Positions 1-64,000 of a DNA stretch of 64,000 nucleotides are shown here, one piece after another; position 1 is the first letter of the stretch, and each line of letters starts with the position of its first letter. Both the position numbers and the translations under genes were made by a program. Source of the stretch: Nonomuraea sp. PA05 (lineage in GTDB: Bacteria > Actinomycetota > Actinomycetes > Streptosporangiales > Streptosporangiaceae); NCBI RefSeq assembly GCF_008086045.1, contig NZ_VSEY01000019.1, positions 62,001 through 126,000 on the forward strand, read 5' to 3'. The notes below the pieces were generated by a model. That model saw only the letters and a list, made by a program, of their open reading frames with translations, was not told the DNA's origin and ran no database searches.

Positions 1-2
1 AG

Positions 3-779
3 GTGGCACGCGGCGAAGCGGTCCGGCTGTTCGCGCTGCTGGGCATGGGCACGACGGCCGCCTTCTCCATGGCCGACCTGGTCCGCGCCGCCCTGCTCGG
101 TTCCGAGCCCGCGCTCATCGGCGCGCCGGAGTCGGCCGCCCGGCTGGCCTTCATCGGCACGCTGGCGGCGGCCGGCTGCTCGATCGTCGCGTTCGTGACC
201 ATCATGCGCGGCCACGTCCGCACCGCGAAGGTGGCGGCGCTGATCAGCCTCGTGCCCTCGCTGACGAGCTTCGCCCTCTCGCTCGCGCTGAACGGATCCG
301 CCGCCATCACGCCACTGCACGACCTGGGCAACCTGGTGTTCCTCCTGGCCCCGCCGCTCGCCCTGCTGATCGGCTTCCACAGCGACGTCACCCCGCACCG
401 CCACTCGTGGCCGCTCACGCTGTCGCCGCTGGCGGCGGGCGCGGCGCTGATGGGCCTGACGATGCTGCTCATCGCGGCGGACGCGCCCGAGCCGATGGGC
501 TACTACCTGTGGCTGGACCACGGCGCGGCGATCCCCGCGTGGGCCGCGGCCTCGGCGGTCGTCCTGGCGCGTGGCGGCTCCCCGGCCTGGTCGCTGGCGT
601 TGTCGGCCGCCGGCCTGGTCCTGCTGGCGATCCGGTTGCCCACGCTGACGAGCCTGCCCGACGTGATGTGGGCGACAGCGGTCGTCCAGTGCGCGCTGCT
701 CGGCACGCTCTCGGTGGCTCTGGCCGGCGCCGGGGCCTGGGCTTTGTCGCGGAACGCCCGCCCCGCGGCCCAACCCTGA
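3..779 (+). CDS. Polytopic membrane protein of unknown function, possibly 5'-partial
   Basis: About 258 residues with roughly seven hydrophobic segments separated by short Arg/His-containing loops, so an integral membrane protein. The first usable start is GTG at base 3, but the window opens two bases before it, so the true start and any ribosome binding site may lie outside. I recognise no family motif. The gene ends 63 bases before the DUF2252 gene on the same strand. The membrane call is clear; the function is unknown. Confidence 0.6.
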   Translation: MARGEAVRLFALLGMGTTAAFSMADLVRAALLGSEPALIGAPESAARLAFIGTLAAAGCSIVAFVTIMRGHVRTAKVAALISLVPSLTSFALSLALNGSAAITPLHDLGNLVFLLAPPLALLIGFHSDVTPHRHSWPLTLSPLAAGAALMGLTMLLIAADAPEPMGYYLWLDHGAAIPAWAAASAVVLARGGSPAWSLALSAAGLVLLAIRLPTLTSLPDVMWATAVVQCALLGTLSVALAGAGAWALSRNARPAAQP

Positions 780-842
780 CTCGCACCTGTCAGGGAAAGA
801 TCGGGGTATGCGACAGGGGATTCCGGATCTAGTGTCCGAAAC

Positions 843-2138
843 ATGGGCACACGCTCCTCATTCCTGCTCGATGTCCTGATGACGGAGTTCGGCGAGTCGA
901 TCAAGCGCGACCCCGCGGCGTTCAGGCGCAAGTTCCGGAAGATGGCGGCCTCGCCGTTCGCCTTCTACCGGGGCAGCGCCTGCCTGTTCTACGCGGACAT
1001 GGTCGGCGCGTACGCCGACGAGTCCTACCTGGACGGCCCGACCAGCAGGGTCTGGATCCACGGCGACCTGCACGCGGAGAACTTCGGCACGTACATGAAC
1101 GCCTCCGGCGAGCTGGTCTTCAACGTCAACGACTTCGACGAGGCGTACGTGGGGCCGTACGTCTGGGACCTCAAGCGGTTCGCGGCCAGCGTGGCCCTGA
1201 TCGGGTACGCCAAGGCGCTGTCCGACGACTCGATCAGCGTGCTCGTGACCGACTTCGCCGGCGCGTACCTGGTGGAGCTGGCCGCGATCGCGGCGGGCGG
1301 GGACGACGCGATCGGCGCGCTGACGCTGGCCACCACCAGCGGGACGCTGCACCGGGTGCTCCAGCGCGCCCGGCTGAGCACCCGGGTGGCCCTGCTCGAC
1401 GCCGAGACCGTGATCGACGACTACGACCGGCGTTTCGCGCTCATGGAGGGGCGCGAGCCGGTGGACGCGGCGACGCGGCAGTCGGTGCTGGACGCGTTCG
1501 CCGACTACCTGACCACGCTGCCCGTGACGGTCAGCCCCGTCGAGCACGTGATCAAGGACGTGGCGCTGCGCAAGGGCGTGGGGATCGGGTCGGCGGGGCT
1601 GCCGTCGTACAACCTGCTGCTCGAAGGGCGTTCGCAGGCGCTGGAGAACGACGTCGTCCTGTACATGAAGCAGGCGGCGGTGCCGGCGGTGGCGCGGCAC
1701 GTCACCGACGAGAAGGTGGCGTCCTACTTCCGGCACCAGGGGCATCGCACGGCCGAGTCGCAGCGGGCGCTGCAGGCCTACGCCGACCCTTGGCTGGGCT
1801 ACACGACGCTGCACGGGGTGGGGCAGCTCGTGGCGGAGGTGTCGCCGTACTCGGCCGACCTGGACTGGGACGACGTCAACGAGCCGGACGAGCTGCGCTC
1901 GATCATCCAGGATCTGGGGCGGGCGGTGGCGCGGATGCACTCGGTGGCCGACGACGAGTCCAGCCACGATCTCGTGGACTTCTCGACGGAGGAGGCGATC
2001 GTGGGGGTGATCGGCGGGGACAGGGCGGGCTTCGTCGGGACGCTGGTGGACTTCGCCCACCGGTACGGGGCGCAGGCCAGGGACGATCACCAGCGCTTCG
2101 TGGACCTGTTCCGCAACGGGCGGCTGCCGGGCGTCTGA
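843..2138 (+). CDS. DUF2252 family protein (kinase-like fold)
   Basis: A 431-residue protein with the DUF2252 signature: HGDLHAENFG starting at residue 73, followed about 20 residues later by NDFDEA. This pair resembles the catalytic and metal-binding loops of aminoglycoside phosphotransferase/choline kinase-like enzymes. The substrate of DUF2252 proteins is not established. There is no signal peptide or membrane segment, so it should be cytosolic. ATG at 843 was chosen; an in-frame ATG at 879 is possible because no strong ribosome binding site precedes either. The family call is firm and the activity is inferred. Confidence 0.85.
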   Translation: MGTRSSFLLDVLMTEFGESIKRDPAAFRRKFRKMAASPFAFYRGSACLFYADMVGAYADESYLDGPTSRVWIHGDLHAENFGTYMNASGELVFNVNDFDEAYVGPYVWDLKRFAASVALIGYAKALSDDSISVLVTDFAGAYLVELAAIAAGGDDAIGALTLATTSGTLHRVLQRARLSTRVALLDAETVIDDYDRRFALMEGREPVDAATRQSVLDAFADYLTTLPVTVSPVEHVIKDVALRKGVGIGSAGLPSYNLLLEGRSQALENDVVLYMKQAAVPAVARHVTDEKVASYFRHQGHRTAESQRALQAYADPWLGYTTLHGVGQLVAEVSPYSADLDWDDVNEPDELRSIIQDLGRAVARMHSVADDESSHDLVDFSTEEAIVGVIGGDRAGFVGTLVDFAHRYGAQARDDHQRFVDLFRNGRLPGV

Positions 2139-2147
2139 GAGATGGCG

Positions 2148-2161
2148 ACCGACCAGTCGGT
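2148..2161. promoter_or_regulatory. Palindromic operator ACCGAC-CA-GTCGGT
   Basis: A perfect 6+2+6 inverted repeat directly abuts the first in-frame ATG (2162) of the downstream SDR gene. Size and symmetry fit a TetR-family operator. No obvious regulator gene is adjacent, so the cognate protein may be encoded elsewhere. Confidence 0.5.
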
Positions 2162-2179
2162 ATGGCATGCTTCCAGAAC

Positions 2180-2926
2180 ATGACTCTGTTCTCAGTGGAA
2201 GGCAAGACCGTCGTCGTCACGGGTGGGTCGCGCGGCATCGGGCGCATGATCGCCGCCGGGTTCGTGGAGGCGGGGGCGACCGTCTACATCTCCGCCCGCA
2301 AGACGGCCGAGGTCGAGAAGACGGCCGCCGAGCTGGGCTGCTTCGCCGTTCCCGCCGACCTGTCCACGCCCGAGGGGCTGGAGCGGCTGGTGTCGGCGGT
2401 GGACGGCCCCGTGCACGTGCTGGTGAACAACGCGGGCGCGACCTGGGGCGCCCCGCTGGAGGAATATCCGGAGCACGCCTTCGACAAGCTGTGGAACATC
2501 AACGTCAAGGGCGTCTTCTACCTGACCCAGCGGTTCCTGCCGCGGCTGAGGGAGGCGGCCGGCGCGGACGACCCGGCCCGCGTGATCAACGTGGGGTCGA
2601 TCGACGGCATCAAGGTGCCCGCACTGGAGAGCTTCGCCTACTCCTCGACGAAGTCCGCCGTGCACATGCTCACCCGGCACCTGGCCAAGCGTCTGGCCAA
2701 GGAGCACATCACGGTCAACGCCATCGCCCCCGGGCCGTTCGACTCGAAGATGATGGCCTTCGCGCTCGACGACCCCGGCACGCGGGAGGTCATCGCGGGC
2801 AACGTGCCGCTGGGCCGCATCGGCAGGCCCGACGACATGGCGGGCGCCGCGATCTTCCTGTCGTCGCGGGCGGGGGCGTACCTCACCGGCACGGTCATCC
2901 CGGTGGACGGCGGGATCTCCTGCTGA
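2180..2926 (+). CDS. SDR family oxidoreductase
   Basis: A classical short-chain dehydrogenase/reductase of about 248 residues: TGGSRGIG nucleotide-binding motif near the N-terminus, NNAG, a catalytic Ser in NVGSIDG, YSSTKSA as the YxxxK motif, and a C-terminal VDGG. It is expected to be a cytosolic NAD(P)-dependent alcohol/ketone oxidoreductase; the substrate is unknown. An in-frame ATG at 2162 would add six residues; 2180 gives the usual SDR N-terminal length. The palindrome at 2148-2161 suggests dedicated repression. A role beside the steroid genes further on is possible but unsupported. Confidence 0.85.
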   Translation: MTLFSVEGKTVVVTGGSRGIGRMIAAGFVEAGATVYISARKTAEVEKTAAELGCFAVPADLSTPEGLERLVSAVDGPVHVLVNNAGATWGAPLEEYPEHAFDKLWNINVKGVFYLTQRFLPRLREAAGADDPARVINVGSIDGIKVPALESFAYSSTKSAVHMLTRHLAKRLAKEHITVNAIAPGPFDSKMMAFALDDPGTREVIAGNVPLGRIGRPDDMAGAAIFLSSRAGAYLTGTVIPVDGGISC

Positions 2927-2964
2927 TCAGATCAGCCCGGGTCAGATCAGCCCGGATCAGATCA
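2924..2964. repeat. 15-bp direct repeats spanning two convergent stop codons
   Basis: About 2.7 copies of a unit with core CAGATCAGCCCGG. The array starts at the TGA of the SDR gene and includes the stop codon of the convergent ATP-grasp gene (2957-2959), so the repeat separates and overlaps two gene ends. Confidence 0.7.
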
Positions 2965-3769
2965 GCTCGCGCAGCGCGGCGGCGAACCGCGCCGGCGCCG
3001 CCGGGTCGTAGTTCAGGAAGAGGTACGGCTCGGTCAGCTCCGCCTCGATGACGGCGGGCTCGCCGCCGGGAAGCCGGACCAGGTCGATCCTGGCGTAGAG
3101 AAGGACATGGGGTATGGCGGTGAGCACCTTCTCGGCTAGTTCGACCTGGTCCGGGGCTGGGGTGCGGAGCTGCGCCCGCGCGTTGTCGGCGTCCGTCGCC
3201 CCCGCGGCGAGCATGGCGCTGCGGCGGACGGCGTGGCTGAGACGGCCGCCGAAGTACAGCAGCGAGGTCTCGCCCTCCGACTCGACCATGTCGAGGTACG
3301 GCTGCACCATCGGCGTGCGACCCGCGGCCTCCAACTCCGCCGCCAGTCGTGCGGCCTCGGCGCGGTCGGCGGTGCGGGTGGTGTCGCGGGCGCCGCCGGA
3401 GACGGACGGCTTGACGACGTACTCGGGCCAGTCGGGCAGCTCCCGCGCGGACCAGTGGGTGGGCACGATCGGCACGCCCAGGTCACGCAGGTACGTCTTG
3501 TCGGTGTTGGATTCGAGCACGGCGTACGGGTTCAGCAGCCTCGTGACGGACTGCACGCGGCGCGCCCAGGCGAGGAACTCCGCGCGCCGCAGGACGTAGT
3601 CCCAGACGGAGCGGACGACCACGACGTCGTAGGAGCTCCAGTCGACGGCCGCGTCGTCCCAGCGCTCGACGCACCCCTCGATGCCGGCCTCCCGCCAGGC
3701 GGCGAGCATCGGCTCGCGCTCGTCGTCGGTGTCGGCATCAGCACTGGTCACATAGGCACAAAAAGTCAC
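2957..3769 (-). CDS. ATP-grasp domain protein (RimK/cycloserine-ligase-like)
   Basis: A 270-residue protein with an N-terminal segment ending in VVVVRSVWDY, a central EYVVKPSVSGGARDT strand-loop resembling the ATP-grasp glycine-rich lid, and a C-terminal VIEAELTEPYLFLNYD in the position of the Mg-binding E..N residues. This pattern matches the actinobacterial ATP-grasp group annotated near RimK and D-cycloserine ligase, which forms amide bonds using ATP. The substrate cannot be read. It starts at GTG 3769; a second in-frame GTG lies six codons later. It is convergent with the SDR gene. Confidence 0.75.
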   Translation of the reverse strand: MTFCAYVTSADADTDDEREPMLAAWREAGIEGCVERWDDAAVDWSSYDVVVVRSVWDYVLRRAEFLAWARRVQSVTRLLNPYAVLESNTDKTYLRDLGVPIVPTHWSARELPDWPEYVVKPSVSGGARDTTRTADRAEAARLAAELEAAGRTPMVQPYLDMVESEGETSLLYFGGRLSHAVRRSAMLAAGATDADNARAQLRTPAPDQVELAEKVLTAIPHVLLYARIDLVRLPGGEPAVIEAELTEPYLFLNYDPAAPARFAAALRELI

Positions 3770-3790
3770 ATAGAGATGTTAATGGGGCGC

Positions 3791-3816
3791 GAGCCGGGCC
3801 GTTTCGGACCCGGCTC
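3791..3816. terminator. Hairpin between the small secreted protein genes and the ATP-grasp gene
   Basis: GAGCCGGG and CCCGGCTC form an 8-bp stem with a 10-base loop. On the minus strand it lies after the secreted-protein genes and just before the ATP-grasp start, so it could terminate the former. There is no T-tract, as is common in actinobacteria. Confidence 0.3.
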
Positions 3817-3841
3817 GCACGCGATCACGGGCGCGCCGCGC

Positions 3842-4000
3842 GCCGGCGTTCAGTGGTGCCGCAGCGCACCGCGCGCCGGCGTTTAGCGGCGCCGCAGCGC
3901 ACCGCACTCCGGCGTTCAGCAGTGCCGCAACCCGCCGCACTCCGGCATTCGGCGCCGCAGCGCACCGCACTCCGGCGTTCAGCGGCGCCGCACGCCCGCC
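3842..4000. repeat. 33-bp tandem repeat array (about 4.8 units)
   Basis: Units start at 3842, 3875, 3908, 3941 (30 bp, a 3-bp deletion) and 3971 (partial). The core GCGTTYAG recurs in most units and also occurs at 4015-4022, where its reverse complement contains the TAA stop of the secreted-protein gene. The array therefore looks like an expansion of that gene's 3' end. Short ORFs through it are low-complexity and are not called as genes. Confidence 0.8.
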
Positions 4001-4012
4001 CGGTCAACCGGG
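3999..4012. terminator. Short dyad after the small secreted protein gene
   Basis: CCCGGT-CA-ACCGGG lies six bases beyond the TAA stop of the minus-strand gene ending at 4019. It is a compact candidate terminator without a U-tract. Confidence 0.3.
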
Positions 4013-4018
4013 ACGCGT

Positions 4019-4279
4019 TTAGTCGTGCACGTCGTCGACGACCACGTCACTGCCGTTGGTGCCGGTCACGGAGTTGCCGTTGACGTTGTTGACCCCGGTC
4101 GCGCCGTGGCCGTTGACGTTGGCGTTTAGCACGTTGCCGAAGTTGTTGCCCGACTGCGAGGAGTCCCTGTTGGAGCTGGAGTTGCCGGCGTTCGTGTCGG
4201 CGTGGGCGGGGGCCGACAGCAAGGTCACGCCCGCCGCGGCGGCGACGACGATACCGGTCATGCAGAGCTTCTTCATCAT
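4019..4279 (-). CDS. Small secreted Asn/Ser/Gly-rich protein, paralogue A
   Basis: An 86-residue protein with a clear Sec signal peptide: MMKKL, a hydrophobic core, and cleavage after APAHA near residue 27. The mature part, about 58 residues, is rich in N, S, G and D and contains DSSQSGNNFGNVL followed by VNNVNG; it has no Cys. ATG at 4279 follows an AAGGA site with 8-base spacing. Its neighbour at 4321-4608 shares the same two motifs. No known chaplin or rodlin signature fits. Polar Q/N/G-rich mature sequences can form amyloid or surface coats, but that is inference. It is the second gene of a probable two-gene unit. Confidence 0.75.
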   Translation of the reverse strand: MMKKLCMTGIVVAAAAGVTLLSAPAHADTNAGNSSSNRDSSQSGNNFGNVLNANVNGHGATGVNNVNGNSVTGTNGSDVVVDDVHD

Positions 4280-4320
4280 GTCGATGTCCTTTCCGAATGC
4301 TGTGCTCGGACGTCAGCCGG

Positions 4321-4608
4321 TCAGTCGAAGACGTACGTCACCGCGATGCCGCCGTTGGTGGCGGTCGTGGTGAAGCCGTTGACGTTGTTGACGTTGGTCG
4401 AGTAACCCTCGCCGTGGTTGCGGCCGAGGACGTCACCGAAGTTGTTGCCCGACTGGGACGAGTCGCTGTTGCCACTCTGGTTGGCGGACCAGGTGTCACC
4501 GGTCAGGGGACCGGCCCAGTCGTCATCAGCGTGAGCGGGAACCGCAAGTAGTGCGCCACCGGCCACCGCCGCCAGCACGGCCGCGACGGCGCACGCCTTT
4601 CTGATCAC
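4321..4608 (-). CDS. Small secreted Asn/Ser/Gly-rich protein, paralogue B
   Basis: A 95-residue protein from GTG 4608, chosen because GAAGGAGC lies just upstream at good spacing; longer in-frame starts add an unlikely Pro/Gly-rich extension before the signal peptide. The signal peptide ends at VPAHA near residue 28. The mature protein carries DSSQSGNNFGDVL and TNVNNVNG, nearly identical to paralogue A, then a C-terminal VTYVFD. It lies 41 bases upstream of paralogue A on the same strand. Probably exported, with the same unknown function. Confidence 0.75.
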   Translation of the reverse strand: MIRKACAVAAVLAAVAGGALLAVPAHADDDWAGPLTGDTWSANQSGNSDSSQSGNNFGDVLGRNHGEGYSTNVNNVNGFTTTATNGGIAVTYVFD

Positions 4609-4780
4609 TTCTGCTCCTTCGCCTTCGGGGAAGCTCCCCGGGATGGCGGCGGCCGGGCCCTGACGCACCACCGCTCCCTGGGGCTTCTTTGACCTCAGCG
4701 GATCAAGGTCAGTGCGAGCATATAACCTCTCGTGGTCAATTGGTAGCAGTGAGTAGTCAGAACATAGTTCGGAGCTTACG

Positions 4781-4797
4781 CTGACAGGAGGTGTCAG
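4781..4797. promoter_or_regulatory. Ribosome binding site in the loop of a perfect inverted repeat
   Basis: CTGACA-GGAGG-TGTCAG: two 6-base arms enclose the Shine-Dalgarno core of the NIPSNAP gene, and the right arm ends on the first base of GTG 4797. It could be an operator or an RNA hairpin that presents or occludes the ribosome binding site. Confidence 0.4.
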
Positions 4798-5474
4798 TGA
4801 CCCGCCCCTACCGTCGCCGCATGATCCACGAACTACGGCGCTACACCTTGCTGCCGGGCCGCCGGGACACGCTGATCTCGCTGTTCGAGCGGGAGTTCAT
4901 CGAGACGCAGGAAGCCGCCGGGATGCGCGTCACCGGAAGCTTTCGCGAGGTCGGCGAGCCGGACACCTTCCCCTGGCTGCGCGCCTTCCCCGACATGGCG
5001 AGCAGGAAGGCGGCACTGGAGGCCTTCTACGGCGGGCCCGTGTGGCAGGCCAACCGCGACGCGGCCAACGCCACCATGATCGACTCCGATGACGTGCTGC
5101 TGCTGCGCCCGGCGGGGCCGGACTTCCCCTCGCAGGAGCGTCCGCCGGTCGGGGCCACCCCGCCGTCGTCACTCTACGTAGCGACCATCTACCACGTTGA
5201 GGGGGACGACTTCGCCGAACTCTTCCACCGGAAGGCCAGGCCCGCGCTCGCCGAGGCGAGCGTCGCGCCGGTCGCCTGCCTGGAGACCGAGGACGCGGAG
5301 AACACCTTTCCGCGACTGCCCGTGAGGACCGGGGTGCAGGTTTTCGTGTGGTTCGCCCGGTTCGAGACGGCGGAGGAGGAACGGGAGGTGGACCTGCCGA
5401 TGCTGGAGCACCGCTTCACCGCGCCCACCGAACGACTGCGCCTGCAACCGACGGCCCGCTCAGCCCTGCGGTGA
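4797..5474 (+). CDS. NIPSNAP family protein
   Basis: A 225-residue protein opening with MIHELRRYTLLPGRRD, the typical NIPSNAP strand-turn, and continuing with a ferredoxin-like alpha/beta pattern in which WLRAFPDMASRKAALEAFY is the conserved NIPSNAP segment. These dimeric alpha-beta barrel proteins have poorly defined roles. GTG 4797 is preceded by AGGAGGT with 4-base spacing; the in-frame ATG 4821 is an alternative start. The stop codon at 5472-5474 lies inside the first copy of a 45-bp repeat. Confidence 0.8.
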   Translation: MTRPYRRRMIHELRRYTLLPGRRDTLISLFEREFIETQEAAGMRVTGSFREVGEPDTFPWLRAFPDMASRKAALEAFYGGPVWQANRDAANATMIDSDDVLLLRPAGPDFPSQERPPVGATPPSSLYVATIYHVEGDDFAELFHRKARPALAEASVAPVACLETEDAENTFPRLPVRTGVQVFVWFARFETAEEEREVDLPMLEHRFTAPTERLRLQPTARSALR

Positions 5475-5613
5475 CGGCCGCACGGAACTGCGGTGACGGG
5501 CCGCGCGGCGTTTCGGTGACGGCCGCACGGAACCGCGGTGACGGGCCGCGCGGCGTTTCGGTGACGGCCGCACGGAACCGCGGTGACGGGCCGCGCGGCG
5601 TTTCGGTGACGGC
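5470..5613. repeat. 45-bp tandem repeat (3.2 units) starting at the NIPSNAP stop
   Basis: Nearly identical 45-bp units start at 5470, 5515 and 5560, with a partial copy from 5605. Each opens with GGTGACGGCC, and in the first unit the TGA is the NIPSNAP stop codon. The array fills the whole gap to the convergent SDR stop at 5617. Confidence 0.9.
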
Positions 5614-5616
5614 CGT

Positions 5617-6420
5617 TCAGGAGATCAAGTGCCGCCAGGCGGGGATCTCGCCGCCGCCGTCCACGCGCACCTCGGCGCCCGTCACATAACCGGGCGCGGC
5701 CAGCCACAGACAGGCCTGGGCCACGTCGTCAGGCGTGGCCATGCGCCCCGCCGGGATCGCCCTGCCGTCCAGCTCGGAGCGCCCGTTGTAGTGCGCGGCG
5801 GCGTCGGGAGTGGCGGCCAGGCCGACGACGACCGTGTTGACCCGGACCAGCGGCGCCCACTCCGCCGCCAGGCAGCGGGCCAGGTGGTGCAGCCCCGCCT
5901 TGGCGGCGCCGTACGCGGACGTGCCGGGCGACGGCCGCGCGCCACTGGAGCTGCCGATCATCACCACCGCCCCGCCGGAGTCGGCGAGCAGCGGGTACGC
6001 GCGCTGCGCCACCAGCAGCGGCGCCGTCAGGTTGAGCTCGATGACGCGCGCGTGCAGCCGCGGCGAGGTGCCGTCCACCGGGGCGGGCGGCGACCCGCCG
6101 GCGTTGTTGACCACCACGTCGAGCCGGCCGAGCCCGCCGATCAGCCGATCGACCTGGTCAGGGTCGCGCACGTCGGCCCGCACGAACCGGTACGCGGCAC
6201 GCCCGGGCCCGCCGGTACGGGCCGCGACATGCTCGGGCCCGGTACGGGCCGCGGCGTGTTCGGGCCCGGTACGGGCCGCGGCGTGCTCGGGCTCGGTGCG
6301 GGCGCAGACGGTCACCTCGGCGCCCGCAGCCTGGAACGCCGCGGCGATGCCCGCGCCGATCCCTCTGGTGCCACCCGTCACCAGGACGGACCTGCCCGTG
6401 TAGTCGTAAGTCACGGTCAC
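5617..6420 (-). CDS. SDR family oxidoreductase divergent from echA20 (Rv3549c-like position)
   Basis: A classical SDR of about 267 residues: TGGTRGIG, NNAG, a Ser motif in MIGSSSG, YGAAKAG, and VDGG at the C-terminus. Its divergent position next to echA20 matches Rv3549c of the mycobacterial KstR2 regulon, so an oxidoreductase step in HIP (steroid ring C/D) breakdown is likely; the exact substrate is unknown. GTG 6420 was chosen. GTG 6414 and TTG 6441 are in frame, but the last overlaps the operator region. Between beta-2 and alpha-3 it carries three 9-residue RTGPEHAAA-like repeats encoded by a 27-bp array, an unusual insertion for this fold. Confidence 0.8.
   Translation of the reverse strand: MTVTYDYTGRSVLVTGGTRGIGAGIAAAFQAAGAEVTVCARTEPEHAAARTGPEHAAARTGPEHVAARTGGPGRAAYRFVRADVRDPDQVDRLIGGLGRLDVVVNNAGGSPPAPVDGTSPRLHARVIELNLTAPLLVAQRAYPLLADSGGAVVMIGSSSGARPSPGTSAYGAAKAGLHHLARCLAAEWAPLVRVNTVVVGLAATPDAAAHYNGRSELDGRAIPAGRMATPDDVAQACLWLAAPGYVTGAEVRVDGGGEIPAWRHLIS
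6214..6294. repeat. 27-bp in-frame tandem repeat inside the SDR gene
   Basis: Three near-identical 27-bp units start at 6214, 6241 and 6268, each opening with GGTACGGGCCGCG or close to it. Nine codons per unit add about 27 residues to the SDR without shifting the frame. Confidence 0.9.
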
Positions 6421-6436
6421 GTTTGCTACCGTACCA

Positions 6437-6450
6437 AGCAAGCGTTAGGG
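6437..6450. promoter_or_regulatory. Weak KstR2-like half site between SDR and echA20
   Basis: AGCAAGCGTTAGGG keeps the left half (AnCAAG) of the KstR2 consensus AnCAAGnnCTTGnT but has a degenerate right half. It lies between the divergent starts where mycobacteria place a KstR2 operator. Position supports it; sequence alone does not. Confidence 0.4.
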
Positions 6451-6457
6451 AGGTACA

Positions 6458-7186
6458 TTGGGGATCTCACTGCGGGCGGGGCCGATCACCGAAGTGATCA
6501 TGGATGTGCCGCCGGTGAACGCCCTGCCGGTGCGGGCCTGGGAGGAGCTGGCCCAGGCGGTGCGTCAGGCCGGCGACGACCCCGCGACCAGGGTGGTCGT
6601 GCTGAGGGCCGAGGGGCGCGGCTTCAACGCCGGGGTGGACATCAAGGAGATGCGGCAGAGCGAGGGGTTCACCGCCCTCGTCGGGGCCAACCGGGCGTGT
6701 CACGCGGCCTTCGCCGCCGTCTACGAGTGCGCGGTCCCCGTCATCGCGGCCGTGCACGGCTACTGCCTGGGCGGCGGCATCGGGCTGGCAGGCAACGCCG
6801 ACATCGTGGTGGCCGCCGAGGAGGCCTACTTCGGGCTGCCCGAGGTGGACAGGGGCGCGCTGGGCGCGGCCACCCACCTGGCCAGGCTGGTGCCGCAGCA
6901 CCTTGTCAGGGCCATGGTCTACACGTGCAGAAACGTCACCGCCGCCGAGCTGCACGCGTTCGGCTCGGTGCTGGAGGTGGTGCCGCGCGACAAGCTGCGC
7001 GAGGCGGCGCTCCAGGTGGCCGGGCAGATCGCGGCCAAGGACCCGTACGTGATCCGCCGGGCCAAGGAGTCGCTCAACGGCATCGACCCGGTCGACGTCC
7101 ACCGCAGCTACCGCTTCGAGCAGGGCTTCACCTTCGAGCTGAACCTCATGGGCATCGGTGACGAGCACAGGGAGCGCTTCAGGTGA
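6458..7186 (+). CDS. echA20: EchA20-type (7aS)-hydrolase of steroid ring D (crotonase family)
   Basis: A 242-residue crotonase with the oxyanion-hole segments GRGFNAGVDIKEM and YCLGGGIGLAGNADI and a C-terminal YRFEQGFTFELNLMG as in mycobacterial EchA20. In steroid catabolism EchA20 opens ring D of the HIP-derived CoA thioester. TTG 6458 is the start: GGGAGG sits five bases upstream and no ATG fits. Its stop overlaps the GTG of ipdA (GTGA), and the order echA20-ipdA-ipdB-ipdC is that of Rv3550-Rv3553. It is cytosolic and likely KstR2-regulated. Confidence 0.9.
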   Translation: MGISLRAGPITEVIMDVPPVNALPVRAWEELAQAVRQAGDDPATRVVVLRAEGRGFNAGVDIKEMRQSEGFTALVGANRACHAAFAAVYECAVPVIAAVHGYCLGGGIGLAGNADIVVAAEEAYFGLPEVDRGALGAATHLARLVPQHLVRAMVYTCRNVTAAELHAFGSVLEVVPRDKLREAALQVAGQIAAKDPYVIRRAKESLNGIDPVDVHRSYRFEQGFTFELNLMGIGDEHRERFR

Positions 7187-7959
7187 CGGGGAAGGTGATG
7201 ACGGCCGCGCAGGTGGCCGCCTCGGTGGAGAGCGGGATGACGGTCGGGATAGGCGGCTGGGGCTCGCGCCGCAAGCCGATGGCCCTCGTCCAGGCCCTGG
7301 CCGAGTCCCCGGCGAGCGACCTGACGATCGTCTCGTACGGCGGGCCCGACGTCGGCGTGCTCTGCGCGGCGGGAAAGGTGCGCAGGGTGGTGGCCCCGTT
7401 CGTCACGCTCGACTCCATCCCCCTGGAGCCCGGCTTCAGGCGGGCCAGGCAGGCGGGGGAGATCGAGTTCACCGAGTACGACGAGGGCATGTTCATGTTC
7501 GGGCTGCTGGCGGCGGCCCACCGGCTGCCGTTCCTGCCGACGCGGGCGGGGCTGGGCTCGGACGTGCTGCGGGTCAACCCGGAGCTGCGGACCGTGCGCT
7601 CGCCGTACGGGGACGGGGAGGAACTGGTGGCGGTGCCCGCGCTGACCATGGACGTGGCGCTGGTGCACCTCAACAGGGCCGACGCCAGTGGCAACGCCCA
7701 GTACCTGGGGCCCGATCCGTACTTCGACGACCTGTACGCCAAGGCGGCCGGGCGGTGTTACGTCTCGTGCGAGCGGCTGGTGGACACGGCGGATCTGCTC
7801 AAGGAGGGTCCTGTGCAGTCGTTGCTGATCAGCCGGTCGATGGTGACGGGCGTGGTGGAGGCGCCGGGCGGGGCCGGGTTCACCTCGTGCGAGCCGGACT
7901 ACGGGCGTGACGAGGCGGCGCAGCGGCGGTACGTGGAGGGCTTCCGTGAGCAGGGCTGA
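7183..7959 (+). CDS. ipdA: IpdA, alpha subunit of the COCHEA-CoA hydrolase
   Basis: A 258-residue class I CoA-transferase alpha-subunit fold: GMTVGIGGWGSRRKPM near residue 18, SYGGPDVGVL, and a Glu-rich GEIEFTEYDEG stretch at residues 92-102 where this family carries its catalytic Glu. In steroid degraders IpdAB works as a ring C-opening hydrolase rather than a transferase. GTG 7183 overlaps the echA20 stop. The 3' end overlaps ipdB by 14 bases, as expected for obligate heteromer subunits. It is shorter at the N-terminus than I recall for the mycobacterial protein. Confidence 0.9.
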   Translation: MTGKVMTAAQVAASVESGMTVGIGGWGSRRKPMALVQALAESPASDLTIVSYGGPDVGVLCAAGKVRRVVAPFVTLDSIPLEPGFRRARQAGEIEFTEYDEGMFMFGLLAAAHRLPFLPTRAGLGSDVLRVNPELRTVRSPYGDGEELVAVPALTMDVALVHLNRADASGNAQYLGPDPYFDDLYAKAAGRCYVSCERLVDTADLLKEGPVQSLLISRSMVTGVVEAPGGAGFTSCEPDYGRDEAAQRRYVEGFREQG

Positions 7960-8668
7960 CATCTGTGTGGTGGCGTGCGCGGAGGCGTTCAGAGGCGACG
8001 GGGAGATCCTGGCGGCCGGCATCGGCGGGGCGATCACGGTGCTGGCGGCGCGGCTGGCGCGGCTGACGTTCGAGCCCGGCCTGCTCACCCACGACGGCGT
8101 GTGCCTGCTCACCGGCGACGTGCCGGCGCTCGGGCAGCCGCCTGAGGTGGTGGAGGGGTGGCTGCCGTTCCGCGATCACCTGTGGCTGGTGCTGAACGGG
8201 CGGCGGCACGTCATGCTCGGGGCCAGCCAGATCGACCGGTACGGGAACACGAACATCTCCTGCATCGGCGACTGGGCGCGGCCCAAGGCGCAACTGCTCG
8301 GGGTGCGCGGCGCGCCGGGGAACACCCGGTGCGATCCGACGAGCTACTGGATCCCCCGGCACTCGAAACGCGTGTTCGTTCCCCAGGTGGACATGGTCAG
8401 CGGGCTCGGCACGGATCGGGGTGCGTTCGAGCTGCGGCGGGTGGTGACGGACCTGGCCGTGCTGGACTTCGGGACGGCTGACGGGTCGATGCGCCTGGTG
8501 TCGGTGCACCCCGGGGTGAGCGTGGACGACGTGGTGGCGGCCACGGGCTTCGAGCTGCACGACATTTCGGGAAATGTCGCCCAGACCCGGGAGCCGACGG
8601 GCGAGGAGCTGCGCGTCCTGGACGGCCTCGACCCCGACCGGCTGCGCGACCGGGAGGTGGCGGCGTGA
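7946..8668 (+). CDS. ipdB: IpdB, beta subunit of the COCHEA-CoA hydrolase
   Basis: A 240-residue CoA-transferase beta-subunit homologue starting VSRADICVVACAEAF, with the conserved GASQIDRYGNTNIS and a C-terminal TGFELHDISGNVAQTREPT. It pairs with IpdA to hydrolyse the last steroid ring. GTG 7946 lies inside the ipdA 3' end; earlier in-frame starts would overlap ipdA much more. The stop overlaps ipdC (GTGA), so the four genes are translationally coupled. Confidence 0.9.
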   Translation: MSRADICVVACAEAFRGDGEILAAGIGGAITVLAARLARLTFEPGLLTHDGVCLLTGDVPALGQPPEVVEGWLPFRDHLWLVLNGRRHVMLGASQIDRYGNTNISCIGDWARPKAQLLGVRGAPGNTRCDPTSYWIPRHSKRVFVPQVDMVSGLGTDRGAFELRRVVTDLAVLDFGTADGSMRLVSVHPGVSVDDVVAATGFELHDISGNVAQTREPTGEELRVLDGLDPDRLRDREVAA

Positions 8669-9699
8669 GGACCGCGCTGACCGCGCTCGTCGGCTGCCGG
8701 TACCCGATCGTGCAGACCGGCATGGGGTACGTCGCGGGCGCCCGGCTGGCGGCGGCCACCTCGCAGGCGGGCGGGCTGGGCGTGATCGGCGCGGCCACCA
8801 TGTCGGTGACCGAGATGCGGGCGGCGATCCGGCGGGTCAAGGAGCGGACGGGCAACCCGTTCGGCGTGAACCTGCGGGCCGACGCCGACGACGCGGCCGA
8901 GCGGGTGGAGGTGCTGGTCGCCGAGGGTGTGCGGGTGGCGTCGTTCGCGATGGCGCCGCGCCGTGAGCTGATCGCCCGGCTCAAGGACGCGGGCGTGCTG
9001 GTCGTCCCGTCGGTGGGGGCGCGGCGGCACGCGGAGAAGGTGGCAGGGTGGGGCGCGGACGCGGTCATCGTGCAGGGCGGCGAGGGCGGCGGGCACACCG
9101 GGCCCGTGGCGACCACGCTGCTGCTGCCGCAGGTGGTGGACGCGGTGGACATCCCGGTGGTCGCGGCGGGCGGGTTCTTCGACGGGCGGGGGCTGGTGGC
9201 GGCGCTGGCGTACGGGGCGTGCGGGATCGCGATGGGCACCCGTTTCCTGCTGACCAGCGACTCGCCGGTGCCTGACGAGGTGAAGAAGTTCTACCTGGCG
9301 GCGCGGGAGACGGTCGTGACCAGGAACGTGGACGGGGTGCCGCACCGGGTGCTGAGCACGCCGTTCGTGGCCTCGCTCGAACGTGCGCGGCTGGTCAGGG
9401 CGGTGGTGAACGGGGCCCGCTTCAAGCGCCTGTCGGGCCTGTCGTGGCGCTCGATGTTGCGCGAGGGGCGCCGGATGCGGCGGGGCAGGGAGCTGAGCTG
9501 GGCGCAGGTGCTGCAGGCGGCGAACACTCCGGTGCTGCTGCGGGCGGCCATGGTGGAGGGGCGGGTGGATCTGGGCGTGATGGCCTCGGGTCAGGTGGTG
9601 ACGGTGCTGGACGACCTGCCGTCCTGCCAGGAGCTGATCGAGCGGGTGATGGCGGAGGCGGAGGCGGCCCTGTCCAGCCTGGGCGTCACAGGACGGTGA
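8665..9699 (+). CDS. ipdC: IpdC, flavin-dependent reductase of the HIP pathway (nitronate monooxygenase family)
   Basis: A 344-residue TIM-barrel flavoprotein of the 2-nitropropane dioxygenase/NMO superfamily: the N-terminal YPIVQTGMGYVAG, GGEGGGHTG as the FMN phosphate loop, and PVVAAGGFFDGRG. In mycobacteria Rv3553 (IpdC) reduces a HIP-derived CoA intermediate. Position as the fourth gene of the echA20-ipdABC operon supports this assignment over a true nitronate oxidase. The 3' end overlaps the convergent pentapeptide gene by 14 bases. Confidence 0.88.
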   Translation: MRTALTALVGCRYPIVQTGMGYVAGARLAAATSQAGGLGVIGAATMSVTEMRAAIRRVKERTGNPFGVNLRADADDAAERVEVLVAEGVRVASFAMAPRRELIARLKDAGVLVVPSVGARRHAEKVAGWGADAVIVQGGEGGGHTGPVATTLLLPQVVDAVDIPVVAAGGFFDGRGLVAALAYGACGIAMGTRFLLTSDSPVPDEVKKFYLAARETVVTRNVDGVPHRVLSTPFVASLERARLVRAVVNGARFKRLSGLSWRSMLREGRRMRRGRELSWAQVLQAANTPVLLRAAMVEGRVDLGVMASGQVVTVLDDLPSCQELIERVMAEAEAALSSLGVTGR

Positions 9700-10357
9700 T
9701 GCCGCGCGCCGCGAGGATGGCGTTGGCCTGCGTCTGGTTGATGATCGCCCCCGCGAACGCGCGAAGCTTGTCGTCGCCGGGCTCCCCCAGGTCGGCCCCG
9801 CGCAGGTCGGCCTTGGTGAACTTGGTGTTCAGCAGCCGGGTGCCGCGCAGGCGGCAGTCGTCCAGCACGGCCTCGGTGAAGTCGCAGCCCGACAGGTCGG
9901 CGTCGTCGAAGCGCACGCCCTCGATGTGCTCCTTGCGCAGCGAGCAGCCGCCGAGGTTGGCCAGCGTCAGGTTGGAGCGGCTCAGCTTGAACCCCGTGCC
10001 GCGCGACGCGGTCAGCGCGGCCCCGATCATGCGGCAGCCCGCGAACGAGACGTCCGTCAGCAGCGCCCCGGCGAACTGCGCCGACGACAGGTCCACGTCG
10101 GTGAAGGCGGCGTCGATGAGGTCGGCGTCGTTGAACCTGGTGCGCATCCCGCCCCCGCCGGTGAACACCGCGCCGTCGAGGTCGGCCTTGCGGAAGTCGG
10201 TCTGCTCCAGCACGCACGACTCGAAGCGCGCCCCGGCCAGCGAGGCGCCCCACAGGTCGGTCTCGGTCAGGTCGCACTCGCGGAACACGTGGATCTCCCC
10301 CGGCGGCAGCCGGTCGCCCAGGGCCTTGCGGGACAGATCCTCGCCGTCGAAATTCAC
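9686..10357 (-). CDS. Pentapeptide repeat protein
   Basis: A 223-residue protein made largely of A(D/N)LxX pentapeptides (for example DLTETDLWGASLAGARFES and KADLRGADLGE), predicted to form a right-handed quadrilateral beta-helix. It has no signal peptide. Such proteins range from DNA-mimic gyrase protectors to uncharacterised scaffolds; no function can be assigned. GTG 10357 starts three bases after the GH3 gene stop, so the two are probably cotranscribed. Confidence 0.8.
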   Translation of the reverse strand: MNFDGEDLSRKALGDRLPPGEIHVFRECDLTETDLWGASLAGARFESCVLEQTDFRKADLDGAVFTGGGGMRTRFNDADLIDAAFTDVDLSSAQFAGALLTDVSFAGCRMIGAALTASRGTGFKLSRSNLTLANLGGCSLRKEHIEGVRFDDADLSGCDFTEAVLDDCRLRGTRLLNTKFTKADLRGADLGEPGDDKLRAFAGAIINQTQANAILAARGITVL

Positions 10358-10360
10358 GGG

Positions 10361-11839
10361 CTAGAGCCTACCGGTCAGCACCTCCGCGGCGGCCTGCCCG
10401 CAGACGACGGCGGAGCCGTGGGTGGCGACGTGCACGGCGCCCAGGTCGGAGCGGACGGGCAGGCCCATCTCCACCACCACGGCGTCGGGGCGGGCGCTGA
10501 GCAGGTTCCGCAGGGCCTCGGACTGCCAGGCGTAGCGGTGCACGTCCCTGACGACCACGACGAGGGGACGCCCGTTCGCCAGGCCGATCAGGCGCTCCAG
10601 CTCCGGCCCCGTGGCCTCGCCCGCCGCCAGGCGGGTGACCTCCGTGCCGGGCAGCAGGCGGGCGAGCGGCTCGCCGACGCCCCAGGGGGTGTTCTTGTCG
10701 ATGGCCAGGTTCATCACCGGGACCAGCTCCACCACGTACGGCTCCCCCGCGATGGGCAGGACGGGCGCGGTGGAGCGGCGGGTCACCCGGATCGCCCGGC
10801 GGGCCGCGTCCAGGCCGATCCGGCCGCCGCCGGCTGTCTGGCTGCCCGAGGAGGCGGCCCATGCGGCCAGCTCGCGGACCCTTCGAGCGGCGTCGGCCAG
10901 GCGCTCCTCGGGCAGCAGTCCGGTGGTCACCGCCGTCGCGATCGCGTCGCGGATCCCGGCGGCGGTGGCCTCGTCGGCGCGCTCGCCGCCGACGCAGATC
11001 GCGTCCGCGCCCGCGGCGATGGCGCGGGCGGAGGCGCCCCCGATCCCGTACGCCCCCGACACCGCGGCCATCTCGATGCCGTCAGTGATGATCAGCCCGC
11101 CGAACCCCAGCTCCTCGCGCAGCAGCCCGGTGAGCACCTTGGGGCTGAGCGTGGCGGGCCGCTCCGCGTCGTACGACGGCACGAGGAGGTGCCCCGTCAT
11201 GATGACCTTGACGCCCTCCGCGATCGCCTCGCGGAAAGGGAGCAGCGCGTCCTCGATCCCGCTCTCGGCGACGACGGGCACGCCGTGGTGGGAGTCCACC
11301 GCGGTGTCGCCGTGCCCGGGGAAGTGCTTGGCGCAGGCGGCCACCCCGGCCGACTGGAGCCCGCGGACGAACGCCCTGGTGTGCCGGGCGACCAGTGACG
11401 AGTCGGAGCCGAACGCGCGCAGGCCGATGACCGGGTTGTCCGGGTTGGAGTTCACGTCGGCGGAGGGCGCGAAGTCGATCGTGATGCCGGCCCTGGCCAG
11501 CTCGCCCCCGAGGTCCCTGGCCAGCGACTCGGTGAGCGCCACGTCGTCCACGACGCCGAGCGCGTACGCGCCGGGCCGGCTGCTGCCGGTCGCCACTTCC
11601 AGCCTGGTGACCTCGCCTGACTCCTCGTCGGTGCCGACCAGGACCGCCGGGTTCTCGGCCCGCAGGGCGGCGGTGAGCTCGGCCACCTGGCCGGGGCCTG
11701 CGATGTTGCGCGAGAACAGCGCGACGCCGGCCAGCCCGTCGCCGAGCCGGCGGCGCAGCCAGTCGGGCGGCGTGTGGCCGGGGAAGCCGGGGAAAAGGAC
11801 GGCGTCGGCAAGGCGAAGCAGGTCACCGCTCAGGGGCAT
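10361..11839 (-). CDS. Glycoside hydrolase family 3 beta-N-acetylhexosaminidase-like protein
   Basis: A 492-residue GH3 enzyme with NagZ hallmarks: VGTDEESGEVTRL, the catalytic-loop motif KHFPGHGDTAVDSH, and the nucleophile Asp in LIITDGIEMAAV. The C-terminal half (about 330-492) resembles the second domain of two-domain GH3 enzymes. There is no signal peptide, so an intracellular role such as muropeptide or chito-oligosaccharide turnover is likely. ATG 11839 is close to a 19-bp palindrome (11852-11870) that could be its operator. The pentapeptide gene follows. Confidence 0.8.
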   Translation of the reverse strand: MPLSGDLLRLADAVLFPGFPGHTPPDWLRRRLGDGLAGVALFSRNIAGPGQVAELTAALRAENPAVLVGTDEESGEVTRLEVATGSSRPGAYALGVVDDVALTESLARDLGGELARAGITIDFAPSADVNSNPDNPVIGLRAFGSDSSLVARHTRAFVRGLQSAGVAACAKHFPGHGDTAVDSHHGVPVVAESGIEDALLPFREAIAEGVKVIMTGHLLVPSYDAERPATLSPKVLTGLLREELGFGGLIITDGIEMAAVSGAYGIGGASARAIAAGADAICVGGERADEATAAGIRDAIATAVTTGLLPEERLADAARRVRELAAWAASSGSQTAGGGRIGLDAARRAIRVTRRSTAPVLPIAGEPYVVELVPVMNLAIDKNTPWGVGEPLARLLPGTEVTRLAAGEATGPELERLIGLANGRPLVVVVRDVHRYAWQSEALRNLLSARPDAVVVEMGLPVRSDLGAVHVATHGSAVVCGQAAAEVLTGRL

Positions 11840-11851
11840 GACCCGAAATCT

Positions 11852-11870
11852 AATAGGAAAGTTTCCTATT
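11852..11870. promoter_or_regulatory. Perfect 19-bp palindrome upstream of the GH3 gene
   Basis: AATAGGAAAGTTTCCTATT: nine-base arms around one central base, in an otherwise GC-rich region. It spans the end of the PhoD gene and ends 13 bases before the GH3 start. It looks like a repressor operator; the regulator is not identified. Confidence 0.6.
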
Positions 11871-13230
11871 TGCTAGAGGCATTTTCTGATGTCAGCCCGT
11901 TCCCCTTCGTGACGAACTCCGCCACGGTACGCACCGGAGCCCCTTGGCGGTCCACGAAGTCCATCGCGCGGAACGCCACCCGCAGCTCCTCGGGGCCGGC
12001 CGTGCACGACAGGTAACCGCGCCGGTCGTCGAAGAACTTCAGATGCGGATTCGCCGCCAGCACGGCAGGCCCGTCGGTCTCCGGCGGCTGGCTGGTGATC
12101 GAGCTGCCCACGAACTCCACCCCGACCGTGGCCGACCCCGGATCCAGGAAGTCCGCCTTCAGCTCCCCCGCCCACGCGTTGTGCACGTCACCGCTGAACA
12201 CGACCAGCCCCGGCACGTTCACCCCCAGGATGCGGGCGCGCTGCACCGGATGGCCGTCCCAGGAGTCGGGGCGCAGGTTCGGCGCGGGCCCCGGCACGAA
12301 GCGGCGGGCGAAGAACAGCGGCTGCACCAGCACCCGCCACCTGACCGGGCTGGTGACCAGCCGCGACAGCAGCCACTGCTCCTGCGCCGCCCCCAGCATG
12401 GTGGTGGCGTCGCGGTACTGGCGCACGTCGAGCACCATGAAGTCGGCGACCGTCCCGAACGTCCGCCTGCGGTACATCTGCAGGTTCCCGTCCTCGGGCC
12501 GCACCCTGATCGGCTGGTTCTCGTAGTACGCCTGGTACGCCGCGCCCCTGCGGCGCAGGAACGCCGCCGACCCGTCCCCCCGGCCCCGGTAGTTGTCCAG
12601 CACCTCGTGGTCGTCCCAGGTCGGCACCCAGGGCGCGGCGGCGTGCGCGGCCTGCAGATCGGGGTCGGTCCGGTAGCGGGCGTACCGCTGGCGGTACTCG
12701 TGCAGCCGGCTCGTCTCGCCCGGCAGCGGCCCCAGCGCGCGCACCACGCGGGCAGACTGCCGCGACTCGTAGATGTAGTCGCCGACGTGGAAGACGACGT
12801 CGGGCCGCTCAGCCGCGAGATGCCGGTAGGCGGTGTAGAAGCCGTGCTCGTAGCGCTGGCAGTTGGCCACCGCGAACCGCACCGGCCGCGTCGAGGCCGG
12901 GTCGTCCGCCGTCCTGGTGCGGCCCACCGGGCTCTGCTGGCTGCCGGCCTTGAACCGGTAGAAGTAGTCCGTGCCCGGCTTGAGCCCGGCGACCCTGGCA
13001 TGCACGCTGTGCGCCCACACCGGCAGCGCCTGCGCGATCCCCCGGCGCAGGCCCTGGGTGAAGCGCTCGTCCTCGGCGAGCTGCCAGCTCACCTCGACCG
13101 CCTTGGGGGCCATGCCGCCAGGGCGCCGGGGGTCGGTGCCGAGCGGGTCGACGGCTAATCGCGTCCAGAGCACCACGCCGTCGGGCAGCGGCTCCCCGGA
13201 GGCGACGCCGAGTGTGAACGGGTTCGCCAT
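11866..13230 (-). CDS. PhoD-family metallophosphatase/phosphodiesterase lacking a signal peptide
   Basis: A 454-residue PhoD-like enzyme: an N-terminal FTLGVASGEPLPDGVVLWTRL domain, then the metallophosphatase core with FHVGDYIYES, PTWDDHEVLDNYRG, and VVFSGDVHNAWAGE supplying the Asp/His/Asn metal ligands. Family members are normally Tat-exported with a twin-Arg leader; here the protein starts directly at MANPFTLGVASG and no in-frame upstream leader fits, since the fadA6 stop is 15 bases away. It may act in the cytosol or have lost its leader. Confidence 0.85.
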   Translation of the reverse strand: MANPFTLGVASGEPLPDGVVLWTRLAVDPLGTDPRRPGGMAPKAVEVSWQLAEDERFTQGLRRGIAQALPVWAHSVHARVAGLKPGTDYFYRFKAGSQQSPVGRTRTADDPASTRPVRFAVANCQRYEHGFYTAYRHLAAERPDVVFHVGDYIYESRQSARVVRALGPLPGETSRLHEYRQRYARYRTDPDLQAAHAAAPWVPTWDDHEVLDNYRGRGDGSAAFLRRRGAAYQAYYENQPIRVRPEDGNLQMYRRRTFGTVADFMVLDVRQYRDATTMLGAAQEQWLLSRLVTSPVRWRVLVQPLFFARRFVPGPAPNLRPDSWDGHPVQRARILGVNVPGLVVFSGDVHNAWAGELKADFLDPGSATVGVEFVGSSITSQPPETDGPAVLAANPHLKFFDDRRGYLSCTAGPEELRVAFRAMDFVDRQGAPVRTVAEFVTKGNGLTSENASSK

Positions 13231-13245
13231 GTCTTCATGGTGTCG

Positions 13246-14409
<1,164 letters not shown>

Positions 14410-14420
14410 CCACGCATCGT

Positions 14421-14434
14421 AGCAAGCGCTTGGT
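14421..14434. promoter_or_regulatory. KstR2 operator of fadA6
   Basis: AGCAAGCGCTTGGT matches every fixed position of the published KstR2 consensus AnCAAGnnCTTGnT. It overlaps the predicted fadA6 transcription start (minus-strand TATAGA -10 at 14434-14439), so binding should block initiation. Confidence 0.85.
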
Positions 14435-14472
14435 CTATACGGGAATGCCGCATGAGCTGGGCCAGTTAGGCG

Positions 14473-14486
14473 AACAAGCGATTGTC
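14473..14486. promoter_or_regulatory. Second KstR2-like site, upstream of kstR2
   Basis: AACAAGCGATTGTC differs from AnCAAGnnCTTGnT at two fixed positions. It sits about 20 bases upstream of the kstR2 start, where it would mediate autorepression. Confidence 0.6.
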
Positions 14487-14493
14487 TGAGGGC

Positions 14494-14499
14494 CCATAA
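14494..14499 (+). promoter_or_regulatory. -10 box of a leaderless kstR2 promoter
   Basis: CATAAT ends seven bases before the GTG at 14507, placing the transcription start on or next to the start codon. No Shine-Dalgarno sequence is present, consistent with a leaderless mRNA. Confidence 0.5.
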
Positions 14500-14506
14500 T
14501 GGGAAC

Positions 14507-15175
14507 GTGACCACGCGAAAGAACTCCGGCACGACCACCACCTCGGCGAAACGCCAGCGCACCACCTCGTCGGGGTCGGCGTCCGAGCGCCGTGACCACC
14601 TCGTCAAGCTCGCCGCGGAGCTCTTCGCGCGCAAGGGCTTCCAAGCCACGACGGTACGCGAGATCGCCGACGAGGCGGGCATCCTCTCAGGAAGTCTCTA
14701 CCACCACTTCGACTCCAAGGAGACGATCGTCGACGAGGTGCTCTCCACCTTCCTCGACGACCTGATCGCCCGCTACCGCGCCGCCCTCGACACCAGTGCG
14801 GACGCCCGCACGGTGCTGTCGGAGATGGTCCGCATCGGCTTCGGCACGCTGGAGCCGCACCGCGCCGCCATCACCGTGATGCAGAACGACTGGAACTACC
14901 TGCGCCAGTTCGAGCGCTTCAACTACCTGGTCAAGGCCGAGGACGAGGTCGAGCAGATCTGGGTCTCCCAGATCAAGGCCGGGCAGGCCGCCGGGCTGTT
15001 CAGGTCCGACGTCGACCCGAAGCTCACCTACCGGATGATCCGCGACACCATCTGGGTCGCCGTGCGCTGGTTCCGTCCCGGCGGCAGGCTCAACACGACG
15101 GGCCTGGCCGAGCACTACATCACGGTGCTCTTCGACGGGCTCGCGACGGGCGAGCGCACCACCCAGCAGGGATGA
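14507..15175 (+). CDS. kstR2: KstR2-type TetR repressor of the HIP degradation regulon
   Basis: A 222-residue TetR protein with HTH segment VREIADEAGILSGSLYHHFDSKE at about residues 47-69 and a ligand domain containing the aromatic NDWNYLRQFERFNYL region typical of KstR2. Mycobacterial KstR2 is released from DNA by HIP-CoA. Its location divergent from fadA6 with a perfect KstR2 operator between them makes the orthology strong. GTG 14507 fits a leaderless start. The ATGA overlap couples it to the AlkD-like gene. Confidence 0.9.
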   Translation: MTTRKNSGTTTTSAKRQRTTSSGSASERRDHLVKLAAELFARKGFQATTVREIADEAGILSGSLYHHFDSKETIVDEVLSTFLDDLIARYRAALDTSADARTVLSEMVRIGFGTLEPHRAAITVMQNDWNYLRQFERFNYLVKAEDEVEQIWVSQIKAGQAAGLFRSDVDPKLTYRMIRDTIWVAVRWFRPGGRLNTTGLAEHYITVLFDGLATGERTTQQG

Positions 15176-15852
15176 GCCTCGGCAAGGCGGTGCGGCTGGC
15201 ACTGCAGGAGGCGGCCGAGCCGGGCAAGGCCGAGGCCATGCGGGCCTACATGAAGTCGGCGATGCCGTTCCTCGGCGTGCAGGCCGTGCCCAGGCGGACG
15301 GCCCTGCGCCGGGTCTTCGCCGAGCACCGGCTCGACAGCGCGCCCGAATGGCGGCGCGCGGTGCTGACCCTGTGGCGGGACGCCGAGTACCGCGAGGAGC
15401 GCTACGCCGCCATCGAGCTGTCCGGCTACCACCTCTACCGCGACTTCCAGACCCTCTACACGGTGCCGATGTACGAGGAGATGATCGTCTCGGGCGCCTG
15501 GTGGGACCTGGTGGACGAGCTCGCCACCCACCGGGTCGGCGGCCTGCTGGCCACCTTCCCCGACTCCATGCGGCCGCTCATGCTGGAGTGGGCGCACGAC
15601 GGCGACCTGTGGAAGCGGCGCACCTCCATCCTGTGCCAGAACCGGTTCAAGTCACGCACGGACACCGCGCTGCTGTACGCGTGCATCGAACCGAGCCTGT
15701 CCGACAACGACTTCTTCGCCCGCAAGGCCATCGGGTGGGCCTTACGCGAATACGCGAAGACCAACCCGGGCGAGGTGGTGCGCTATGTCAAGGCGAAGGG
15801 CATCTCCGGCCTCAGCCGCCGCGAGGCGCTGAAGAACCTGCCCCTCATCTAG
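15172..15852 (+). CDS. DNA alkylation repair protein (AlkD-like HEAT repeat)
   Basis: A 226-residue helical-repeat protein of the DNA alkylation repair family: MKSAMPFLGVQAVPRR near the N-terminus and RRTSILCQNRFKSRTD, FFARKAIGWALREYAKTNP further on, as in AlkD glycosylases that excise N3/N7-alkylpurines. ATG 15172 overlaps the kstR2 stop (ATGA), so it is the second gene of that operon; the link to steroid regulation may be accidental. It is convergent with the LysR gene, overlapping by eight bases. Confidence 0.8.
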   Translation: MSLGKAVRLALQEAAEPGKAEAMRAYMKSAMPFLGVQAVPRRTALRRVFAEHRLDSAPEWRRAVLTLWRDAEYREERYAAIELSGYHLYRDFQTLYTVPMYEEMIVSGAWWDLVDELATHRVGGLLATFPDSMRPLMLEWAHDGDLWKRRTSILCQNRFKSRTDTALLYACIEPSLSDNDFFARKAIGWALREYAKTNPGEVVRYVKAKGISGLSRREALKNLPLI

Positions 15853-16684
15853 TCCACAGGGCTTCTTGCACGGCCTGCACCAGGGCCATCAGCTCCGGGG
15901 TGACGCGCTCCCTCGACCACGCCAGCGCGTACGTGATGCGCAGATCCCCCGCCTCCAGCGGCACGAACCGCACGTCCTCCCGCCTGACGGTCCTGGCCAG
16001 GAGCTGCGGGATAGGCAGCAGCCCCGCGCCCGCCGCCACCAGGTCGAGCGCGGCGCCGAAGTCGTCGTCGGCCACCAGCCGGGAGCGACCGGGCAGCCCC
16101 GGCCAGGGGCGGGTGCCCGGGGTGAGCAGCACGTGGCCGCCCAGCTCGTCCGCCGTCACCCGCGGGCGCGACTCCATCCGGTGCCCGGCCGGCACGGCCA
16201 GCCGATCGACCGTGACGTGGAACCTGGCCGCCGTCACGAACCGCGCGGGCGCGGGCGTGGCCAGGATCGCCGCCGACACCTCGCCGTCCGACAGCGCCCG
16301 CGCCGCCGCGCTCCGGCCCGCCGCGCGCAACTCCACCCCGATCGCCGGCGTGCGGCCGGCCAGCCGCCTGACGATCCGCGCCGCCAGCGTGCCCACCAGC
16401 GGTGGATAAGCCAGATGAATGGTCGGCCTGGCCAGCCGGGCCGCCTCCGCCTCGAACGCCCGCACCGACTCGATCACCTGCTCCGCGTGCGGGAGCAGCG
16501 CCTTGCCCTCGGCCGTGAGCCGCACCTCGCGGGCGGAGCGCTCGAATAACCTGGCGCCCGTGGCGCGTTCGAGGCGGGTGATGGCCTGACTCATGGCCGG
16601 CTGGGACATCCCCAGGTCGGTGGCGGCCGTCGAGAAGCTGAGCCGTTCCGCGACCCGGGTGAAGCAGTGGATCTCCCTGAGCAT
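15845..16684 (-). CDS. LysR-family regulator, MetR-like position
   Basis: A LysR-type regulator of about 279 residues: N-terminal winged HTH ([27 protein letters not shown]) and a periplasmic-binding-protein-like effector domain. It lies head to head with metE, the classic arrangement of MetR, so activation of methionine synthesis is the likely job. ATG 16684 gives the normal LysR spacing to the HTH; ATG 16711 is an alternative. The short intergenic gap leaves little room for other control elements. Confidence 0.8.
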
Positions 16685-16769
16685 AAGCAGCACCAATACA
16701 TCGTGCACCATCGCCGGGGCGGTCGGCAGGATGCCAGCGACCTTGAACCACATCCAGGGAGCTGAAGAG

Positions 16770-19019
16770 ATGCCGCCCTTTCCTACTGCCTTGCCCGCCT
16801 CCCCCAGGCCTGCCTTTCCCGCCTCCACCGTGCTCGGATACCCGCGGATCGGGCCGCGGCGGGAGTTGAAGCGGGCGCTGGAGTCGTACTGGAGCGGGCG
16901 CTCGACCCGCGCGGACCTCGACCAGGCGGGCGCGCGGCTGCGGGAGCAGACCTGGCGCCGGCTGGCCGAGCTGGGGCTCGCCGGGCTGCCGTCGAACACG
17001 TTCTCGCTGTACGACCACGTGCTGGACACCGCGGTGCTCCTGGGGGCGGTGCCCTCCCGCTACCGCGACGCCCCCGACCCCTACTTCGCGATGGCCAGGG
17101 GCACCGACGGGCTGGCGCCGCTGCGGATGACCAAATGGTTCGACACGAACTACCACTACCTCGTGCCCGAGATCGACGCCGACACCGTGTTCAAGCTGGA
17201 CGCGAGCAAGCCGCTGGGCGAGGTGCGGGAGGCGCGGGCCCTCGGCTTCGAGACGCGGCCCGTGGTCGTCGGGCCCGTGACGTTCCTGCTGCTGGGATCG
17301 GCCCTCGATCGGCTGGACGAGGTGCTCGGCTGCTACGAGGAGCTGCTCGGCGCGCTGGCCGCAGAAGGGGTCGCGTGGGTGCAACTCGACGAACCCGCCC
17401 TGGTGGGCGACCGGACGGCGGAGGAGCTGGCTGCCGTGCGGGCCGCCTACGAACGGCTGGGGGCCGTCGCCGAGCGGCCAGGGCTGTTCGTGTCGTCCTC
17501 CTTCGGCGATCTCGGGGAGTCTCTGCCGGTGCTGGCGGGGACGCCGGTGGAGGCCATCGGGCTCGACCTCGTACGGGGCTCCGTCCCCGTCGCCGGCCTC
17601 GGCGGCAAGATCGTGGTCGCCGGTGTGGTGTCAGGGCGGGACGTGTGGCGCACCTCCCCCGGGCGGGCGCTGGCCGCGCTGGGTGCCTTGCGTGCGTCGC
17701 GGGTGGTGGTGAGCACGTCCTGTTCGCTGCTGCACGTGCCTTACTCCCTTGCCGATGAGACCGATCTGGAGGCGGGGCTGCGGGGGCGGCTGGCGTTCGC
17801 GGAGGAGAAGGTGGCCGAGGTCGTCGCGCTGGCCGATGCTCACGCGCGTGGGGCGGCGGCCGATGCCCATCCGGGCGATTGGGCGGCCGACGCGTCGCTC
17901 GCGGGCGACGATCCGTCCGTGGCGCTGCTCGCGGACGACCGGCCGTCCATCGCGCTGCTCCCGGTGGAGGAGCGCTCCCCCTACCCCGTCCGTGCCGCCG
18001 CCCAAGCCGGCCACCTGCGCCTGCCGCCCCTCCCCACCACCACGATCGGCTCGTTCCCGCAGACCGGCGAGCTGCGCGCGGCCCGCGCCGCCGTGGCCTC
18101 GGGCACCCTGTCGCAGGCCGACTACGAGCGGCGCGTCGAGGCGGAGATCGAGCGGGTGATCCGGGTCCAGGAGCGGCTCGGGCTCGACGTGCTCGTCCAC
18201 GGGGAGCCGGAGCGCAACGACATGGTGCAGTACTTCGCCGAGCACCTCGACGGCTTCGCGGTCACCAGGAACGGCTGGGTGCAGTCGTACGGATCCCGCT
18301 GCACCAGGCCGCCGATCCTGCACGGCGACGTCAGCCGTCCCGCGCCGATCACCGTGCGGTGGGCCACGTACGCGCAGTCGCTCGCCACCCAGCCGGTCAA
18401 GGGCATGCTCACCGGCCCCGTCACGATCGTCGCCTGGTCGTTCGTACGCGACGACCTGCCGCTGCGGGACGTCGTGTTCCAGGTCGCCGACGCCATCCGG
18501 GACGAGGTGCGCGACCTGGAGGCGGCCGGGACGTCGATCATCCAGGTGGACGAGCCCGCCCTGCGCGAGCTGCTGCCCCTGCGGCGGGCCGCCCAGGCCG
18601 ACTACCTGGAGTGGGCGGTGGCGGCCTACCGGCGAGCCACCTCCGGGGCGGGCGACCGCACCCAGATCCACACGCACCTGTGCTACTCGGACGCCGACCA
18701 GATCCTCGCCGCCATCGACGGCCTCGACGCCGACGTCACCACCATCGAGTCGGCCAGGTCGGGGGCGCGCATCCTGGGGGCGGTGTCGGCGTTCGGGCGC
18801 GGGCTCGGGCCCGGCGTGTACGACATCCACTCGCCCCGGGTGCCGTCGGCCGATGAGGTGGAGTCGCTGCTGGGGCGGGCGCTGCGGGCGTTGCCGGTGG
18901 AGCGGGTCTGGGTCAACCCGGACTGCGGGCTGAAGACGCGCACGTACGAGGAGGTCGAGGCGTCGCTCGCCAACGTCGTGACGGCGACGCGCCGCCTGCG
19001 CGCCACCCTCGCAACCTGA
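16770..19019 (+). CDS. metE: MetE, cobalamin-independent methionine synthase
   Basis: A 749-residue two-barrel enzyme transferring the methyl group from methyltetrahydropteroyl-triglutamate to homocysteine. Zinc ligands are visible as His636 and Cys638 (IHTHLCYSD), Glu660 (TTIESARSG) and Cys719 (NPDCGLKTR). The N-terminal [18 protein letters not shown] is the folate-domain signature. AGGGAG precedes ATG 16770 with 8-base spacing; a Pro-rich stretch opens the protein. The linker between barrels (about 370-410) is long and Ala/Asp-rich. The TGA lies in the first unit of an 8-bp repeat. Confidence 0.97.
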
Positions 19020-19122
19020 CGCCCTGACGCCCTGACGCCCTGCTGGTCTGCCGGTCTGCCGGTCTGCCGGTCTGCCGGTCTGCCGGTCTGCCGGTCTGCC
19101 GGTCTGCCGGTCTGCCGGTCTG
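19016..19122. repeat. Two 8-bp tandem arrays starting at the metE stop
   Basis: CTGACGCC occurs three times from 19016 (the first copy contains the metE TGA). A short junction and one degenerate copy follow, then nine perfect CCGGTCTG units at 19051-19122. The period of eight is not a multiple of three, so ORFs through it are artefacts. The remaining sequence to 19233 is a C-rich spacer with no gene. Confidence 0.95.
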
Positions 19123-19233
19123 CCGCCCCTGCCCACCTTGCCCACCTCCGCCCGCCTTGCCCGCCCCTGACGCCCTGAGGATGGTCGTCTTATGCGGTTG
19201 CCGCCGGCCGGTCCGGTCGGATAGGAAGCCTGC

Positions 19234-19776
19234 ATGCTGAGGGGCGACAAGGTCGGGCTCAGGGCCCGGCACGAGGACGACATCCCGATCCTGCAAGCCG
19301 AGCTCTACGACGACCCGGTCACCCACTCCCGGGCCCAGGCCACACCGTGGCGTCCGATCACGCCCGGCTCCAAGGACTCGCCGCTCCTGGTGGACGACAA
19401 GGATCAGGGGCACGTGCCGTTCTCCGTGGTGGAGCTGGCGGGCGGCACGCTGGTGGGCACGGCGGTGCTGTGGGGCATCGACACCCACAACCGGTCCGCG
19501 CACATCGGGCTGGGGCTGCGGCCGTCCGCCCGCGGCAAGGGCTACGGCACGGACATCGTCGCGGTGATGTGCCAGTACGGGTTCGTGGTGCGCGGCCTGC
19601 GGCGGCTGCAGATCGAGACGCTGGCCGACAACTTCGCCATGCTGCGCGCCGCCGAGCGCAACGGCTTCGTCCGGGAGGGTGTGCTGCGTTCCTCGGCCTG
19701 GGTGATGGGCGAGTTCCTGGACGAGGTGCTGCTCGGGCTCCTCGTCCACGAGTGGAAGCCCGTCTCCCCGGGCTAA
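19234..19776 (+). CDS. GNAT acetyltransferase
   Basis: A 180-residue GNAT (RimJ/RimL-like) acetyltransferase with LGLRPSARGKGYGTDIV as the acetyl-CoA pyrophosphate-binding RGxGxG loop and IETLADNFAMLRAAERNGFVREG as the typical C-terminal N..A...N.GF motif. AGGAAG sits five bases before ATG 19234. The acceptor is unknown. Its stop overlaps the convergent MarR gene by four bases. Confidence 0.88.
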   Translation: MLRGDKVGLRARHEDDIPILQAELYDDPVTHSRAQATPWRPITPGSKDSPLLVDDKDQGHVPFSVVELAGGTLVGTAVLWGIDTHNRSAHIGLGLRPSARGKGYGTDIVAVMCQYGFVVRGLRRLQIETLADNFAMLRAAERNGFVREGVLRSSAWVMGEFLDEVLLGLLVHEWKPVSPG

Positions 19777-20228
19777 TGCGGGGCGGTGTGGTGGTCGATC
19801 ACCCGCGTGAGCAGCCCGACGAGCTGCTCGCGCTCGCCCGCCGTCAGGGACGCGAGCAACGCGTCCTGCGCCCCGGCCAGCAACCCGTCAAGCTCCTCAA
19901 GCTGCCGCACCCCCGCCGCCGTGACGGTGATGACGTTCCGCCGCCGGTCGTCGGGATCGGGGCTGCGCTCGACCAGCCCCCGCCCGGCCAGCTCGTTCAC
20001 GGTCGCGACGATGTCGCTGCGGTCGATGCCGGTACGCCGTCCCAGCGCGGCCTGGCTGGCGGGCCCGAACTCCTCCAGCGCGGCCAGCAGCGAGTAGTGG
20101 TACCGGCGTAGCCCGGCCCCGCCGAGCGCCTGGTCGACGAGCCGGTTGGCGGACATCGCGACCCCGTTGATGAGCCGGCTCGGCAGGCCACGCAGCCGAT
20201 GCGGGATCGGGTCCTGAGCTCTCTCCAC
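19773..20228 (-). CDS. MarR-family transcriptional regulator
   Basis: A 151-residue MarR protein: helical N-terminus, winged HTH (AALGRRTGIDRSDIVATVNELAGRGLVERSPDPDDRRRN) with the family's DxR wing, and a C-terminal dimerisation helix. GTG 20228 is the chosen start. It is divergent from a SnoaL-like gene, with two matching palindromes between them, so autorepression plus control of the neighbour is expected. Confidence 0.85.
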   Translation of the reverse strand: MERAQDPIPHRLRGLPSRLINGVAMSANRLVDQALGGAGLRRYHYSLLAALEEFGPASQAALGRRTGIDRSDIVATVNELAGRGLVERSPDPDDRRRNVITVTAAGVRQLEELDGLLAGAQDALLASLTAGEREQLVGLLTRVIDHHTAPH

Positions 20229-20248
20229 CCGATCAAGGCTACCAACTC

Positions 20249-20265
20249 CATTGGCGCATCCAACA
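20249..20265. promoter_or_regulatory. MarR operator copy 1
   Basis: CATTGGCGCATCCAACA, an imperfect palindrome (TTGG-N5-CCAA core) matching copy 2 at 14 of 17 positions. It is close to the MarR start. Confidence 0.6.
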
Positions 20266-20292
20266 ATCCCGGAGTATCGTTAGCCGGACGAA

Positions 20293-20309
20293 CATTGGCT
20301 CTGCCAACA
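20293..20309. promoter_or_regulatory. MarR operator copy 2
   Basis: CATTGGCTCTGCCAACA with a perfect TTGGC-TCT-GCCAA core, 44 bp from copy 1 (about four helical turns). It ends 13 bases before the SnoaL-like start codon, over its probable promoter. Confidence 0.65.
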
Positions 20310-20322
20310 TTATGGAGACATC

Positions 20323-20745
20323 ATGACCACAGACCAGCGCACGGACGTCACCGAGCTCATCTACCGCCTCTACGCCTGCATGGACGAGAGCCGCTTCGCC
20401 GACCTGCACTCCGTCTTCACGGACGACATCAGCGTCCGCACCCCGGGCGGCCTCGCCTCAGGCCGCGACGCCGTCGTCGCCCAGGCCACCCGCGGCCACT
20501 CCACCGGCCACCGCGTCCAGCACTTCGTCCACAACCCCATCGTGCGGGTGGACGGCGACCACGCCACCGTCCGAGCCGACGTCATCGTCACCTTCACCCC
20601 GGAGGGACAACGCGCCCCGGCACCCCAGTACACGCTGAGCGAACGCTTCCACTACGAGACGGTCCGCACCCCCGGAGGCTGGCGCGTCTCCCACGTCGAC
20701 GGCACCCCCGTCTGGACCGTCGGCACCCGCCCCCAGGCGGGCTGA
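20323..20745 (+). CDS. SnoaL-like (NTF2 fold) protein
   Basis: A 140-residue NTF2-like protein (SnoaL_4 type): an N-terminal helix, then FTDDISVRTPGG and the C-terminal WRVSHVDGTPVWTVG strand. Members include small enzymes such as isomerases and hydratases and binding proteins; no catalytic set can be named. GGAG precedes ATG 20323 by five bases. The gene is probably repressed by the divergent MarR protein through the operators at 20249-20309. Confidence 0.75.
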   Translation: MTTDQRTDVTELIYRLYACMDESRFADLHSVFTDDISVRTPGGLASGRDAVVAQATRGHSTGHRVQHFVHNPIVRVDGDHATVRADVIVTFTPEGQRAPAPQYTLSERFHYETVRTPGGWRVSHVDGTPVWTVGTRPQAG

Positions 20746-20749
20746 CCCA

Positions 20750-21304
20750 TCAGGCGTAACGCTCCGTGTACTCCTCGACCGTCATCCCGAAGAGGACCTC
20801 GTCGTCGTAGCGGCCGTTGGCGTAGCGACACCTGCGCCGGCGGCCCTCCTCCACGAACCCGATCCGCCGATGCAGCGCCAGCGACGCCTCGTTGGAGCTG
20901 TACACCCGCGCCTCGGCCTTCTGGAACCGCCGCTCGAAGAACATGTACCGCAGAAGCAGGACGACGGCCTCGCTCGCGAACCCCTTGCGGTGGTGCGGCG
21001 TCCCGACGGCGATCCCGTAGCAGAAGGTGCCGTGCACCCGGTCCACCTCGTGCGTGTTGATCGACCCCACCGGCTCGTTGTCCTGCTTCGCGGCTATCAC
21101 GAGGGAGAACTCGTCGAGATCCAGCTCCTGCTCCGCACGTTCGGCCATCTCCTTCCTCGCCCGGGCGGCCGACTTCGGCGGCGACAGGCGCCAGCCGTTC
21201 CTGACGGCGTCGGAGTGCTCGTCGAAGGCGTGGAACGCCTCCCAGTCCTCGGGTTCCCTGGCGCGCAGCCGGACGCGGTCTCCTACCCAGGCGGACGATG
21301 TCAT
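20750..21304 (-). CDS. GNAT acetyltransferase (RimJ/RimL type)
   Basis: A 184-residue GNAT protein: N-terminal RVRLRAREPEDWEAF, acetyl-CoA loop TPHHRKGFASEAV and the C-terminal SSNEASLALHRRIGFVEEGRRRR motif. It may acetylate a protein N-terminus or a small molecule; the substrate is unknown. ATG 21304. It is convergent with the SnoaL-like gene, four bases apart. Confidence 0.87.
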   Translation of the reverse strand: MTSSAWVGDRVRLRAREPEDWEAFHAFDEHSDAVRNGWRLSPPKSAARARKEMAERAEQELDLDEFSLVIAAKQDNEPVGSINTHEVDRVHGTFCYGIAVGTPHHRKGFASEAVVLLLRYMFFERRFQKAEARVYSSNEASLALHRRIGFVEEGRRRRCRYANGRYDDEVLFGMTVEEYTERYA

Positions 21305-21395
21305 GGCAGGGAGCTAAGCAGACCAGCCGAAGGCATCGCGAACGCTTTTCGTGGTCCCTTGCCCTGACGCTGTGCCCGCAGCAGCACCACACCGT

Positions 21396-21896
21396 TCAGC
21401 AGAGATATTTTGCCTGCGCCTTGAACTCATCCTCTGTCAGCAGAACATCCTTGGTGGCACCCGCATGGTTCTGAATCAGTACCTGCCCACGTGAGATCTT
21501 CTTCTTCGACTCGGTAGTGAATTCAGCTCCGAGCAGTTTCACGTGAGTTTCAGAAGAATAGGCGTGGACCTTGTACACCTGCCCTTCGTCGAAACTCAGG
21601 CTTCCCTCCTGGAGGGACCAATCGGAAGGCTTCTCCTCCAGGTTCATGGACGCGATGCCGCCGGTCAGTACTGGCGCCCTGACATCGGCCTGCTCGAGAA
21701 GTTCGTCGGCGGCACGCCGGTAGACCACCACTCCATCCGGCGCCCGCCCGCACCAGGCCGCCACCATGGTGAGCTGCCCATCGGCGTTCACCATCAGCCC
21801 CGTCAAACCGCCTGGCACCGGATTGCCGTAGCCGCAGGACACTGCCGCGAGAGCGAGCGTCAGCGCGGCGATGCCCCTCCAAGTCACGTGTTGCAC
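21396..21896 (-). CDS. Putative lipoprotein
   Basis: About 166 residues. The N-terminus VTWRGIAALTLALAAVSCGYG is a lipoprotein-type signal with Cys as the likely modified residue, although the position before it (AVS) is only a loose lipobox. The mature part is of mixed composition and matches no family I know. GTG 21896 was chosen (GTG 21887 is also possible); the longer upstream extension lacks a signal-like start and overlaps the DUF4265 gene. The 91 bases before the GNAT gene hold nothing evident. Confidence 0.6.
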   Translation of the reverse strand: MQHVTWRGIAALTLALAAVSCGYGNPVPGGLTGLMVNADGQLTMVAAWCGRAPDGVVVYRRAADELLEQADVRAPVLTGGIASMNLEEKPSDWSLQEGSLSFDEGQVYKVHAYSSETHVKLLGAEFTTESKKKISRGQVLIQNHAGATKDVLLTEDEFKAQAKYLC

Positions 21897-21999
21897 GCCG
21901 CGAATCCTCGTTACAAGATCGCAGAATGCCAACAGGCCGCAATTGCCTGTCTTCTCAAATCCGTCGCGTCTTGCACCGGCCTCCAGGCGGCCGTCCGCA

Positions 22000-22488
22000 T
22001 CAGGCGTTTCGCCACTCGTCAGTGACACAACCAAGTTCGTAATGCCACCATCCGTTCTCCTGCCCACAGGTCAGAAGCGCCTTGATGCCGGTGAAGTCGG
22101 CGCCGGCGGGTGCATTGAGCGCCACCATGGGGAAGTCCTCGCTGAACGTCTCACCCCCGAGCTCGAACTGCGCGAAACGCTGATGCACCGCGTGGGCACT
22201 GCGTCCCAGCGGGCCGCTCGGAATGGGGACGACGCGGATCGTGCAGTTTCCCGAGGCGCTGACCCGCTCAACGGCCCAGTGCAGTCCGTCCGAGTCGGTC
22301 TGGAACCGCACCACGTCCCCCTCGGCCACGCCGTCCAGGAGGAAGGGAACGTTCTTCACCTGGGCGGCGTCCGCACTGAGCCTGTCAGCCCACAAGCCCT
22401 CGGTGTCTTGCGGGAACCATCCCTCCCGAGGAACGAACCGGAACCAGATCTTGATCTGCTCTACCTCGTCATCCATGACGATCATCAT
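22000..22488 (-). CDS. DUF4265 domain protein
   Basis: A 162-residue protein with the DUF4265 pattern: VEQIKIWFRF near the start, WADRLSADAAQVKNVPFLLDGVAEGDVVRFQ, and a C-terminal EDFPMVALNAPAGADF. The family is cytosolic, often found in polymorphic-toxin or nuclease neighbourhoods, and has no assigned function. ATG 22488; ATG 22476 is also possible. It lies 103 bases upstream of the lipoprotein on the same strand. Confidence 0.75.
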   Translation of the reverse strand: MMIVMDDEVEQIKIWFRFVPREGWFPQDTEGLWADRLSADAAQVKNVPFLLDGVAEGDVVRFQTDSDGLHWAVERVSASGNCTIRVVPIPSGPLGRSAHAVHQRFAQFELGGETFSEDFPMVALNAPAGADFTGIKALLTCGQENGWWHYELGCVTDEWRNA

Positions 22489-22551
22489 GCGGCACCTGCA
22501 CCCGGCGAAGCCCGCCAGGTCAAGATTGTGATCAGCTGCGGCGGCATGCCG

Positions 22552-23091
22552 TCAGACGGTTCGAGCGATTTCCCTCAGCGCGAGTGCCCAGGGGTAGGAA
22601 GAAAAGCGATCACCGCCGGTGCTCGGCGGGTGCGGCTCGAACATGCCAGGCCCGAGCAGGACGCGCACCCCTTCGGAGCGGAGGGACTCAACGCTGCGAA
22701 GGAAGGGGGCACGAGAAGCGAGGGCGCTGTTGACGAAGGGCAGGACGACGACAGGGATGCCGAGCCCTGGAGCCTCGGAGAGGACGCCCAAGGCGTACGT
22801 GTCCGCGGTTCCCTGAGCGAACTTGTTGATCGTGTTGTAGGTGGCCGGAGCCACGATGATCGCGTCCGCGCGAGGTGATCTCGGCTCACCAGGGTTGCGG
22901 TACCGGCTACGGACGGGGCGGCCCGTCTGCTGTTCGAGGCGGGGCACGTCGATGAAGCCCAACGCCGGTGGAGTGGCGATGACCTGGACGGTCCACCCCT
23001 CGCCCTGCGCCAGCGCGACGAGCCGGCCTACGTCTCCGGCCGGGCCGGCCGCGCACACCACGATGGTGAGGATCTTGCCAGGCTCGCTCAC
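22552..23091 (-). CDS. Flavoprotein (PPC decarboxylase-like fold)
   Basis: A 179-residue protein of the flavoprotein/HFCD fold: an N-terminal ILTIVVCAAGPAGDVGRLV and the signature ADAIIVAPATYNTINKFAQGTADTYA, as in phosphopantothenoylcysteine decarboxylase-like FMN proteins. GTG 23091 overlaps the stop of the XRE-TPR gene (GTGA), so both are one operon. It may perform a flavin-dependent decarboxylation or simply bind flavin; context with a radical SAM enzyme and a methyltransferase suggests a peptide or small-molecule modification module. Confidence 0.8.
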   Translation of the reverse strand: MSEPGKILTIVVCAAGPAGDVGRLVALAQGEGWTVQVIATPPALGFIDVPRLEQQTGRPVRSRYRNPGEPRSPRADAIIVAPATYNTINKFAQGTADTYALGVLSEAPGLGIPVVVLPFVNSALASRAPFLRSVESLRSEGVRVLLGPGMFEPHPPSTGGDRFSSYPWALALREIARTV

Positions 23092-24407
23092 GCGCGGGCT
23101 CCGAGGGACGCGGCGTACTCGCGGGCTTCACGGCGCAGGCCGGGTGGCGCGCCGGCCAGGATGTCACCGGCCAGCCGAAGCGGCGCGCCACGGCCCACGA
23201 CCTCTTGCGGTGCCAGCTCACCGGCGGCACGCAGGCTGTGGAGAGCACTCTCGTGCTGTCCCCTCATGAGGAACGCCCGTGAGGTGTCGAGCAGGAGACT
23301 GGCCCTGCGCTCGTCGGCCGGCAAGTTGCCGATCTCGACTCGGCGGGCGTACTCGATGGCCGTACCGGCGTCGCCCAGACGGACGGCGATGTGCACGCGA
23401 TGGCACAGGACGTTGTTGGGCCCGAACGCCGTCCACATGTGGTTCCCGTCGTGCCCGAGCCGGGCGCCGGCGTCCGCGGCCTCGTCCAGGAGTTCGGCGG
23501 TCACGTGCCGTTCGCCGCTGTGCGCGGCGGCGATGGCGCCGCGCAGGAGGAGCGTCCCGTAGACGGAGAGGTCGTCCGGGGATGGGTCGGCCAGTGCGGC
23601 GTCCATACGCAGGGCGGCCTTGCGCGCCACGTCGGCGGCGGTGCGGTGATGTCCGCCGTCCATGAGGGCGTGGGTGATGATGCGAGCGCTCGACCCGATC
23701 ACGAGCGGGTTCTGACTGGCTCGCGCCATCCGCACGCTCCGGTCCGCGGCCAGCCACGCCAGCCCCTTGTCCTCCTGCTTGAGCAGGACCGAGGCGGCGG
23801 CGTGATACGCCTCCGCCGAGAGAGCGTACGCGCGCAGCCGGGCGTCACCTTCCAGGACGGTGCAGGCGACGCGTAGATCGCGTAAGAGCACCGGCAGCCC
23901 GTTGATCACCTGGAAGTAGCGGCAGGCCTGGTAGTTCCGCTTGGCCGCCCCCACCGCATGGTCCAGGGACGGAAGGTCTACGGGGCTGTCAGACGACGGA
24001 GAATGATCGACGAGAACGCCGGCGAGGGCGTCGATCGCGCCACCGGCTCGGGCCGGGTCATCGCAGGCGCCCAGGACCGCGTCGAACAACGCAGCCCCGG
24101 TGAGCCCGACGAACCCGCGGCGTCGCACCTCGTCCGCGTCCTTCCCCAATGCATCGGAACCGGCGGTACACGCATCATTCGCGAGGTTAGCAACCGAGCC
24201 GCCGGCGCGAAGGACGAGTTCCCCATGCGCGTGCACCGCCTGGTCGAGTGCCTGGACCACAGGCATGCTGGGAGCGCACCGTCGGCCGTGTTCAAGGTCG
24301 GAAACGTAGCTCTTGCCGCAGGTCGCCCGGCGAGCGACCTCACGCACGGACAGGCCGGCGCGCAGGCGCAGACGTCGCAGCGCCTCGCCGAACCCTTCCC
24401 TGCCCAT
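23088..24407 (-). CDS. XRE-family regulator with TPR-like C-terminal domain
   Basis: A protein of about 439 residues: an N-terminal Cro/C1 HTH (LRLRAGLSVREVARRATCGKSYVSDLEHGRR) followed by a long Ala/Leu-rich helical-repeat region resembling TPR regulators of actinobacteria. ATG 24407 is preceded by GAGGGAG; the upstream in-frame start adds 13 residues. It is divergent from the radical SAM gene, and an 11-bp tandem repeat in the shared promoter is its likely binding site. Such regulators often control the adjacent flavoprotein and neighbours in response to an unknown peptide or metabolite. Confidence 0.82.
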   Translation of the reverse strand: MGREGFGEALRRLRLRAGLSVREVARRATCGKSYVSDLEHGRRCAPSMPVVQALDQAVHAHGELVLRAGGSVANLANDACTAGSDALGKDADEVRRRGFVGLTGAALFDAVLGACDDPARAGGAIDALAGVLVDHSPSSDSPVDLPSLDHAVGAAKRNYQACRYFQVINGLPVLLRDLRVACTVLEGDARLRAYALSAEAYHAAASVLLKQEDKGLAWLAADRSVRMARASQNPLVIGSSARIITHALMDGGHHRTAADVARKAALRMDAALADPSPDDLSVYGTLLLRGAIAAAHSGERHVTAELLDEAADAGARLGHDGNHMWTAFGPNNVLCHRVHIAVRLGDAGTAIEYARRVEIGNLPADERRASLLLDTSRAFLMRGQHESALHSLRAAGELAPQEVVGRGAPLRLAGDILAGAPPGLRREAREYAASLGARA

Positions 24408-24436
24408 GCGGCACTCCCTCTCGTGTGCGGCGGCGC

Positions 24437-24458
24437 CAGCGGACACTCAGCGGACACT
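24437..24458. promoter_or_regulatory. 11-bp perfect tandem repeat in the XRE/radical SAM promoter
   Basis: CAGCGGACACT occurs twice head to tail (24437-24447 and 24448-24458), one helical turn apart. It lies between the divergent XRE and radical SAM starts and is the best candidate for the XRE binding site. Confidence 0.5.
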
Positions 24459-24554
24459 TCACACCTGGTGGTTACCGACCGTACAGGCAACGCTACCCCT
24501 GCGGAACCGCACCGGCCCGCGCCAATGACACCGCCCTCACGGAAGATCACCATC

Positions 24555-25484
24555 ATGACGGCTGCCCCCGCCATTCCGACCAGGTTCGGCCTGGCCCCCG
24601 TATGGTTCCTCGAACTGGAACTCACCCAGCGATGCCAGATGCGATGCCCCAGCCTCTGCTACGCCGACGCCGGCCCCACCAAGGGCCACGGCACGATGAC
24701 CCGCGCTGACTGGGAGCACCTCATCGACACCGCCCCCGCCGCAGGCATCACGACGGTCCAGTTCATCGGCGGCGAGGCGACCCTGCACCCGGACTTCGTT
24801 CGCCTGGCCGAGCACGCTCTCGGCGTGGGGCTACGCGTGCAGGTGTACTCCAACCTGATCCGCGTCACCACCCCTCTATGGGAGCTGTACTCGCACCCGA
24901 ACGTGACGCTGGCGACGTCGTACTACAGCGACATGTCCGCAGAACACGACAAGGTCACTGGCCGCGAGGGCAGCCACGCCCAGACTCGCGCCAACATCGT
25001 GGCCGCGCTGGAGCGCTCCATCCCGCTCAAGGTCGCCGTCGTCGATCTCGGCGAGAAGGGTCAGCGCGCCCACGAGGCACGCGCCGAGATGATCGCACTC
25101 GGCCTGCCCCGCGTCGGCCCCGTGGACCGGGTCCGCGCGGTCGGCCGCGCCACCGGTCACCTAAGTAAGGAGCCGGACGTCGGTGAGCTGTGCGGCCAGT
25201 GCGGCGACGGCCGCGCCGCCGTCTCCTGGGACGGCGACGTACGCATGTGCGTCCTGTCCCGCTTCCTGCCCTCCGCCGGGAACGTCCACACCACCCCGCT
25301 GGGCGACCTCCTCGACGGTCCGGCTTGGCACGAGTTGCTCGCGCGAGTGCCTCGCCGACGAGACAGCGGCTGCAAACCGTCGTCAGACAGCAACGACTGC
25401 AAACCGGCCGAAACCACCTGCGAAGGCAACGCCCTCGTGCTGCCCGTTCCCGCCCCTCGCCTCCCCTCGGAGGGAAACCGGTGA
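24555..25484 (+). CDS. Radical SAM protein with CX3CX3C cluster motif and Cys-rich C-terminus
   Basis: A radical SAM barrel of about 309 residues. LELTQRCQMRCPSLCYAD carries the cluster cysteines spaced CX3CX3C instead of the usual CX3CX2C; QFIGGEATLHPDF is the SAM-binding GGE motif. The C-terminus has ELCGQCGDG...MCVLSR, a SPASM-like auxiliary cluster region, then extra cysteines (SGCKP, NDCKP, TTCEG). ATG 24555 has GGAAG upstream; ATG 24525 is in frame. The stop overlaps the methyltransferase GTG (GTGA). Together with that gene, the flavoprotein and the XRE gene it forms a compact module, possibly RiPP-like maturation; no precursor peptide was found. Confidence 0.85.
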   Translation: MTAAPAIPTRFGLAPVWFLELELTQRCQMRCPSLCYADAGPTKGHGTMTRADWEHLIDTAPAAGITTVQFIGGEATLHPDFVRLAEHALGVGLRVQVYSNLIRVTTPLWELYSHPNVTLATSYYSDMSAEHDKVTGREGSHAQTRANIVAALERSIPLKVAVVDLGEKGQRAHEARAEMIALGLPRVGPVDRVRAVGRATGHLSKEPDVGELCGQCGDGRAAVSWDGDVRMCVLSRFLPSAGNVHTTPLGDLLDGPAWHELLARVPRRRDSGCKPSSDSNDCKPAETTCEGNALVLPVPAPRLPSEGNR

Positions 25485-26662
25485 CCAGCACGGACGCGGC
25501 GAGCGAAGATTCGCCCATGCACTCCTGGAGAGACCGAGCGCGCCACCTCGCCGGCACGATGACCCCGCCCGGCTCGCGATGGCGCGAACCGGTCGCCCGC
25601 ACCCCACGCCACCCGTTCGTCCCCCGCTGGTGGGCGAGCACGCCGGACGGGTGGAAGCTACGCGTCGGCAGCGACGACCACGAACGATGGCTGGCCGCCG
25701 CCTACCGCGACTGGACCCTCGTCACCCGGGTCTCCGGCGTCCACGCCGACCACGCCGGCCCCGGCGCCCTCCTCCATGGATCGCCTACGTCGTCGAGCAC
25801 ACTGCCCGGCCTGCTCGTGAGCATGTACCGGCATGCTTCGCTCGACGACCGGTCCGTCGTCCTGGACGTGGGCACCGGCACCGGCTACGGCACGGCCCTC
25901 CTGTGCGCCCGCCTCGGGCATGCGCGGGTCACGGCGATCGACGTGGAGCCGTACCTCACAGAGGCTGCCGACCGGCGGCTGGACGAGTTGGGCTACCACC
26001 CGGCCTTTCTGACGGCGGACGCCACCGGCCCGATCGACTGGGAAGGGGACCGGATCGTCGCCACCGTGGGGGTGAAGCCGATCCCCGCGTCCTGGCTGCA
26101 CGGGCTGCGGACGGGCGGGCGGCTGGTGACGACGATCGCCGGCACGAGCCTGATCATCACCGCCGACAAGCAGGAGGACGGCGGGGCGGTCGGCCGGGTC
26201 GAGTGGGATCGTGCCGGGTTCATGCGCACCCGGTCCGGCGCCGACTATCCGGCTCGCGGCGAGCTGCTCGCCGTCCTCGCCCGGGCTCGCGTGGAGGACG
26301 GGGAGCAGGTGGAGGCCAGCCCGTACCCGGTGATGGACGTGGTCGAGGCTTGGGACGTGGACACGATGATGGAGCTGCTCGCGCCGGGGATCGAGCATCG
26401 GTTCATCACCTACGACGACAAGGCCGATCGGGTCGCGCTCATGGCTCATGAGGACGGGTCGTGGGTTCGGGCCGAGGAGCGTGACGGGAAGGTGGTCGTC
26501 CATCAGGGTGGGCCGCGCCGGCTTCATGACCTGCTGGATCGGGTGCGGGAGCAGTGGCTCAGGGAGGGTGAGCTGCCGATTCGCGGTGCGAAGGTGGCCG
26601 TCAGCCCGGCGGGGGTGATCAGCCTGCGGCGGGGGAACTGGACGGCGGGCATCGGCGAGTAG
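25481..26662 (+). CDS. PCMT-like SAM-dependent methyltransferase
   Basis: A 393-residue protein: an N-terminal extension with HPFVPRWW, then a class I methyltransferase domain (VVLDVGTGTGYGTALLCARLG around residues 125-145; VTAIDVEPY), similar to protein-L-isoaspartate O-methyltransferase homologues found in peptide-maturation systems such as FxLD and ATP-grasp types. The C-terminal half holds two further beta-rich segments. GTG 25481 follows GGAGGG at six bases and overlaps the radical SAM stop. It probably acts on the same substrate. Confidence 0.82.
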   Translation: MTSTDAASEDSPMHSWRDRARHLAGTMTPPGSRWREPVARTPRHPFVPRWWASTPDGWKLRVGSDDHERWLAAAYRDWTLVTRVSGVHADHAGPGALLHGSPTSSSTLPGLLVSMYRHASLDDRSVVLDVGTGTGYGTALLCARLGHARVTAIDVEPYLTEAADRRLDELGYHPAFLTADATGPIDWEGDRIVATVGVKPIPASWLHGLRTGGRLVTTIAGTSLIITADKQEDGGAVGRVEWDRAGFMRTRSGADYPARGELLAVLARARVEDGEQVEASPYPVMDVVEAWDVDTMMELLAPGIEHRFITYDDKADRVALMAHEDGSWVRAEERDGKVVVHQGGPRRLHDLLDRVREQWLREGELPIRGAKVAVSPAGVISLRRGNWTAGIGE

Positions 26663-26789
26663 GACTACCTTGCGTTGTGGGCCGTTAGCTGGTGACGGTC
26701 CGCAACCATCGCGCCCTGACCTCCGTAGGCGGTGGATGCGCGACTCGGCCGAATCGTGCGTGTGCAGCGGGACACTCTGCTGGTGAGGA

Positions 26790-27075
26790 GTGAGCGAAGT
26801 GGGAGAGCGTAGGACTTGGGCTGAGAAGAGATCCGAGGTCATGAGCCGTCCGGGGGCCGGAGCGGCGTATGAAGCGGCCAGGATCCGGTTCGAGCTGGGT
26901 GTGGCCGTCAGGCTGCGGCGGGAGCAGTCGAGGCTGAGCCAAACGGAGCTGGCGGAGCGCATCGGGCTGGAACGACCGGCGGTTGCGGGATTCGAGGCAG
27001 GGAAACCATGAGCGGCTTCTGCGGCCAAGGCTTGCGGCCAAGGCTGAACGGCATCTCCACGTGCCAGTCGATGGA
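26790..27075 (+). pseudogene. Frameshifted XRE/HigA-like regulator
   Basis: The first frame encodes a 73-residue protein with YEAARIRFELGVAVRLRREQ and the HTH SQTELAERIGLERPAVAGFEAGKP, then stops, although HigA-type regulators continue for about 25 residues. The next frame continues with a plausible remainder, ending RHLHVPVDG. A 13-bp tandem duplication (TGCGGCCAAGGCT) occurs there, and one frameshift near 26985-27005 would join the parts. Either a pseudogene or a sequence error. No adjacent toxin gene is visible. Confidence 0.5.
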
Positions 27076-27277
27076 TCCGCGCGGGCGCGAGCGCGGGTTT
27101 GTATGGGGCGCCTGAGCGAAGCGAAGACCTACAGGGGTCGGGGCTGGCCCCGACTGGGAGAAACGGCTGAGCCCCGAGGCGCGAAGCGCCGGCTTGTGAT
27201 GACCTTGCGCGCCGCAGGCGCGTCCCAGGGGACGAGGACCTTTGGGGCGGATCCCAACGGCCGGCCACCTACGCGAA
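27076..27277. other. Hairpin-rich non-coding stretch
   Basis: No gene is supported. It contains several dyads, the best at 27137-27154 (GTCGGGGC-TG-GCCCCGAC) and a smaller GGCGC-GAA-GCGCC further on. It could be an intergenic repeat element, terminator cluster or small RNA; nothing decides between these. The 26663-26789 stretch upstream of the broken XRE gene is featureless. Confidence 0.4.
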
Positions 27278-28132
27278 TCAAGGGGCGAAGGTCCAGGGCA
27301 GGTGGGCGAGGGCGGCGTCGGCGTAGTGGCGGGGGCCGGTGCTCAGGCCGTACGCCAGGTCCTCGATCAGCGCGCACCGTGCGTAGAACAGGATCCGCTC
27401 CCGGTCCTCCCCCGTCACCGTGAACTCGTAGTGCTCCAGGGTCAGCTCGAAGACCTGCGGGCCGAGGTCGCGGTAGAGCAGCGCGAAGTCGTGGGCTGGG
27501 TCCGTGATGGCGGCGTCCGTCCAGTCGATGATGCCGGTGATGGTGCTGGTGGCGGGGTCCACCAGGACGTGTTCGGCGCCGAGGTCGTTGTGGCAGAAGC
27601 GCAGGGAGGGGGGTTCGTCGGGTGGGTCGTCGTGCAGGAAGCGCTCCACCAGTGGGCGCTGGGCTTCGGGGACGTGTTGTTCCACGTCGCGGTAGTCGAG
27701 TTCGGCGTCCTGGAGGAGCGTGGGGGCGGGGTAGACGTCGAGGGGGGCCAGGTCGCGCATGGTGCCGGGGATGGCGCCGTGGATGGCGCTGAGGAAGGCG
27801 CCCAGTGGTTCCGCCAGGGCGGCGGGGGTGAGGTTGCCGTTGCGGTGCTGGTTGAGGGGGGTGCCGGGGAGTTTGCGGTAGGCGATGGTGCCGGTCTCGT
27901 CGTCGGCGAAGACGACTTCGGGGACCGGGAGTGGGGAGAGTTCTCTGACGGCCGCCAGGCGGGCGACCTCCTGCCGGTTGGCCTGGGGGTCCGCCACTCT
28001 GCTCCGTCGTACGAGCAGCTCGTCGTTGACCTCGTACACGAAGTTGTCGAGGCCGTGGCCGAGCCGGCTGACGGAACGGACCCGGTAGTCGGGTAGGTGG
28101 CGGGCCAGCAACGCGCGGATGTCGCCAGTCAC
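27278..28132 (-). CDS. Aminoglycoside phosphotransferase-family kinase
   Basis: A protein of about 284 residues with the APH/choline kinase fold: YEVNDELLVRRSR (ATP-lysine strand region), SLRFCHNDLGAEHVLVD as the catalytic loop with Asp, and IIDWTDAAITDPAHDFA as the metal-binding loop. It may phosphorylate an antibiotic or a sugar/amino alcohol; the substrate is not predictable. GTG 28132 was chosen; GTG 28141 is in frame. A long G-rich repeat array lies just upstream. Confidence 0.82.
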   Translation of the reverse strand: MTGDIRALLARHLPDYRVRSVSRLGHGLDNFVYEVNDELLVRRSRVADPQANRQEVARLAAVRELSPLPVPEVVFADDETGTIAYRKLPGTPLNQHRNGNLTPAALAEPLGAFLSAIHGAIPGTMRDLAPLDVYPAPTLLQDAELDYRDVEQHVPEAQRPLVERFLHDDPPDEPPSLRFCHNDLGAEHVLVDPATSTITGIIDWTDAAITDPAHDFALLYRDLGPQVFELTLEHYEFTVTGEDRERILFYARCALIEDLAYGLSTGPRHYADAALAHLPWTFAP

Positions 28133-28500
28133 ACTCCGCACCCTAAGCCGGTGAAGTCCGGCATGCGAGCCATTTCGGCGCGCTTGCGGGGTGAAGCCGG
28201 GCCCGCTCAGGCGCACGAGTCACTTCGGCTCTCTCGCGAGGTGAGGCCAGACCCGCCCCGGCGCACAAGCCACTACAGCACTCTCGCGGGCGAGGCGGGG
28301 CGAGGCGGGGCGGGGCGAGGCGAGGCGGGGCAGGGCGAGGCAGGGCGAGGCAGGGCGAGGCAGGGCGGGGCGGGGCGAGGCAGGGCGGGGCGAGGCAGGG
28401 CGGGGCGAGGCAGGGCGGGGCGAGGCAGGGCGGGGCGAGGCAGGGCGAGGCAGGGCGAAGGGAAGCGAGGCCGGACCGGCCCCGGCGCACGAGTCACTTC
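28133..28500. repeat. Degenerate ~50-bp repeats copying the ngcG 3' end
   Basis: GGCGCACGAGTCACTTC is present at 28484-28500, where it includes the ngcG stop codon, and again identically at 28210-28226. A diverged copy begins near 28260, and a more diverged relative near 28160. Unit spacing is roughly 50 bp outside the central pentamer array. No gene is present in this interval. Confidence 0.7.
28291..28455. repeat. CRRGG pentamer array (33 units)
   Basis: 165 bp composed entirely of CGAGG, CGGGG and CAGGG pentamers, with a few decayed units after it. The plus strand is purine-rich with closely spaced G-runs, so G-quadruplex or R-loop formation is plausible. It separates ngcG from the APH-family gene, both on the minus strand. 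Confidence 0.95.
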
Positions 28501-29417
28501 AGGGCCCCGGCCGTGAGCCCGGACTGGATCTGGCGCTGGAAGACGGTGTAGACGACCAGCATCGGCAGGATGGCCAGGGTCAGGGCGGCGAACAGGGCCG
28601 CCCAGTCGGCGTCGTACCCGGCCGCGGTGGAGATGTCGGCGATGCCCTGCGTGAGCACCCATTTCTCGCGGTCCTGCAGCAGGATGAGCGGTTTCTGGTA
28701 CTGGTTCCACTGCCCCAGGATGTTGAAGATCGTGATGCTGATGATGCCCGGCTTCGCCATCGGCAGCATGATCTGGAAGAACACCCGGGTGTGCGAGGCC
28801 CCGTCCACCATCGCCGCCTCCGCGACACCGGTGGGCAAGGTACGGAAGAAGGCCGACAAGAAGAAGATCGTGAACGGCATCGAGTACGCGATGTAGACCA
28901 GAATCGTCCCCGCGTACGTGTTCAGCCCGATGAACGGCCCGATCACCGGCACCGACCCCATGTTCTGCACCACGAAGAACAGCGGGCTCAGCGCCAGGAA
29001 GAACGGGAAGGCCATGCCCGCGACGAACACCATGTAGATCACACGGTTGCCGCGGAAGGGATACCTCGCCAGCACGTACGCCGCCATCGACCCGATCAGC
29101 ATCGTGCCGAACGTGCTGAACGAGACGATGATCACGCTGTTGAGCATGTACTGGCCGATGCGCGCCTGCTCCCAGGCCCTGGCGAAGTTGTCCCAGTGCA
29201 GCGTGGACGGCAGCGACCAGGCGGCGCCGAAGATCTCGTCCTCGCTCTTGACCGAGGCCAGGAACGTCCAGATGATCGGCACCATCACGAGGAGGGTCCA
29301 GATCGCCAGCGTGGCGTGCGTCAGCACACCCAGCGGACCGAGCCGCCGTTTGCGCTCCGCGCGGGCGGCGCTCCTCGACGGCGTCCCCGCGGGCGCCACT
29401 GGGGTTGTCGTTGCCAT
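28494..29417 (-). CDS. ngcG: Carbohydrate ABC transporter permease, NgcG-like
   Basis: A 307-residue permease with six predicted membrane segments and the EAA loop EAAMVDGASHTRVFFQIMLP. It belongs to the MalG/CUT1 type and follows NgcE and NgcF in the order of the Streptomyces N-acetylglucosamine/diacetylchitobiose importer. No ATPase gene is present; in this system a shared MsiK-type ATPase encoded elsewhere normally drives import. ATG 29417 follows ngcF by three bases. Confidence 0.85.
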   Translation of the reverse strand: MATTTPVAPAGTPSRSAARAERKRRLGPLGVLTHATLAIWTLLVMVPIIWTFLASVKSEDEIFGAAWSLPSTLHWDNFARAWEQARIGQYMLNSVIIVSFSTFGTMLIGSMAAYVLARYPFRGNRVIYMVFVAGMAFPFFLALSPLFFVVQNMGSVPVIGPFIGLNTYAGTILVYIAYSMPFTIFFLSAFFRTLPTGVAEAAMVDGASHTRVFFQIMLPMAKPGIISITIFNILGQWNQYQKPLILLQDREKWVLTQGIADISTAAGYDADWAALFAALTLAILPMLVVYTVFQRQIQSGLTAGALK

Positions 29418-29420
29418 CTT

Positions 29421-30332
29421 TCAGTACTCGATTCGTTCGCGCCGCGACAGGCGCAGCGAAAGGATCGCGAAGCCCACCGTGAAGAGGAACATCACCACGC
29501 CGAGGGCGGAGGCGTATCCGAAGCGGAAGTACCCGAAGGCGTTCCGGTAGATCTCGGCCGCCATGACCGTGGTCGACCAGTCGGGGCCGCCCTGCTGGAG
29601 GGTCATCACCCAGACGATCGCAAAGGCGTCCATGGCCAGGATGCCCAGATAGACCCAGGCGACCTGGACGGTGTCCCACAGCAGCGGGAGCGTGATGCGG
29701 AAGAACAGGGTGAACCGGCTGGCCCCGTCGATCTGCGCGGCCTCGAACACGTCCCTCGGGATGCCCGCCAGTCCGGCCGAGAAGAGCACGACGTAGAAGC
29801 CGACGGCCTGCCAGACGAGGACGCCGAGCACCGACCAGAACGCGATGCCGGAGTTGGACAGGAATCCGACCGGTTCGAGGCCCAGCGCCATCAGCGGCCC
29901 GTTCAGCATGCCGCTGCCGTCGGGCCTGAACACCTGCTGGAACAGGACGGCCACGATGGTGACCGCGAGGACCTGCGGGAAGAAGAAGACCACCCGGTAG
30001 AAGGTGGACCCGCGGATCCCCGACACTCCCCTGTCGCCGCCCAGATTGAGCAGGTAGGCGAAGAACAGGGCGATGATGATGGTGATCGCCGGCAGCAGCA
30101 CCAGCAGGCCGAGGTTGTGGGTGACGGCCTTCCAGAAGACGCTGTCGCCGAGCACCCGCTGGAAGTTGTCCAGGCCGATGAAGTTGGGCGTGGCGGACAC
30201 GCCGCGCCAGTCGGTCATCGCCATGTAGAACGCCTGGATGTTCGGCGAGATCACGTAGATGACGTAGAGAATCACCGGGGCTGCCAGGAACGAGGCGATG
30301 AACAGCCCACGGCGATATCTGTTGAAGAGCAT
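29421..30332 (-). CDS. ngcF: Carbohydrate ABC transporter permease, NgcF-like
   Basis: A 303-residue MalF-type permease with six predicted membrane helices and EAAQIDGASRFTLFFRITLP as the EAA loop contacting the ATPase. ATG 30332 overlaps the ngcE stop by one base. It sits between ngcE and ngcG in a five-gene minus-strand operon beginning with rpiR. Confidence 0.85.
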   Translation of the reverse strand: MLFNRYRRGLFIASFLAAPVILYVIYVISPNIQAFYMAMTDWRGVSATPNFIGLDNFQRVLGDSVFWKAVTHNLGLLVLLPAITIIIALFFAYLLNLGGDRGVSGIRGSTFYRVVFFFPQVLAVTIVAVLFQQVFRPDGSGMLNGPLMALGLEPVGFLSNSGIAFWSVLGVLVWQAVGFYVVLFSAGLAGIPRDVFEAAQIDGASRFTLFFRITLPLLWDTVQVAWVYLGILAMDAFAIVWVMTLQQGGPDWSTTVMAAEIYRNAFGYFRFGYASALGVVMFLFTVGFAILSLRLSRRERIEY

Positions 30333-31744
30333 CAGCGCTTGTATTTCTTGATCGAGGAGTCGCTCTTGATCTCGTCGGCCTTCTTCTGCATGCGCTCGAG
30401 GTAGGCGTCAGGGGTGAGGCCGCCGGTCATCAGCTCGCCGGTGGCGGCCTTGGCCTCGTCGTTGAGGGGGCCGTACCAGGCGAAGGCGCGGTAGTAGACG
30501 GTGTTGGCGCCCGCCGCCGCGACCGCCGCGGAGGCGCTGGTCACGCCGGACGAGATGGTCAGGCCGTCGCTGGCGCCCTTGACCACGGTGACGGTCTTGA
30601 CCAGGGTGCTGAACTCGCCGGCCGCCTTCTTGGAAAGCATGGCCCGCAGGTACTCCATGCCCGCCTGCGGGTGGGCGCTCTTGGCGGAGACCATGAACTC
30701 CTCGCCCGGCTGGGTGTGCAGCGTGCCGTACGGCATCGCGTCGGAGCCGGTGATGTCCGGGATGGGGAACATCGCGTAGTCGAAGCCCTCGGGCGTGGTC
30801 GACTTCTGCTCGTTCTCCAGCCAGGACCCGCACGGGAGCATCGCGACCTGGTACTTGTTCTGCGCGGTCTGCGTCTGTACGTGGTCGAGGCCGGCGGTGC
30901 CCTGGAGGAGGTACTTGGAGCCGATCTCGGCCATGTTCTCGGCCGCGGTCTTGATGGCCTCCTGCTTCCAGGCGCCGTCCTCCAGGTTGTCGAGGTTGAC
31001 CAGCACCTCCTTGCCGCCGATCTTCGCGGCCATGGTGAGCAGCGGCTCGTAGGCGTACTGCGGGTGCTTGCCGGCGTAGGTGAAAGGCGCCATCTTGCCG
31101 GACTTCTTGATGGTCTCGCACAGGGCCAGGAACTCGTCCCAGGTCTTGGGGATCTCCCAGCCGTTGTCCTTGAAGACCTTCTGCGAGTACCAGATGCCGT
31201 GGATGTAGTTGACGTAGCCGACGACGCTGAACTTGCCGTCGTAGGTGCCGATCTCGATGACGGACGGGTCGATGGTGTCGCGCACCTTGACGCCGGGGTC
31301 GTCCCAGGAGGGGGCGTCGAGCAGCGGGCCCAGGTCGGCGAGCTGGCCGTCCTGGGCGAGGGCGCCGAAGTCCATCTTGTTGGCGCCGGAGTTGTCGATG
31401 ACCTCGGGCGGGTTGCCGCCGGCGAAGCGCGGCTGGAGAACCTTCGTGATCTCCTTGGTCGAGTTGTGCTTGACCTCGATGCCGGCGTACTTGCTCTTGA
31501 ACAGCGGCTGGTGAATGTCGGTGGCGTACTGCTGGCCGAAGCCGCCGTCGAAGATCCAGACCTCCAGCGGCTTCTTGGCGTCCACGCCGAACGGGTTGGC
31601 CGCGCTGGTCGCGGCCGGGGCCGCCGAGCTCGTGGCGGCCGGCGGGGCCGCCGGCGTGGCGCACGCGGCGAGCGCGCCCGCGACGGGCACGAGGGCGGCG
31701 CCGCGCAGGAGTTCGCGCCGGCTGATATGGGGGGTGTTAGGCAT
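30332..31744 (-). CDS. ngcE: NgcE, GlcNAc/diacetylchitobiose-binding lipoprotein
   Basis: A 470-residue solute-binding protein with a Tat-type leader (SRRELLRGA) and lipobox LAAC, then an Ala/Pro/Ser-rich linker. The sequence (EVWIFDGGFGQQYATDIHQ and GYVNYIHGIWYSQKVFKDNGWEIPKTW) matches the NgcE family that binds N-acetylglucosamine and N,N'-diacetylchitobiose. AGGAG precedes ATG 31744 by eight bases. It is anchored outside the membrane and delivers to NgcFG. Confidence 0.88.
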   Translation of the reverse strand: MPNTPHISRRELLRGAALVPVAGALAACATPAAPPAATSSAAPAATSAANPFGVDAKKPLEVWIFDGGFGQQYATDIHQPLFKSKYAGIEVKHNSTKEITKVLQPRFAGGNPPEVIDNSGANKMDFGALAQDGQLADLGPLLDAPSWDDPGVKVRDTIDPSVIEIGTYDGKFSVVGYVNYIHGIWYSQKVFKDNGWEIPKTWDEFLALCETIKKSGKMAPFTYAGKHPQYAYEPLLTMAAKIGGKEVLVNLDNLEDGAWKQEAIKTAAENMAEIGSKYLLQGTAGLDHVQTQTAQNKYQVAMLPCGSWLENEQKSTTPEGFDYAMFPIPDITGSDAMPYGTLHTQPGEEFMVSAKSAHPQAGMEYLRAMLSKKAAGEFSTLVKTVTVVKGASDGLTISSGVTSASAAVAAAGANTVYYRAFAWYGPLNDEAKAATGELMTGGLTPDAYLERMQKKADEIKSDSSIKKYKR

Positions 31745-31763
31745 GGTGACTACTCCTGACCTT

Positions 31764-32498
31764 TCATTTTCCGCGTCTGATGCGCCCTGCGTAGCGGGCT
31801 TCCAGGGCCTTGTTGTGCTCGTCTCCGCCGGTCACGTTGACCGACAGGTAGATGGGCGGCGTCTCGCCGAGCGCGACGAGGGCGTCCACCGCCTCGGTGA
31901 CCACCAGTTGCGCCAGCAACGCTGAGGTGATGGTGGATACCGCACCGTAACTGCCGCCGCCGGGCAGGTCGAGGATGGCGTCGCCGTACGGCGCGCCGTT
32001 GTCGAGCACGACGTCCGCCAGGTCGAGCAGCTTGCCGCCCGACGGGTGGCGGGAGGTCATGCGGGTGCTGTGCTCGACCGAGGTGATCGCGATCAGCGGG
32101 TGGCCGCCGTCCTTGACGATCTTGGCCAGCTCGACGACGGTGCCGTTCACGCCGGAGCTCGACACGAGCACGAACACGTCGTCCGGCTCGACCGGCGCCA
32201 GGTCGTAGATCTGCCGGGCGACCGCCGGGTCCCGCTCCAGCTCCGGGGTGAGCACGCCCGGCGGCTGCCCGCCGTACAGCACGAGGTCCCTGGGGCTCAG
32301 GCGGTTGCTCGGGACGAGGCCGCCCGCCCGGCCGGCGATCTCCATGGCGATGGCCTCGGAATGCCCCGAACCGAAAGCGTTTACGACGCCGCCTGCCCTG
32401 ATGGACGTGACGAGCAGCGCCGCCGCCCGGCTCACCGGCTCGGCCTGGCTCTCCGCGACCTGGCGCGCCAGATCCAGGACCTTGGTTGCGTACGTCAT
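31764..32498 (-). CDS. SIS-domain phosphosugar protein (UPF0309/NagS-like), locus 1
   Basis: A 244-residue SIS-domain protein: GGVVNAFGSGHSEAIAMEIAGRAGG and FVLVSSSGVNGTVVELA are the phosphosugar-binding segments. It is 60-65% like the second copy at 47682 by eye. A Streptomyces member of this family is reported to act on GlcNAc-6-phosphate; that role fits the kinase and importer here but is not proven for this protein. GAGGAG precedes ATG 32498, which overlaps the rpiR stop (ATGA). Confidence 0.82.
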   Translation of the reverse strand: MTYATKVLDLARQVAESQAEPVSRAAALLVTSIRAGGVVNAFGSGHSEAIAMEIAGRAGGLVPSNRLSPRDLVLYGGQPPGVLTPELERDPAVARQIYDLAPVEPDDVFVLVSSSGVNGTVVELAKIVKDGGHPLIAITSVEHSTRMTSRHPSGGKLLDLADVVLDNGAPYGDAILDLPGGGSYGAVSTITSALLAQLVVTEAVDALVALGETPPIYLSVNVTGGDEHNKALEARYAGRIRRGK

Positions 32499-33367
32499 GG
32501 GCTCCTCTCCACCCGATGGCTCTCGACTGCGCTGATCGTGCGTTCGAACGCCTCGTTCGTACGTTCGTAGGTGAGCTGGGCGACCGCCACGTACACCGCG
32601 TCCAGCACGAACAGCTGCGAGTGCACGGCGGCCAGCCCGCCGAGCCTGAACGTGGTCTCCCTGCTCGCGGTGGTCAGCACCAGGTCGGCGAGCTCGGCCA
32701 GCGGCGAGCGGGCGAAGGAGGTGACGGCGACGGTGAGCGCGCCGTGGCTGCTCGCCTCGGCCAGCGTCTCCATGACCTCGCGGGTACGTCCCCGGTGGCT
32801 GATGCCGATGGCCACGTCGCCGGCCTTCATCAGCGCCGCCTCCGACAGCGCGACGTGCGCGTCGCCCGCGCTCCAGCCGGGGATGCCGATGCGGCGCAGC
32901 CAGCCCTCCAGCATGTTCGCGACGATCCCGCTGGTGGAGACGCCTACCAGGAGGACGCGCGGTGCGGCCACGATGGCGTCGGCCACCTGGGTCAGCACGG
33001 CGAGGTCGAGCCCGGCGGCGGTGTCCTGAATGAGCCGGGTGTCGGCGGCGGCCATGACCTCGATCGCCGCGTCGAGCGGGTCGTCGGGGCCGATCTCGTG
33101 CCCGACGCCGGCGCCCCACCCGGCCTGCGCCGCCCTGCCCGTCTCGGTGGCCAGCGCGACGCGCAGCTCGGCGTACCCGGAGAACCCGAAGGCCCGGCAG
33201 AACCTGGTCACGGTGGCGGGCGAGCTGCCCGCCCGCTCGGCCAGGGCGATGATGGTCGACCGGGCGGCCTCGGCGGGATCTCCGAGGATGACCTCGCCGA
33301 CCCTGCGCAGAGCCTCCGGCAGGCCGGGCAGTTCCGTTTCGACGCGCGCGAGCGCTCCTGAAGTCAC
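32495..33367 (-). CDS. RpiR/MurR-family regulator, locus 1
   Basis: A 290-residue regulator: N-terminal RpiR HTH (IIALAERAGSSPATVTRFCRAFGFSGYAELR) and C-terminal SIS domain (VLLVGVSTSGIVANMLEGWLRRIG; GDVAIGISHRGRTREVMETL) that senses an amino-sugar phosphate. It heads the operon with the SIS gene and ngcEFG. GTG 33367 has AAGGA seven bases upstream; the longer reading frame runs through the promoter. It is divergent from the kinase. Confidence 0.88.
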   Translation of the reverse strand: MTSGALARVETELPGLPEALRRVGEVILGDPAEAARSTIIALAERAGSSPATVTRFCRAFGFSGYAELRVALATETGRAAQAGWGAGVGHEIGPDDPLDAAIEVMAAADTRLIQDTAAGLDLAVLTQVADAIVAAPRVLLVGVSTSGIVANMLEGWLRRIGIPGWSAGDAHVALSEAALMKAGDVAIGISHRGRTREVMETLAEASSHGALTVAVTSFARSPLAELADLVLTTASRETTFRLGGLAAVHSQLFVLDAVYVAVAQLTYERTNEAFERTISAVESHRVERSP

Positions 33368-33401
33368 GAATATTCCTTCCGAATACTCGGTCTTCTGGCG
33401 A

Positions 33402-33430
33402 AAATTATTCTTGCTTCCTGGTCGCGTCAA
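33402..33430 (-). promoter_or_regulatory. Promoter of the rpiR-SIS-ngcEFG operon
   Basis: On the minus strand TTGACG (33425-33430), 17-bp spacer, TAATTT (33402-33407): a good housekeeping-sigma promoter. Between it and the GTG, GAATATTC (33369-33376) and GAATACTC (33381-33388) repeat with 12-bp periodicity and may be an RpiR operator. Confidence 0.65.
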
Positions 33431-33522
33431 CCCCCAGACTCGGACCGTGACGCAATCGCTAGTCCCGCCCGCCACAGCCCAGGCCGGTCGCCAGTTCTCC
33501 AGGCGCGCGCGGGCGGCCGGTC

Positions 33523-34485
33523 ATGAGTGAGCCGGGGCTGGTGATCGGCATCGACGCCGGCGCCACCTCCACGCGCGTCGCCGTGCACGCGCTGGACGGC
33601 ACCCGGGTCGGGTACGCGCGGGCCGGGGCGGGCAACCCGACCGCCCACGGGCTCCGCAAGGCGGCCGCGGCCGTCGGCGAGGCCCTGTCCGTGGCCCTTC
33701 CGCCGGGCGGCGGGCCGCGGGTGCTCGCCTCCAGGGTCGGCATGGCAGGGGACGTCGCCGAGATGGTGCCCGAGCTGGCCAGGGTCTGGGCCGAGCACGG
33801 GATCGCCGCGCCGCCCCGGTACGAGGGCGACCTGACGATCGCCTACGCCGCCGGCTCCGCGGAACCCGACGGCACACTGCTGCTGTCCGGGACGGGGGCC
33901 GGGGCGGCCCGGGTCGTGGGGTACGAGCTGGAGCGGGTCGGGGACGCGCTGGGGTGGCTGCTCGGTGACGTGGGGTCCGGGTTCTGGATCGGGCGGCGGG
34001 CGGCCAAGGCGGTGATCGCGGCGCTGGACCGCGAGCTGCCGGTGGCAGCCTTGTTCGAGGACGGACTGCTTTTCGCCCTGGTCGCCCAGCACTTCCTGGG
34101 CGCCGAACGGCCCGCCACCCCGCGCGCCGCCGCCTCCCGCATCGTCCGCCTCGCCCAGGCCGACCACATGCGGCTGGCCGCGCTGTCCTCCCTGGTCAGC
34201 CAGGCCGCCATGGCAGGCGACCCGCTGGCGATGAAGATCGCCCACGAAGCCGCCGGGCATCTCGTGGCGAGCCTGCGCCGCGTGCACGTGTCGGGCCCGG
34301 TGGTGCTGGCGGGCAGCGTACTGACGACCCCTGGCCCCGTACAGGAGGCCGTGCTGGAGCTGCTGTCCGGCGAGACGGTCACGACCGCGCTGGACGCGGC
34401 GGGCGCCGCAGCCTGGCTGTCGGCCCGCGCCCTGCTCACGGAAGCCGAGGCCAAGGCGCTGCACGCCACCTTCACCGGCGCCTAG
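33523..34485 (+). CDS. N-acetylglucosamine kinase-like protein (BadF/BadG family), locus 1
   Basis: A 320-residue ASKHA-fold kinase: phosphate-1 motif GIDAGATSTRVAV at residues 9-21, LLLSGTGAGAARVVGY as phosphate-2, and VVLAGSVLTTPGPV as the adenosine motif. BadF/BadG-type kinases in actinobacteria include eukaryote-like GlcNAc kinases; phosphorylation of imported GlcNAc or chitobiose products fits the divergent ngc operon. ATG 33523. The stop shares the CTAG tetranucleotide with the convergent LacI gene. Confidence 0.82.
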   Translation: MSEPGLVIGIDAGATSTRVAVHALDGTRVGYARAGAGNPTAHGLRKAAAAVGEALSVALPPGGGPRVLASRVGMAGDVAEMVPELARVWAEHGIAAPPRYEGDLTIAYAAGSAEPDGTLLLSGTGAGAARVVGYELERVGDALGWLLGDVGSGFWIGRRAAKAVIAALDRELPVAALFEDGLLFALVAQHFLGAERPATPRAAASRIVRLAQADHMRLAALSSLVSQAAMAGDPLAMKIAHEAAGHLVASLRRVHVSGPVVLAGSVLTTPGPVQEAVLELLSGETVTTALDAAGAAAWLSARALLTEAEAKALHATFTGA

Positions 34486-35429
34486 GAGATCGGGACGGCG
34501 AGGCGGCTCGTCGTCGGGGACGGCGGCGCCTCCCCACGCTCACCGAGCAGCGTCATCAGCCGCCCCATGGCGACCGCACCGAGCTTGTCACCGTCCACGT
34601 CGATCGAGGGGACGCCGGTCAGCCCGAGGCTCTCGACCACCATGCGCTCCGAGCTGACCACCACGTCTCGGATCCCCCGGTGGAGCAGGGCGAACATGAG
34701 GCCGAGGCCGATCGAGGTGGAGTAGGGCACCACGGCGGTCGCGCGGGCCGCCACCACGGCCTGCGCCGACTCGACCCCGGCGGCGAACGTCGAGGGGAAG
34801 GGGCCGAGCATGGTGAGCTGCGCCCCGCCCGGCTCGGCCGCGGCCAGGATGGCGGCCTGGCGCTGGCGGTCCTGCCAAGAGCCCGCCGGGCCGCCGAGGT
34901 AGACGATGCGCTCGTGGCCCTTGCCTGTGAGCCAGGTGACGAGCGCGCCGAAGGCGGTGGCCGTGTCGGCGACCACCGAGGTCATGCCGTCGATCTCGCG
35001 GTCGATGAGCACGGTCGGCTTGTACGACGCCGCGGCCCGCACGATCTCGTCCGAGCCCCGGGGCGCGGTGAGCAGGAACCCGTCTACCTGGCGCGAGAGC
35101 TGCTCGACGGCGGCGAGCTGGGCCGCGTGCTCCAGCGAGTGCACCGCGATGGTGAGCTGCGTGCCCGACTCGGCCGCGCGCGCCTGGGCGCCGCCGATGA
35201 TGGGGGTGAAGAAGGTGTTGTCGAGCGTGGGCACCACGACGGCGACCACGCCGGTCTTGCCTCCGGCGAGCTGCGTGGCGGCCCTGTTGGGCACGAACCC
35301 GAGCTGCTCGGCGGCTGCGCGGACGCGGGCCACCGTCTCCGGCGCGGCCAGATCCGGCCGGCTGAGTGCGCGGGAGGCCGTCGCCTTGGAAACCCCGGCC
35401 AGCGCGGCGACGTCCGCCAGTGTCGGCAC
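34482..35429 (-). CDS. LacI-family transcriptional regulator
   Basis: A 315-residue LacI protein: HTH TLADVAALAGVSKATASRALSRPDLAAPETV at the N-terminus and a periplasmic-binding-like effector domain. GGAG precedes GTG 35429 by six bases. It is divergent from a PotABCD-like transporter and deaminase operon whose promoter holds two LacI-type AACCGGTT palindromes, so it most likely represses that operon in response to its substrate. Confidence 0.9.
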   Translation of the reverse strand: MPTLADVAALAGVSKATASRALSRPDLAAPETVARVRAAAEQLGFVPNRAATQLAGGKTGVVAVVVPTLDNTFFTPIIGGAQARAAESGTQLTIAVHSLEHAAQLAAVEQLSRQVDGFLLTAPRGSDEIVRAAASYKPTVLIDREIDGMTSVVADTATAFGALVTWLTGKGHERIVYLGGPAGSWQDRQRQAAILAAAEPGGAQLTMLGPFPSTFAAGVESAQAVVAARATAVVPYSTSIGLGLMFALLHRGIRDVVVSSERMVVESLGLTGVPSIDVDGDKLGAVAMGRLMTLLGERGEAPPSPTTSRLAVPIS

Positions 35430-35486
35430 TTGTGCTCCTTGAGTCGTTACATGCGGTTAACACAGAGGTTTGTGCGGCAGGCCTCT

Positions 35487-35492
35487 CATAAT
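35487..35492 (+). promoter_or_regulatory. -10 box of the transporter-deaminase operon
   Basis: CATAAT in a short AT-rich stretch. The predicted start near 35499 places the twin LacI operators immediately downstream. No convincing -35 box is visible. Confidence 0.45.
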
Positions 35493-35508
35493 CTATGGTC
35501 AGGGCGAT

Positions 35509-35532
35509 GCAACCGGTTCCGCAACCGGTTCC
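35509..35532. promoter_or_regulatory. Twin LacI operators
   Basis: GCAACCGGTTCC occurs twice in direct succession (35509-35520 and 35521-35532), each with a perfect AACCGGTT palindrome typical of LacI-family operators. The 12-bp spacing puts both on nearly the same DNA face. Confidence 0.75.
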
Positions 35533-35565
35533 ACTCAGCGTACGCCACCGAGAAAGGACGCCGAC

Positions 35566-36384
35566 ATCTCCCGCAAATCGGCCCTCCTGCTGGTGCCCGG
35601 TCTCGTCCTTCTCCTCGCCGGCTTCCTCATCCCCTCCGCCGCGATGATCTTCGCGCCGCCGGACGTGCGGACCGGCGAGATCTTCGCGCGGCTGGGCGAG
35701 ATGCTCACGGATCCCTACGACCTCGAGGTGATCGGACGCACGGTCGGGCTCGCCCTGGCTGTCACGGTCATCTGTGTGGTCCTCGGCTTTCCCATCGCCT
35801 ACTGGCTCGCCCGCTCCTCGTCCCGCTGGAGCGGGGTCTTCCTGGCAGTGGCGATCTTCCCACTGATGCTGAGCAACGTCGTACGCACGTTCGGCTGGCT
35901 CGTCATCCTCGGCTCCAAGGGAGCACTCGGCCGGTTGCTCGTCGAGCTCGGGATCGTCGACGTGGCGCCACAACTGCTCTACACCAAGCTGGCGATCGTC
36001 CTCGGTCTCACCCAGCTCTTCCTGCCGCTGGCCATCATCTCCTGCTACTCCGCCGTCGCCCAGGTCGATCCCGGCCTGGACGACGCCTCGCGCGGGCTCG
36101 GCGCCGGCCGGATCCGGACGATGTGGAACGTCGTCATCCCGCTGACCATGCCGGGCATCGTCGTGGCCGCCACCCTGGTCTTCGCCGGGTCCGTCACCGC
36201 GTACACGACGCCCTACCTGCTCGGCGGGTCCAGCCAGCGGATGTTGTCCACGCAGCTCTTCAACTACGCCAGCACCACGATCGACTGGGCCTCCGCCTCG
36301 GCGACGGCGCTCATCATGACGGTCCTGGTCTTCCTGGTCTCCGGGCTGTCCTCGCTGATCGGGCGGAGAGGGGCCACCTCATGA
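35566..36384 (+). CDS. PotB-like ABC transporter permease with apparent ATC start
   Basis: A permease of about 272 residues with six predicted membrane segments and a PotB/PotH-type inner-membrane signature (QVDPGLDDASRGLGAGRIRTMWNVVIPLTMPGI as the EAA-type loop). After the AAAGGA site at about 35553-35558 there is no ATG/GTG/TTG at proper spacing; the codon there is ATC (35566), followed by SRKSALLLVPG, a normal permease N-terminus. The only upstream start in frame (TTG 35470) precedes the promoter -10 and the operators. GTG 35593 would delete the basic N-terminus. The 3' end overlaps the next permease (ATGA). Confidence 0.75.
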   Translation: MSRKSALLLVPGLVLLLAGFLIPSAAMIFAPPDVRTGEIFARLGEMLTDPYDLEVIGRTVGLALAVTVICVVLGFPIAYWLARSSSRWSGVFLAVAIFPLMLSNVVRTFGWLVILGSKGALGRLLVELGIVDVAPQLLYTKLAIVLGLTQLFLPLAIISCYSAVAQVDPGLDDASRGLGAGRIRTMWNVVIPLTMPGIVVAATLVFAGSVTAYTTPYLLGGSSQRMLSTQLFNYASTTIDWASASATALIMTVLVFLVSGLSSLIGRRGATS

Positions 36385-37172
36385 AGCGGCCGATCACGGC
36401 GGCGCTCGCGGTCATCGGCTACGTCATCATGATCGTGCCGATCATCTTCGTCGTCGCCACCGCCTTCACCGCGGGCAGCACGCTGCGCTTCCCGCCCGAC
36501 GGGATCTCCGTGCGCTGGTTCGGCGAGGCGCTCGGCTACGAGCCGTTCATGGAGGCCGCGCTCTCCAGCCTGGAGCTCGCCCTGCTCGCCACCGTGCTGG
36601 CGCTGCTGATCGGCGTGCCCGCCACGCTCGCCGTCCACCGGGGCAAGCTGCCCGGCAAGGGCCTGGTCGAGGGGCTGTTCCTGTCGCCGCTCATCGTGCC
36701 CGAGCTGGTCGTCGGCCTCGCGCTGTTCCAGCAGCTCATGATCGGCCTGGACCTGGACAACTTCAGCACCCTGCTGGTGGGGCACACCGCGCTGATGCTG
36801 CCGTACGCGGTGCGCGTGACCGGCGCCTCGCTCGCGCTGGCCGACCCAGGGCTGGAGGAGGCCGCCCGGGGGCTCGGCGCCTCGCCGCTGCGCGCGTTCT
36901 TCAACGTGACGCTGCCCGTCCTGCGTCCGGGGATCTTCTCCGCCGGGCTGCTCAGCCTCGTCACGTCGTTCAACAACGTGCCGCTGTCGCTCCTGCTGCA
37001 GGGCCGCGACTTCCGGACGCTGCCGGTGACGATGCTCGACTACGTGCAGCAGTCGTACGACCCGATGGTCGCCGCCGCCTCCACCCTCATTCTGGCCGCC
37101 ACCGTGGTCATCGCCGTGATCGCCGAGCGCACGGTCGGATTCGCCAAGATCTTCGGAGGGATCAACCAATGA
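36381..37172 (+). CDS. PotC-like ABC transporter permease
   Basis: A 263-residue permease with six predicted helices and the EAA loop LEEAARGLGASPLRAFFNVTLP. It is the second transmembrane subunit of a spermidine/putrescine/thiamine-type (MOI) importer. ATG 36381 overlaps the preceding stop and its own stop overlaps the ATPase start (both ATGA), indicating tight coupling. Confidence 0.87.
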   Translation: MKRPITAALAVIGYVIMIVPIIFVVATAFTAGSTLRFPPDGISVRWFGEALGYEPFMEAALSSLELALLATVLALLIGVPATLAVHRGKLPGKGLVEGLFLSPLIVPELVVGLALFQQLMIGLDLDNFSTLLVGHTALMLPYAVRVTGASLALADPGLEEAARGLGASPLRAFFNVTLPVLRPGIFSAGLLSLVTSFNNVPLSLLLQGRDFRTLPVTMLDYVQQSYDPMVAAASTLILAATVVIAVIAERTVGFAKIFGGINQ

Positions 37173-38158
37173 CCGCCGCCGCCGAGCTGATCGACGTCAC
37201 CCAGAGGTTCGGCTCCTTCACCGCCGTGGACGGGATCGACCTCGCCGTGCCGTCCGGGAAGCTGACGACGCTGCTGGGGCCGAGCGGCTGCGGCAAGACC
37301 ACCACGCTGCGGATGATCGCGGGTTACTCCGCCCCGACGTCGGGGACGATCCGCATCGACGGGGCCGACAGCACGCGCACGCCGCCGGAGAAGCGGAACC
37401 TGGGGATGGTCTTCCAGTCGTACGCGCTGTTCCCGCACATGTCGGTGGCCGACAACGTCGGGTACGGGCTCAAGCTGCGCAAGGTGCCGGCGGCGGAGAG
37501 ACGCGCGCGGGTCATGGAGACGCTCGAACTGGTCGGGCTCGCGCATCTGGCCGACCGCAAGCCGAAGAAGCTCTCCGGCGGGCAGCAGCAGCGCGTCGCC
37601 CTGGCGCGGGCGATCGCGATCAAGCCCAGGCTACTCCTGCTCGACGAGCCGCTGTCCAACCTCGACGCGCGGCTGCGCGTGCAGATGCGGGCCGAGATCA
37701 GGCGCATCCAGGCGGAGACCGAGCTGACGGTCATCCTCGTCACGCACGACCAGGACGAGGCGCTGGAGATGTCCGACGAGATGGTCATCATGAACGAGGG
37801 CAGGATCGTCCAGCAGGGCTCCCCCGCGCAGGTCTTCCCCCGGCCCGCCGACCGCTTCGTCGCCGAGTTCCTCGGCTACGAGAACTTCCTCACCGCCGCC
37901 GACGGCACCCCGCTGACCATCCGGCCCGAGCACCTGCGCATCACCGGCCCCATCGCCGGGCAGGGCGACGGCCTGGAGGGGACGGTGGCCGACGTCGCCT
38001 TCCGCGGCGTCGACCTGCTGGTCTCGCTCGACGTGACCGACCCGTCGGGCGCCACCGTGAGGCTGCTCGCCGACGTACGCGGCGGACCGGCCCCGCAGCC
38101 CGGATCACGCGTCACGGTGATCGCGCCCGACGACCACCTGATCCCTCTCCCCCGCTGA
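37169..38158 (+). CDS. PotA-like ABC transporter ATPase
   Basis: A 329-residue ATPase: Walker A GPSGCGKTT (about residues 38-46), Q-loop in MVFQSYALFPHM, signature LSGGQQQR, Walker B LLLLDEP, H-loop VTHDQDEAL, then a C-terminal TOBE-like regulatory domain from about residue 240. It powers the two preceding permeases. The specific substrate is not readable from the ATPase. Confidence 0.92.
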   Translation: MTAAAELIDVTQRFGSFTAVDGIDLAVPSGKLTTLLGPSGCGKTTTLRMIAGYSAPTSGTIRIDGADSTRTPPEKRNLGMVFQSYALFPHMSVADNVGYGLKLRKVPAAERRARVMETLELVGLAHLADRKPKKLSGGQQQRVALARAIAIKPRLLLLDEPLSNLDARLRVQMRAEIRRIQAETELTVILVTHDQDEALEMSDEMVIMNEGRIVQQGSPAQVFPRPADRFVAEFLGYENFLTAADGTPLTIRPEHLRITGPIAGQGDGLEGTVADVAFRGVDLLVSLDVTDPSGATVRLLADVRGGPAPQPGSRVTVIAPDDHLIPLPR

Positions 38159-38174
38159 AAGAAGGAACATCCCC

Positions 38175-39221
38175 ATGCTCACGCGCCGTGCCGTACTGGC
38201 CGCTGCCCTGACAGTGCTCGCCGCAGCAGGGTGCTCCGGCTCCGGTCAGGAGCAGGCCGACCAGCAGACCATCGTCGTCAGCACCTTCCCCTTCGGGGTC
38301 AAGGAGTTCGAGCAGGCGGTCGTCACCCCGTTCACCAAGCAGACCGGGATCAAGGTCGAGCTGGACACCGGCTCCAACTCCGACCGCCTGTCGAAGCTGA
38401 AGCTCGCCAAGGGCGAGCCCGAGGCGGACGTGGTGCTGATCTCCGACTACTTCGCCGCGCTCGGCCAGAAGGACGGCCTCTTCCAGAAGGTCGACGTGCC
38501 CAACATGAAGGAGCTCGCGCCGTTCGCGACCGAGGGCTCCTACGAGGGGCCCGCCTACACCCACCAGCTCAACGGGATCATCTACAACACCAAGGAGCTC
38601 ACCCAGGAGCAGGCCGCCGACTGGAAGCTGTTCGCGGACGCGGCCAACAAGGGCAAGGTCGCGCTGCCCGACATCTCGGTGACCGCCGGGCAGCTCATGA
38701 TCTCCGGGGTGGGCGAGACGTACGGCAGCGGCCCCTACGACATCGACGCCTCGCTGAAGACACTGGCCGGCTGGGCGCCGAACGTCCTGCAGTTCTACAC
38801 CTCCTCCACCGAGGTCACGAACCTGCTGACGCAGGGCGAGATCGTCGCCGCCGACGCGCTGAGCGGCTTCGCTACCAACCTCGTCACCTCCGGCGAGCCG
38901 ATCGCCTGGACGGCTCCCGCCAAGGGCCGCTACATGGCCACCAACCGGGCGATGATCACCAAGGGCGCGCGCAACCAGCAGGGCGCGGCCAAGTTCATCG
39001 ACTACATGCTGTCGGCCGAGGCGCAGAGCGCCATGGCCGAGGCCGCCGGCGACCTGCCCACCAACCCGAAGGCCACGATCCCGGCGGACGTCGCCAAGGT
39101 GACGGGCGAGGCGGCCAAGGACCCGGTGGCCGCCGGCTACAAGACCCTCGACCCCGCCCAGCTCGTGGACACCCGCAACACCTGGGTCGAGCGCTTCACC
39201 CGGGAGGTGGCCGGCAAGTGA
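38175..39221 (+). CDS. PotD-like ABC transporter substrate-binding lipoprotein
   Basis: A 348-residue binding protein: basic MLTRRAV, hydrophobic core and lipobox AAGC near residue 20, then a type II periplasmic-binding fold (IVVSTFPFGVKEFEQAV; NGIIYNTKELT). It belongs to the spermidine/putrescine/Fe-type extracellular group. Ligand residues cannot be assigned. It overlaps the deaminase gene by the GTGA motif, which suggests that the ligand or a product is an amino-purine or related compound. Confidence 0.87.
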   Translation: MLTRRAVLAAALTVLAAAGCSGSGQEQADQQTIVVSTFPFGVKEFEQAVVTPFTKQTGIKVELDTGSNSDRLSKLKLAKGEPEADVVLISDYFAALGQKDGLFQKVDVPNMKELAPFATEGSYEGPAYTHQLNGIIYNTKELTQEQAADWKLFADAANKGKVALPDISVTAGQLMISGVGETYGSGPYDIDASLKTLAGWAPNVLQFYTSSTEVTNLLTQGEIVAADALSGFATNLVTSGEPIAWTAPAKGRYMATNRAMITKGARNQQGAAKFIDYMLSAEAQSAMAEAAGDLPTNPKATIPADVAKVTGEAAKDPVAAGYKTLDPAQLVDTRNTWVERFTREVAGK

Positions 39222-40291
39222 ACCTCGATCTGATGCCCAAGGTCGACCTGCACTGCCACCTCATCGGCACCGTGCGCGCCGCCACCTTCGCCGAGCTGGC
39301 CAGACGCGAGCAGCTCGATCTGCCCGACACCCCTGAACGCATCTACGCGGACGTCAACTCGCTGCCGCCCGACCCGGCGCTCTACCTGAACACCCGCGTC
39401 CCCGTGCCGCAGGGCAGGAGCGCGGACGAGCCCGAGGTCTCCTACTCGCTGTTCCAGGTCTCCTCCTGGGTGCTCCAGGTGCTGCGCGACGCCGACGACC
39501 TCACCCGCATCACGTACGAGGCGTTCGAGGACGCCCACCGCACCAGCGCCACCAGGCACCTCGAAGTCTCCTTCGACGCGCTGACCCCGCACCAGGACAA
39601 GCTCGGCTACGCCACGGTCGTCGAGGCCTACGCCGAGGGCATCAGGATGGCGGAACGCGACTTCGGCATGTCCGGCAGGCTCATCGCGGCCATCGACCGC
39701 AGCGGGACCGGCGAGCAGGCGCTCTCCTGGGTACGCACCGTCGTGGACCACCCCCACGACTACGTGGCAGGCATCGGCCTGGACAATTTGGAGACCTCCG
39801 GGCCGCCCGAACGTTTCGAAGCCGCCTTCCGGCTGGCCGGCGAGGCCGGGCTGCGCCGCACCGCGCACTCCTCCGAGCACGCGCCCGTCGCCGCCAACAC
39901 CATCACCTGCCTCGACCTGCTCGGCTGCGACCGGATCGACCACGGCTACTTCGTGCTGGAGGACGACGAGGTCGTCGCCCGGGTCAGGGACGAGCAGGTG
40001 CCGTTCACCGTGATCTCCACCACCTCGCGGCGGTCGTGGCGGCCGTGGCGGCGGGCGTCGATCGCGGCCATGCTGGAGGCGGGGCTGAACGTCATTCCGG
40101 CTTCTGACGATCCGGGGATGTTTCCGACGTCGCTGGCCGACGAGTATCGGATCTTGTCCGAGCAGGTCGGCGTGCCGGACGAGCGGTTGCGTGCGATGGC
40201 GCTGGCGGGGGTGGAGGCGTGCTGGTTGCCGCAGGATCAGAAGGACGCGCTGCGCCGGCGCTTCGAGAGCGAGCTGGCGACCCTCGCGTGA
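39218..40291 (+). CDS. Adenosine/adenine deaminase-family hydrolase
   Basis: A 357-residue metal-dependent deaminase: zinc ligands His12 and His14 (DLHCHLIG), His217 with catalytic Glu220 (AHSSEH, equivalent to HxGE), His242 (DHGYF) and Asp297 (SDDPG). Family members deaminate adenosine, adenine or aminodeoxyfutalosine. GTG 39218 overlaps the binding-protein stop, making it the last gene of a LacI-controlled uptake operon; a scavenged purine or similar amine is the simplest substrate. The stop is directly adjacent to the reconstructed end of the convergent gene. Confidence 0.85.
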   Translation: MNLDLMPKVDLHCHLIGTVRAATFAELARREQLDLPDTPERIYADVNSLPPDPALYLNTRVPVPQGRSADEPEVSYSLFQVSSWVLQVLRDADDLTRITYEAFEDAHRTSATRHLEVSFDALTPHQDKLGYATVVEAYAEGIRMAERDFGMSGRLIAAIDRSGTGEQALSWVRTVVDHPHDYVAGIGLDNLETSGPPERFEAAFRLAGEAGLRRTAHSSEHAPVAANTITCLDLLGCDRIDHGYFVLEDDEVVARVRDEQVPFTVISTTSRRSWRPWRRASIAAMLEAGLNVIPASDDPGMFPTSLADEYRILSEQVGVPDERLRAMALAGVEACWLPQDQKDALRRRFESELATLA

Positions 40292-40902
40292 TCAGCCGTA
40301 CCAGCGCCATTCGGTGAGCCGCGGACGATCCTGGAGGGCGGCGCGTCCCGTCGCCCACAGCACACCTCCCAGGCGTCACCATCCGCGTTCACGTGCGGAA
40401 AGAGCCTGCCGAGCACCTTCTCGCACGGCCCTCTCGGCGGCGACCACTCCAGCCCGAGCCCTTGGGCGACGTCGTGGGTGTGCACGAGAGTCTCGACGAC
40501 ACCCATCGCGGCGAAGCCCTCCGGATCCGACGCGCCGTAACCGTGGAAGGCCACGGCCGTCGGATCGGCCGTCCGCCGGACGGACGCGAGCAGCCCGCCG
40601 CATCCCTCCAGAATGGTCAGCAGATTTTCGGGCCCCGCTTCCGGATCGGCGGAAAAGATGGTCGGCGGCCCATCATCCCTGTCACCACGCAGCCGGAACG
40701 GCACCCGGCCGGCCGCCGACGGCTTCGCCGGCCCGAACCTCAGGGCGTAGCTGAACAGCACGTTGGCCACGTGCTCGGCCGTCTCCCAGCACGTCCAGTC
40801 GAGGCTGCCCGCCTTGGCCTGCCATGCCTCGGGGTCGGTGCCCTGGCGCATGGTGGTGACGGCCAGGCCGACTACTTGGCGCACGTCCTCGGCGCTGCTC
40901 AT
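40292..40902 (-). pseudogene. Frameshifted maleylpyruvate isomerase/DinB-like protein
   Basis: From ATG 40902 the frame reads as a DinB/mycothiol-dependent maleylpyruvate isomerase-type protein (SLDWTCWETAEHVANVLFSYALRF; ETLVHTHDVAQGLGLEW with putative metal-binding His). After residue DAWEV the frame continues as a Cys/Arg-rich tail that overlaps the deaminase gene. Shifting one base near 40362-40370 gives the family's normal ending (LWATGRAALQDRPRLTEWRW) and a TGA at 40292, immediately beside the deaminase stop. It therefore carries a one-base frameshift: a true pseudogene or a sequencing error. Confidence 0.7.
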
Positions 40903-40942
40903 GCCGAGCAGCGTAACCCTCGCAAGGGCGGCCGGCGCGGCC

Positions 40943-41245
40943 TCATCCCGCCTCGCCCGCCAAGAGCCGGGTCCAGGCCTCCAGCGTCCTGGCGGTCCGG
41001 CCGCGCATGCATTCGTCCACCAGCACCTGCCCGTTCAGGCGGCGGGTTCTGCGGATGAAGCACTCACCGCCGCTGTGGCACAGCTCGTAGAAGGTCGGCC
41101 GGCAGTCGCACGTGTAGTCGCGGACGCGTGCGCGGTTGCCGTATCGCAACGGTTCCCAACGAAGCGGTATGTGGTCGGGGCGGAGCTCCGGCACATGGGC
41201 TGAGTGGAATCGGTCGTACTCCGGCAAAGGAGGGGGCTCAACCAT
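40943..41245 (-). CDS. Small Cys-rich conserved hypothetical protein
   Basis: A 100-residue protein with YTCDCRPTFYELCHSGGECFIRR and a further Cys in VDECMRGRTA, five Cys in all, suggesting a small metal-binding or redox domain. ATG 41245 is divergent from the first tandem-GntR gene with a shared palindromic promoter region. I do not recognise the family. A role tied to the divergent regulator is possible. Confidence 0.6.
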   Translation of the reverse strand: MVEPPPLPEYDRFHSAHVPELRPDHIPLRWEPLRYGNRARVRDYTCDCRPTFYELCHSGGECFIRRTRRLNGQVLVDECMRGRTARTLEAWTRLLAGEAG

Positions 41246-41298
41246 GGCGTCAACCTACATCCGGTCGTCTCTTCTTGTCTGCATGTAGTTATGACTTG

Positions 41299-41310
41299 GT
41301 CTGTTCAGAC
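41299..41310. promoter_or_regulatory. GntR-type palindrome GTCTG-TT-CAGAC
   Basis: A perfect 5+2+5 dyad between the divergent small Cys-rich gene and the first tandem-GntR gene, resembling HutC/FadR-type GTC(T/A)-GAC operators. A second dyad, CTACAT (41255-41260) with ATGTAG (41283-41288), lies on the side nearer the Cys-rich gene. Confidence 0.5.
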
Positions 41311-41356
41311 GAACCGATTTGAGCGCTCTTGCCCCGCCTTGGCCTATGTTTCTTAC

Positions 41357-41833
41357 GTGCTCGACTACGAAGGCGACACCCACATCTACCTCCAGATCGC
41401 CGCCATCCTCCGGGACCGGGTCTCCGCGCTTTCCGCCGGCCACCCCATACCGAGCGAGGCCGAGATCCAGCAGGAGTTCGGGGTAGCCAGAACCACCGCA
41501 AGGCGGGCGGTCCACGTACTGCGGGAGGAAGGGCTCGTCTACACCGTGCAGGGTGAAGGCGCATTTGTCGGCCCATCCTCCGAAGCGCCACGCAAGAAGC
41601 GCAAGGTGCCGTTCTACCAGCAGATCGCCACGGACCTCACCGAGCAGATCAAGGCGGGGAAATACGCCCCTCGACGCCCCATCCCCGGCGAGACGGCACT
41701 GGTGAAGCAGTACGGCGTGGCGCGTGAGACGGTGCGGCGTGCCATGGCGCTGCTGCGCGAGCAAGGCTGGATCTACACCGTCGCCCAGCGCGGCAGTTAC
41801 GTCAGCCAGAAGGAGTCGTGGCCGCAAGAGTGA
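41357..41833 (+). CDS. Regulator made of two tandem GntR winged helices (1)
   Basis: A 158-residue protein made of two GntR-type DNA-binding domains and nothing else. Domain 1 (about 8-72) has IPSEAEIQQEFGVARTTARRAVHVLREEGLVYTVQGEGAFV; domain 2 (about 82-152) has IPGETALVKQYGVARETVRRAMALLREQGWIYTV. A basic RKKRK linker joins them. No ligand domain is present. GTG 41357 is seven bases after a TATGTT -10, so it may be leaderless; longer in-frame starts exist. A paralogue follows. Confidence 0.8.
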   Translation: MLDYEGDTHIYLQIAAILRDRVSALSAGHPIPSEAEIQQEFGVARTTARRAVHVLREEGLVYTVQGEGAFVGPSSEAPRKKRKVPFYQQIATDLTEQIKAGKYAPRRPIPGETALVKQYGVARETVRRAMALLREQGWIYTVAQRGSYVSQKESWPQE

Positions 41834-41891
41834 AGGCAATACGATCGAGTCGGTGAAGCTACTTATCTGGTTGTACCTGAACGTCTAACCT

Positions 41892-42386
41892 ATGAGCATG
41901 CTCAACCGACAAGGCCCCATCCCCCTTTACGTACAGATCGCCGAGATGATCCAGGAACGGATCATCCGGGGAGAGCTCCGGGCCGGTGAGGCGGTGCCGA
42001 GCGAGGCGACTCTGGCAGCGGAGTTCGACGTCGGGCGCAGCACCGCACGTCACGTGGCCAGAGAGCTGCGCCGACGCGAGCTCGTCCACACCGTCCACGG
42101 CCAGGGCACGTTCGTCGGGCCCCTCGGTGCGCCTCGGGCGGAAGCGACGAAGGCCAAGTACCTCCTCATCGCCGAGGACATCATCGAGGGGATCAGGCGC
42201 GGCGAGCTGCGGCCGAACCGCGCGATCCTCAGCGAGAACGCGCTGATGCGCCACTACGGGGTGGCCAAGACCACGGCGCGAAGGGTCGTCTCACTCCTCA
42301 GAGACGGCGGCTGGGTTTTCACGGTGCCGCACCGCGGGACGTACGTGTCGGAGCCCAGCCAGCCCACTGACGACATGCTCAATTGA
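41892..42386 (+). CDS. Regulator made of two tandem GntR winged helices (2)
   Basis: A 164-residue paralogue of the preceding gene with the same two-domain plan: domain 1 IPLYVQIAEMIQERIIRGELRAGEAVPSEATLAAEFDVGRSTARHVARELRR, domain 2 LIAEDIIEGIRRGELRPNRAILSENALMRHYGVAKTTARRVVSLLRDGG. Again there is no effector domain. It starts at ATG 41892. Two adjacent copies suggest duplication followed by divergence in DNA specificity. The 154 bases to the next gene hold nothing evident. Confidence 0.8.
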   Translation: MSMLNRQGPIPLYVQIAEMIQERIIRGELRAGEAVPSEATLAAEFDVGRSTARHVARELRRRELVHTVHGQGTFVGPLGAPRAEATKAKYLLIAEDIIEGIRRGELRPNRAILSENALMRHYGVAKTTARRVVSLLRDGGWVFTVPHRGTYVSEPSQPTDDMLN

Positions 42387-42540
42387 GGATCACGAAGAAG
42401 ACCTCCGGGCGTAGTGGAGTTGCCGGCTTCACCACCACACGGAGGGTCACGCCGGCGCCCAGCCGACGCCCCCGCACGGCCCCGTCCGAGCAGCTCACCA
42501 GGGGAACTTCAGCCAGGATGACCCACTTGACACCAGCCTC

Positions 42541-43167
42541 CTAGAGCTCGGCATCTCCGCTGGGAAGCTTGTCCAGCCATCCAGGCGCCAGCCGAAGCAG
42601 CCCCGCATACGCCGACACATCCTCCGGATAGCGGACGCCGATCCTCCGCCAGAAATCGACGAACACCCATGGGTCGTCCATCTCGAACTCATCCTCGGCG
42701 AAGGCCCCGCCGTCCCCCGCGAAGTAGGGTGCGATCGTCTCAACGGGACAGCCGACCGCTTCGGCGACCACCGCGGCCCGCCCGGCGTACTTGTCAGCGA
42801 GGCGAGCGATCTCCGCAGCGTCGTCGGTGAAGTAGTCCGGCATGGAGGCGAACCGATCCACCGTGATGCCGTCGCGCACCAGCGCGTGGCTCCAGTAGTC
42901 ACCGTCGTGGACGCGTACGGTGCTCGCCACCAGCCCGAGATCGCGCGAGATGGGCTCCACGGCGGCGAGGTCCGCGAAGTAGGGCGGCCACATCACCACG
43001 GTCCATCGGTTCGCGGGCGGGAAGAGGAGCACGTCGTCGTCGGTCACCGGTGAGGCGGCGGGTGTGGCGGCCGGGCAGGCGTGGGCCGCGAAGAAGCGGC
43101 CGACGGCGGCCCGTACGGCGTCGGCGTCCTCGGTCATGAAGGCGGAGACCGCCAGGAACTCGCCCAT
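42541..43167 (-). CDS. Hypothetical protein
   Basis: A protein of about 208 residues, acidic and soluble, with aromatic-rich NRWTVVMWPPYFADL and DDPWVFVDFWRRIGVRYPED segments. No signal peptide, membrane helix or motif I can name. ATG 43167 is preceded by AAGGTG at seven bases; GTG 43176 is in frame. It ends convergently to the tandem-GntR genes. Confidence 0.6.
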   Translation of the reverse strand: MGEFLAVSAFMTEDADAVRAAVGRFFAAHACPAATPAASPVTDDDVLLFPPANRWTVVMWPPYFADLAAVEPISRDLGLVASTVRVHDGDYWSHALVRDGITVDRFASMPDYFTDDAAEIARLADKYAGRAAVVAEAVGCPVETIAPYFAGDGGAFAEDEFEMDDPWVFVDFWRRIGVRYPEDVSAYAGLLRLAPGWLDKLPSGDAEL

Positions 43168-43188
43168 GCGGAGCACCTTAGGGCATGC

Positions 43189-44007
43189 TCACCCCTTGAC
43201 CGCCCCCGCCGTCATCCCCGTCCCGACGTGCCGCTGCAAGAAGAGGAACAACAGCAGAACCGGCAAGGCGAACAGGCTGGCCGCCGCCATTGTGGCGCCC
43301 CAGTCCGTCCCGAACACGTCCCGGAACGACGACAACCACACCGGCAGCGTCCGCTGCTCCTGATCCTTGATGATCAGCACGTTGACGAACGCGAACTCGT
43401 TCCAGGCCGTGATGAACCCGAACAGCGAGGTGGCCATCAGCCCCGGCGCGAGCAGCGGGAAGATGACGCGGCGGAAGGCGGTGAGGCGGCTGCAGCCGTC
43501 CACCTGGGCCGCTTCTTCGAGTTCGGGCGGGATGGCGGCCAGGAAGCCGCGCAGGGTGACGATGGTGAAGGGCAGCGTGATCATGAAGTAGACGCCGCTG
43601 AGCATGGCGAGCGAGTCGAGAAGGTCCGTGTCGCGGGCGATGATGAAGACCGGCACCAGCAGCGCCTCCCAGGGCGCCATCTGGGCGGCGAAGACGGCCA
43701 CGACGAACGCGCCGCGCCCACGCCACCGCATGCGGGCGACCGCGAACGACGCCATGAGGGCCACCAGCAGGGCGGCGAGGACGGCGGCCGCGGTGACGAG
43801 GAGGCTGTTGCGCCAGTAGGTCCAGAAGCCCGGAGCGTTCACGGCGGTGACGAAGTGGTCGAAGGTGGGGTGGGCGGGCCAGAAGGTGGGGGTGTCGGAC
43901 TGGATGTCGCGGGTGGGTTTGAAGGCGGTCAGGAACATCCAGTAGACCGGGAAGATCGTTACCAGGAGCACGACGATGGCCGAGGCGTTCAGGAGGAGTC
44001 TCTTCAT
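43189..44007 (-). CDS. Carbohydrate ABC transporter permease (MalG type), locus 2
   Basis: A 272-residue CUT1 permease with six predicted helices and EEAAQVDGCSRLTAFRRVIFP as the EAA loop. ATG 44007 overlaps the upstream permease stop (ATGA). It is the last gene of the locus-2 transporter; as in locus 1, no ATPase is encoded, so a shared MsiK-like ATPase is expected. Confidence 0.87.
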   Translation of the reverse strand: MKRLLLNASAIVVLLVTIFPVYWMFLTAFKPTRDIQSDTPTFWPAHPTFDHFVTAVNAPGFWTYWRNSLLVTAAAVLAALLVALMASFAVARMRWRGRGAFVVAVFAAQMAPWEALLVPVFIIARDTDLLDSLAMLSGVYFMITLPFTIVTLRGFLAAIPPELEEAAQVDGCSRLTAFRRVIFPLLAPGLMATSLFGFITAWNEFAFVNVLIIKDQEQRTLPVWLSSFRDVFGTDWGATMAAASLFALPVLLLFLFLQRHVGTGMTAGAVKG

Positions 44008-44882
44008 GAGCGGACCATCCGGCGCAGGTTGCTGATCAGGGCGATGGCGAGCAGGACGACCGTGAGCATGGCGACCGCGGAGCCGAGGTCGTAGCGGTGC
44101 AGGACGCGGGCGACCTTGAACGCGTACACCGGGAGGGTGGTCGTGGCGTCGTCCGGGCCGCCCTGGCTGAGCACCCAGATCTGGGGGAAGCACTTGGCCA
44201 CCCAGATCACCTCCAGAGAGGTGATGAGGGCGAAGAGCTGGCGGAGCATGGGAAAGGTGACCTTCCAGAACACCTGCCAGCCGGTGCCGCCGTCGATCCT
44301 GGCCGACTCGAACAGCTCCACCGGGATGGTGGTGAGGCCGGCGTAGAGGGTGAGGGCGGCGAACGGGACCGACTGCCAGACGACGAGGATGACGAGGACG
44401 GCGAACGTCGCCGTGCCGTCCGCGAACCAGGTGTAGCCGCGGAAGGAGTCGAGGCCGAGCGTCACCAGCAGCCAGTTGACCACCCCCAGCTCCGACTGGA
44501 ACAGCCACTGGAAGACGGTGGTGGCGGCGATGATCGGGGTGGCCCAGGCCAGCGCGAGTGCGCTCATCAGGGCGAGCCGCAGGCCGCGGCGCAGGCGGGG
44601 CAGCATCAGTGCGATCCCGGTGGCGAGGCCGACGATGAGCACCACGTTGATCGCGGTCCAGACCAGGGTGCGCAGCAGCACCTGCCAGAACTCCTCGCCG
44701 GACAGCAGCTCGGCGTAGTTCTCCAGGCCGACGAACGCCGCCCCGCCTCTGATCAGCTCGCCCATGCGGAAGTGCTGGAACGAGATCACCGCCGCCTTGA
44801 ACACCGGGTAGAGCAGGAGGAAGGCCCCGCCCGCCACCGTGGGCGCGATGAGCAGGTAGGGCCAGGGGGAACGACCTCGCAT
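44004..44882 (-). CDS. Carbohydrate ABC transporter permease (MalF type), locus 2
   Basis: A 292-residue CUT1 permease with six predicted helices and ESARIDGGTGWQVFWKVTFP as the EAA loop. ATG 44882 overlaps the binding-protein stop by one base. It pairs with the next permease to form the transmembrane channel. Confidence 0.87.
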   Translation of the reverse strand: MRGRSPWPYLLIAPTVAGGAFLLLYPVFKAAVISFQHFRMGELIRGGAAFVGLENYAELLSGEEFWQVLLRTLVWTAINVVLIVGLATGIALMLPRLRRGLRLALMSALALAWATPIIAATTVFQWLFQSELGVVNWLLVTLGLDSFRGYTWFADGTATFAVLVILVVWQSVPFAALTLYAGLTTIPVELFESARIDGGTGWQVFWKVTFPMLRQLFALITSLEVIWVAKCFPQIWVLSQGGPDDATTTLPVYAFKVARVLHRYDLGSAVAMLTVVLLAIALISNLRRMVRS

Positions 44883-46132
44883 CAGGATCCGCTGTTCAGG
44901 GTCGTGGTGATCGACTCCGAGACCTTCTGCGCCTCCGCCGCCGGGTCGGCGCCGGTGAGGACGGCCGTCATGTACTGCTTGATGACGGACGTGGCCTCTA
45001 CGGCGGCCCAGTTCGGGGTGTTGGGGGTGGCGCGGCCGTTGGCGGCGCCCTTGGCCATGGCGGCGGTGCCCTCCTCGCCGGCGAGCACGCCGGCCAGCGA
45101 GGTGCGGTTCGGCACGAAGCTCATGGCCTTGGCCAGCTCGGTCTGGAACTGCTCCCCGGCGAGGGCCTTGACCAGCTCGTACGCCTCCTCCTGCCGCTGC
45201 GAGGCGGCCGGGATGATCAGGTCGGAGCCGCCGGTGAAGACGGTGCCCGGCTTGTCGGCCGTCTTGCCCGGGATGGGGAAGAAGCCCATCTTGTCCTTGA
45301 GCGTGGCGTCCACCTCCAGGACGCGGGCGGCGATGCCGGGAACGGCGATGATCTGGGCGACCTTGCCCTGCGCGAAGACCTCGTGCTGGGGCGGGTTCGC
45401 CTCGTCGGCGTCCTTGGGGCCCTTGCCGAGGGCCTGGAGCTGCTTGTAGTACTCCATGCCGGCCAGGGCCTGCGGGGTGTCGAGGGCGCCCTTCCACTTG
45501 CCGCCCTCCTGGACCGCCAGGTCGCCGCCTTCGTCCCAGATGAAGCCGGCCAGGGCGTACCAGGTCTGGCCGGTCAGATAGATGCCCTGATTGCCACCCT
45601 TATTAAGCTTTTTCGTGACTTCTAGCCATTCGTCGCGCGTGGCCGGGGGCTGCGTGATGCCCGCGCCGGCGAACAGGTCCTTGTTGTAGACGACCACGCG
45701 GTTGGCGGCGTACCAGGGGATGCCGTACTGCTTGCCGTCGATGTTGCCCGGCTGGGCCAGTCCCGGCAGCCAGTCCGCGCCCTGCAGCTCGCCCACCTTG
45801 GCGGTCAGGTCGGTCACGCCGCCGCTGGCCGAGTACTGGGCGACCTGGGTGTTGCCCACCTCGATCACGTCGGGGGCGTCGGTGCTGGCCAGGGCGGCGG
45901 TGACGCGCTCGCCGATGCCGTCCCAGGCCTGGATCTGGATGTCGAGGTCGATGCCCTGGTGCGCCGCCTCGTACTCGGTCTCGAACTTCTTCAGCAGCTC
46001 CTCAGTGACGCTGCCGTCCATGATCCAGACGGTCAGCTTCGCCGGGCCGCCGCTCGCCTTGGGCTCCTCGGCCGGGGTGCCGCACGCGCTCAGCGCCAGC
46101 ACGGCCGCCAGGGCCAGGATGCGGTGTTTCAT
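44882..46132 (-). CDS. Sugar-binding lipoprotein of the locus-2 ABC importer
   Basis: A 416-residue extracellular solute-binding protein family 1 member: signal MKHRILALAAVLALSAC with lipobox LSAC, then LTVWIMDGSVTEELLKKF and GIPWYAANRVVVYNKDLF. GAGGA precedes ATG 46132 by five bases; the longer frame adds 12 residues without signal character. Its ligand is probably an oligosaccharide released outside the cell; the GH16 protein encoded just upstream is the obvious partner. Confidence 0.88.
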   Translation of the reverse strand: MKHRILALAAVLALSACGTPAEEPKASGGPAKLTVWIMDGSVTEELLKKFETEYEAAHQGIDLDIQIQAWDGIGERVTAALASTDAPDVIEVGNTQVAQYSASGGVTDLTAKVGELQGADWLPGLAQPGNIDGKQYGIPWYAANRVVVYNKDLFAGAGITQPPATRDEWLEVTKKLNKGGNQGIYLTGQTWYALAGFIWDEGGDLAVQEGGKWKGALDTPQALAGMEYYKQLQALGKGPKDADEANPPQHEVFAQGKVAQIIAVPGIAARVLEVDATLKDKMGFFPIPGKTADKPGTVFTGGSDLIIPAASQRQEEAYELVKALAGEQFQTELAKAMSFVPNRTSLAGVLAGEEGTAAMAKGAANGRATPNTPNWAAVEATSVIKQYMTAVLTGADPAAEAQKVSESITTTLNSGS

Positions 46133-46189
46133 GACGTTCCTCTTCACGGGGGGTGCCCGCGCCCGCACGAGGCGGGCGCGGGGTGTTTG

Positions 46190-47548
46190 TCACTGGTTGG
46201 GGACGGTGTCCTTGAACGCGGTGCCGGCGGCGCGCAGCGCGGCGACACGGCTGAGGACGGTGGCGGGCGCGACGGCCTCGTTCTTGCTGTGGTAGAGGTA
46301 ATCGACCTGCTGCCGGTACGTACGGGTGCCCGTGGCCGCCTGGAGATCGATGAACCACTGGTTGAACATGATCCACATCGGGGTCTCGGGATAGTAGATG
46401 TCACCGTGGTCGGCGAACAGGCGGCCGTCCACGTAGTACTTGATCCGGCCACCCGAGACCTGGATGACGAGGTCGTGCCAGCCGGCGAAGCTCGTGCGCT
46501 CCTCGGTGTGGGTGTTGACGGCCTGCCACGGGTCGCCCTGGTAGGTCTCCCAGCTCGTCGCGTACAGGATGTTCGACGGCTCGCCCCAGCCGCCGTTCGG
46601 CAGGTACTCGAAGTCCAGCTCGCCGTAGTCGGGGTCCAGGTTGTAGCGCAGCGGGGTGATGGTGAAGAACGTCTGCACGACGTGCTCGCCGTCCGGGCCG
46701 CTGGTGGGGGCGTCGCTGAAGCGGACGCGGGCCGCGTACGTGCCCTCGCGGAACTTGCGGCTCGCGGTGGACAGCTCCGTCTGTACGGTGCCGGCGGCGG
46801 TGCCGTTCGTGGACGAGTCGAGCGTCAGCAGGCCGCCCGGGAACGAGACGGCGTTCGGCGACCAGGTGGCGCCGGGCACGCCGGGGCCGCCCGAGCTGGA
46901 GCGGACGGTCCAGCCGCGCTGGGCGAGCAGCGGGTCGTTCGGGCCGGAGTAGGTGAAGTCGTCGAAGAGCTCGCCGGTGCCGCCGCCCGGAGGGTCGGTC
47001 GGATCGGGGTCGGGGTCGGGGTCCGTGCCCGTGGGGTTGCCCCAGGCGAGCTGGCCGTTCACGTAGACGGCGGTCTTGTCCCAGTTGGTGTACGCGGTGT
47101 TCGCGCCGTAGGAGTAGTCGTCGCCCTGGGTGAAGGTCTGCCAGTCGGCGCGGTAGAAGCGCAGCTGCATGTCATTGGTGTTCTGGCCCGGGCTCAGGCT
47201 GCCCGAGGTGAAGCCCACCTCCAGGTACTGCTTGCCGCCCTCCTGCGGGGCGAACCTGCCGGTGATCGTGGAGCAGCCGACCACGGCCCAGGAGCAGGCG
47301 AAGCGGTAGGTCTCCGTACCGGTGAGGTAGTAGCGGATCTTGACCTGGTTGAGCGGGATCGTGGTGGTGCCGTCGTTGAACAGGCGCAGCCAGGGCTCGG
47401 CCTGGGCGGTGGTGGCGCCTGGGGCGCTGGTGCGGTACTGGAGGCGGACGGCCTGGGCGGCGCTGGCCGGGGCGGCGATCAGGGTCACCGCGATGAGGAT
47501 GGCGGGGAGGGCTAAGGAGACGAGTATTTTTCCGAAATTTCGGGACAT
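46190..47548 (-). CDS. Secreted CBM3-GH16 glycoside hydrolase
   Basis: A 452-residue secreted protein: signal peptide ending near PASA at residue 30; a family 3 carbohydrate-binding module (VRLQYRTSAPGATTAQAEPWLRLFN to about 170); a DP-repeat linker (TDPDPDPDPTDPPGGG); then a GH16 beta-jellyroll with the catalytic motif GELDFEYL (ExDxxE-type acids) and WHDLVIQVSGGRIKYYVDG. CBM3 usually binds crystalline cellulose or chitin; GH16 cleaves beta-1,3/1,4-glucans or galactans. ATG 47548 follows an AAGGAG site. Its products would feed the adjacent importer. Confidence 0.8.
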   Translation of the reverse strand: MSRNFGKILVSLALPAILIAVTLIAAPASAAQAVRLQYRTSAPGATTAQAEPWLRLFNDGTTTIPLNQVKIRYYLTGTETYRFACSWAVVGCSTITGRFAPQEGGKQYLEVGFTSGSLSPGQNTNDMQLRFYRADWQTFTQGDDYSYGANTAYTNWDKTAVYVNGQLAWGNPTGTDPDPDPDPTDPPGGGTGELFDDFTYSGPNDPLLAQRGWTVRSSSGGPGVPGATWSPNAVSFPGGLLTLDSSTNGTAAGTVQTELSTASRKFREGTYAARVRFSDAPTSGPDGEHVVQTFFTITPLRYNLDPDYGELDFEYLPNGGWGEPSNILYATSWETYQGDPWQAVNTHTEERTSFAGWHDLVIQVSGGRIKYYVDGRLFADHGDIYYPETPMWIMFNQWFIDLQAATGTRTYRQQVDYLYHSKNEAVAPATVLSRVAALRAAGTAFKDTVPNQ

Positions 47549-47681
47549 GGGTGGGGTTCTCCTTGCGGGTTGTGCGGCCCCCGAAATGTGTGCATGCCGA
47601 AGAGAGCGAGTGGCGGATGGGACGGACGGCGGATGGAGCAGGTCGCCTAGTGGAGCGGGTCGCGGGTGGAGCCGGCGGGGG

Positions 47682-48428
47682 TCAGGCGCCGCGGCGGATG
47701 CGGCCCGCGTACAGGGCCTCCAGGCGCAGGTTGTGCGCGTCGCCCTCGGGGACGTTCGCCGAGAGGTAGACGGGCGGCACTTCGCCGGCTTCGAGCAGGT
47801 TGCGTACGGTCTGCGTGACCACGAGCTGGGCCAGCAGCGCTGAGGAGATCGTGGAGACGGCCCCGGTGGCGCCTCCGTCGGGCAGGGACAGGATGGAGTC
47901 GCCGTACGGGGCGTGGTTGTCCAGCACGACGTCGGCCAGATCGACGAGCTTGCGGCCCGAGGGGTGGCGGGACGCGGCGGCTTCGCCGTGGGTGCGGGAG
48001 GTGATCGCGATCAGGTCGTGACCGCGCTCCTTGACGAGGGTGGCGAGCTCGACGACGACGCCGTTCACGCCGGAGTTGGAGATGATGACGAACAGGTCGT
48101 GCCGCTGGACGGGCGCCAGGTCGAGGATGGTGCGGGCGATCGCGGGGTCGCGTTCGAGGTCGTAACGGTCCAGCTCGGAGCGGGGGGCGTCGCCGTACAG
48201 GACGATGTCCCTGAGCGCGAGACGGTTGGTGGGGACGAGGCCGCCGGCCCGGCCGGCGATCTCCATCGCGACGGCCTCGGAGTGGCCGGAGCCGAACGCC
48301 TGGATGACGCCGCCGGCGGTCAGCGCCTTGGTGAAGAGGTCGGCGGCGCGGGTGATCTCCGGATCTTCCGGGATCGTCCGGACGAGGTGGGCGATGTGGT
48401 CGGCGAAGTCCTGCGGGTTGATGGTCAT
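47682..48428 (-). CDS. SIS-domain phosphosugar protein (UPF0309/NagS-like), locus 2
   Basis: A 248-residue paralogue of the 31764 gene: GGVIQAFGSGHSEAVAMEIAGRAGGLVPTNR and FVIISNSGVNGVVVELATLVKERGHD. Same position after rpiR with an ATGA overlap. It likely processes an amino-sugar phosphate, with specificity possibly distinct from copy 1. The GH16 and transporter genes follow on the same strand. Confidence 0.82.
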   Translation of the reverse strand: MTINPQDFADHIAHLVRTIPEDPEITRAADLFTKALTAGGVIQAFGSGHSEAVAMEIAGRAGGLVPTNRLALRDIVLYGDAPRSELDRYDLERDPAIARTILDLAPVQRHDLFVIISNSGVNGVVVELATLVKERGHDLIAITSRTHGEAAASRHPSGRKLVDLADVVLDNHAPYGDSILSLPDGGATGAVSTISSALLAQLVVTQTVRNLLEAGEVPPVYLSANVPEGDAHNLRLEALYAGRIRRGA

Positions 48429-49294
48429 GCATCCCCTTCCGGCAAGCGGTGCCCGGCAACCGCTCTCACGGTGACGTCGAACGCCTGCTTCGTGCGTTCG
48501 TAGGTGCGTTGGGCGACCGACACGTACACGACGTCGAGCACCAGCAACTGCGAATGGATCGCGGCGAACCCCTCGGAGCGGAAGCTCGTGGCCCGGCTCG
48601 CCGTGGTGAGCACCAGCTCGGCCACCTCGGCCAGCGGCGACTTCGGCTGCGAGGTGACGGCCACGGTGATCGCGCCGTGGCTGCCCGACTCCGCCAGCAC
48701 CTCGATGACCTCGCGGGTCCTGCCGCTGTGGGAGATCCCGATGGCCACGTCGCCCTGCCCGAGCAGCGCCGCGTCGGTCAGCGCGCTGTGGGCGTCGGAC
48801 CTGCTCCACGTCGGCACGCGCATGCGCTGCAGCCGGTACTCCATCTCGCTGGCGACGGCGGCGCTGCTCGACACCCCGAACAGCAGCACCCGCCCGGCCC
48901 TGGCCACCGCCTGGGCGACCTTCTCCACCACGGCCAGGTCGAGCTGGTCGCGGGTCTCCTGGATCAGGCGGATGTCGTTGCCGGAGACGACGCCCAGCAC
49001 CCGTTCGAGGCTGTCGTCGGGCAGGATCTCCTGGCCGATGTCGGTCTCCCAGGTCTGCTGCGCGACCCGGCCGGTCTCGGTGGCGATGGCCACCCGCAGC
49101 TCGGCGTAGCCGGCGAAGCCCAGGGCGCGGCAGAAGCGGGTGATGGTGGCGGTGGACGTCCCGCTCCGCTCGGCCAGGTCGACGATGGTCAGCCGGGCGG
49201 CCTCAGCGGGGCCTTCGAGAATGGCGTCGGCCACCTTGCGCAGAGCGTCGGGCATGTCGTGCTGGTCGGCTCTGATGCGGTTGAGGAGTTCCAC
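48425..49294 (-). CDS. RpiR/MurR-family regulator, locus 2
   Basis: A 289-residue paralogue of the 32495 regulator: HTH IVDLAERSGTSTATITRFCRALGFAGYAELR and SIS domain (VLLFGVSSSAAVASEMEYRLQRM; GDVAIGISHSGRTREVIEVL). GTG 49294 begins VELLNRIRADQ and lies about seven bases after the -10, so it is probably leaderless. It is divergent from kinase 2, exactly as in locus 1. Confidence 0.88.
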   Translation of the reverse strand: MELLNRIRADQHDMPDALRKVADAILEGPAEAARLTIVDLAERSGTSTATITRFCRALGFAGYAELRVAIATETGRVAQQTWETDIGQEILPDDSLERVLGVVSGNDIRLIQETRDQLDLAVVEKVAQAVARAGRVLLFGVSSSAAVASEMEYRLQRMRVPTWSRSDAHSALTDAALLGQGDVAIGISHSGRTREVIEVLAESGSHGAITVAVTSQPKSPLAEVAELVLTTASRATSFRSEGFAAIHSQLLVLDVVYVSVAQRTYERTKQAFDVTVRAVAGHRLPEGDA

Positions 49295-49301
49295 GCGGCG
49301 A

Positions 49302-49330
49302 TAATTATGCTCAGGGAGTGGTGCCGTCAA
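49302..49330 (-). promoter_or_regulatory. Promoter of the locus-2 rpiR operon
   Basis: Minus-strand TTGACG (49325-49330), 17-bp spacer, TAATTA (49302-49307): the same arrangement as the locus-1 promoter. The predicted start is at or next to GTG 49294. Confidence 0.65.
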
Positions 49331-49341
49331 GGCTGTTGGGC

Positions 49342-49347
49342 AATAAT
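49342..49347 (+). promoter_or_regulatory. -10 box of kinase 2
   Basis: AATAAT followed by seven bases and ATG 49355, consistent with a leaderless transcript. No ribosome binding site is present. Confidence 0.45.
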
Positions 49348-49354
49348 TTTTGAC

Positions 49355-50515
49355 ATGCGCATGGTTCTTGGGGTTGATGCGGGAGGGACGTCGTCGCGGG
49401 CGGCGCTGTTCACCGTGGAGGGCGCTCTCGTGCGGCGGGGGAGTGCGGGCGGGGCGAACCCGGGGGCGCTCGGACGGGACCTCGCCGCCGCCAACCTGAC
49501 GGCCGCCGTGCGGGACGCCCTGGTCGAGGCTCCTCCGGTGCAGGTGGTGGTGGGTATGGCGGGGAATCCCGAGGCGTGTGCGGCGCTCGCGGATCAGGTC
49601 TTCCGCGAGGTGCTGCCGGGAGTTCCTGTCGCGTCCGTGGGTGATCTGGTGACTGCCTTCGCTGCCGGTACGGCGGCGGCTTCGGGGAGTGTGCTGATCT
49701 CGGGGACGGGGGCCATCGCGGCAAAAATTATCGGGCATCGGGCCGTTGCCGTCGCCGATGGGTTCGGGTGGCAGCTCGGGGACGAGGGGTCGGCGTTCTG
49801 GCTCGGCCGCGCCGCCGCCCGCGCCACCATCCGCGCCCTGGCCGCCGGGGCTTCGGGCGGTGGGACGCCTTCCGTCTTGGCCGCCGCCGCTTCCGGCGGT
49901 GGGACGCCTCCCGCCCTCGTGGCAGGCGGCGGTGTGGCACCGGGTGGCGGCCTGGCGGGCGATGGCCTGGCGGGCGGTGAGCTGGCGGGCGGCGGGATGG
50001 CGGGCGGTGAGCTGGCGAGGCTCGTGGTGCGGTGCCTCGCGCCCGAAGGGCTGGGCGGGGATCCGGTGGCGGAGCTGGCGGCGGCGGTGTACGCGCGCCC
50101 GCCACTCGCGCTCGCCGAGCTGGCGCCGCTGGTCAGCCGGGCGGCTGCGGAGGGTGATCCGGTGGCGGTGGGGATCGTGCGCGAGGCGGCGGCCCGGCTG
50201 GTGGCGACCTTGCGTGGCGTGCACGACGCCGGGCCCGTGGTGCTGGCCGGGAGCGTGCTCACCAGCGAGGGGCCGGTGCGGCAGGCCGTCACCGAGCTGC
50301 TGTCGAACAAGGCGGCACCGACAGCAGGCGACACAGTGACGGCACCCTCGACAGCGGGCGGCGGGATGGTGGGCGGCGGGATGGCGGGCGGCGGGATGGT
50401 GGTCGCGACGGCGGGTGACACGGCCGGGGCGGCGGCCTGGCTGGCCGCGCGCCCGTTCTTGAGCTCGCACGACTCACGCGCTCGCCACCGGCTCTTCGTC
50501 CGGGCCGCCCGATGA
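49355..50515 (+). CDS. N-acetylglucosamine kinase-like protein with Gly-rich insertions, locus 2
   Basis: A 386-residue BadF/BadG-type kinase: phosphate-1 GVDAGGTSSRAALF, LISGTGAIAAKIIG, FGWQLGDEGSAFWLGRAA, and VVLAGSVLTSEGPV. Compared with the 320-residue locus-1 kinase it carries a Gly/Ala-rich insertion of about 55 residues after residue 165 (ASGGGTP and LAGGE-type repeats) and a second one (GGGMV repeats) near the C-terminus, both from in-frame DNA repeats. ATG 49355 (or 49361) is leaderless. The TGA is the start of a 22-bp repeat array. Confidence 0.82.
   Translation: MRMVLGVDAGGTSSRAALFTVEGALVRRGSAGGANPGALGRDLAAANLTAAVRDALVEAPPVQVVVGMAGNPEACAALADQVFREVLPGVPVASVGDLVTAFAAGTAAASGSVLISGTGAIAAKIIGHRAVAVADGFGWQLGDEGSAFWLGRAAARATIRALAAGASGGGTPSVLAAAASGGGTPPALVAGGGVAPGGGLAGDGLAGGELAGGGMAGGELARLVVRCLAPEGLGGDPVAELAAAVYARPPLALAELAPLVSRAAAEGDPVAVGIVREAAARLVATLRGVHDAGPVVLAGSVLTSEGPVRQAVTELLSNKAAPTAGDTVTAPSTAGGGMVGGGMAGGGMVVATAGDTAGAAAWLAARPFLSSHDSRARHRLFVRAAR
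49850..50015. repeat. In-frame Gly-rich repeats inside kinase 2
   Basis: Two 39-bp-spaced copies begin at 49850 and 49889 (GCTTCSGGCGGTGGGACGCC), followed from about 49951 by four to five 15-bp units coding LAGGE/LAGGG/MAGGE. All periods are multiples of three. Confidence 0.85.
50354..50402. repeat. 15-bp in-frame repeats near the kinase 2 C-terminus
   Basis: Three consecutive units coding GGGMV, GGGMA and GGGMV, with core GGCGGGATGG. This second expansion lies in the same gene. Confidence 0.8.
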
Positions 50516-50640
50516 AACCCCGGCCCGCCCGGTGAACACCCCCGCCCACCCGGTGAGCACCGCCGTATCGGCCGGTGAGCACCGCCGGACAGGCCGGTGA
50601 GCACCACCGGACAGGCCAGTGAGCACCGCCGCGTCAGACG
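50513..50640. repeat. 20-22-bp tandem repeats starting at the kinase 2 stop
   Basis: TGA trinucleotides in a CCGGTGAGCACC-type context recur at 50513 (the stop codon), 50533, 50554, 50576, 50598 and 50620. Spacing is 20, 21, 22, 22 and 22 bp, with copies becoming more uniform away from the gene. Confidence 0.85.
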
Positions 50641-50652
50641 GACGGTGCTCAC
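50619..50652. terminator. Bidirectional terminator hairpin
   Basis: GTGAGCACCG (50619-50628) and CGGTGCTCAC (50643-50652) form a perfect 10-bp stem with a 14-base loop. It lies between the convergent kinase 2 and sigma-partner genes. Confidence 0.65.
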
Positions 50653-50682
50653 GAGTGCTTCAGCCGTTCGACGCCCGTGACG

Positions 50683-51591
50683 TCAGTCCCGGATCACGGC
50701 CGACTTCGGGCCGCCGTACACCGGGTTCTTCGGCAGCCGTTCCTCGGTCACCAGCAACCGCAGCACCCCGGCCTCCTCCGACTGCGCCTCCCACACGATC
50801 CAGTCGTCCCCCACCTTGGCCGACTGGTTGCCCGGGTCCACGCGGTACCCGTTGCCGTCCGGCGCGGGGGTGATGATCTGGTAGACCGCCGTGAGCCCGC
50901 GCCGGCGAGCCTCGGCGAGCACCTCCCCGACCGTCTTCTCGTCGGCCCTGAAGCCTTCCAGCATCTCGCCCTTGCTCGTGGCCGGCCGGAAGTTGCGGTA
51001 CTTCTCCCCCGGCTCCGCCGGACGCCCGATCGTGACCACGCCACTGTTGTCGTAGCCGGTGTGCACCAGGACGGTCATCGCGCACCCGGGCTTGCCGAGC
51101 TCACAGCCCGCCGGCGAGGTGCCGGTGCCGATCCGGCGGTCCTTGTCAGGGCTGGCCCCTCCCGGACCGGCGTTCACGCCGGTGACCTCACCTACCTGGC
51201 TGGGTGAGGAGGGGACCAGGTCGAGCCGCACGTCCAGCCCCACCGCCTGGAAACCCTCGGTGAACTTGCTGTGGTCGGCCAGCGGATCCTTGATCGTGGC
51301 GACGTAGTACTCACCCCGCAGCCGGACGTCGATGGCGGAGTTGGCGTAGGAGGTGGCGGTGCCGCCGCCCAGGACGGCCGGACCGACCACGGCCGCCGCC
51401 GCGAGCCCGGCGGCGGCCACGGCACCTGCGGCGAAGCGGCGCGTGCGGCGGCTCCTGACCGCGATCGGCGTAGCCGCCGGTGCGGGCTCCTCGGCGGTGA
51501 TCGAGGCGAGCAGCGCCCGCGCCCCCGCGCCGGACGCTCGCCCGGCCAGGTCTTCGTCGCGGACGCGGGCGAGGCTTTTCAGGTCGTTCAT
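50683..51591 (-). CDS. Membrane-anchored ECF sigma-associated protein (CU044_5270-like)
   Basis: A 302-residue protein with a cytoplasmic N-terminus (DLKSLARVRDEDLAG), one membrane segment at about residues 52-75 (FAAGAVAAAGLAAAAVVG) and an extracellular domain with two Cys (GCELGKPGC). It overlaps the ECF sigma gene by ATGA, the usual place of a sigma-regulating partner, and resembles the CU044_5270 family encoded next to RpoE-type factors. No zinc-binding HxxxCxxC anti-sigma motif is present, so anti-sigma function is inferred from position. Confidence 0.7.
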   Translation of the reverse strand: MNDLKSLARVRDEDLAGRASGAGARALLASITAEEPAPAATPIAVRSRRTRRFAAGAVAAAGLAAAAVVGPAVLGGGTATSYANSAIDVRLRGEYYVATIKDPLADHSKFTEGFQAVGLDVRLDLVPSSPSQVGEVTGVNAGPGGASPDKDRRIGTGTSPAGCELGKPGCAMTVLVHTGYDNSGVVTIGRPAEPGEKYRNFRPATSKGEMLEGFRADEKTVGEVLAEARRRGLTAVYQIITPAPDGNGYRVDPGNQSAKVGDDWIVWEAQSEEAGVLRLLVTEERLPKNPVYGGPKSAVIRD

Positions 51592-52112
51592 GCGGACTCC
51601 ATCACAAGACGGCTCATGGACACGCCGGCTCCGGCCAGCGCCTTGGACAGTCGTTTGCGCGCCCGGTGCACCCTGATGCGTACGGCGTTGCGCGAGCAGC
51701 CGAGCACCTTGGCGATCTCTCCCGGATCCAGCCCTTCCCAGGCGAGCAGCGAGATCAGCTCCCTGTCGCTCTCGGGCAGCTCGTGGAACGCGCGCGCGAT
51801 GGCGCTCAGCTCGACGCTGCTCTCGGGCGAGTGCGCGTACAGGTCGGCGACGTCATGGTCGAGCTCGGCGTGCCGGTGCCTGGCCAGGCCTCGCCGGTGG
51901 TTGGCCAGCACGTTCCTGGCGACGCCGTACAGCCAGAGCCTGGCCTCGCCGCCCGCCGGGAGTGCGTCGAAGCGGCGCCAGGCGATGGCGAACGTCTCGG
52001 CGACGACGTCCGCCGCGTCCTCGGGGGATTCGCAGCGGCGTACGGCGTAGCCGAGTATGTGCTCGTAGGTTTGCTTGTAGACGGCCTCGAACCGGTCTTT
52101 CCGGTCATCCAC
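51588..52112 (-). CDS. ECF RNA polymerase sigma factor
   Basis: A sigma factor of about 174 residues: region 2 (AVRRCESPEDAADVVAETFAIAWRRFDALP; ARLWLYGVARNVLANHRR) and region 4 (LPESDRELISLLAWEGLDPGEIAKVLGCSRNAVRIRVHRARKRL). GTG 52112 lacks its own Shine-Dalgarno; a GAGGAGG site instead serves ATG 52125, which opens a six-codon reading frame (stop 52105-52107) overlapping the sigma start. Translational coupling or a small indel may explain this. It is followed by its membrane partner. Confidence 0.85.
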   Translation of the reverse strand: MDDRKDRFEAVYKQTYEHILGYAVRRCESPEDAADVVAETFAIAWRRFDALPAGGEARLWLYGVARNVLANHRRGLARHRHAELDHDVADLYAHSPESSVELSAIARAFHELPESDRELISLLAWEGLDPGEIAKVLGCSRNAVRIRVHRARKRLSKALAGAGVSMSRLVMESA

Positions 52113-52187
52113 GGGCGGTCCCCATGGTCGGCCTCCTCGGTTGCGGGATTGGGACACCACTCACATGTCACAACAACCCACGGCATT

Positions 52188-53258
52188 TCACCGTACGAGC
52201 AAAGCCGCGCTTCCGTAGCTGCCGCCGAACCCCGTCACCAGCGCCACCTCGCCGCCTGACCGCAGCTCGCGCACGGCCTGGGCGACGTTGTTCAGGCCGT
52301 GCACGTACCCCTCGGACAGCAGCCCGCCGTGCGGGTTCACCCACGCGTGGCGGCGCTCCAGCAGGTACGCCCCCAGCTCCCCGCGCGCCACCAGCCCGAA
52401 GTCCTCCAGTTGCCTGGGCACCAGCCATGAGTAGGCGTCGTACGGCACCGCCACGTCCACGTCCGACGGCCGCAGCCCGGACGCCTCCCAGAGCATGGGC
52501 GCCACGTACGCCGAGAAGATCGCCGTGACGTCGGGCGCGCGGTCCATCGCCGAGCAGCCGGGCCCGCCCCCGCGCACCACGGCCCGCACGCGCGGCCCGT
52601 CCAGCACGCCGCTGACCAGCAGCGCGCACGCCCCGTCGGTCTCCTGGCAGCAGTCGACGGTGCGCAGCGGGGTGCAGACGTACGGCCTGGACAGGTAGTC
52701 GGCGAGTTCGAGCGGTTCGCGGCGCAGGGCGCGGGGGTTGGTCTTGGCGTTCTGCCTGGACTGGGCGACGACGGCGTGCAGGTGCTCGGCCGTGAGCCCG
52801 GTGTCGTGCAGGTAGCGGGTGGCGGCCAGGGCGAACATCGGGATGGGGCCGGCCATCCCGTAGGTGAAGCGTTCCTGGGGGCCGGTGGAGACGGTGTTCA
52901 TGCGCTTGCCCGAGCGGCCGTTGAGCGCGCGGTAGACGAGGAGGTTGCGGGCCAGGCCGCAGTGGATGAGCATGGCCGCGTCGCCCAGGACGGAGGCCGC
53001 CTGGGTGCCGCCTCCCGCGATGTCGTTGTGCCAGCCGAGCCGGTCGATACCGAGGGCTCTGGCGACCTGGACGACGGGCGCGGAGTCGTTCAGGTGGTAG
53101 CTGAGGACGGCGTCCACCTCGGACGGCGCGATGCCCGCGTCCGCGCAGGCAGCCCGGCACGCCTCGGTCGCCAGCTCCAGCTCGGTGCGGCCGGACTCCC
53201 TGCTCAGGGGGGTCATCCCGATCCCGGCCACGGCCGCCCTGCCCGCGAAGGGCTGCAT
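52188..53258 (-). CDS. Ltp-type thiolase-fold protein (steroid side-chain aldolase-like)
   Basis: A 356-residue thiolase-superfamily protein of the lipid-transfer/SCP2-thiolase group: GRAAVAGIGMTPLSRESGRTELELATEACRAA, DIAGGGTQAASVLGDAAMLIHCG and a C-terminal WVNPHGGLLSEGYVHGLNNVAQAV. Relatives Ltp2-Ltp4 act with DUF35 partners as retro-aldolases of CoA thioesters in steroid side-chain removal. No DUF35 gene is adjacent. GGAGGGAG lies six bases before ATG 53258, and a KstR2-like site is upstream, linking it to the steroid genes at 6-15 kb. Confidence 0.8.
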   Translation of the reverse strand: MQPFAGRAAVAGIGMTPLSRESGRTELELATEACRAACADAGIAPSEVDAVLSYHLNDSAPVVQVARALGIDRLGWHNDIAGGGTQAASVLGDAAMLIHCGLARNLLVYRALNGRSGKRMNTVSTGPQERFTYGMAGPIPMFALAATRYLHDTGLTAEHLHAVVAQSRQNAKTNPRALRREPLELADYLSRPYVCTPLRTVDCCQETDGACALLVSGVLDGPRVRAVVRGGGPGCSAMDRAPDVTAIFSAYVAPMLWEASGLRPSDVDVAVPYDAYSWLVPRQLEDFGLVARGELGAYLLERRHAWVNPHGGLLSEGYVHGLNNVAQAVRELRSGGEVALVTGFGGSYGSAALLVR

Positions 53259-53319
53259 GGCACTCCCTCCGTGCGGAGCGACTGGTCGTCCGCCACGTTA
53301 GTGGGGCTCCACCATGTAG

Positions 53320-53333
53320 GGCAAACGCTTGCT
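53320..53333. promoter_or_regulatory. KstR2-like operator upstream of the Ltp-type gene
   Basis: GGCAAACGCTTGCT matches AnCAAGnnCTTGnT at eight of ten fixed positions, including the whole right half. It is 62 bases upstream of the minus-strand start and about 39 kb from kstR2. Confidence 0.6.
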
Positions 53334-53593
53334 TGGGGACCGCCGCCGCCCTCCGGCCCGGCCTTTCACCGGCCGAATTTACGGGCAACCATAACGGCGT
53401 TAACTTCCGTCCCAAGGCAATGGACGCGCGCCTTGGCGAAATCCCCAACAACCCGCCTGACCAGCACTCCATGGCATTTAAGCGGAAATATCCATGCAGA
53501 CAGGTGACTGGACATCTTCACGGAAGCTAGCGCCTCTTGTAATACGGAGGTGCGATCTACCGATAGCTCATCATCATTACGCCGAGGTGAGCG
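53334..53593. other. Intergenic region before the LysR gene
   Basis: No gene is supported. The only clear structure is the palindrome TAAC-GGC-GTTA at 53392-53402, in a locally AT-richer stretch; it could be a LysR or other operator. The rest is unremarkable. Confidence 0.4.
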
Positions 53594-54442
53594 ATGGATC
53601 TACGCTATGTCCGGTACGCGATGGCAATCGCACGAGCAGGCAGCCTCCGCAGGGCCGCTGCCGCGCTGCACATCGCTCAGCCCACGCTGTCGGAGCAGCT
53701 CAGGGCGCTGGAGAAGGAAATCGGCGTCGAGCTGTTCAGCCGATCGTCGAGCGGGGTGACGCTCACCGAGGCGGGCGAGGCGTTCCTGGCTCAGGCGACC
53801 GTCGCCGTCGACGCCTTCGAACGGGCGGTGGCCGCCGCCAGGTGCACGGGCGAGACGGCCCGCCTGGGTGTGGCCGACGGCCTGGCGGACGTCGCCGCCC
53901 GGCTGCTCTCCCAGTTGCGCACCGGCCGCCTGCGCATGGCGCCGATGGGCACGGCCGAGCAGATGGTGTCGATCGCGGACGGCGCCTTGCAGGCGGGGCT
54001 CGGGTACGCGCCCGGCTCGCTGCCGCGCGGGGTGGGCCGCATGCTCATCCACCGTTTCCCGGTGCGCGCGCTGCTGCACAGGGAGCACCACCTGGCGGAG
54101 TACGAGACGCTGTCACTGGCGGACCTGGCGGGCGAGCCGCTGGTCATGCCGGAGTCCGACGCCGTGGCCGGAGCGCGCCGCTTCCTGGAGGCCTTCGTAC
54201 GCCAGCGCCTGCACCCCCGTCTCGGCCCGTCGGCGGCCAGCCACGACGCGGTCGTCAGCACGGTCGGGGAGGGCACCGGCTACGCTTTGTGCGTGCGCGA
54301 GGGCACCACCGTGCCCGACTCGCTGGTGTTCATTCCGATCAAGGAGGACGTGCCGCCGATCGAGGTGGTCTTCCTGTGGAACCGCCAGTCCGACGTGCAC
54401 GAGCTGGTGAGTGCGGCCCGGCATCTGGCACGCTCTGGATAG
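53594..54442 (+). CDS. LysR-family transcriptional regulator
   Basis: A 282-residue LysR protein: MDLRYVRYAMAIARAGSLRRAAAALHIAQPTLSEQLRALEKEIGVELFSR is the canonical winged HTH, followed by a type II binding-protein effector domain. GAGGTGAG precedes ATG 53594 by five bases. Targets are unknown; the divergent side is the Ltp-type gene and the next gene downstream is a MerR regulator. Confidence 0.9.
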   Translation: MDLRYVRYAMAIARAGSLRRAAAALHIAQPTLSEQLRALEKEIGVELFSRSSSGVTLTEAGEAFLAQATVAVDAFERAVAAARCTGETARLGVADGLADVAARLLSQLRTGRLRMAPMGTAEQMVSIADGALQAGLGYAPGSLPRGVGRMLIHRFPVRALLHREHHLAEYETLSLADLAGEPLVMPESDAVAGARRFLEAFVRQRLHPRLGPSAASHDAVVSTVGEGTGYALCVREGTTVPDSLVFIPIKEDVPPIEVVFLWNRQSDVHELVSAARHLARSG

Positions 54443-54445
54443 CTC

Positions 54446-54451
54446 TATTAT
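54446..54451 (+). promoter_or_regulatory. -10 box of a leaderless merR promoter
   Basis: TATTAT, then six bases to ATG 54458. It begins just four bases after the LysR stop. Confidence 0.45.
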
Positions 54452-54457
54452 CTAATG

Positions 54458-55078
54458 ATGCGGATCTCCGAACTCAGTGCCAAGTCCGGTGTGGCCATCC
54501 CCACGATCAAGTACTACCTGCGCGAAGGCATGCTCCACCAGGGCGTGCAGACGGCCGCCACCCGCGCCGAGTACGACGAGACGCACCTGCGCAGGCTCCG
54601 CCTGATCCGGGCCCTGCTGGACGTGGGCCGGCTCTCCGTGGCCGCGATCAAGAAGATCGTGGCCGCCGTCGAGGACGAGTCGATGCCCGTGCACGAGATG
54701 CTCGGCACGGCCCACTGGGCGCTGAGCCCTGCCGTCGAGCCGGAGCCCGGCGAGGAGTGGCGGGCTACGCGCGCCGAGGTGGACGCCTTCCTCGCCGACC
54801 TGGGCTGGGACGTCCACCCCGACGCCCCCACCCGCGACGAGCTGACCCAGACGCTGGTCAGGATGCGGCAGCTCGGCGTGCCCGTCGATCTGACGCCGTA
54901 CGTGGAGGTGGCGCGGAAGCTGGTGTCGGAGGTGGAGATGGACAGCATCCCGTTCGACGGGCCGCGCGACGCCGCCGTGGAGGCGCTGGTGCTGGGCACG
55001 GTCCTGTACGGCAGGGCACTCGACACGCTGCGCCGCATGGCCCAGGAGTCGGAGTCGGCCCGCCGCGTGACGCCCTAG
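54458..55078 (+). CDS. MerR-family transcriptional regulator
   Basis: A 206-residue MerR protein: MRISELSAKSGVAIPTIKYYLREGML is the HTH and wing; the coiled-coil and a larger C-terminal helical domain follow, without a clear Cys metal-binding set. ATG 54458 fits the -10 spacing (54455 is also in frame). Its TAG shares the tetranucleotide CTAG with the convergent gene's stop. Confidence 0.87.
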   Translation: MRISELSAKSGVAIPTIKYYLREGMLHQGVQTAATRAEYDETHLRRLRLIRALLDVGRLSVAAIKKIVAAVEDESMPVHEMLGTAHWALSPAVEPEPGEEWRATRAEVDAFLADLGWDVHPDAPTRDELTQTLVRMRQLGVPVDLTPYVEVARKLVSEVEMDSIPFDGPRDAAVEALVLGTVLYGRALDTLRRMAQESESARRVTP

Positions 55079-55962
55079 TCCAGGCCGTTGGCCCGGAGGA
55101 TGCACACCGCGTTGACCGTGGCCGCGCCGCGCCACTCCAGCGACCCGGCCGGCGAGATCCGCGCGTAGTCCACCGTCCACCCGCCGTCGTCCTGCTGCTC
55201 CCCCGCCAGCCGGACCAGGTCGGCCGCGATCACCGCGGGCTCGAACAGGTCGCGCACCGGCCGCCCGGGGAACGGCGCGAAGTCCAGCGGGCGCAGCGCC
55301 TCGTTCTCGGTACCGCCCTCGACGGGCACCCGGCCGTCGCCGGGGATGAACGCGCTGAGCCGCTTGAGCAGGTCGGCGGCGCCGGCCCGGGTGTCGTACA
55401 CGGCGTCCAGGAACCGCACGGCGAACATCAGCACGTACGCGGGCGGCGCCTCCTCCAGCGCCCCGATCGTCTCGAAGCAGTAGCGCGTGGCCTTCTCCAG
55501 CCACGGATGCGCCGCCACGGCGGGATCGTGAACGGCCACGCGGTGGGCGACGGCCGCGGTGATGGCCGTGATCTGCAGGGACGAGGTGGTCGCGTCACCG
55601 CCCGACCACCAGGGGGCGGTGGCGTGGGAGTACGTCAGCGGCAGCGAGAACGGCAGCCCGCCGTCCGGCAGCGTCACCGTCTCCAGCCAGTCGCACAGCG
55701 TCGCCGCGTGCGGCGAGGTGAGCGGGCCCGCCTCCTCGAACACCTCGAAGGCGTGCAACGCCGCGCCCGGCTGGCTCTCGGGCGAGCGCAGGTCGGGCTC
55801 CAGCCCCCAGCCGTAGCCGCCGTCGGCGTTGCGGTACCCCTCCAGGGCCGCCAGCAGGCCGGCCGCGTCGCCGTCGCCGGCGAGCAGGTCGTAGCGGCGG
55901 CGGTCGAGGACGCGCCCGTGCCCGGCCAGGAAGCCTGGGATCAGGTCAAGGTTCGGGTTCAT
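55075..55962 (-). CDS. Prenyltransferase/squalene-oxidase-repeat (alpha/alpha-toroid) protein
   Basis: A 295-residue protein with repeats typical of the terpene cyclase/prenyltransferase toroid (YRNADGGYGWGLEPDLRSPESQPGAALHAFEVFEEAG; QQDDGGWTVDYARISPAGSLEWRGAATVNAV). The DxDD cyclase motif and metal ligands are not evident, so catalysis is uncertain. ATG 55962 (MNPNLDLIPGFLAGHGRVLD) was chosen over a longer frame. Confidence 0.72.
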   Translation of the reverse strand: MNPNLDLIPGFLAGHGRVLDRRRYDLLAGDGDAAGLLAALEGYRNADGGYGWGLEPDLRSPESQPGAALHAFEVFEEAGPLTSPHAATLCDWLETVTLPDGGLPFSLPLTYSHATAPWWSGGDATTSSLQITAITAAVAHRVAVHDPAVAAHPWLEKATRYCFETIGALEEAPPAYVLMFAVRFLDAVYDTRAGAADLLKRLSAFIPGDGRVPVEGGTENEALRPLDFAPFPGRPVRDLFEPAVIAADLVRLAGEQQDDGGWTVDYARISPAGSLEWRGAATVNAVCILRANGLD

Positions 55963-56016
55963 GCACTCATCGTGCCCAGATCGCCGCCGGTCGGTCTTGT
56001 AGGTTCCGGACATGTC

Positions 56017-56418
56017 CTAGGAGCGCAGGGCCTCCATGACGGGCAGCGGGTTGACGTAGTCGCGGTAGGTCACGACCTGGCCGCCCCGCACCCGCAGGAC
56101 GGCGACCGGCCGCTGCTCGAACGACCGGCCGGTGGCGTTGACGGCGCCGCGGACGGCGTACTCGACGATGACGACCTCGGGGTCCAGGGTCTGGTGCAGC
56201 TCGACGTCGGTGTACTCGTGGAAGGTGATCATCCCGCCGTACGCGGCCAAGAAGTCCGCGAAGGCCCGCCTGCCGCGCACCTCGCCGGGCACGCCGTCGG
56301 GGCGGTACGGCCATTCGACCACGACGTCGGGGGCCATGAGCTCCAGCAAGCGCTCGGTGTCGCCGGCCAGGCTGGTCCGCAGCACCTCTTCCGCCACTTT
56401 CGTTGTACAAGTGTTCAT
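56017..56418 (-). CDS. SnoaL/NTF2-like protein
   Basis: A 133-residue NTF2-fold protein: LRTSLAGDTERLLELMAPDVVVEWPYRPDG, GRRAFADFLAAYGG and a C-terminal VTYRDYVNPLPVMEAL. Resembles SnoaL-like ketosteroid isomerase relatives; no substrate assigned. ATG 56418 lies inside the operator shared with the divergent TetR gene, so it is probably TetR-regulated and may be leaderless. Confidence 0.8.
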   Translation of the reverse strand: MNTCTTKVAEEVLRTSLAGDTERLLELMAPDVVVEWPYRPDGVPGEVRGRRAFADFLAAYGGMITFHEYTDVELHQTLDPEVVIVEYAVRGAVNATGRSFEQRPVAVLRVRGGQVVTYRDYVNPLPVMEALRS

Positions 56419-56462
56419 TGAATGAGCGTACAACGAATGTCGATTGTTGAACACCCGTACAA
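56403..56462. promoter_or_regulatory. Long dyad operator between SnoaL-like and TetR genes
   Basis: TTGTACAAGTGTTCA (56403-56417) is repeated in inverse as TGAACACCCGTACAA (56448-56462), 13 of 15 positions matching. CGTTGTAC (56401-56408) also pairs with GTACAACG (56428-56435). Three GTACAA-type elements thus lie across the divergent promoters, and the left one covers the SnoaL start codon. Confidence 0.7.
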
Positions 56463-56469
56463 TGAGCCG

Positions 56470-57024
56470 GTGACAGAGCCGCCCCGCCGCACCCGCGCCG
56501 AGCAGCGCCGCGACACAGAAGCCCGCATCCTGTCCGCCGCCCGCGAGACGTTCGCCGAGCTCGGCTACGAACGCACCACGATCCGCGCGGTGGCCGCCAC
56601 CGCCGGGGTCAGGCCAGGGCTGGTGATGCACTACTTCGGCTCCAAGGAAGAGCTGTTCGCCAGCGCCGCCCACCTGCCCGCCGACGAGCTGCCGCCGGGC
56701 GATCCGGCGCAGGCCCTGCTCGCCACGCTGCGCAAGCGCCTGGACGGACCGCCGGTGGCCTCGCTGGCCGTGTTGCGCTCGATGTTCACCCACGGCGAGG
56801 CGGCCGAGGACTTCCGCGAGGCGGGCCGCGACTGGCTGGGCTCGATCGAGCGGGCGATCCCCGCCGACCGTCCCGAGCTGCGGGCCGCGCTGATCTCCGC
56901 GATCATGACCGGGCTGGTGGTGGACCGCTACCTGCTCAAGCACAGCGCGCTGGCGGACGCGTCCGCCGACGACATCCTCGACCTGCTGCGGCCCTGCATC
57001 GAGAGCCTGGTGGGAGCGCGGTGA
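56470..57024 (+). CDS. TetR-family transcriptional regulator
   Basis: A TetR protein of about 184 residues: TRAEQRRDTEARILSAARETFAELGYERTTIRAVAATAGVRPGLVMHYFGSKEEL is the HTH domain, with a C-terminal AefR/TetR-like domain. GTG 56470 is chosen because in-frame ATGs at 56422 and 56437 lie within the operator. Its stop overlaps the PPOX gene start (GTGA). Confidence 0.87.
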   Translation: MTEPPRRTRAEQRRDTEARILSAARETFAELGYERTTIRAVAATAGVRPGLVMHYFGSKEELFASAAHLPADELPPGDPAQALLATLRKRLDGPPVASLAVLRSMFTHGEAAEDFREAGRDWLGSIERAIPADRPELRAALISAIMTGLVVDRYLLKHSALADASADDILDLLRPCIESLVGAR

Positions 57025-57449
57025 CCCGCGCGGCCGGTGGCGCGGCGATGAGCGCGGCGCGGTTCGCCGCACAACGAGTGGCGCGGCTGGCCAGGCTCGC
57101 CCCCGACGGCACGCCCCGCGTGGTGCCCATCACCTTCGCCATACTCGACGGCGACGTGGTGACGGCCGTCGATCACAAGCCCAAGACCACCACCGACCTC
57201 GCCCGCCTGCGCGACATCCAGGCGAACCCCGCCGTCAGCGTGCTGGCCGACCACTACGAGGACGACTGGACGCGCCTGTGGTGGGTGCGCGCCGACGGGC
57301 TGGCCCGCGTCCTGGACGGCGGCGAGGAGCGGGAGCGGGCGCTCGACGCGCTGGTCGCGAAGTACGCGCAGTACCGCGAGCGCCGGCCCGCCGGCCCCGT
57401 CGTCCTCGTCGAGGTGACCAGGTGGAGCGAGTGGTCGGCTACTCCGTGA
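57021..57449 (+). CDS. PPOX-class F420/FMN-dependent oxidoreductase (TIGR03668-like)
   Basis: A 142-residue split beta-barrel protein: RVARLARLAPDGTPRVVPITFAILDGDVVTAVDHKPKTTTDLARLRDI and DDWTRLWWVRADGLARVLDGG, the pattern of the pyridoxamine oxidase-like F420-dependent group. It probably reduces an unknown small molecule. GTG 57021 overlaps the TetR stop. It overlaps the convergent ThuA-like gene by 11 bases. Confidence 0.82.
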   Translation: MTRAAGGAAMSAARFAAQRVARLARLAPDGTPRVVPITFAILDGDVVTAVDHKPKTTTDLARLRDIQANPAVSVLADHYEDDWTRLWWVRADGLARVLDGGEERERALDALVAKYAQYRERRPAGPVVLVEVTRWSEWSATP

Positions 57450-58113
57450 TCGTCACCGGCCGCCTCAGCAGCCACAGCGCCGCCCGCTGGAGCAACGTCC
57501 GGTGGACCTCGTTGTCGTAGGAGCGGGTGTCGTGCCCGAGGGCGTCGTAGAGCACCCGGCCCCGCCGCACCGGCCGCGCCCAGACGATCGGCTGGCCGTT
57601 GGCGGAGGCCAGCGGTTCGACGTCGGGCAGCACGTGGAGGTCGCTGTAGACCTCGTCCACCACGTCGAAGTCGCGCAGCCCGTCGACCACCGGATGCCTG
57701 CCGTGGACCCGCACGCCCGTCCAGCCCAGCGGCGGGTAGTGGGACTTGGGCCAGGTCCAGGCGCCGCCCAGCACGCGCGGCCAGCCCTGCCAGTCGTCGA
57801 AGCAGATCGACGCCGTGTGCATGCACAGCAGCCCGCCGCCCCGGTCGAGGTGGTCGAGCAGCGTGGTGCGGGCCTGTGCCGGTAAGCCGAAGCGCCACTG
57901 GTCACGCAGGTCGGCGAAGCGGTCCTGGGTCATCTGCCAGCGCAGCGCGTTGACCGTGATGAGCTGGACCTCCGACGGCTCGCTCAGCGCGCCCGCGATG
58001 TCCTCGGTGATCTCCGACTCGACCCCCACTTCGGCGAGCACCTCCGCGAGGGCGGCCGACGTGGCGGCGAAGTCATGGAACAGGCCTCCTGACAGGATCA
58101 GATTTCTCGCCAC
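57439..58113 (-). CDS. ThuA-domain protein (trehalose-utilisation-like)
   Basis: A 224-residue ThuA/GATase-like fold: an N-terminal NLILSGGLFHDF, LLDHLDRGGGLLCMHTASICFDDW and PVVDGLRDFDVVDEVYSDLHVLP, the ThuA core with the conserved DE/Y segment. ThuA takes part in disaccharide (trehalose, sucrose) catabolism in rhizobia; other members are unassigned. GTG 58113; no strong ribosome binding site. Confidence 0.82.
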   Translation of the reverse strand: MARNLILSGGLFHDFAATSAALAEVLAEVGVESEITEDIAGALSEPSEVQLITVNALRWQMTQDRFADLRDQWRFGLPAQARTTLLDHLDRGGGLLCMHTASICFDDWQGWPRVLGGAWTWPKSHYPPLGWTGVRVHGRHPVVDGLRDFDVVDEVYSDLHVLPDVEPLASANGQPIVWARPVRRGRVLYDALGHDTRSYDNEVHRTLLQRAALWLLRRPVTITE

Positions 58114-58157
58114 TTGCCCAGCTCATCATGGACTCCTCTGGTTTTCCACCCGTTGGC

Positions 58158-58184
58158 TGTCACATGTGGCGCCCTTGCCCCGTC
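58158..58184 (+). promoter_or_regulatory. ECF41-type promoter TGTCACA-N16-CGTC
   Basis: TGTCACA at 58158-58164 and CGTC at 58181-58184 with exactly 16 bp between, the promoter signature described for ECF41 sigma factors. It lies 30 bases upstream of the epimerase gene that is cotranscribed with an ECF41 sigma gene, as expected for autoregulation. Confidence 0.8.
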
Positions 58185-58214
58185 CAGTCCTCGTACGGAA
58201 AGAGGGGGAAGGTC

Positions 58215-59087
58215 ATGAGGGTTCTCGTCGCCGGCGCCACCGGGGTGATCGGCAGGCGGCTCGTCCCGCTGCTGAGGGCGGTGGGGCACGAGGTGGTCAC
58301 GCTGTCGAGGTCGGACGCCGGCCTTCGGGTGGACGCGCTGGACCGGGAGGCGACCGTGCGGGCGGTGCGGAAGGCGGCGCCGGACGCGGTCGTGCACCTG
58401 CTGACCGCCATCCCGCCGGCCATCGACCCGCGCCGGATCGGCAGGCAGTTCGCGCTGACGAACCGGCTGCGCACCGAGGGCACCCGCAACCTGATCGAGG
58501 CGGCTCCCGGCGCGCGGATCGTCGCGCAGGGCGTGGCGTACGCGTACGCGCCCGCGCCGGGCCTGGCCGACGAGGACGCGCCGCTGTGGCGGGACGCGCC
58601 CGAGCAGTTCGCGCCCCTGGTGGCGGCGCTGGCGAACCTGGAGGATCAGGTGACGGCGGCGGGCGGGCTGGTGCTGCGGTTCGGCCATCTGACGGGGCCG
58701 GGGTCGGTGTACGCCGAGGACGGCTCGACCACCTTGGCCGTGCGGGCGGGGAAGATGCCGATCGTGGGCGACGGCGGGTCCGTCCTGTCGTTCACGGACG
58801 CGCACGACGCCGCCACGGCCGTCGTCGCCGCGCTCGACCGCGACGTCTCCGGCGTGCTGAACGTCGTGGACGACACCCCGGTCAGGATGGGCGAGTGGCT
58901 GCCCGAGTTCGCGGCGCGGCTGGGCGCGCCGCCGCCGAGGCGCGTGCCGGTCTTCCTGGCCAGGATGCTGGTGGGGAGCTTCGGCGTGGCGTACATGACG
59001 CGGCTGCGCGGCGCGGCCAACACGCGCGCCCGGCTGCTGCTCAACTGGCGGCCCCGGCACGCCTCGTTCTTCGGGGACAGGGCATGA
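58215..59087 (+). CDS. NAD(P)-dependent epimerase/reductase (ECF41 partner)
   Basis: A 290-residue extended-SDR-like protein: Rossmann motif GATGVIGRRLVPLLR at residues 6-20 and LVLRFGHLTGPGSVYA further on; the canonical YxxxK is not obvious. GGAAGG precedes ATG 58215. It overlaps the sigma gene (ATGA) and follows an ECF41 promoter. ECF41 loci typically carry one carboxymuconolactone decarboxylase-like, oxidoreductase or epimerase (COE) gene, and this is the COE gene here. Confidence 0.87.
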   Translation: MRVLVAGATGVIGRRLVPLLRAVGHEVVTLSRSDAGLRVDALDREATVRAVRKAAPDAVVHLLTAIPPAIDPRRIGRQFALTNRLRTEGTRNLIEAAPGARIVAQGVAYAYAPAPGLADEDAPLWRDAPEQFAPLVAALANLEDQVTAAGGLVLRFGHLTGPGSVYAEDGSTTLAVRAGKMPIVGDGGSVLSFTDAHDAATAVVAALDRDVSGVLNVVDDTPVRMGEWLPEFAARLGAPPPRRVPVFLARMLVGSFGVAYMTRLRGAANTRARLLLNWRPRHASFFGDRA

Positions 59088-59944
59088 TGCCGGTCGTGGA
59101 CGACTTCGAGGAGCACAGGCCGATGCTGCTCGGGCTGGCCTACCGCCTGCTCGGCAGTATGTGGGACGCCGAGGACGTGGTGCAGGAGGCCTGGCTGCGC
59201 TGGCGGGCGGTCGATCACGACGAGATCAGGGAGCCGCGCGCGTTCCTGGTGACGGTGGTGTCGCGGCTGGCGCTCGACCAGCTCCGCTCGGCGCGGGTCA
59301 AGCGGGAGGCCTACACGGGGCCGTGGCTGCCGGAGCCGGTCGAGACGTCGCAGGCGGGGCCGCTGGACACGGCGGAGCTGCGCGACACGGTCTCGTACGC
59401 GACGCTGCACATGATGGAGCGGCTGTCGCCGCCGGAGCGGGCGGTGTTCGTGCTGCGGGAGGCGTTCGAGCTGCCCTACGACGAGATCGCCGAGATCGTC
59501 GGCTCGTCGGTCGCGAACGCCCGGCAGATGCATCACCGGGCGTCCACCCGGCTGGCGCAGGGGCGTGACCGGTTCCACCCGTCCACCGAGGAGCACAGCG
59601 AGCTGCTGACGAAGTTCATCAGAGCGGCGGGCAGCGGCGACCTGGCGGCGCTCACCGAGCTGCTGCACGAGGACGTCGTGTCCTACAACGACGGCGGCGG
59701 CAAGGTCAGGGCGGCGCTGCGGCCGATCACCGGCCGGCAGAAGGTGGTGGCGTTCCTGCTCGGGCTGCAGTCCCGCTACGACTTGAAGGGCGGACGGCTG
59801 GTCGAGGTCAACGGCATGTCCGCGGCTGCCACTCAGGTGGGCGGGCATCGGCAACTCGTCATGATCGGCATCAGGGACGGCCGGATCAGCGAGATCTACG
59901 GCGTGCTCAACCCCGACAAGCTCGCGCGGGTGCACCTGGCCTGA
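59084..59944 (+). CDS. ECF41/SigJ-type sigma factor with SnoaL-like C-terminal domain
   Basis: A 286-residue sigma factor: region 2 (YRLLGSMWDAEDVVQEAWLRWRA), the linker WLPEPV typical of ECF41, region 4 (LSPPERAVFVLREAFELPYDEIAEIVGSSVANARQMHHRA), then an NTF2/SnoaL-like extension with the DGGGKV motif that in ECF41 proteins modulates activity in place of an anti-sigma factor. ATG 59084 overlaps the epimerase stop; ATG 59087 is next. It is autoregulated through the promoter at 58158. Confidence 0.92.
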   Translation: MMPVVDDFEEHRPMLLGLAYRLLGSMWDAEDVVQEAWLRWRAVDHDEIREPRAFLVTVVSRLALDQLRSARVKREAYTGPWLPEPVETSQAGPLDTAELRDTVSYATLHMMERLSPPERAVFVLREAFELPYDEIAEIVGSSVANARQMHHRASTRLAQGRDRFHPSTEEHSELLTKFIRAAGSGDLAALTELLHEDVVSYNDGGGKVRAALRPITGRQKVVAFLLGLQSRYDLKGGRLVEVNGMSAAATQVGGHRQLVMIGIRDGRISEIYGVLNPDKLARVHLA

Positions 59945-59978
59945 GCTGCCCGGGGCGTCCGGTCGATAGAGTCGCCCC

Positions 59979-60740
59979 ATGGATCTCGGCATCTCGGGCA
60001 AGGTCGCCCTCGTCACCGGAGGCAGCGCGGGCATCGGGCTCGCCGCCGCGAAGAGCCTGGCGCGGGAGGGCTGCGACGTGTGCGTCAGCGCCCGCGACCC
60101 GGAGAAGCTGGCGGACGCGGTGGTGGAGCTGCAGGAGTTCGGCAAGGTCGTGCACGCGGTGCTGGCCGACGTGGAGGATCCGGCCGCCGCGCGGCGGCTG
60201 GCCGAGGAGACGCGTGACGTGCTCGGCCCCGTCGACATCCTGGTCGCGAACGCGGGCGGCCCGCCGGCCGGCCGCTTCGACGCGGTCGGCCTCGACGACT
60301 GGGACGTGGCCGTCCAGCGGAACCTGCTGGGCACCGTGCGCCTCGTCCACGCGGTGCTGCCGGAGATGCGCTCGCGCGGCTGGGGCCGGATCGTCACGAT
60401 CACCAGCAGGTCGGCCCGCGAGGCGCTGGACAACCTGGCGCTGTCGAACGCCATGCGCTCCGCGGTGGCCGGCGTCGTGCGCACGCTGGCCCGCGAGGTG
60501 GGCGGCGACGGCGTGCGGGTGAACAACGTGATGCCCGGCCCCATCGAGACCGAGCGGCTGCGCGACCTGTCGGGCGGCGAGGAGGCGCTGCGCAAGCGGG
60601 GCGAGAGCGTGCCGGTGGGTCGCATCGGGCGCCCCGAGGAGGTGGGGGACGTGGTGGCGTTCCTGGCCAGTGAGCGGGCCTCGTTCGTGAACGGCGTCTC
60701 GCTGCTGGTGGACGGCGGGGAGAGCCGCGTCATCGCCTGA
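59979..60740 (+). CDS. SDR family protein with divergent active site
   Basis: A 253-residue SDR: TGGSAGIG, ANAGG, and a C-terminal LLVDGGESR. Where YxxxK is expected the sequence reads LALSNAMRSAV, so the catalytic Tyr and Lys are replaced, as in a known divergent SDR subgroup. It may bind NAD(P) without classical catalysis or use another base. ATG 59979. It overlaps the convergent TetR gene by 11 bases. Confidence 0.82.
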   Translation: MDLGISGKVALVTGGSAGIGLAAAKSLAREGCDVCVSARDPEKLADAVVELQEFGKVVHAVLADVEDPAAARRLAEETRDVLGPVDILVANAGGPPAGRFDAVGLDDWDVAVQRNLLGTVRLVHAVLPEMRSRGWGRIVTITSRSAREALDNLALSNAMRSAVAGVVRTLAREVGGDGVRVNNVMPGPIETERLRDLSGGEEALRKRGESVPVGRIGRPEEVGDVVAFLASERASFVNGVSLLVDGGESRVIA

Positions 60741-61302
60741 ACAGGGTGTCGACCACCGCGGCGGCCCAGGTCGCGTCGTCGTCGGGCAGGTCCACGAAGT
60801 GCGTCAGGCTCGCCCGGTGGAAGCAGGCGCCCATCAGCAGGGAGGCGGCGGCACCGGGATCGACGCCCGCCGCGATCCGGCCCGCCTGCCGCTCGGCCCG
60901 CAGGATCTCGGCCAGCGCCTCGATCGGCAGGTGCGGGCCGAGGTCGGCCTTGGCCAGCATGCTCCTGAACCCGGCCATGAGCGGCGGGTCGCCCAGCACC
61001 CCTCCGGCGACGGCCGCCGCCCTGGTGTAGAACTCCAGGGTCTTTCCCGTGAACTCGACGAGGTGGGCGTCCAGGTCTCCCTCCCCCACGCTGGACCGCA
61101 GCTTCGCCAGCGCGGGGCCGAGCGCGGGCGAGCGCTCCAGCAGCACGGCGAGGACGATCTCCTCCTTGCCGGCGAAGTGCTTGTAGAGCAGCGCCTCGGA
61201 GCAGGCGGCCCGCTGGGCGATGCGCCTGGTGGTGGCCCCCGCGATGCCGAACTCGCGAATCGCCTGCTCAGCCGCGTCGAGGATGCGGTCGCGTGTGCCC
61301 AT
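60730..61302 (-). CDS. TetR-family transcriptional regulator
   Basis: A 190-residue TetR protein: TRDRILDAAEQAIREFGIAGATTRRIAQRAACSEALLYKHFAGKEEI HTH and a helical ligand domain. ATG 61302 is chosen; the longer frame adds a Pro/Ser-rich stretch without support. The palindrome at 61315-61328, between it and the response-regulator fusion, is the likely operator. Confidence 0.87.
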   Translation of the reverse strand: MGTRDRILDAAEQAIREFGIAGATTRRIAQRAACSEALLYKHFAGKEEIVLAVLLERSPALGPALAKLRSSVGEGDLDAHLVEFTGKTLEFYTRAAAVAGGVLGDPPLMAGFRSMLAKADLGPHLPIEALAEILRAERQAGRIAAGVDPGAAASLLMGACFHRASLTHFVDLPDDDATWAAAVVDTLFRR

Positions 61303-61314
61303 CCGCCCATGATA

Positions 61315-61328
61315 TGAGCGCGTGCTCA
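61315..61328. promoter_or_regulatory. Palindrome TGAGC-GCGT-GCTCA
   Basis: A perfect 5+4+5 dyad in the divergent promoter of the TetR gene and the response-regulator fusion. Candidate TetR operator. Confidence 0.5.
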
Positions 61329-61387
61329 CCCACACGGGCGTGCATGACATCCTCTGAGGAGGAAGACCATGAAGAAGGACGTGGGGC

Positions 61388-63037
61388 ATGGACAAGCCGG
61401 TCATCGTGACGGTGGATGACGATCCGGGCGTCTCGCGGGCGGTCGCCCGTGACCTGAGACGCCGTTACGGGCAGGAGTACCGGGTCGTGCGCGCCGAGAC
61501 CGCCAGGGACGGCATCGACGCGGTGCGGGAGATGCGGCTGCGCGGCGACGAGGTGGCGGCGATCCTGGCCGACTACCGGATGCCGCAGATGAACGGCGTG
61601 CAGTTCCTTGAGGCGGCGATGGACATGTATCCGTACGCGCGCCGCGTGTTGCTGACCGCCTATGCCGACACCGACGCGGCGATCCAGGCGATTAACGTCG
61701 TCGATCTCGACCACTACCTGCTCAAGCCGTGGGACCCGCCGGAGGAGAAGTTCTACCCGGTGATCGACGGGCAGCTCGACGCCTGGTTGCGCACCGAGCG
61801 GGTGGAGCGCACGGAGCTGCGGGTGGTGGGCGACCGGTGGTCTGCGCCGTCGTACAAGGTGCGTGACTTCCTGGCCCGCAACCACGTGCCGTACCAGTGG
61901 ATGCTGGCGGAGGACCCGGAGGGCGCGCAACTGGTGAAGGCGGCCGGTGAGGGGTGTCACCTGCCGCTCGTGGTGACGGCCGACGGCACCACGCTGGAGT
62001 CGCCCGACCAGGCGACGCTGGCGACGGCGGTGGGCCTTTCGACGACCCCGGCCACCGACTTCTACGACCTGATCGTGGTGGGCGGCGGCCCGGCGGGGCT
62101 GGGCGCGGCGGTGTACGGCGCTTCGGAGGGGCTGAACACCGTGCTGGTCGAGGCGTACTCCTCGGGCGGGCAGGCGGGCCAGAGCTCCAGGATCGAGAAC
62201 TACCTGGGCTTCCCCGACGGCGTCTCCGGCCAGCAGCTCGCCGACCGGGCGCGCAGGCAGGCGCTGAAGTTCGGGGCCGAGCTGCTGACCGCGCGCAAGG
62301 TGACGAGCCTGGAACCGCGCGGGCAGGCGCGGGTGATCGGGTTCAAGGACGGCGGGGAGATCGCGGCGCACGCGGTGATCCTGGCCACCGGCGTCACCTA
62401 CCGGCGGCTGGAGGCTCCGGGTCTGGACGAGTTCGTGGGGCGTGGCGTCTTCTACGGCGCCGCGCTGACGGAGGCGCCGGCCTGTAAGAACACCGAGGTG
62501 TTCATCGTGGGCGCGGCGAACTCGGCCGGTCAGGCGGCCGTCTACCTGTCGGGATTCGCGAGCAAGGTCCATTTGTTGGTGAGGAGTGATGGTTTGGAGA
62601 AGTCCATGTCGCACTACCTCATCGAGCAGATCGCCGCGATCCCCAACATCGAGGTGCACGTCGAGACGCAGGTCGTCGGCGGGAGCGGTGACGGGCACCT
62701 GGAGCGGCTGACGCTGTCCACCAAGGGCGAGGAGCGCACGGTGGACGCGCAGTGGCTGTTCGTGTTCATCGGGGCGCAGCCGTACACCGAGTGGCTGGGC
62801 GAGACGATCGAGCGGGACGCGCGCGGGTTCGTGCTGACCGGGCCCGACCTGGTGCAGGGCGGGCGGCGGCCGCGCAACTGGCCGCTGCGGCGCGAGCCGT
62901 ACTTCCTGGAGACGAACGTGCCGGGGGTGCTGGCGGCCGGCGACGTGCGCGCCGAATCGATCAAGCGGGTGGCCTCCGCCGTCGGGGAGGGCGCGATGGC
63001 CGTCGCGCTCGTGCATCGGTACCTGGAGAAGCAATGA
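61388..63037 (+). CDS. Fused response regulator / thioredoxin reductase-like flavoprotein
   Basis: A 549-residue protein of three parts. Residues 1-125: a receiver domain with phospho-acceptor Asp62 (ILADYRMP). About 145-220: a thioredoxin-like segment. From 225: a TrxR-type FAD domain (IVVGGGPAGLGAAVYG) and NAD domain (VFIVGAANSAGQAA). The CxxC active site of thioredoxin reductase (CATC) is replaced by GAAL at 357-360, so it cannot reduce thioredoxin in the usual way. ATG 61388 has AAGGA at eight bases. A stronger GAGGAGG site serves ATG 61369, which opens a 16-codon frame overlapping the start. It overlaps the sensor gene (ATGA). Confidence 0.87.
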   Translation: MDKPVIVTVDDDPGVSRAVARDLRRRYGQEYRVVRAETARDGIDAVREMRLRGDEVAAILADYRMPQMNGVQFLEAAMDMYPYARRVLLTAYADTDAAIQAINVVDLDHYLLKPWDPPEEKFYPVIDGQLDAWLRTERVERTELRVVGDRWSAPSYKVRDFLARNHVPYQWMLAEDPEGAQLVKAAGEGCHLPLVVTADGTTLESPDQATLATAVGLSTTPATDFYDLIVVGGGPAGLGAAVYGASEGLNTVLVEAYSSGGQAGQSSRIENYLGFPDGVSGQQLADRARRQALKFGAELLTARKVTSLEPRGQARVIGFKDGGEIAAHAVILATGVTYRRLEAPGLDEFVGRGVFYGAALTEAPACKNTEVFIVGAANSAGQAAVYLSGFASKVHLLVRSDGLEKSMSHYLIEQIAAIPNIEVHVETQVVGGSGDGHLERLTLSTKGEERTVDAQWLFVFIGAQPYTEWLGETIERDARGFVLTGPDLVQGGRRPRNWPLRREPYFLETNVPGVLAAGDVRAESIKRVASAVGEGAMAVALVHRYLEKQ

Positions 63038-64000
63038 TCGACATTGACGAGCTGCGCAAACTGTTCCTCTTCGAGCGACTCTCCGACGAGCAGCTCACCA
63101 AGCTGGCGAGCACCGGCCGGGTGCAGAGCTACGCCCAGGACGAGGACATCCTCCGCCAGGGCGAGCCCGCCGACTGCTTCGCGGTGCTGCTCGAAGGCGA
63201 GATGCAGATGATCACCGAGACGGTCAGCGCCGGGACCGTCGCGATGCCCCGCACCTCGCAGCCTGGCGTCTACGGCGGCGCCACCTCGGCCTACCTGGGC
63301 GAGCGGGCCCCGCAGACCTACCAGCACACGTTGCGCGCCACCGCCCCGTCACGGGTGTTCACGCTGCCGGCCAAGAAGTTCGCCTACATCGTGGCCGAGT
63401 GGTTCCCGATGGCGATGCACCTGCTCGACGGCATGATGTCCGGCGGGCGCATGCAGCGGGAGATCATCGACCGGCGGCAGCGGCTGAGCGCGCTCGGCAC
63501 GATCACGGCCGGGCTCACGCACGAGCTGAACAACCCGGCCGCGGCGGCCGTGCGGGCGGTCAGCGAGCTGCGCTCGCTCATCAAGGCCTCGCGCTTCCAG
63601 CTCGCCCAGCTCGCCGAGGACGGCATAGCGCCCGAGAAGCTGCGCGCGCTGATCGAGGCGCAGGAGGCGTGCACCGGCAACCTCGGCAAGCTGGACAAGC
63701 GCTCGCCGCTGGAGATCTCCGACGCCGAGGACGAGCTGGGCGAGGCGCTGGAGGAGGTGGGCGTCGAGGACCCGTGGGAGCTGGCGCCCGCGCTGGTCAA
63801 CGCCGGTTTCACCAGCGACTACCTGCGGAAGATCCGCACCAAGGTGGGCGAGGAGCACACGCCGAAGGCGCTGCACTGGCTGGCCGAGGCCATCGAGATC
63901 TCGCAGATGCTCAACGAGGTGACCGAGGCGACCGAGCGCATCACGACGCTGATCCGCTCGGCCAAGCAGTACTCCCAGATGGACCGGGCGCCGTTCCAGC
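63034..64000 (+). CDS. Sensor histidine kinase with cyclic nucleotide-binding-like domain (3' end outside window)
   Basis: An open frame of 322 codons reaching the window end. Residues 1-125 form a cNMP-binding/CRP-like sensor domain (SYAQDEDILRQGEPADCFAVLLEGEMQMI); RRQRLSALGTITAGLTHELNNPAAA near residue 165 is a HisKA H-box with the phospho-acceptor His. The ATPase domain lies beyond the window. ATG 63034 overlaps the fusion gene stop, so this is its cognate kinase. The input may be a nucleotide or redox state. Confidence 0.85.
   Translation, partial: MIDIDELRKLFLFERLSDEQLTKLASTGRVQSYAQDEDILRQGEPADCFAVLLEGEMQMITETVSAGTVAMPRTSQPGVYGGATSAYLGERAPQTYQHTLRATAPSRVFTLPAKKFAYIVAEWFPMAMHLLDGMMSGGRMQREIIDRRQRLSALGTITAGLTHELNNPAAAAVRAVSELRSLIKASRFQLAQLAEDGIAPEKLRALIEAQEACTGNLGKLDKRSPLEISDAEDELGEALEEVGVEDPWELAPALVNAGFTSDYLRKIRTKVGEEHTPKALHWLAEAIEISQMLNEVTEATERITTLIRSAKQYSQMDRAPFQ

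Follow-up and report, generated by a model that had tools for sequence, protein, structure and literature searches.

The published PAMTs, the Asp O-methyltransferases of RiPP pathways, act on Asp, frequently in hairpin or cyclic peptides, in the parts of the papers cited here (PMC10787088; PMC11285071). Lee et al. 2023 described 249 pairs of a radical SAM enzyme (rSAM) and a PAMT, for which the cited part of their account gives no precursor or substrate (PMC10787088). The imiditides and pamtides, including the type II zinc-hairpin cysimiditides, likewise have a PAMT that acts on Asp between hairpin Cys motifs (PMC13001092), but as far as the source describes them their precursor is a separate small gene, and the precursor and PAMT form two-gene clusters without another primary enzyme (PMC10787088). 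In borosins (OphMA) the maturase carries a fused precursor, but that maturase is, in the section cited, an N-methyltransferase and not an rSAM (PMC11285071). The methyltransferases of the TIGR04188 family belong to ATP-grasp peptide maturase systems. In SkfB, a sactipeptide maturase, and in other SPASM rSAM enzymes the precursor peptide is separate, and we know of no fused CxP tail on any of them.

The window analysed here, a stretch of 64,000 nucleotides from Nonomuraea sp. PA05, contains an rSAM/SPASM protein of 309 aa (24555-25484, plus strand, ATG start at 24555; PF04055 and PF13186) followed by a PAMT-like (PCMT/PIMT-type) methyltransferase of 393 aa (25481-26662, plus strand). The GTG start of the second gene overlaps the stop of the first by 4 bases (GTGA). 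Like the clusters of Lee et al., the pair has a two-gene layout and a PIMT-type domain extended at its C-terminus, a likeness that concerns layout and domains as that report outlines them and need not mean overlap with their 249 pairs; it differs in that we propose the rSAM tail as substrate and add kinase-paired sister systems (PMC10787088). We propose, with a probability of about 0.6, that the two genes make up a post-translational maturation system whose peptide substrate is the C-terminal tail of the rSAM itself.

The enzyme pair and its divergent neighbours

The methyltransferase of the window resembles PAMTs in sequence. It has a PIMT catalytic domain (PF01135, E 6.6e-14; PIMT structures by profile, best E 1e-23), and the PCMT match ends at residue 237, leaving a C-terminal extension of more than 100 aa into which the TIGR04188 match continues as far as residue 377. 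That match (residues 31-377, E 3.7e-75) scores 253.5 bits against a curated cut-off of 380, and the enzyme adjoins an rSAM rather than an ATP-grasp protein. A methyltransferase 46-66% identical to it lies directly 3' of the rSAM gene in 22 of the 41 loci scanned besides the window, and in the same scan L038 has one about 3 kb upstream. The rSAM and PCMT-like methyltransferase thus form a conserved two-gene unit. What looked like a fusion of the two in L102 was ruled out by a stop codon between them. The idea, put forward in the sequence-only reading, of a compact peptide or protein maturation system is most likely correct for this pair.

The rSAM passes both Pfam cut-offs (PF04055, 35.9 bits against 29.5; PF13186 SPASM, 26.6 bits against 21.5), while none of the 25 NCBIfam models listed, of 36 matched, reaches its own cut-off. 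Its nearest solved relative is SkfB (profile E 2.2e-23). Three Cys of the SPASM/twitch part (C213, C216 and C232; 25191-25250, plus strand) are invariant in 26 aligned members. The cluster motif, C27-X3-C31-X3-C35 (24633-24659, plus strand), exceeds that of most homologues by one codon and departs from the CX3CX2C of the radical SAM superfamily. Among 159 sequences including the window, 13 of them without a readable motif, 143 of the 146 readable ones have CX3CX2C, which rules out CX3CX3C as a family hallmark. The other three are the window, L103 and L252, and since both homologues also share the C-P-x-x-C form of the window, a simple sequencing error is improbable; the motif first noted from the sequence is therefore genuine in the window but is not a trait of the family. 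BlsE, considered as a precedent for CX3CX3C, was dropped when its solved sequence aligned as CX3CX2C. The window rSAM also has GGEAT where most members have GGEPT, and since it carries the extra cluster-motif residue as well, this particular copy may work poorly. AlphaFold models of the two window proteins (rSAM and methyltransferase) from two-row alignments gave a pLDDT of 48 and 37, too low to be informative.

Back to back with this pair, on the minus strand, are a flavoprotein (22552-23091; PF02441, E 1.2e-12) and an NsdA-like regulator with XRE HTH and TPR-type parts (23088-24446; PF13560, E 1.8e-13; NF053720, 41.7 bits against a cut-off of 75), whose ORFs also overlap by 4 bases. The ORF coordinates and the PF01135 match thus agree with the earlier description of two overlapping, divergent gene pairs in which a PCMT-like methyltransferase overlaps the 3' end of the rSAM gene. 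The tandem repeat reported between the pairs is also present, as 2 perfect tandem 11-base copies of CAGCGGACACT (24437-24458, unstranded) that form a putative operator, lying inside the XRE ORF if this starts at GTG 24446 and upstream of it if it starts at ATG 24407. The notable part of this repeat is the tandem arrangement and not the frequency of the unit; with up to one mismatch the CAGCGGACACT unit has 3 matches in the window against 4.84 expected and is not over-represented, and a third exact AGCGGACACT was not found anywhere in the window.

The CxP tail and the partner enzymes

Members of the rSAM family share a conserved core that a variable linker joins to a tail of CxP units, and in most of them a gene for another modifying enzyme directly follows the tailed rSAM gene. 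In the window the tail comprises residues 273-309 (25371-25481, plus strand), with the core CKPSSDSNDCKP at 25371-25406 (plus strand) and Cys at positions 273, 282 and 289. The end of the protein is therefore Cys-rich as the sequence-only reading had stated, but its SPASM-like interpretation gives way to that of a built-in substrate as the likeliest role. Across 131 tails, 569 of 585 Cys are in a Cys-x-Pro context, and tails that have any CxP units have from 2 to 12 of them; in L255, L256, L263 and L264 the tail unit is present in two or three tandem copies. Tail dN was below dS in all 17 close pairs, which points to purifying selection on the CxP tail, although in many close pairs the dN/dS of the tail is no lower than that of the core.

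Tails were classed by partner as methyltransferase-paired (MT) or as paired with one of two kinase-like families (K4, K7). The kinase assignment of the latter is weak: an APH match was obtained in 1/6 K7 members (E 4.2e-6) and in 1/7 K4 members (0.006), with RIO1 in 1/7 of the K4 members (0.0017), and the alignments gave no significant match to solved structures (best E 0.33 and 0.57). The two families also match each other weakly by profile comparison (probability 10%).

MT tails have Asp-Gly/Ser/Thr shortly before a CxP. In the first sample, where the motif was found by eye, D[GST].{0,4}CxP was present in 61/65 MT, 13/27 K4 and 0/17 K7 tails, and [ST]xCxP[RK] in 27/27 K4, 1/65 MT and 2/17 K7 tails, two K7 rows (L139 and L182) having their tails in another ORF and being counted as motif-less. 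The residue before the last CxP[RK] of K4 tails, which ends 1-2 residues from the stop, is Ser in 34/37 and Thr in 2/37. Since 13 of the 27 K4 tails also match the Asp motif, with the Asp in an earlier loop or, in the last one, in the form D-S-x-C, that motif alone fails to separate the classes and was dropped as a marker in favour of a two-part rule. The combined rule was fixed before 33 further loci were fetched (24 with a detected partner; 8 with none, among them L237, which has a K4-like gene downstream; and L266, without a readable SPASM). It gave the correct partner in 23 of the 24 (MT 12/12, kinase-like 11/12; Fisher one-sided 4.8e-6, uncorrected for kinship), on loci that are partly dependent, the first sample already holding 8 loci of the same family and two of the new loci, L245 and L246 from one genome, having identical tails. 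The exceptions to the rule are L093, L109, L117, L194 and L247. Two methyltransferase lineages, about 25% identical, are both paired with Asp-bearing tails except in L117, where the Asp is absent from the expected loop.

All K4 rows form one clade in the first tree, which covered 119/127 loci after exclusion of those with an unreadable SPASM part or a core below 200 aa and, by hand, of L101. L197, which has a kinase-like partner, and its sister row L198 (MT) differ in their tails in line with these partners. On supported branches there are 3 independent pairs with a partner switch, with a mean of 2.9 in the same direction and 0 opposite, both traits being present in 132/149 rows once L035 had been relabelled MT, L237 K4 and L250 K7, and L265, L266 and L268 excluded. 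With only three such pairs significance is out of reach, and the tail sequences are consistent with, but do not significantly support, an association of tail and partner beyond common descent. The tail is not exclusive to loci with these partners, since 9 of 10 rows without a detected partner keep it, one of the ten (L035) in fact having a methyltransferase.

The substrate and what it would mean

A rather unlikely alternative is that the CxP tail binds a metal or cluster, or docks a partner, and that the true substrate is encoded elsewhere. Cys-rich ends are common among SPASM proteins, the two CxP motifs are invariant across 26 diverse aligned members, as would be expected of ligands, and a docking peptide would likewise vary with the partner. 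However, both the spread in unit number and the duplication of whole units speak against such a role, and what changes with the partner is the residue that the partner's chemistry would require (Asp versus Ser/Thr). We regard as quite improbable a conventional RiPP pathway with its precursor elsewhere in the genome and an incidental tail. Unlinked precursors are possible in principle, and no conserved small precursor ORF was found beside the pair in neighbourhood scans that are blind to very short or poorly conserved ORFs; to this extent the statement that no precursor is encoded there holds in the literal sense, yet the likeliest substrate lies at the locus, as the Cys-rich tail of the rSAM. 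Lee et al. likewise found no precursor beside their 249 pairs, in the part of the paper cited (PMC10787088), and the pattern C.P.{0,6}D[GS][NSGDAR]DC.P has 62 matches in rSAM ORFs and 5 elsewhere across 162 loci (1.78 Mb), the five (L033, L101, L106, L196 and L266) being loci where the rSAM gene is broken. Upstream genes of DUF6879, DUF397, XRE and HATPase type, named by eye, were rejected as substrates, being present in only some loci.

The distribution of the genes bears on the original four-gene module, in which the flavoprotein supplied a third modification chemistry. An identical layout in L184/L321, from another family, is in its favour, but of 160 loci, 43 with less than 2.2 kb of upstream sequence, only two, the window and L184, have the flavoprotein beside the rSAM. 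When 20 loci were extended upstream it was absent from 19 and found in that of L184, put in on purpose. The flavoprotein itself is widespread, with matches in 95/120 genomes of the family; of 29 loci drawn from the best matches in the 95 positive genomes and taken with 1.5 kb flanks, 19 had an adjoining XRE homologue and none an rSAM or methyltransferase. The flavoprotein and XRE genes are a common pair of their own, the four genes do not form a single conserved unit, and the module with its third chemistry is largely refuted and now highly improbable. The XRE-TPR regulator is likewise placed outside the system, possibly as a local divergent regulator.

In our preferred reading, with the tail as built-in substrate, the rSAM core would modify the tail Cys in cis or within a dimer, perhaps by thioether links in analogy with SkfB, and so close a hairpin between two CxP units. 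The PAMT-like enzyme would then methylate an Asp held in this hairpin, which in the window would be Asp278 (Asp-Ser; 25386-25388, plus strand), a target suggested by D[GST]...CxP in methyltransferase-paired tails. The aspartyl methyl ester could close to an aspartimide and open to isoaspartate. In the sister systems a kinase-like enzyme would replace the PAMT and act on Ser/Thr at the equivalent place. It is on balance probable that these systems form a RiPP-like class, each rSAM maturase bearing as a fusion its own CxP precursor, sometimes with several cores, while the same hairpin is finished at Asp or Ser/Thr by interchangeable second enzymes from two PAMT-like lineages and two kinase-like families. 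Such a class would stand apart from imiditides and pamtides, no separate small precursor gene having been found in the neighbourhoods scanned, and from borosins, the tailed protein being an rSAM and not an alpha-N-methyltransferase domain with a fused core.

If the tail is the substrate, the question left open in print on the substrate of rSAM and PAMT pairs, as the cited part of that paper puts it (PMC10787088), would be answered. Every such gene would then encode both enzyme and peptide, the peptide being readable from the gene, and the claim could be tested through expression of two genes. It would also carry over to radical enzymes the principle of a fused precursor found in borosins, and a single scaffold would serve now for Asp methylation, now, possibly, for phosphorylation of Ser/Thr.

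Two gene pairs and their genomic neighbourhood

The window carries the two overlapping gene pairs that the sequence-only reading had described, with an overlap of four bases in each. On the minus strand a flavoprotein gene (22552-23091; Pfam Flavoprotein) overlaps an XRE-TPR regulator gene (23088-24446; Pfam HTH), and on the plus strand a radical SAM/SPASM protein gene (rSAM; 24555-25484; Pfam Radical_SAM and SPASM) overlaps a PCMT-like methyltransferase gene (25481-26662; Pfam PCMT). The tandem repeat of that reading is also present, as two copies of an 11-base unit at 24437-24458. No tRNA and no Rfam family at threshold was found in the window. A DUF4265 protein (22000-22488; PF14085, E 3.8e-34) adjoins the flavoprotein gene. 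A short XRE-like ORF of 73 aa, seen by eye at 26790-27011, stops at or just past the HTH and looks truncated, and at 28288-28458 GC-rich units of 10/15 bases are densely repeated in tandem, between ORFs that by eye resemble an ABC permease and a phosphotransferase.

The proposal that the four genes form one module did not hold. Of 120 genomes in the family, 95 gave a flavoprotein match. In 29 of these loci, taken among the best-scoring and with 1.5 kb flanks, an XRE homologue adjoined the flavoprotein in 19, and neither an rSAM nor a methyltransferase gene stood beside it in any of the 29. A flavoprotein gene was near the rSAM in two of 160 rSAM loci (43 of them with less than 2.2 kb of upstream sequence), one being the window itself and the other L184, which comes from a different family; when 20 rSAM loci were extended upstream it was found solely in L184's own extension (L321), which was included on purpose. 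On this distribution, the flavoprotein/XRE pair is no more than a neighbour of the rSAM pair at this locus.

The pairing of the rSAM with a PCMT-like methyltransferase was borne out, since a close methyltransferase lay directly downstream in 22 of the first 41 loci; in L038 it lies about 3 kb upstream of the rSAM and not downstream. The L038 rSAM is missing cysteines from its radical SAM motif, yet retains the tail motif DGNDCRP. At the level of the family, 38 of 150 genomes have an rSAM homologue; for the order the figure is 87 of 297 (some of these genomes being also in the family set), for the class 33 of 394, and for two further families 15 of 35 and 34 of 200. The window genome has a single rSAM of this type (one full match plus one match at 27% identity). 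The CX3CX3C cluster motif is real in the window (24633-24659) and recurs in two homologues, L103 and L252; in all three, which are methyltransferase-paired, the second Cys is followed by Pro (C-P-x-x-C). It is not the spacing of the homologues at large, since CX3CX2C stands in 143 of the 146 sequences whose motif could be read. Besides this extra residue, the window rSAM differs from most members in having GGEAT for GGEPT.

The Cys-x-Pro tail and the partner gene

The rSAM proteins share a conserved architecture in which the SPASM part is followed by a variable linker and a tail of Cys-x-Pro (CxP) units. Two of these CxP motifs are kept in every one of 26 diverse members, and 569 of 585 tail Cys (131 tails) are in a CxP context. 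Some homologues are paired instead with a kinase-like gene of family K4, and others with a second kinase-like family, K7, which in most cases is accompanied by an AAA-ATPase gene. Kinase identity is putative for both: a Pfam APH match (4.2e-6) was obtained for one of six K7 members, and the K4 matches were weak; a DLHWxN...DWE motif is invariant in the six aligned K7 members. In the tree set of 119, 65 rows were labelled as having a methyltransferase, 27 K4, 17 K7 and 10 no detected partner.

The residues preceding CxP follow the identity of the partner. Methyltransferase-paired tails have D[GST] at most four residues before CxP in 61 of 65 (SSDSNDCKP in the window), and K4-paired tails have [ST]xCxP[RK] at the extreme C-terminus in 27 of 27, with 13 of the 27 also matching the Asp motif. 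At the position two before the last Cys, K4 tails of both samples have Ser in 34 of 37 and Thr in 2 of 37. K7-paired tails consist of CxP runs with the Asp motif in 0 of 17, although for two of these rows (L139, L182) the tail is in another ORF. Broken rSAM homologues, with frameshifts, stops or gaps from decay or assembly error, were seen at L033, L091, L101, L106, L139, L182, L196 and L266; in L106, L139, L182 and L196 the tail is in another frame or ORF, and in L106 the methyltransferase was not detected either. A distinct subgroup (L187, L189, L240, L259, L260) has a near-identical tail, CTPPQFLPMCGPCGPCVPSVGHCDP, and no PAMT or kinase-like gene was detected in these five; in the four read downstream (L187, L240, L259, L260) a conserved protein of 106-121 aa follows immediately and is possibly another type of partner.

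Prediction, kinship and selection

A two-part tail rule was written down before 33 further loci were fetched, from a family with eight loci already in the first sample. Nine were not scorable, and the rule was correct in 23 of the 24 with a detected partner (methyltransferase 12/12, kinase-like 11/12, the miss being L247), counting separately L245 and L246, which come from one genome and have identical tails (Fisher one-sided p = 4.8e-6, kinship ignored). Pooled agreement was 127 of 132 rows, the rule-making sample included. K4 forms one clade on the 119-row tree, which was built from the rSAM core minus the tail. The pooled quick tree requires at least 5 changes between methyltransferase and kinase-like partners, and 10 for the tail trait. 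Supported branches give only three independent pairs; on average the tail matches the partner in 2.9 of these and opposes it in 0, which is consistent with the association but too few for significance. The clearest case is that of the sister rows L197, with a kinase-like partner and a tail rich in Ser/Thr/Lys, and L198, with a methyltransferase and the tail DDSACGPDSEACGP.

The tail is coding and selected, with dN below dS in all 17 close pairs (dN 0, dS 0.47 for L068/L141; dN 0.045, dS 1.1 for L114/L123), whereas in the 25-residue linker dN equalled or exceeded dS in 4 of 17; in many pairs the constraint on the tail was no greater than that on the core. If the tail cysteines were constitutive cluster ligands, the variation from 2 to 12 CxP units per tail would be unexpected. 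In L255, L256, L263 and L264 the tail unit occurs in two or three copies with variable spacers, a likeness to multi-core RiPP precursors.

The tail as a proposed built-in substrate

The best named relative of the methyltransferase is TIGR04188, of ATP-grasp peptide maturase systems (253.5 bits, below the cut-off of 380), and this match is in keeping with the PAMTs described by Lee et al. 2023 (PMC10787088). PAMTs turn Asp into isoAsp by way of aspartimide, and the peptides they act on are often cyclic or hairpin-like; in that work 249 two-gene rSAM and PAMT clusters are reported with no adjoining precursor or substrate-protein genes found. A term search through the main text of a review on aspartimide RiPPs from 2026 (PMC13001092) met neither 'radical' nor 'rSAM'. 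Search listings of openly licensed PMC papers showed neither a CxP tail nor an rSAM with its precursor fused to it, and either may be described elsewhere or in the body of those papers. The nearest solved relative of the rSAM by sequence is SkfB, a sactipeptide maturase. We propose that the tail is a built-in substrate of the partner enzyme: the rSAM core would act on the tail Cys, the hairpin so formed would present Asp (or Ser/Thr) to the partner, and the product would be an aspartimide or isoAsp, or a phosphorylated or dehydrated residue.
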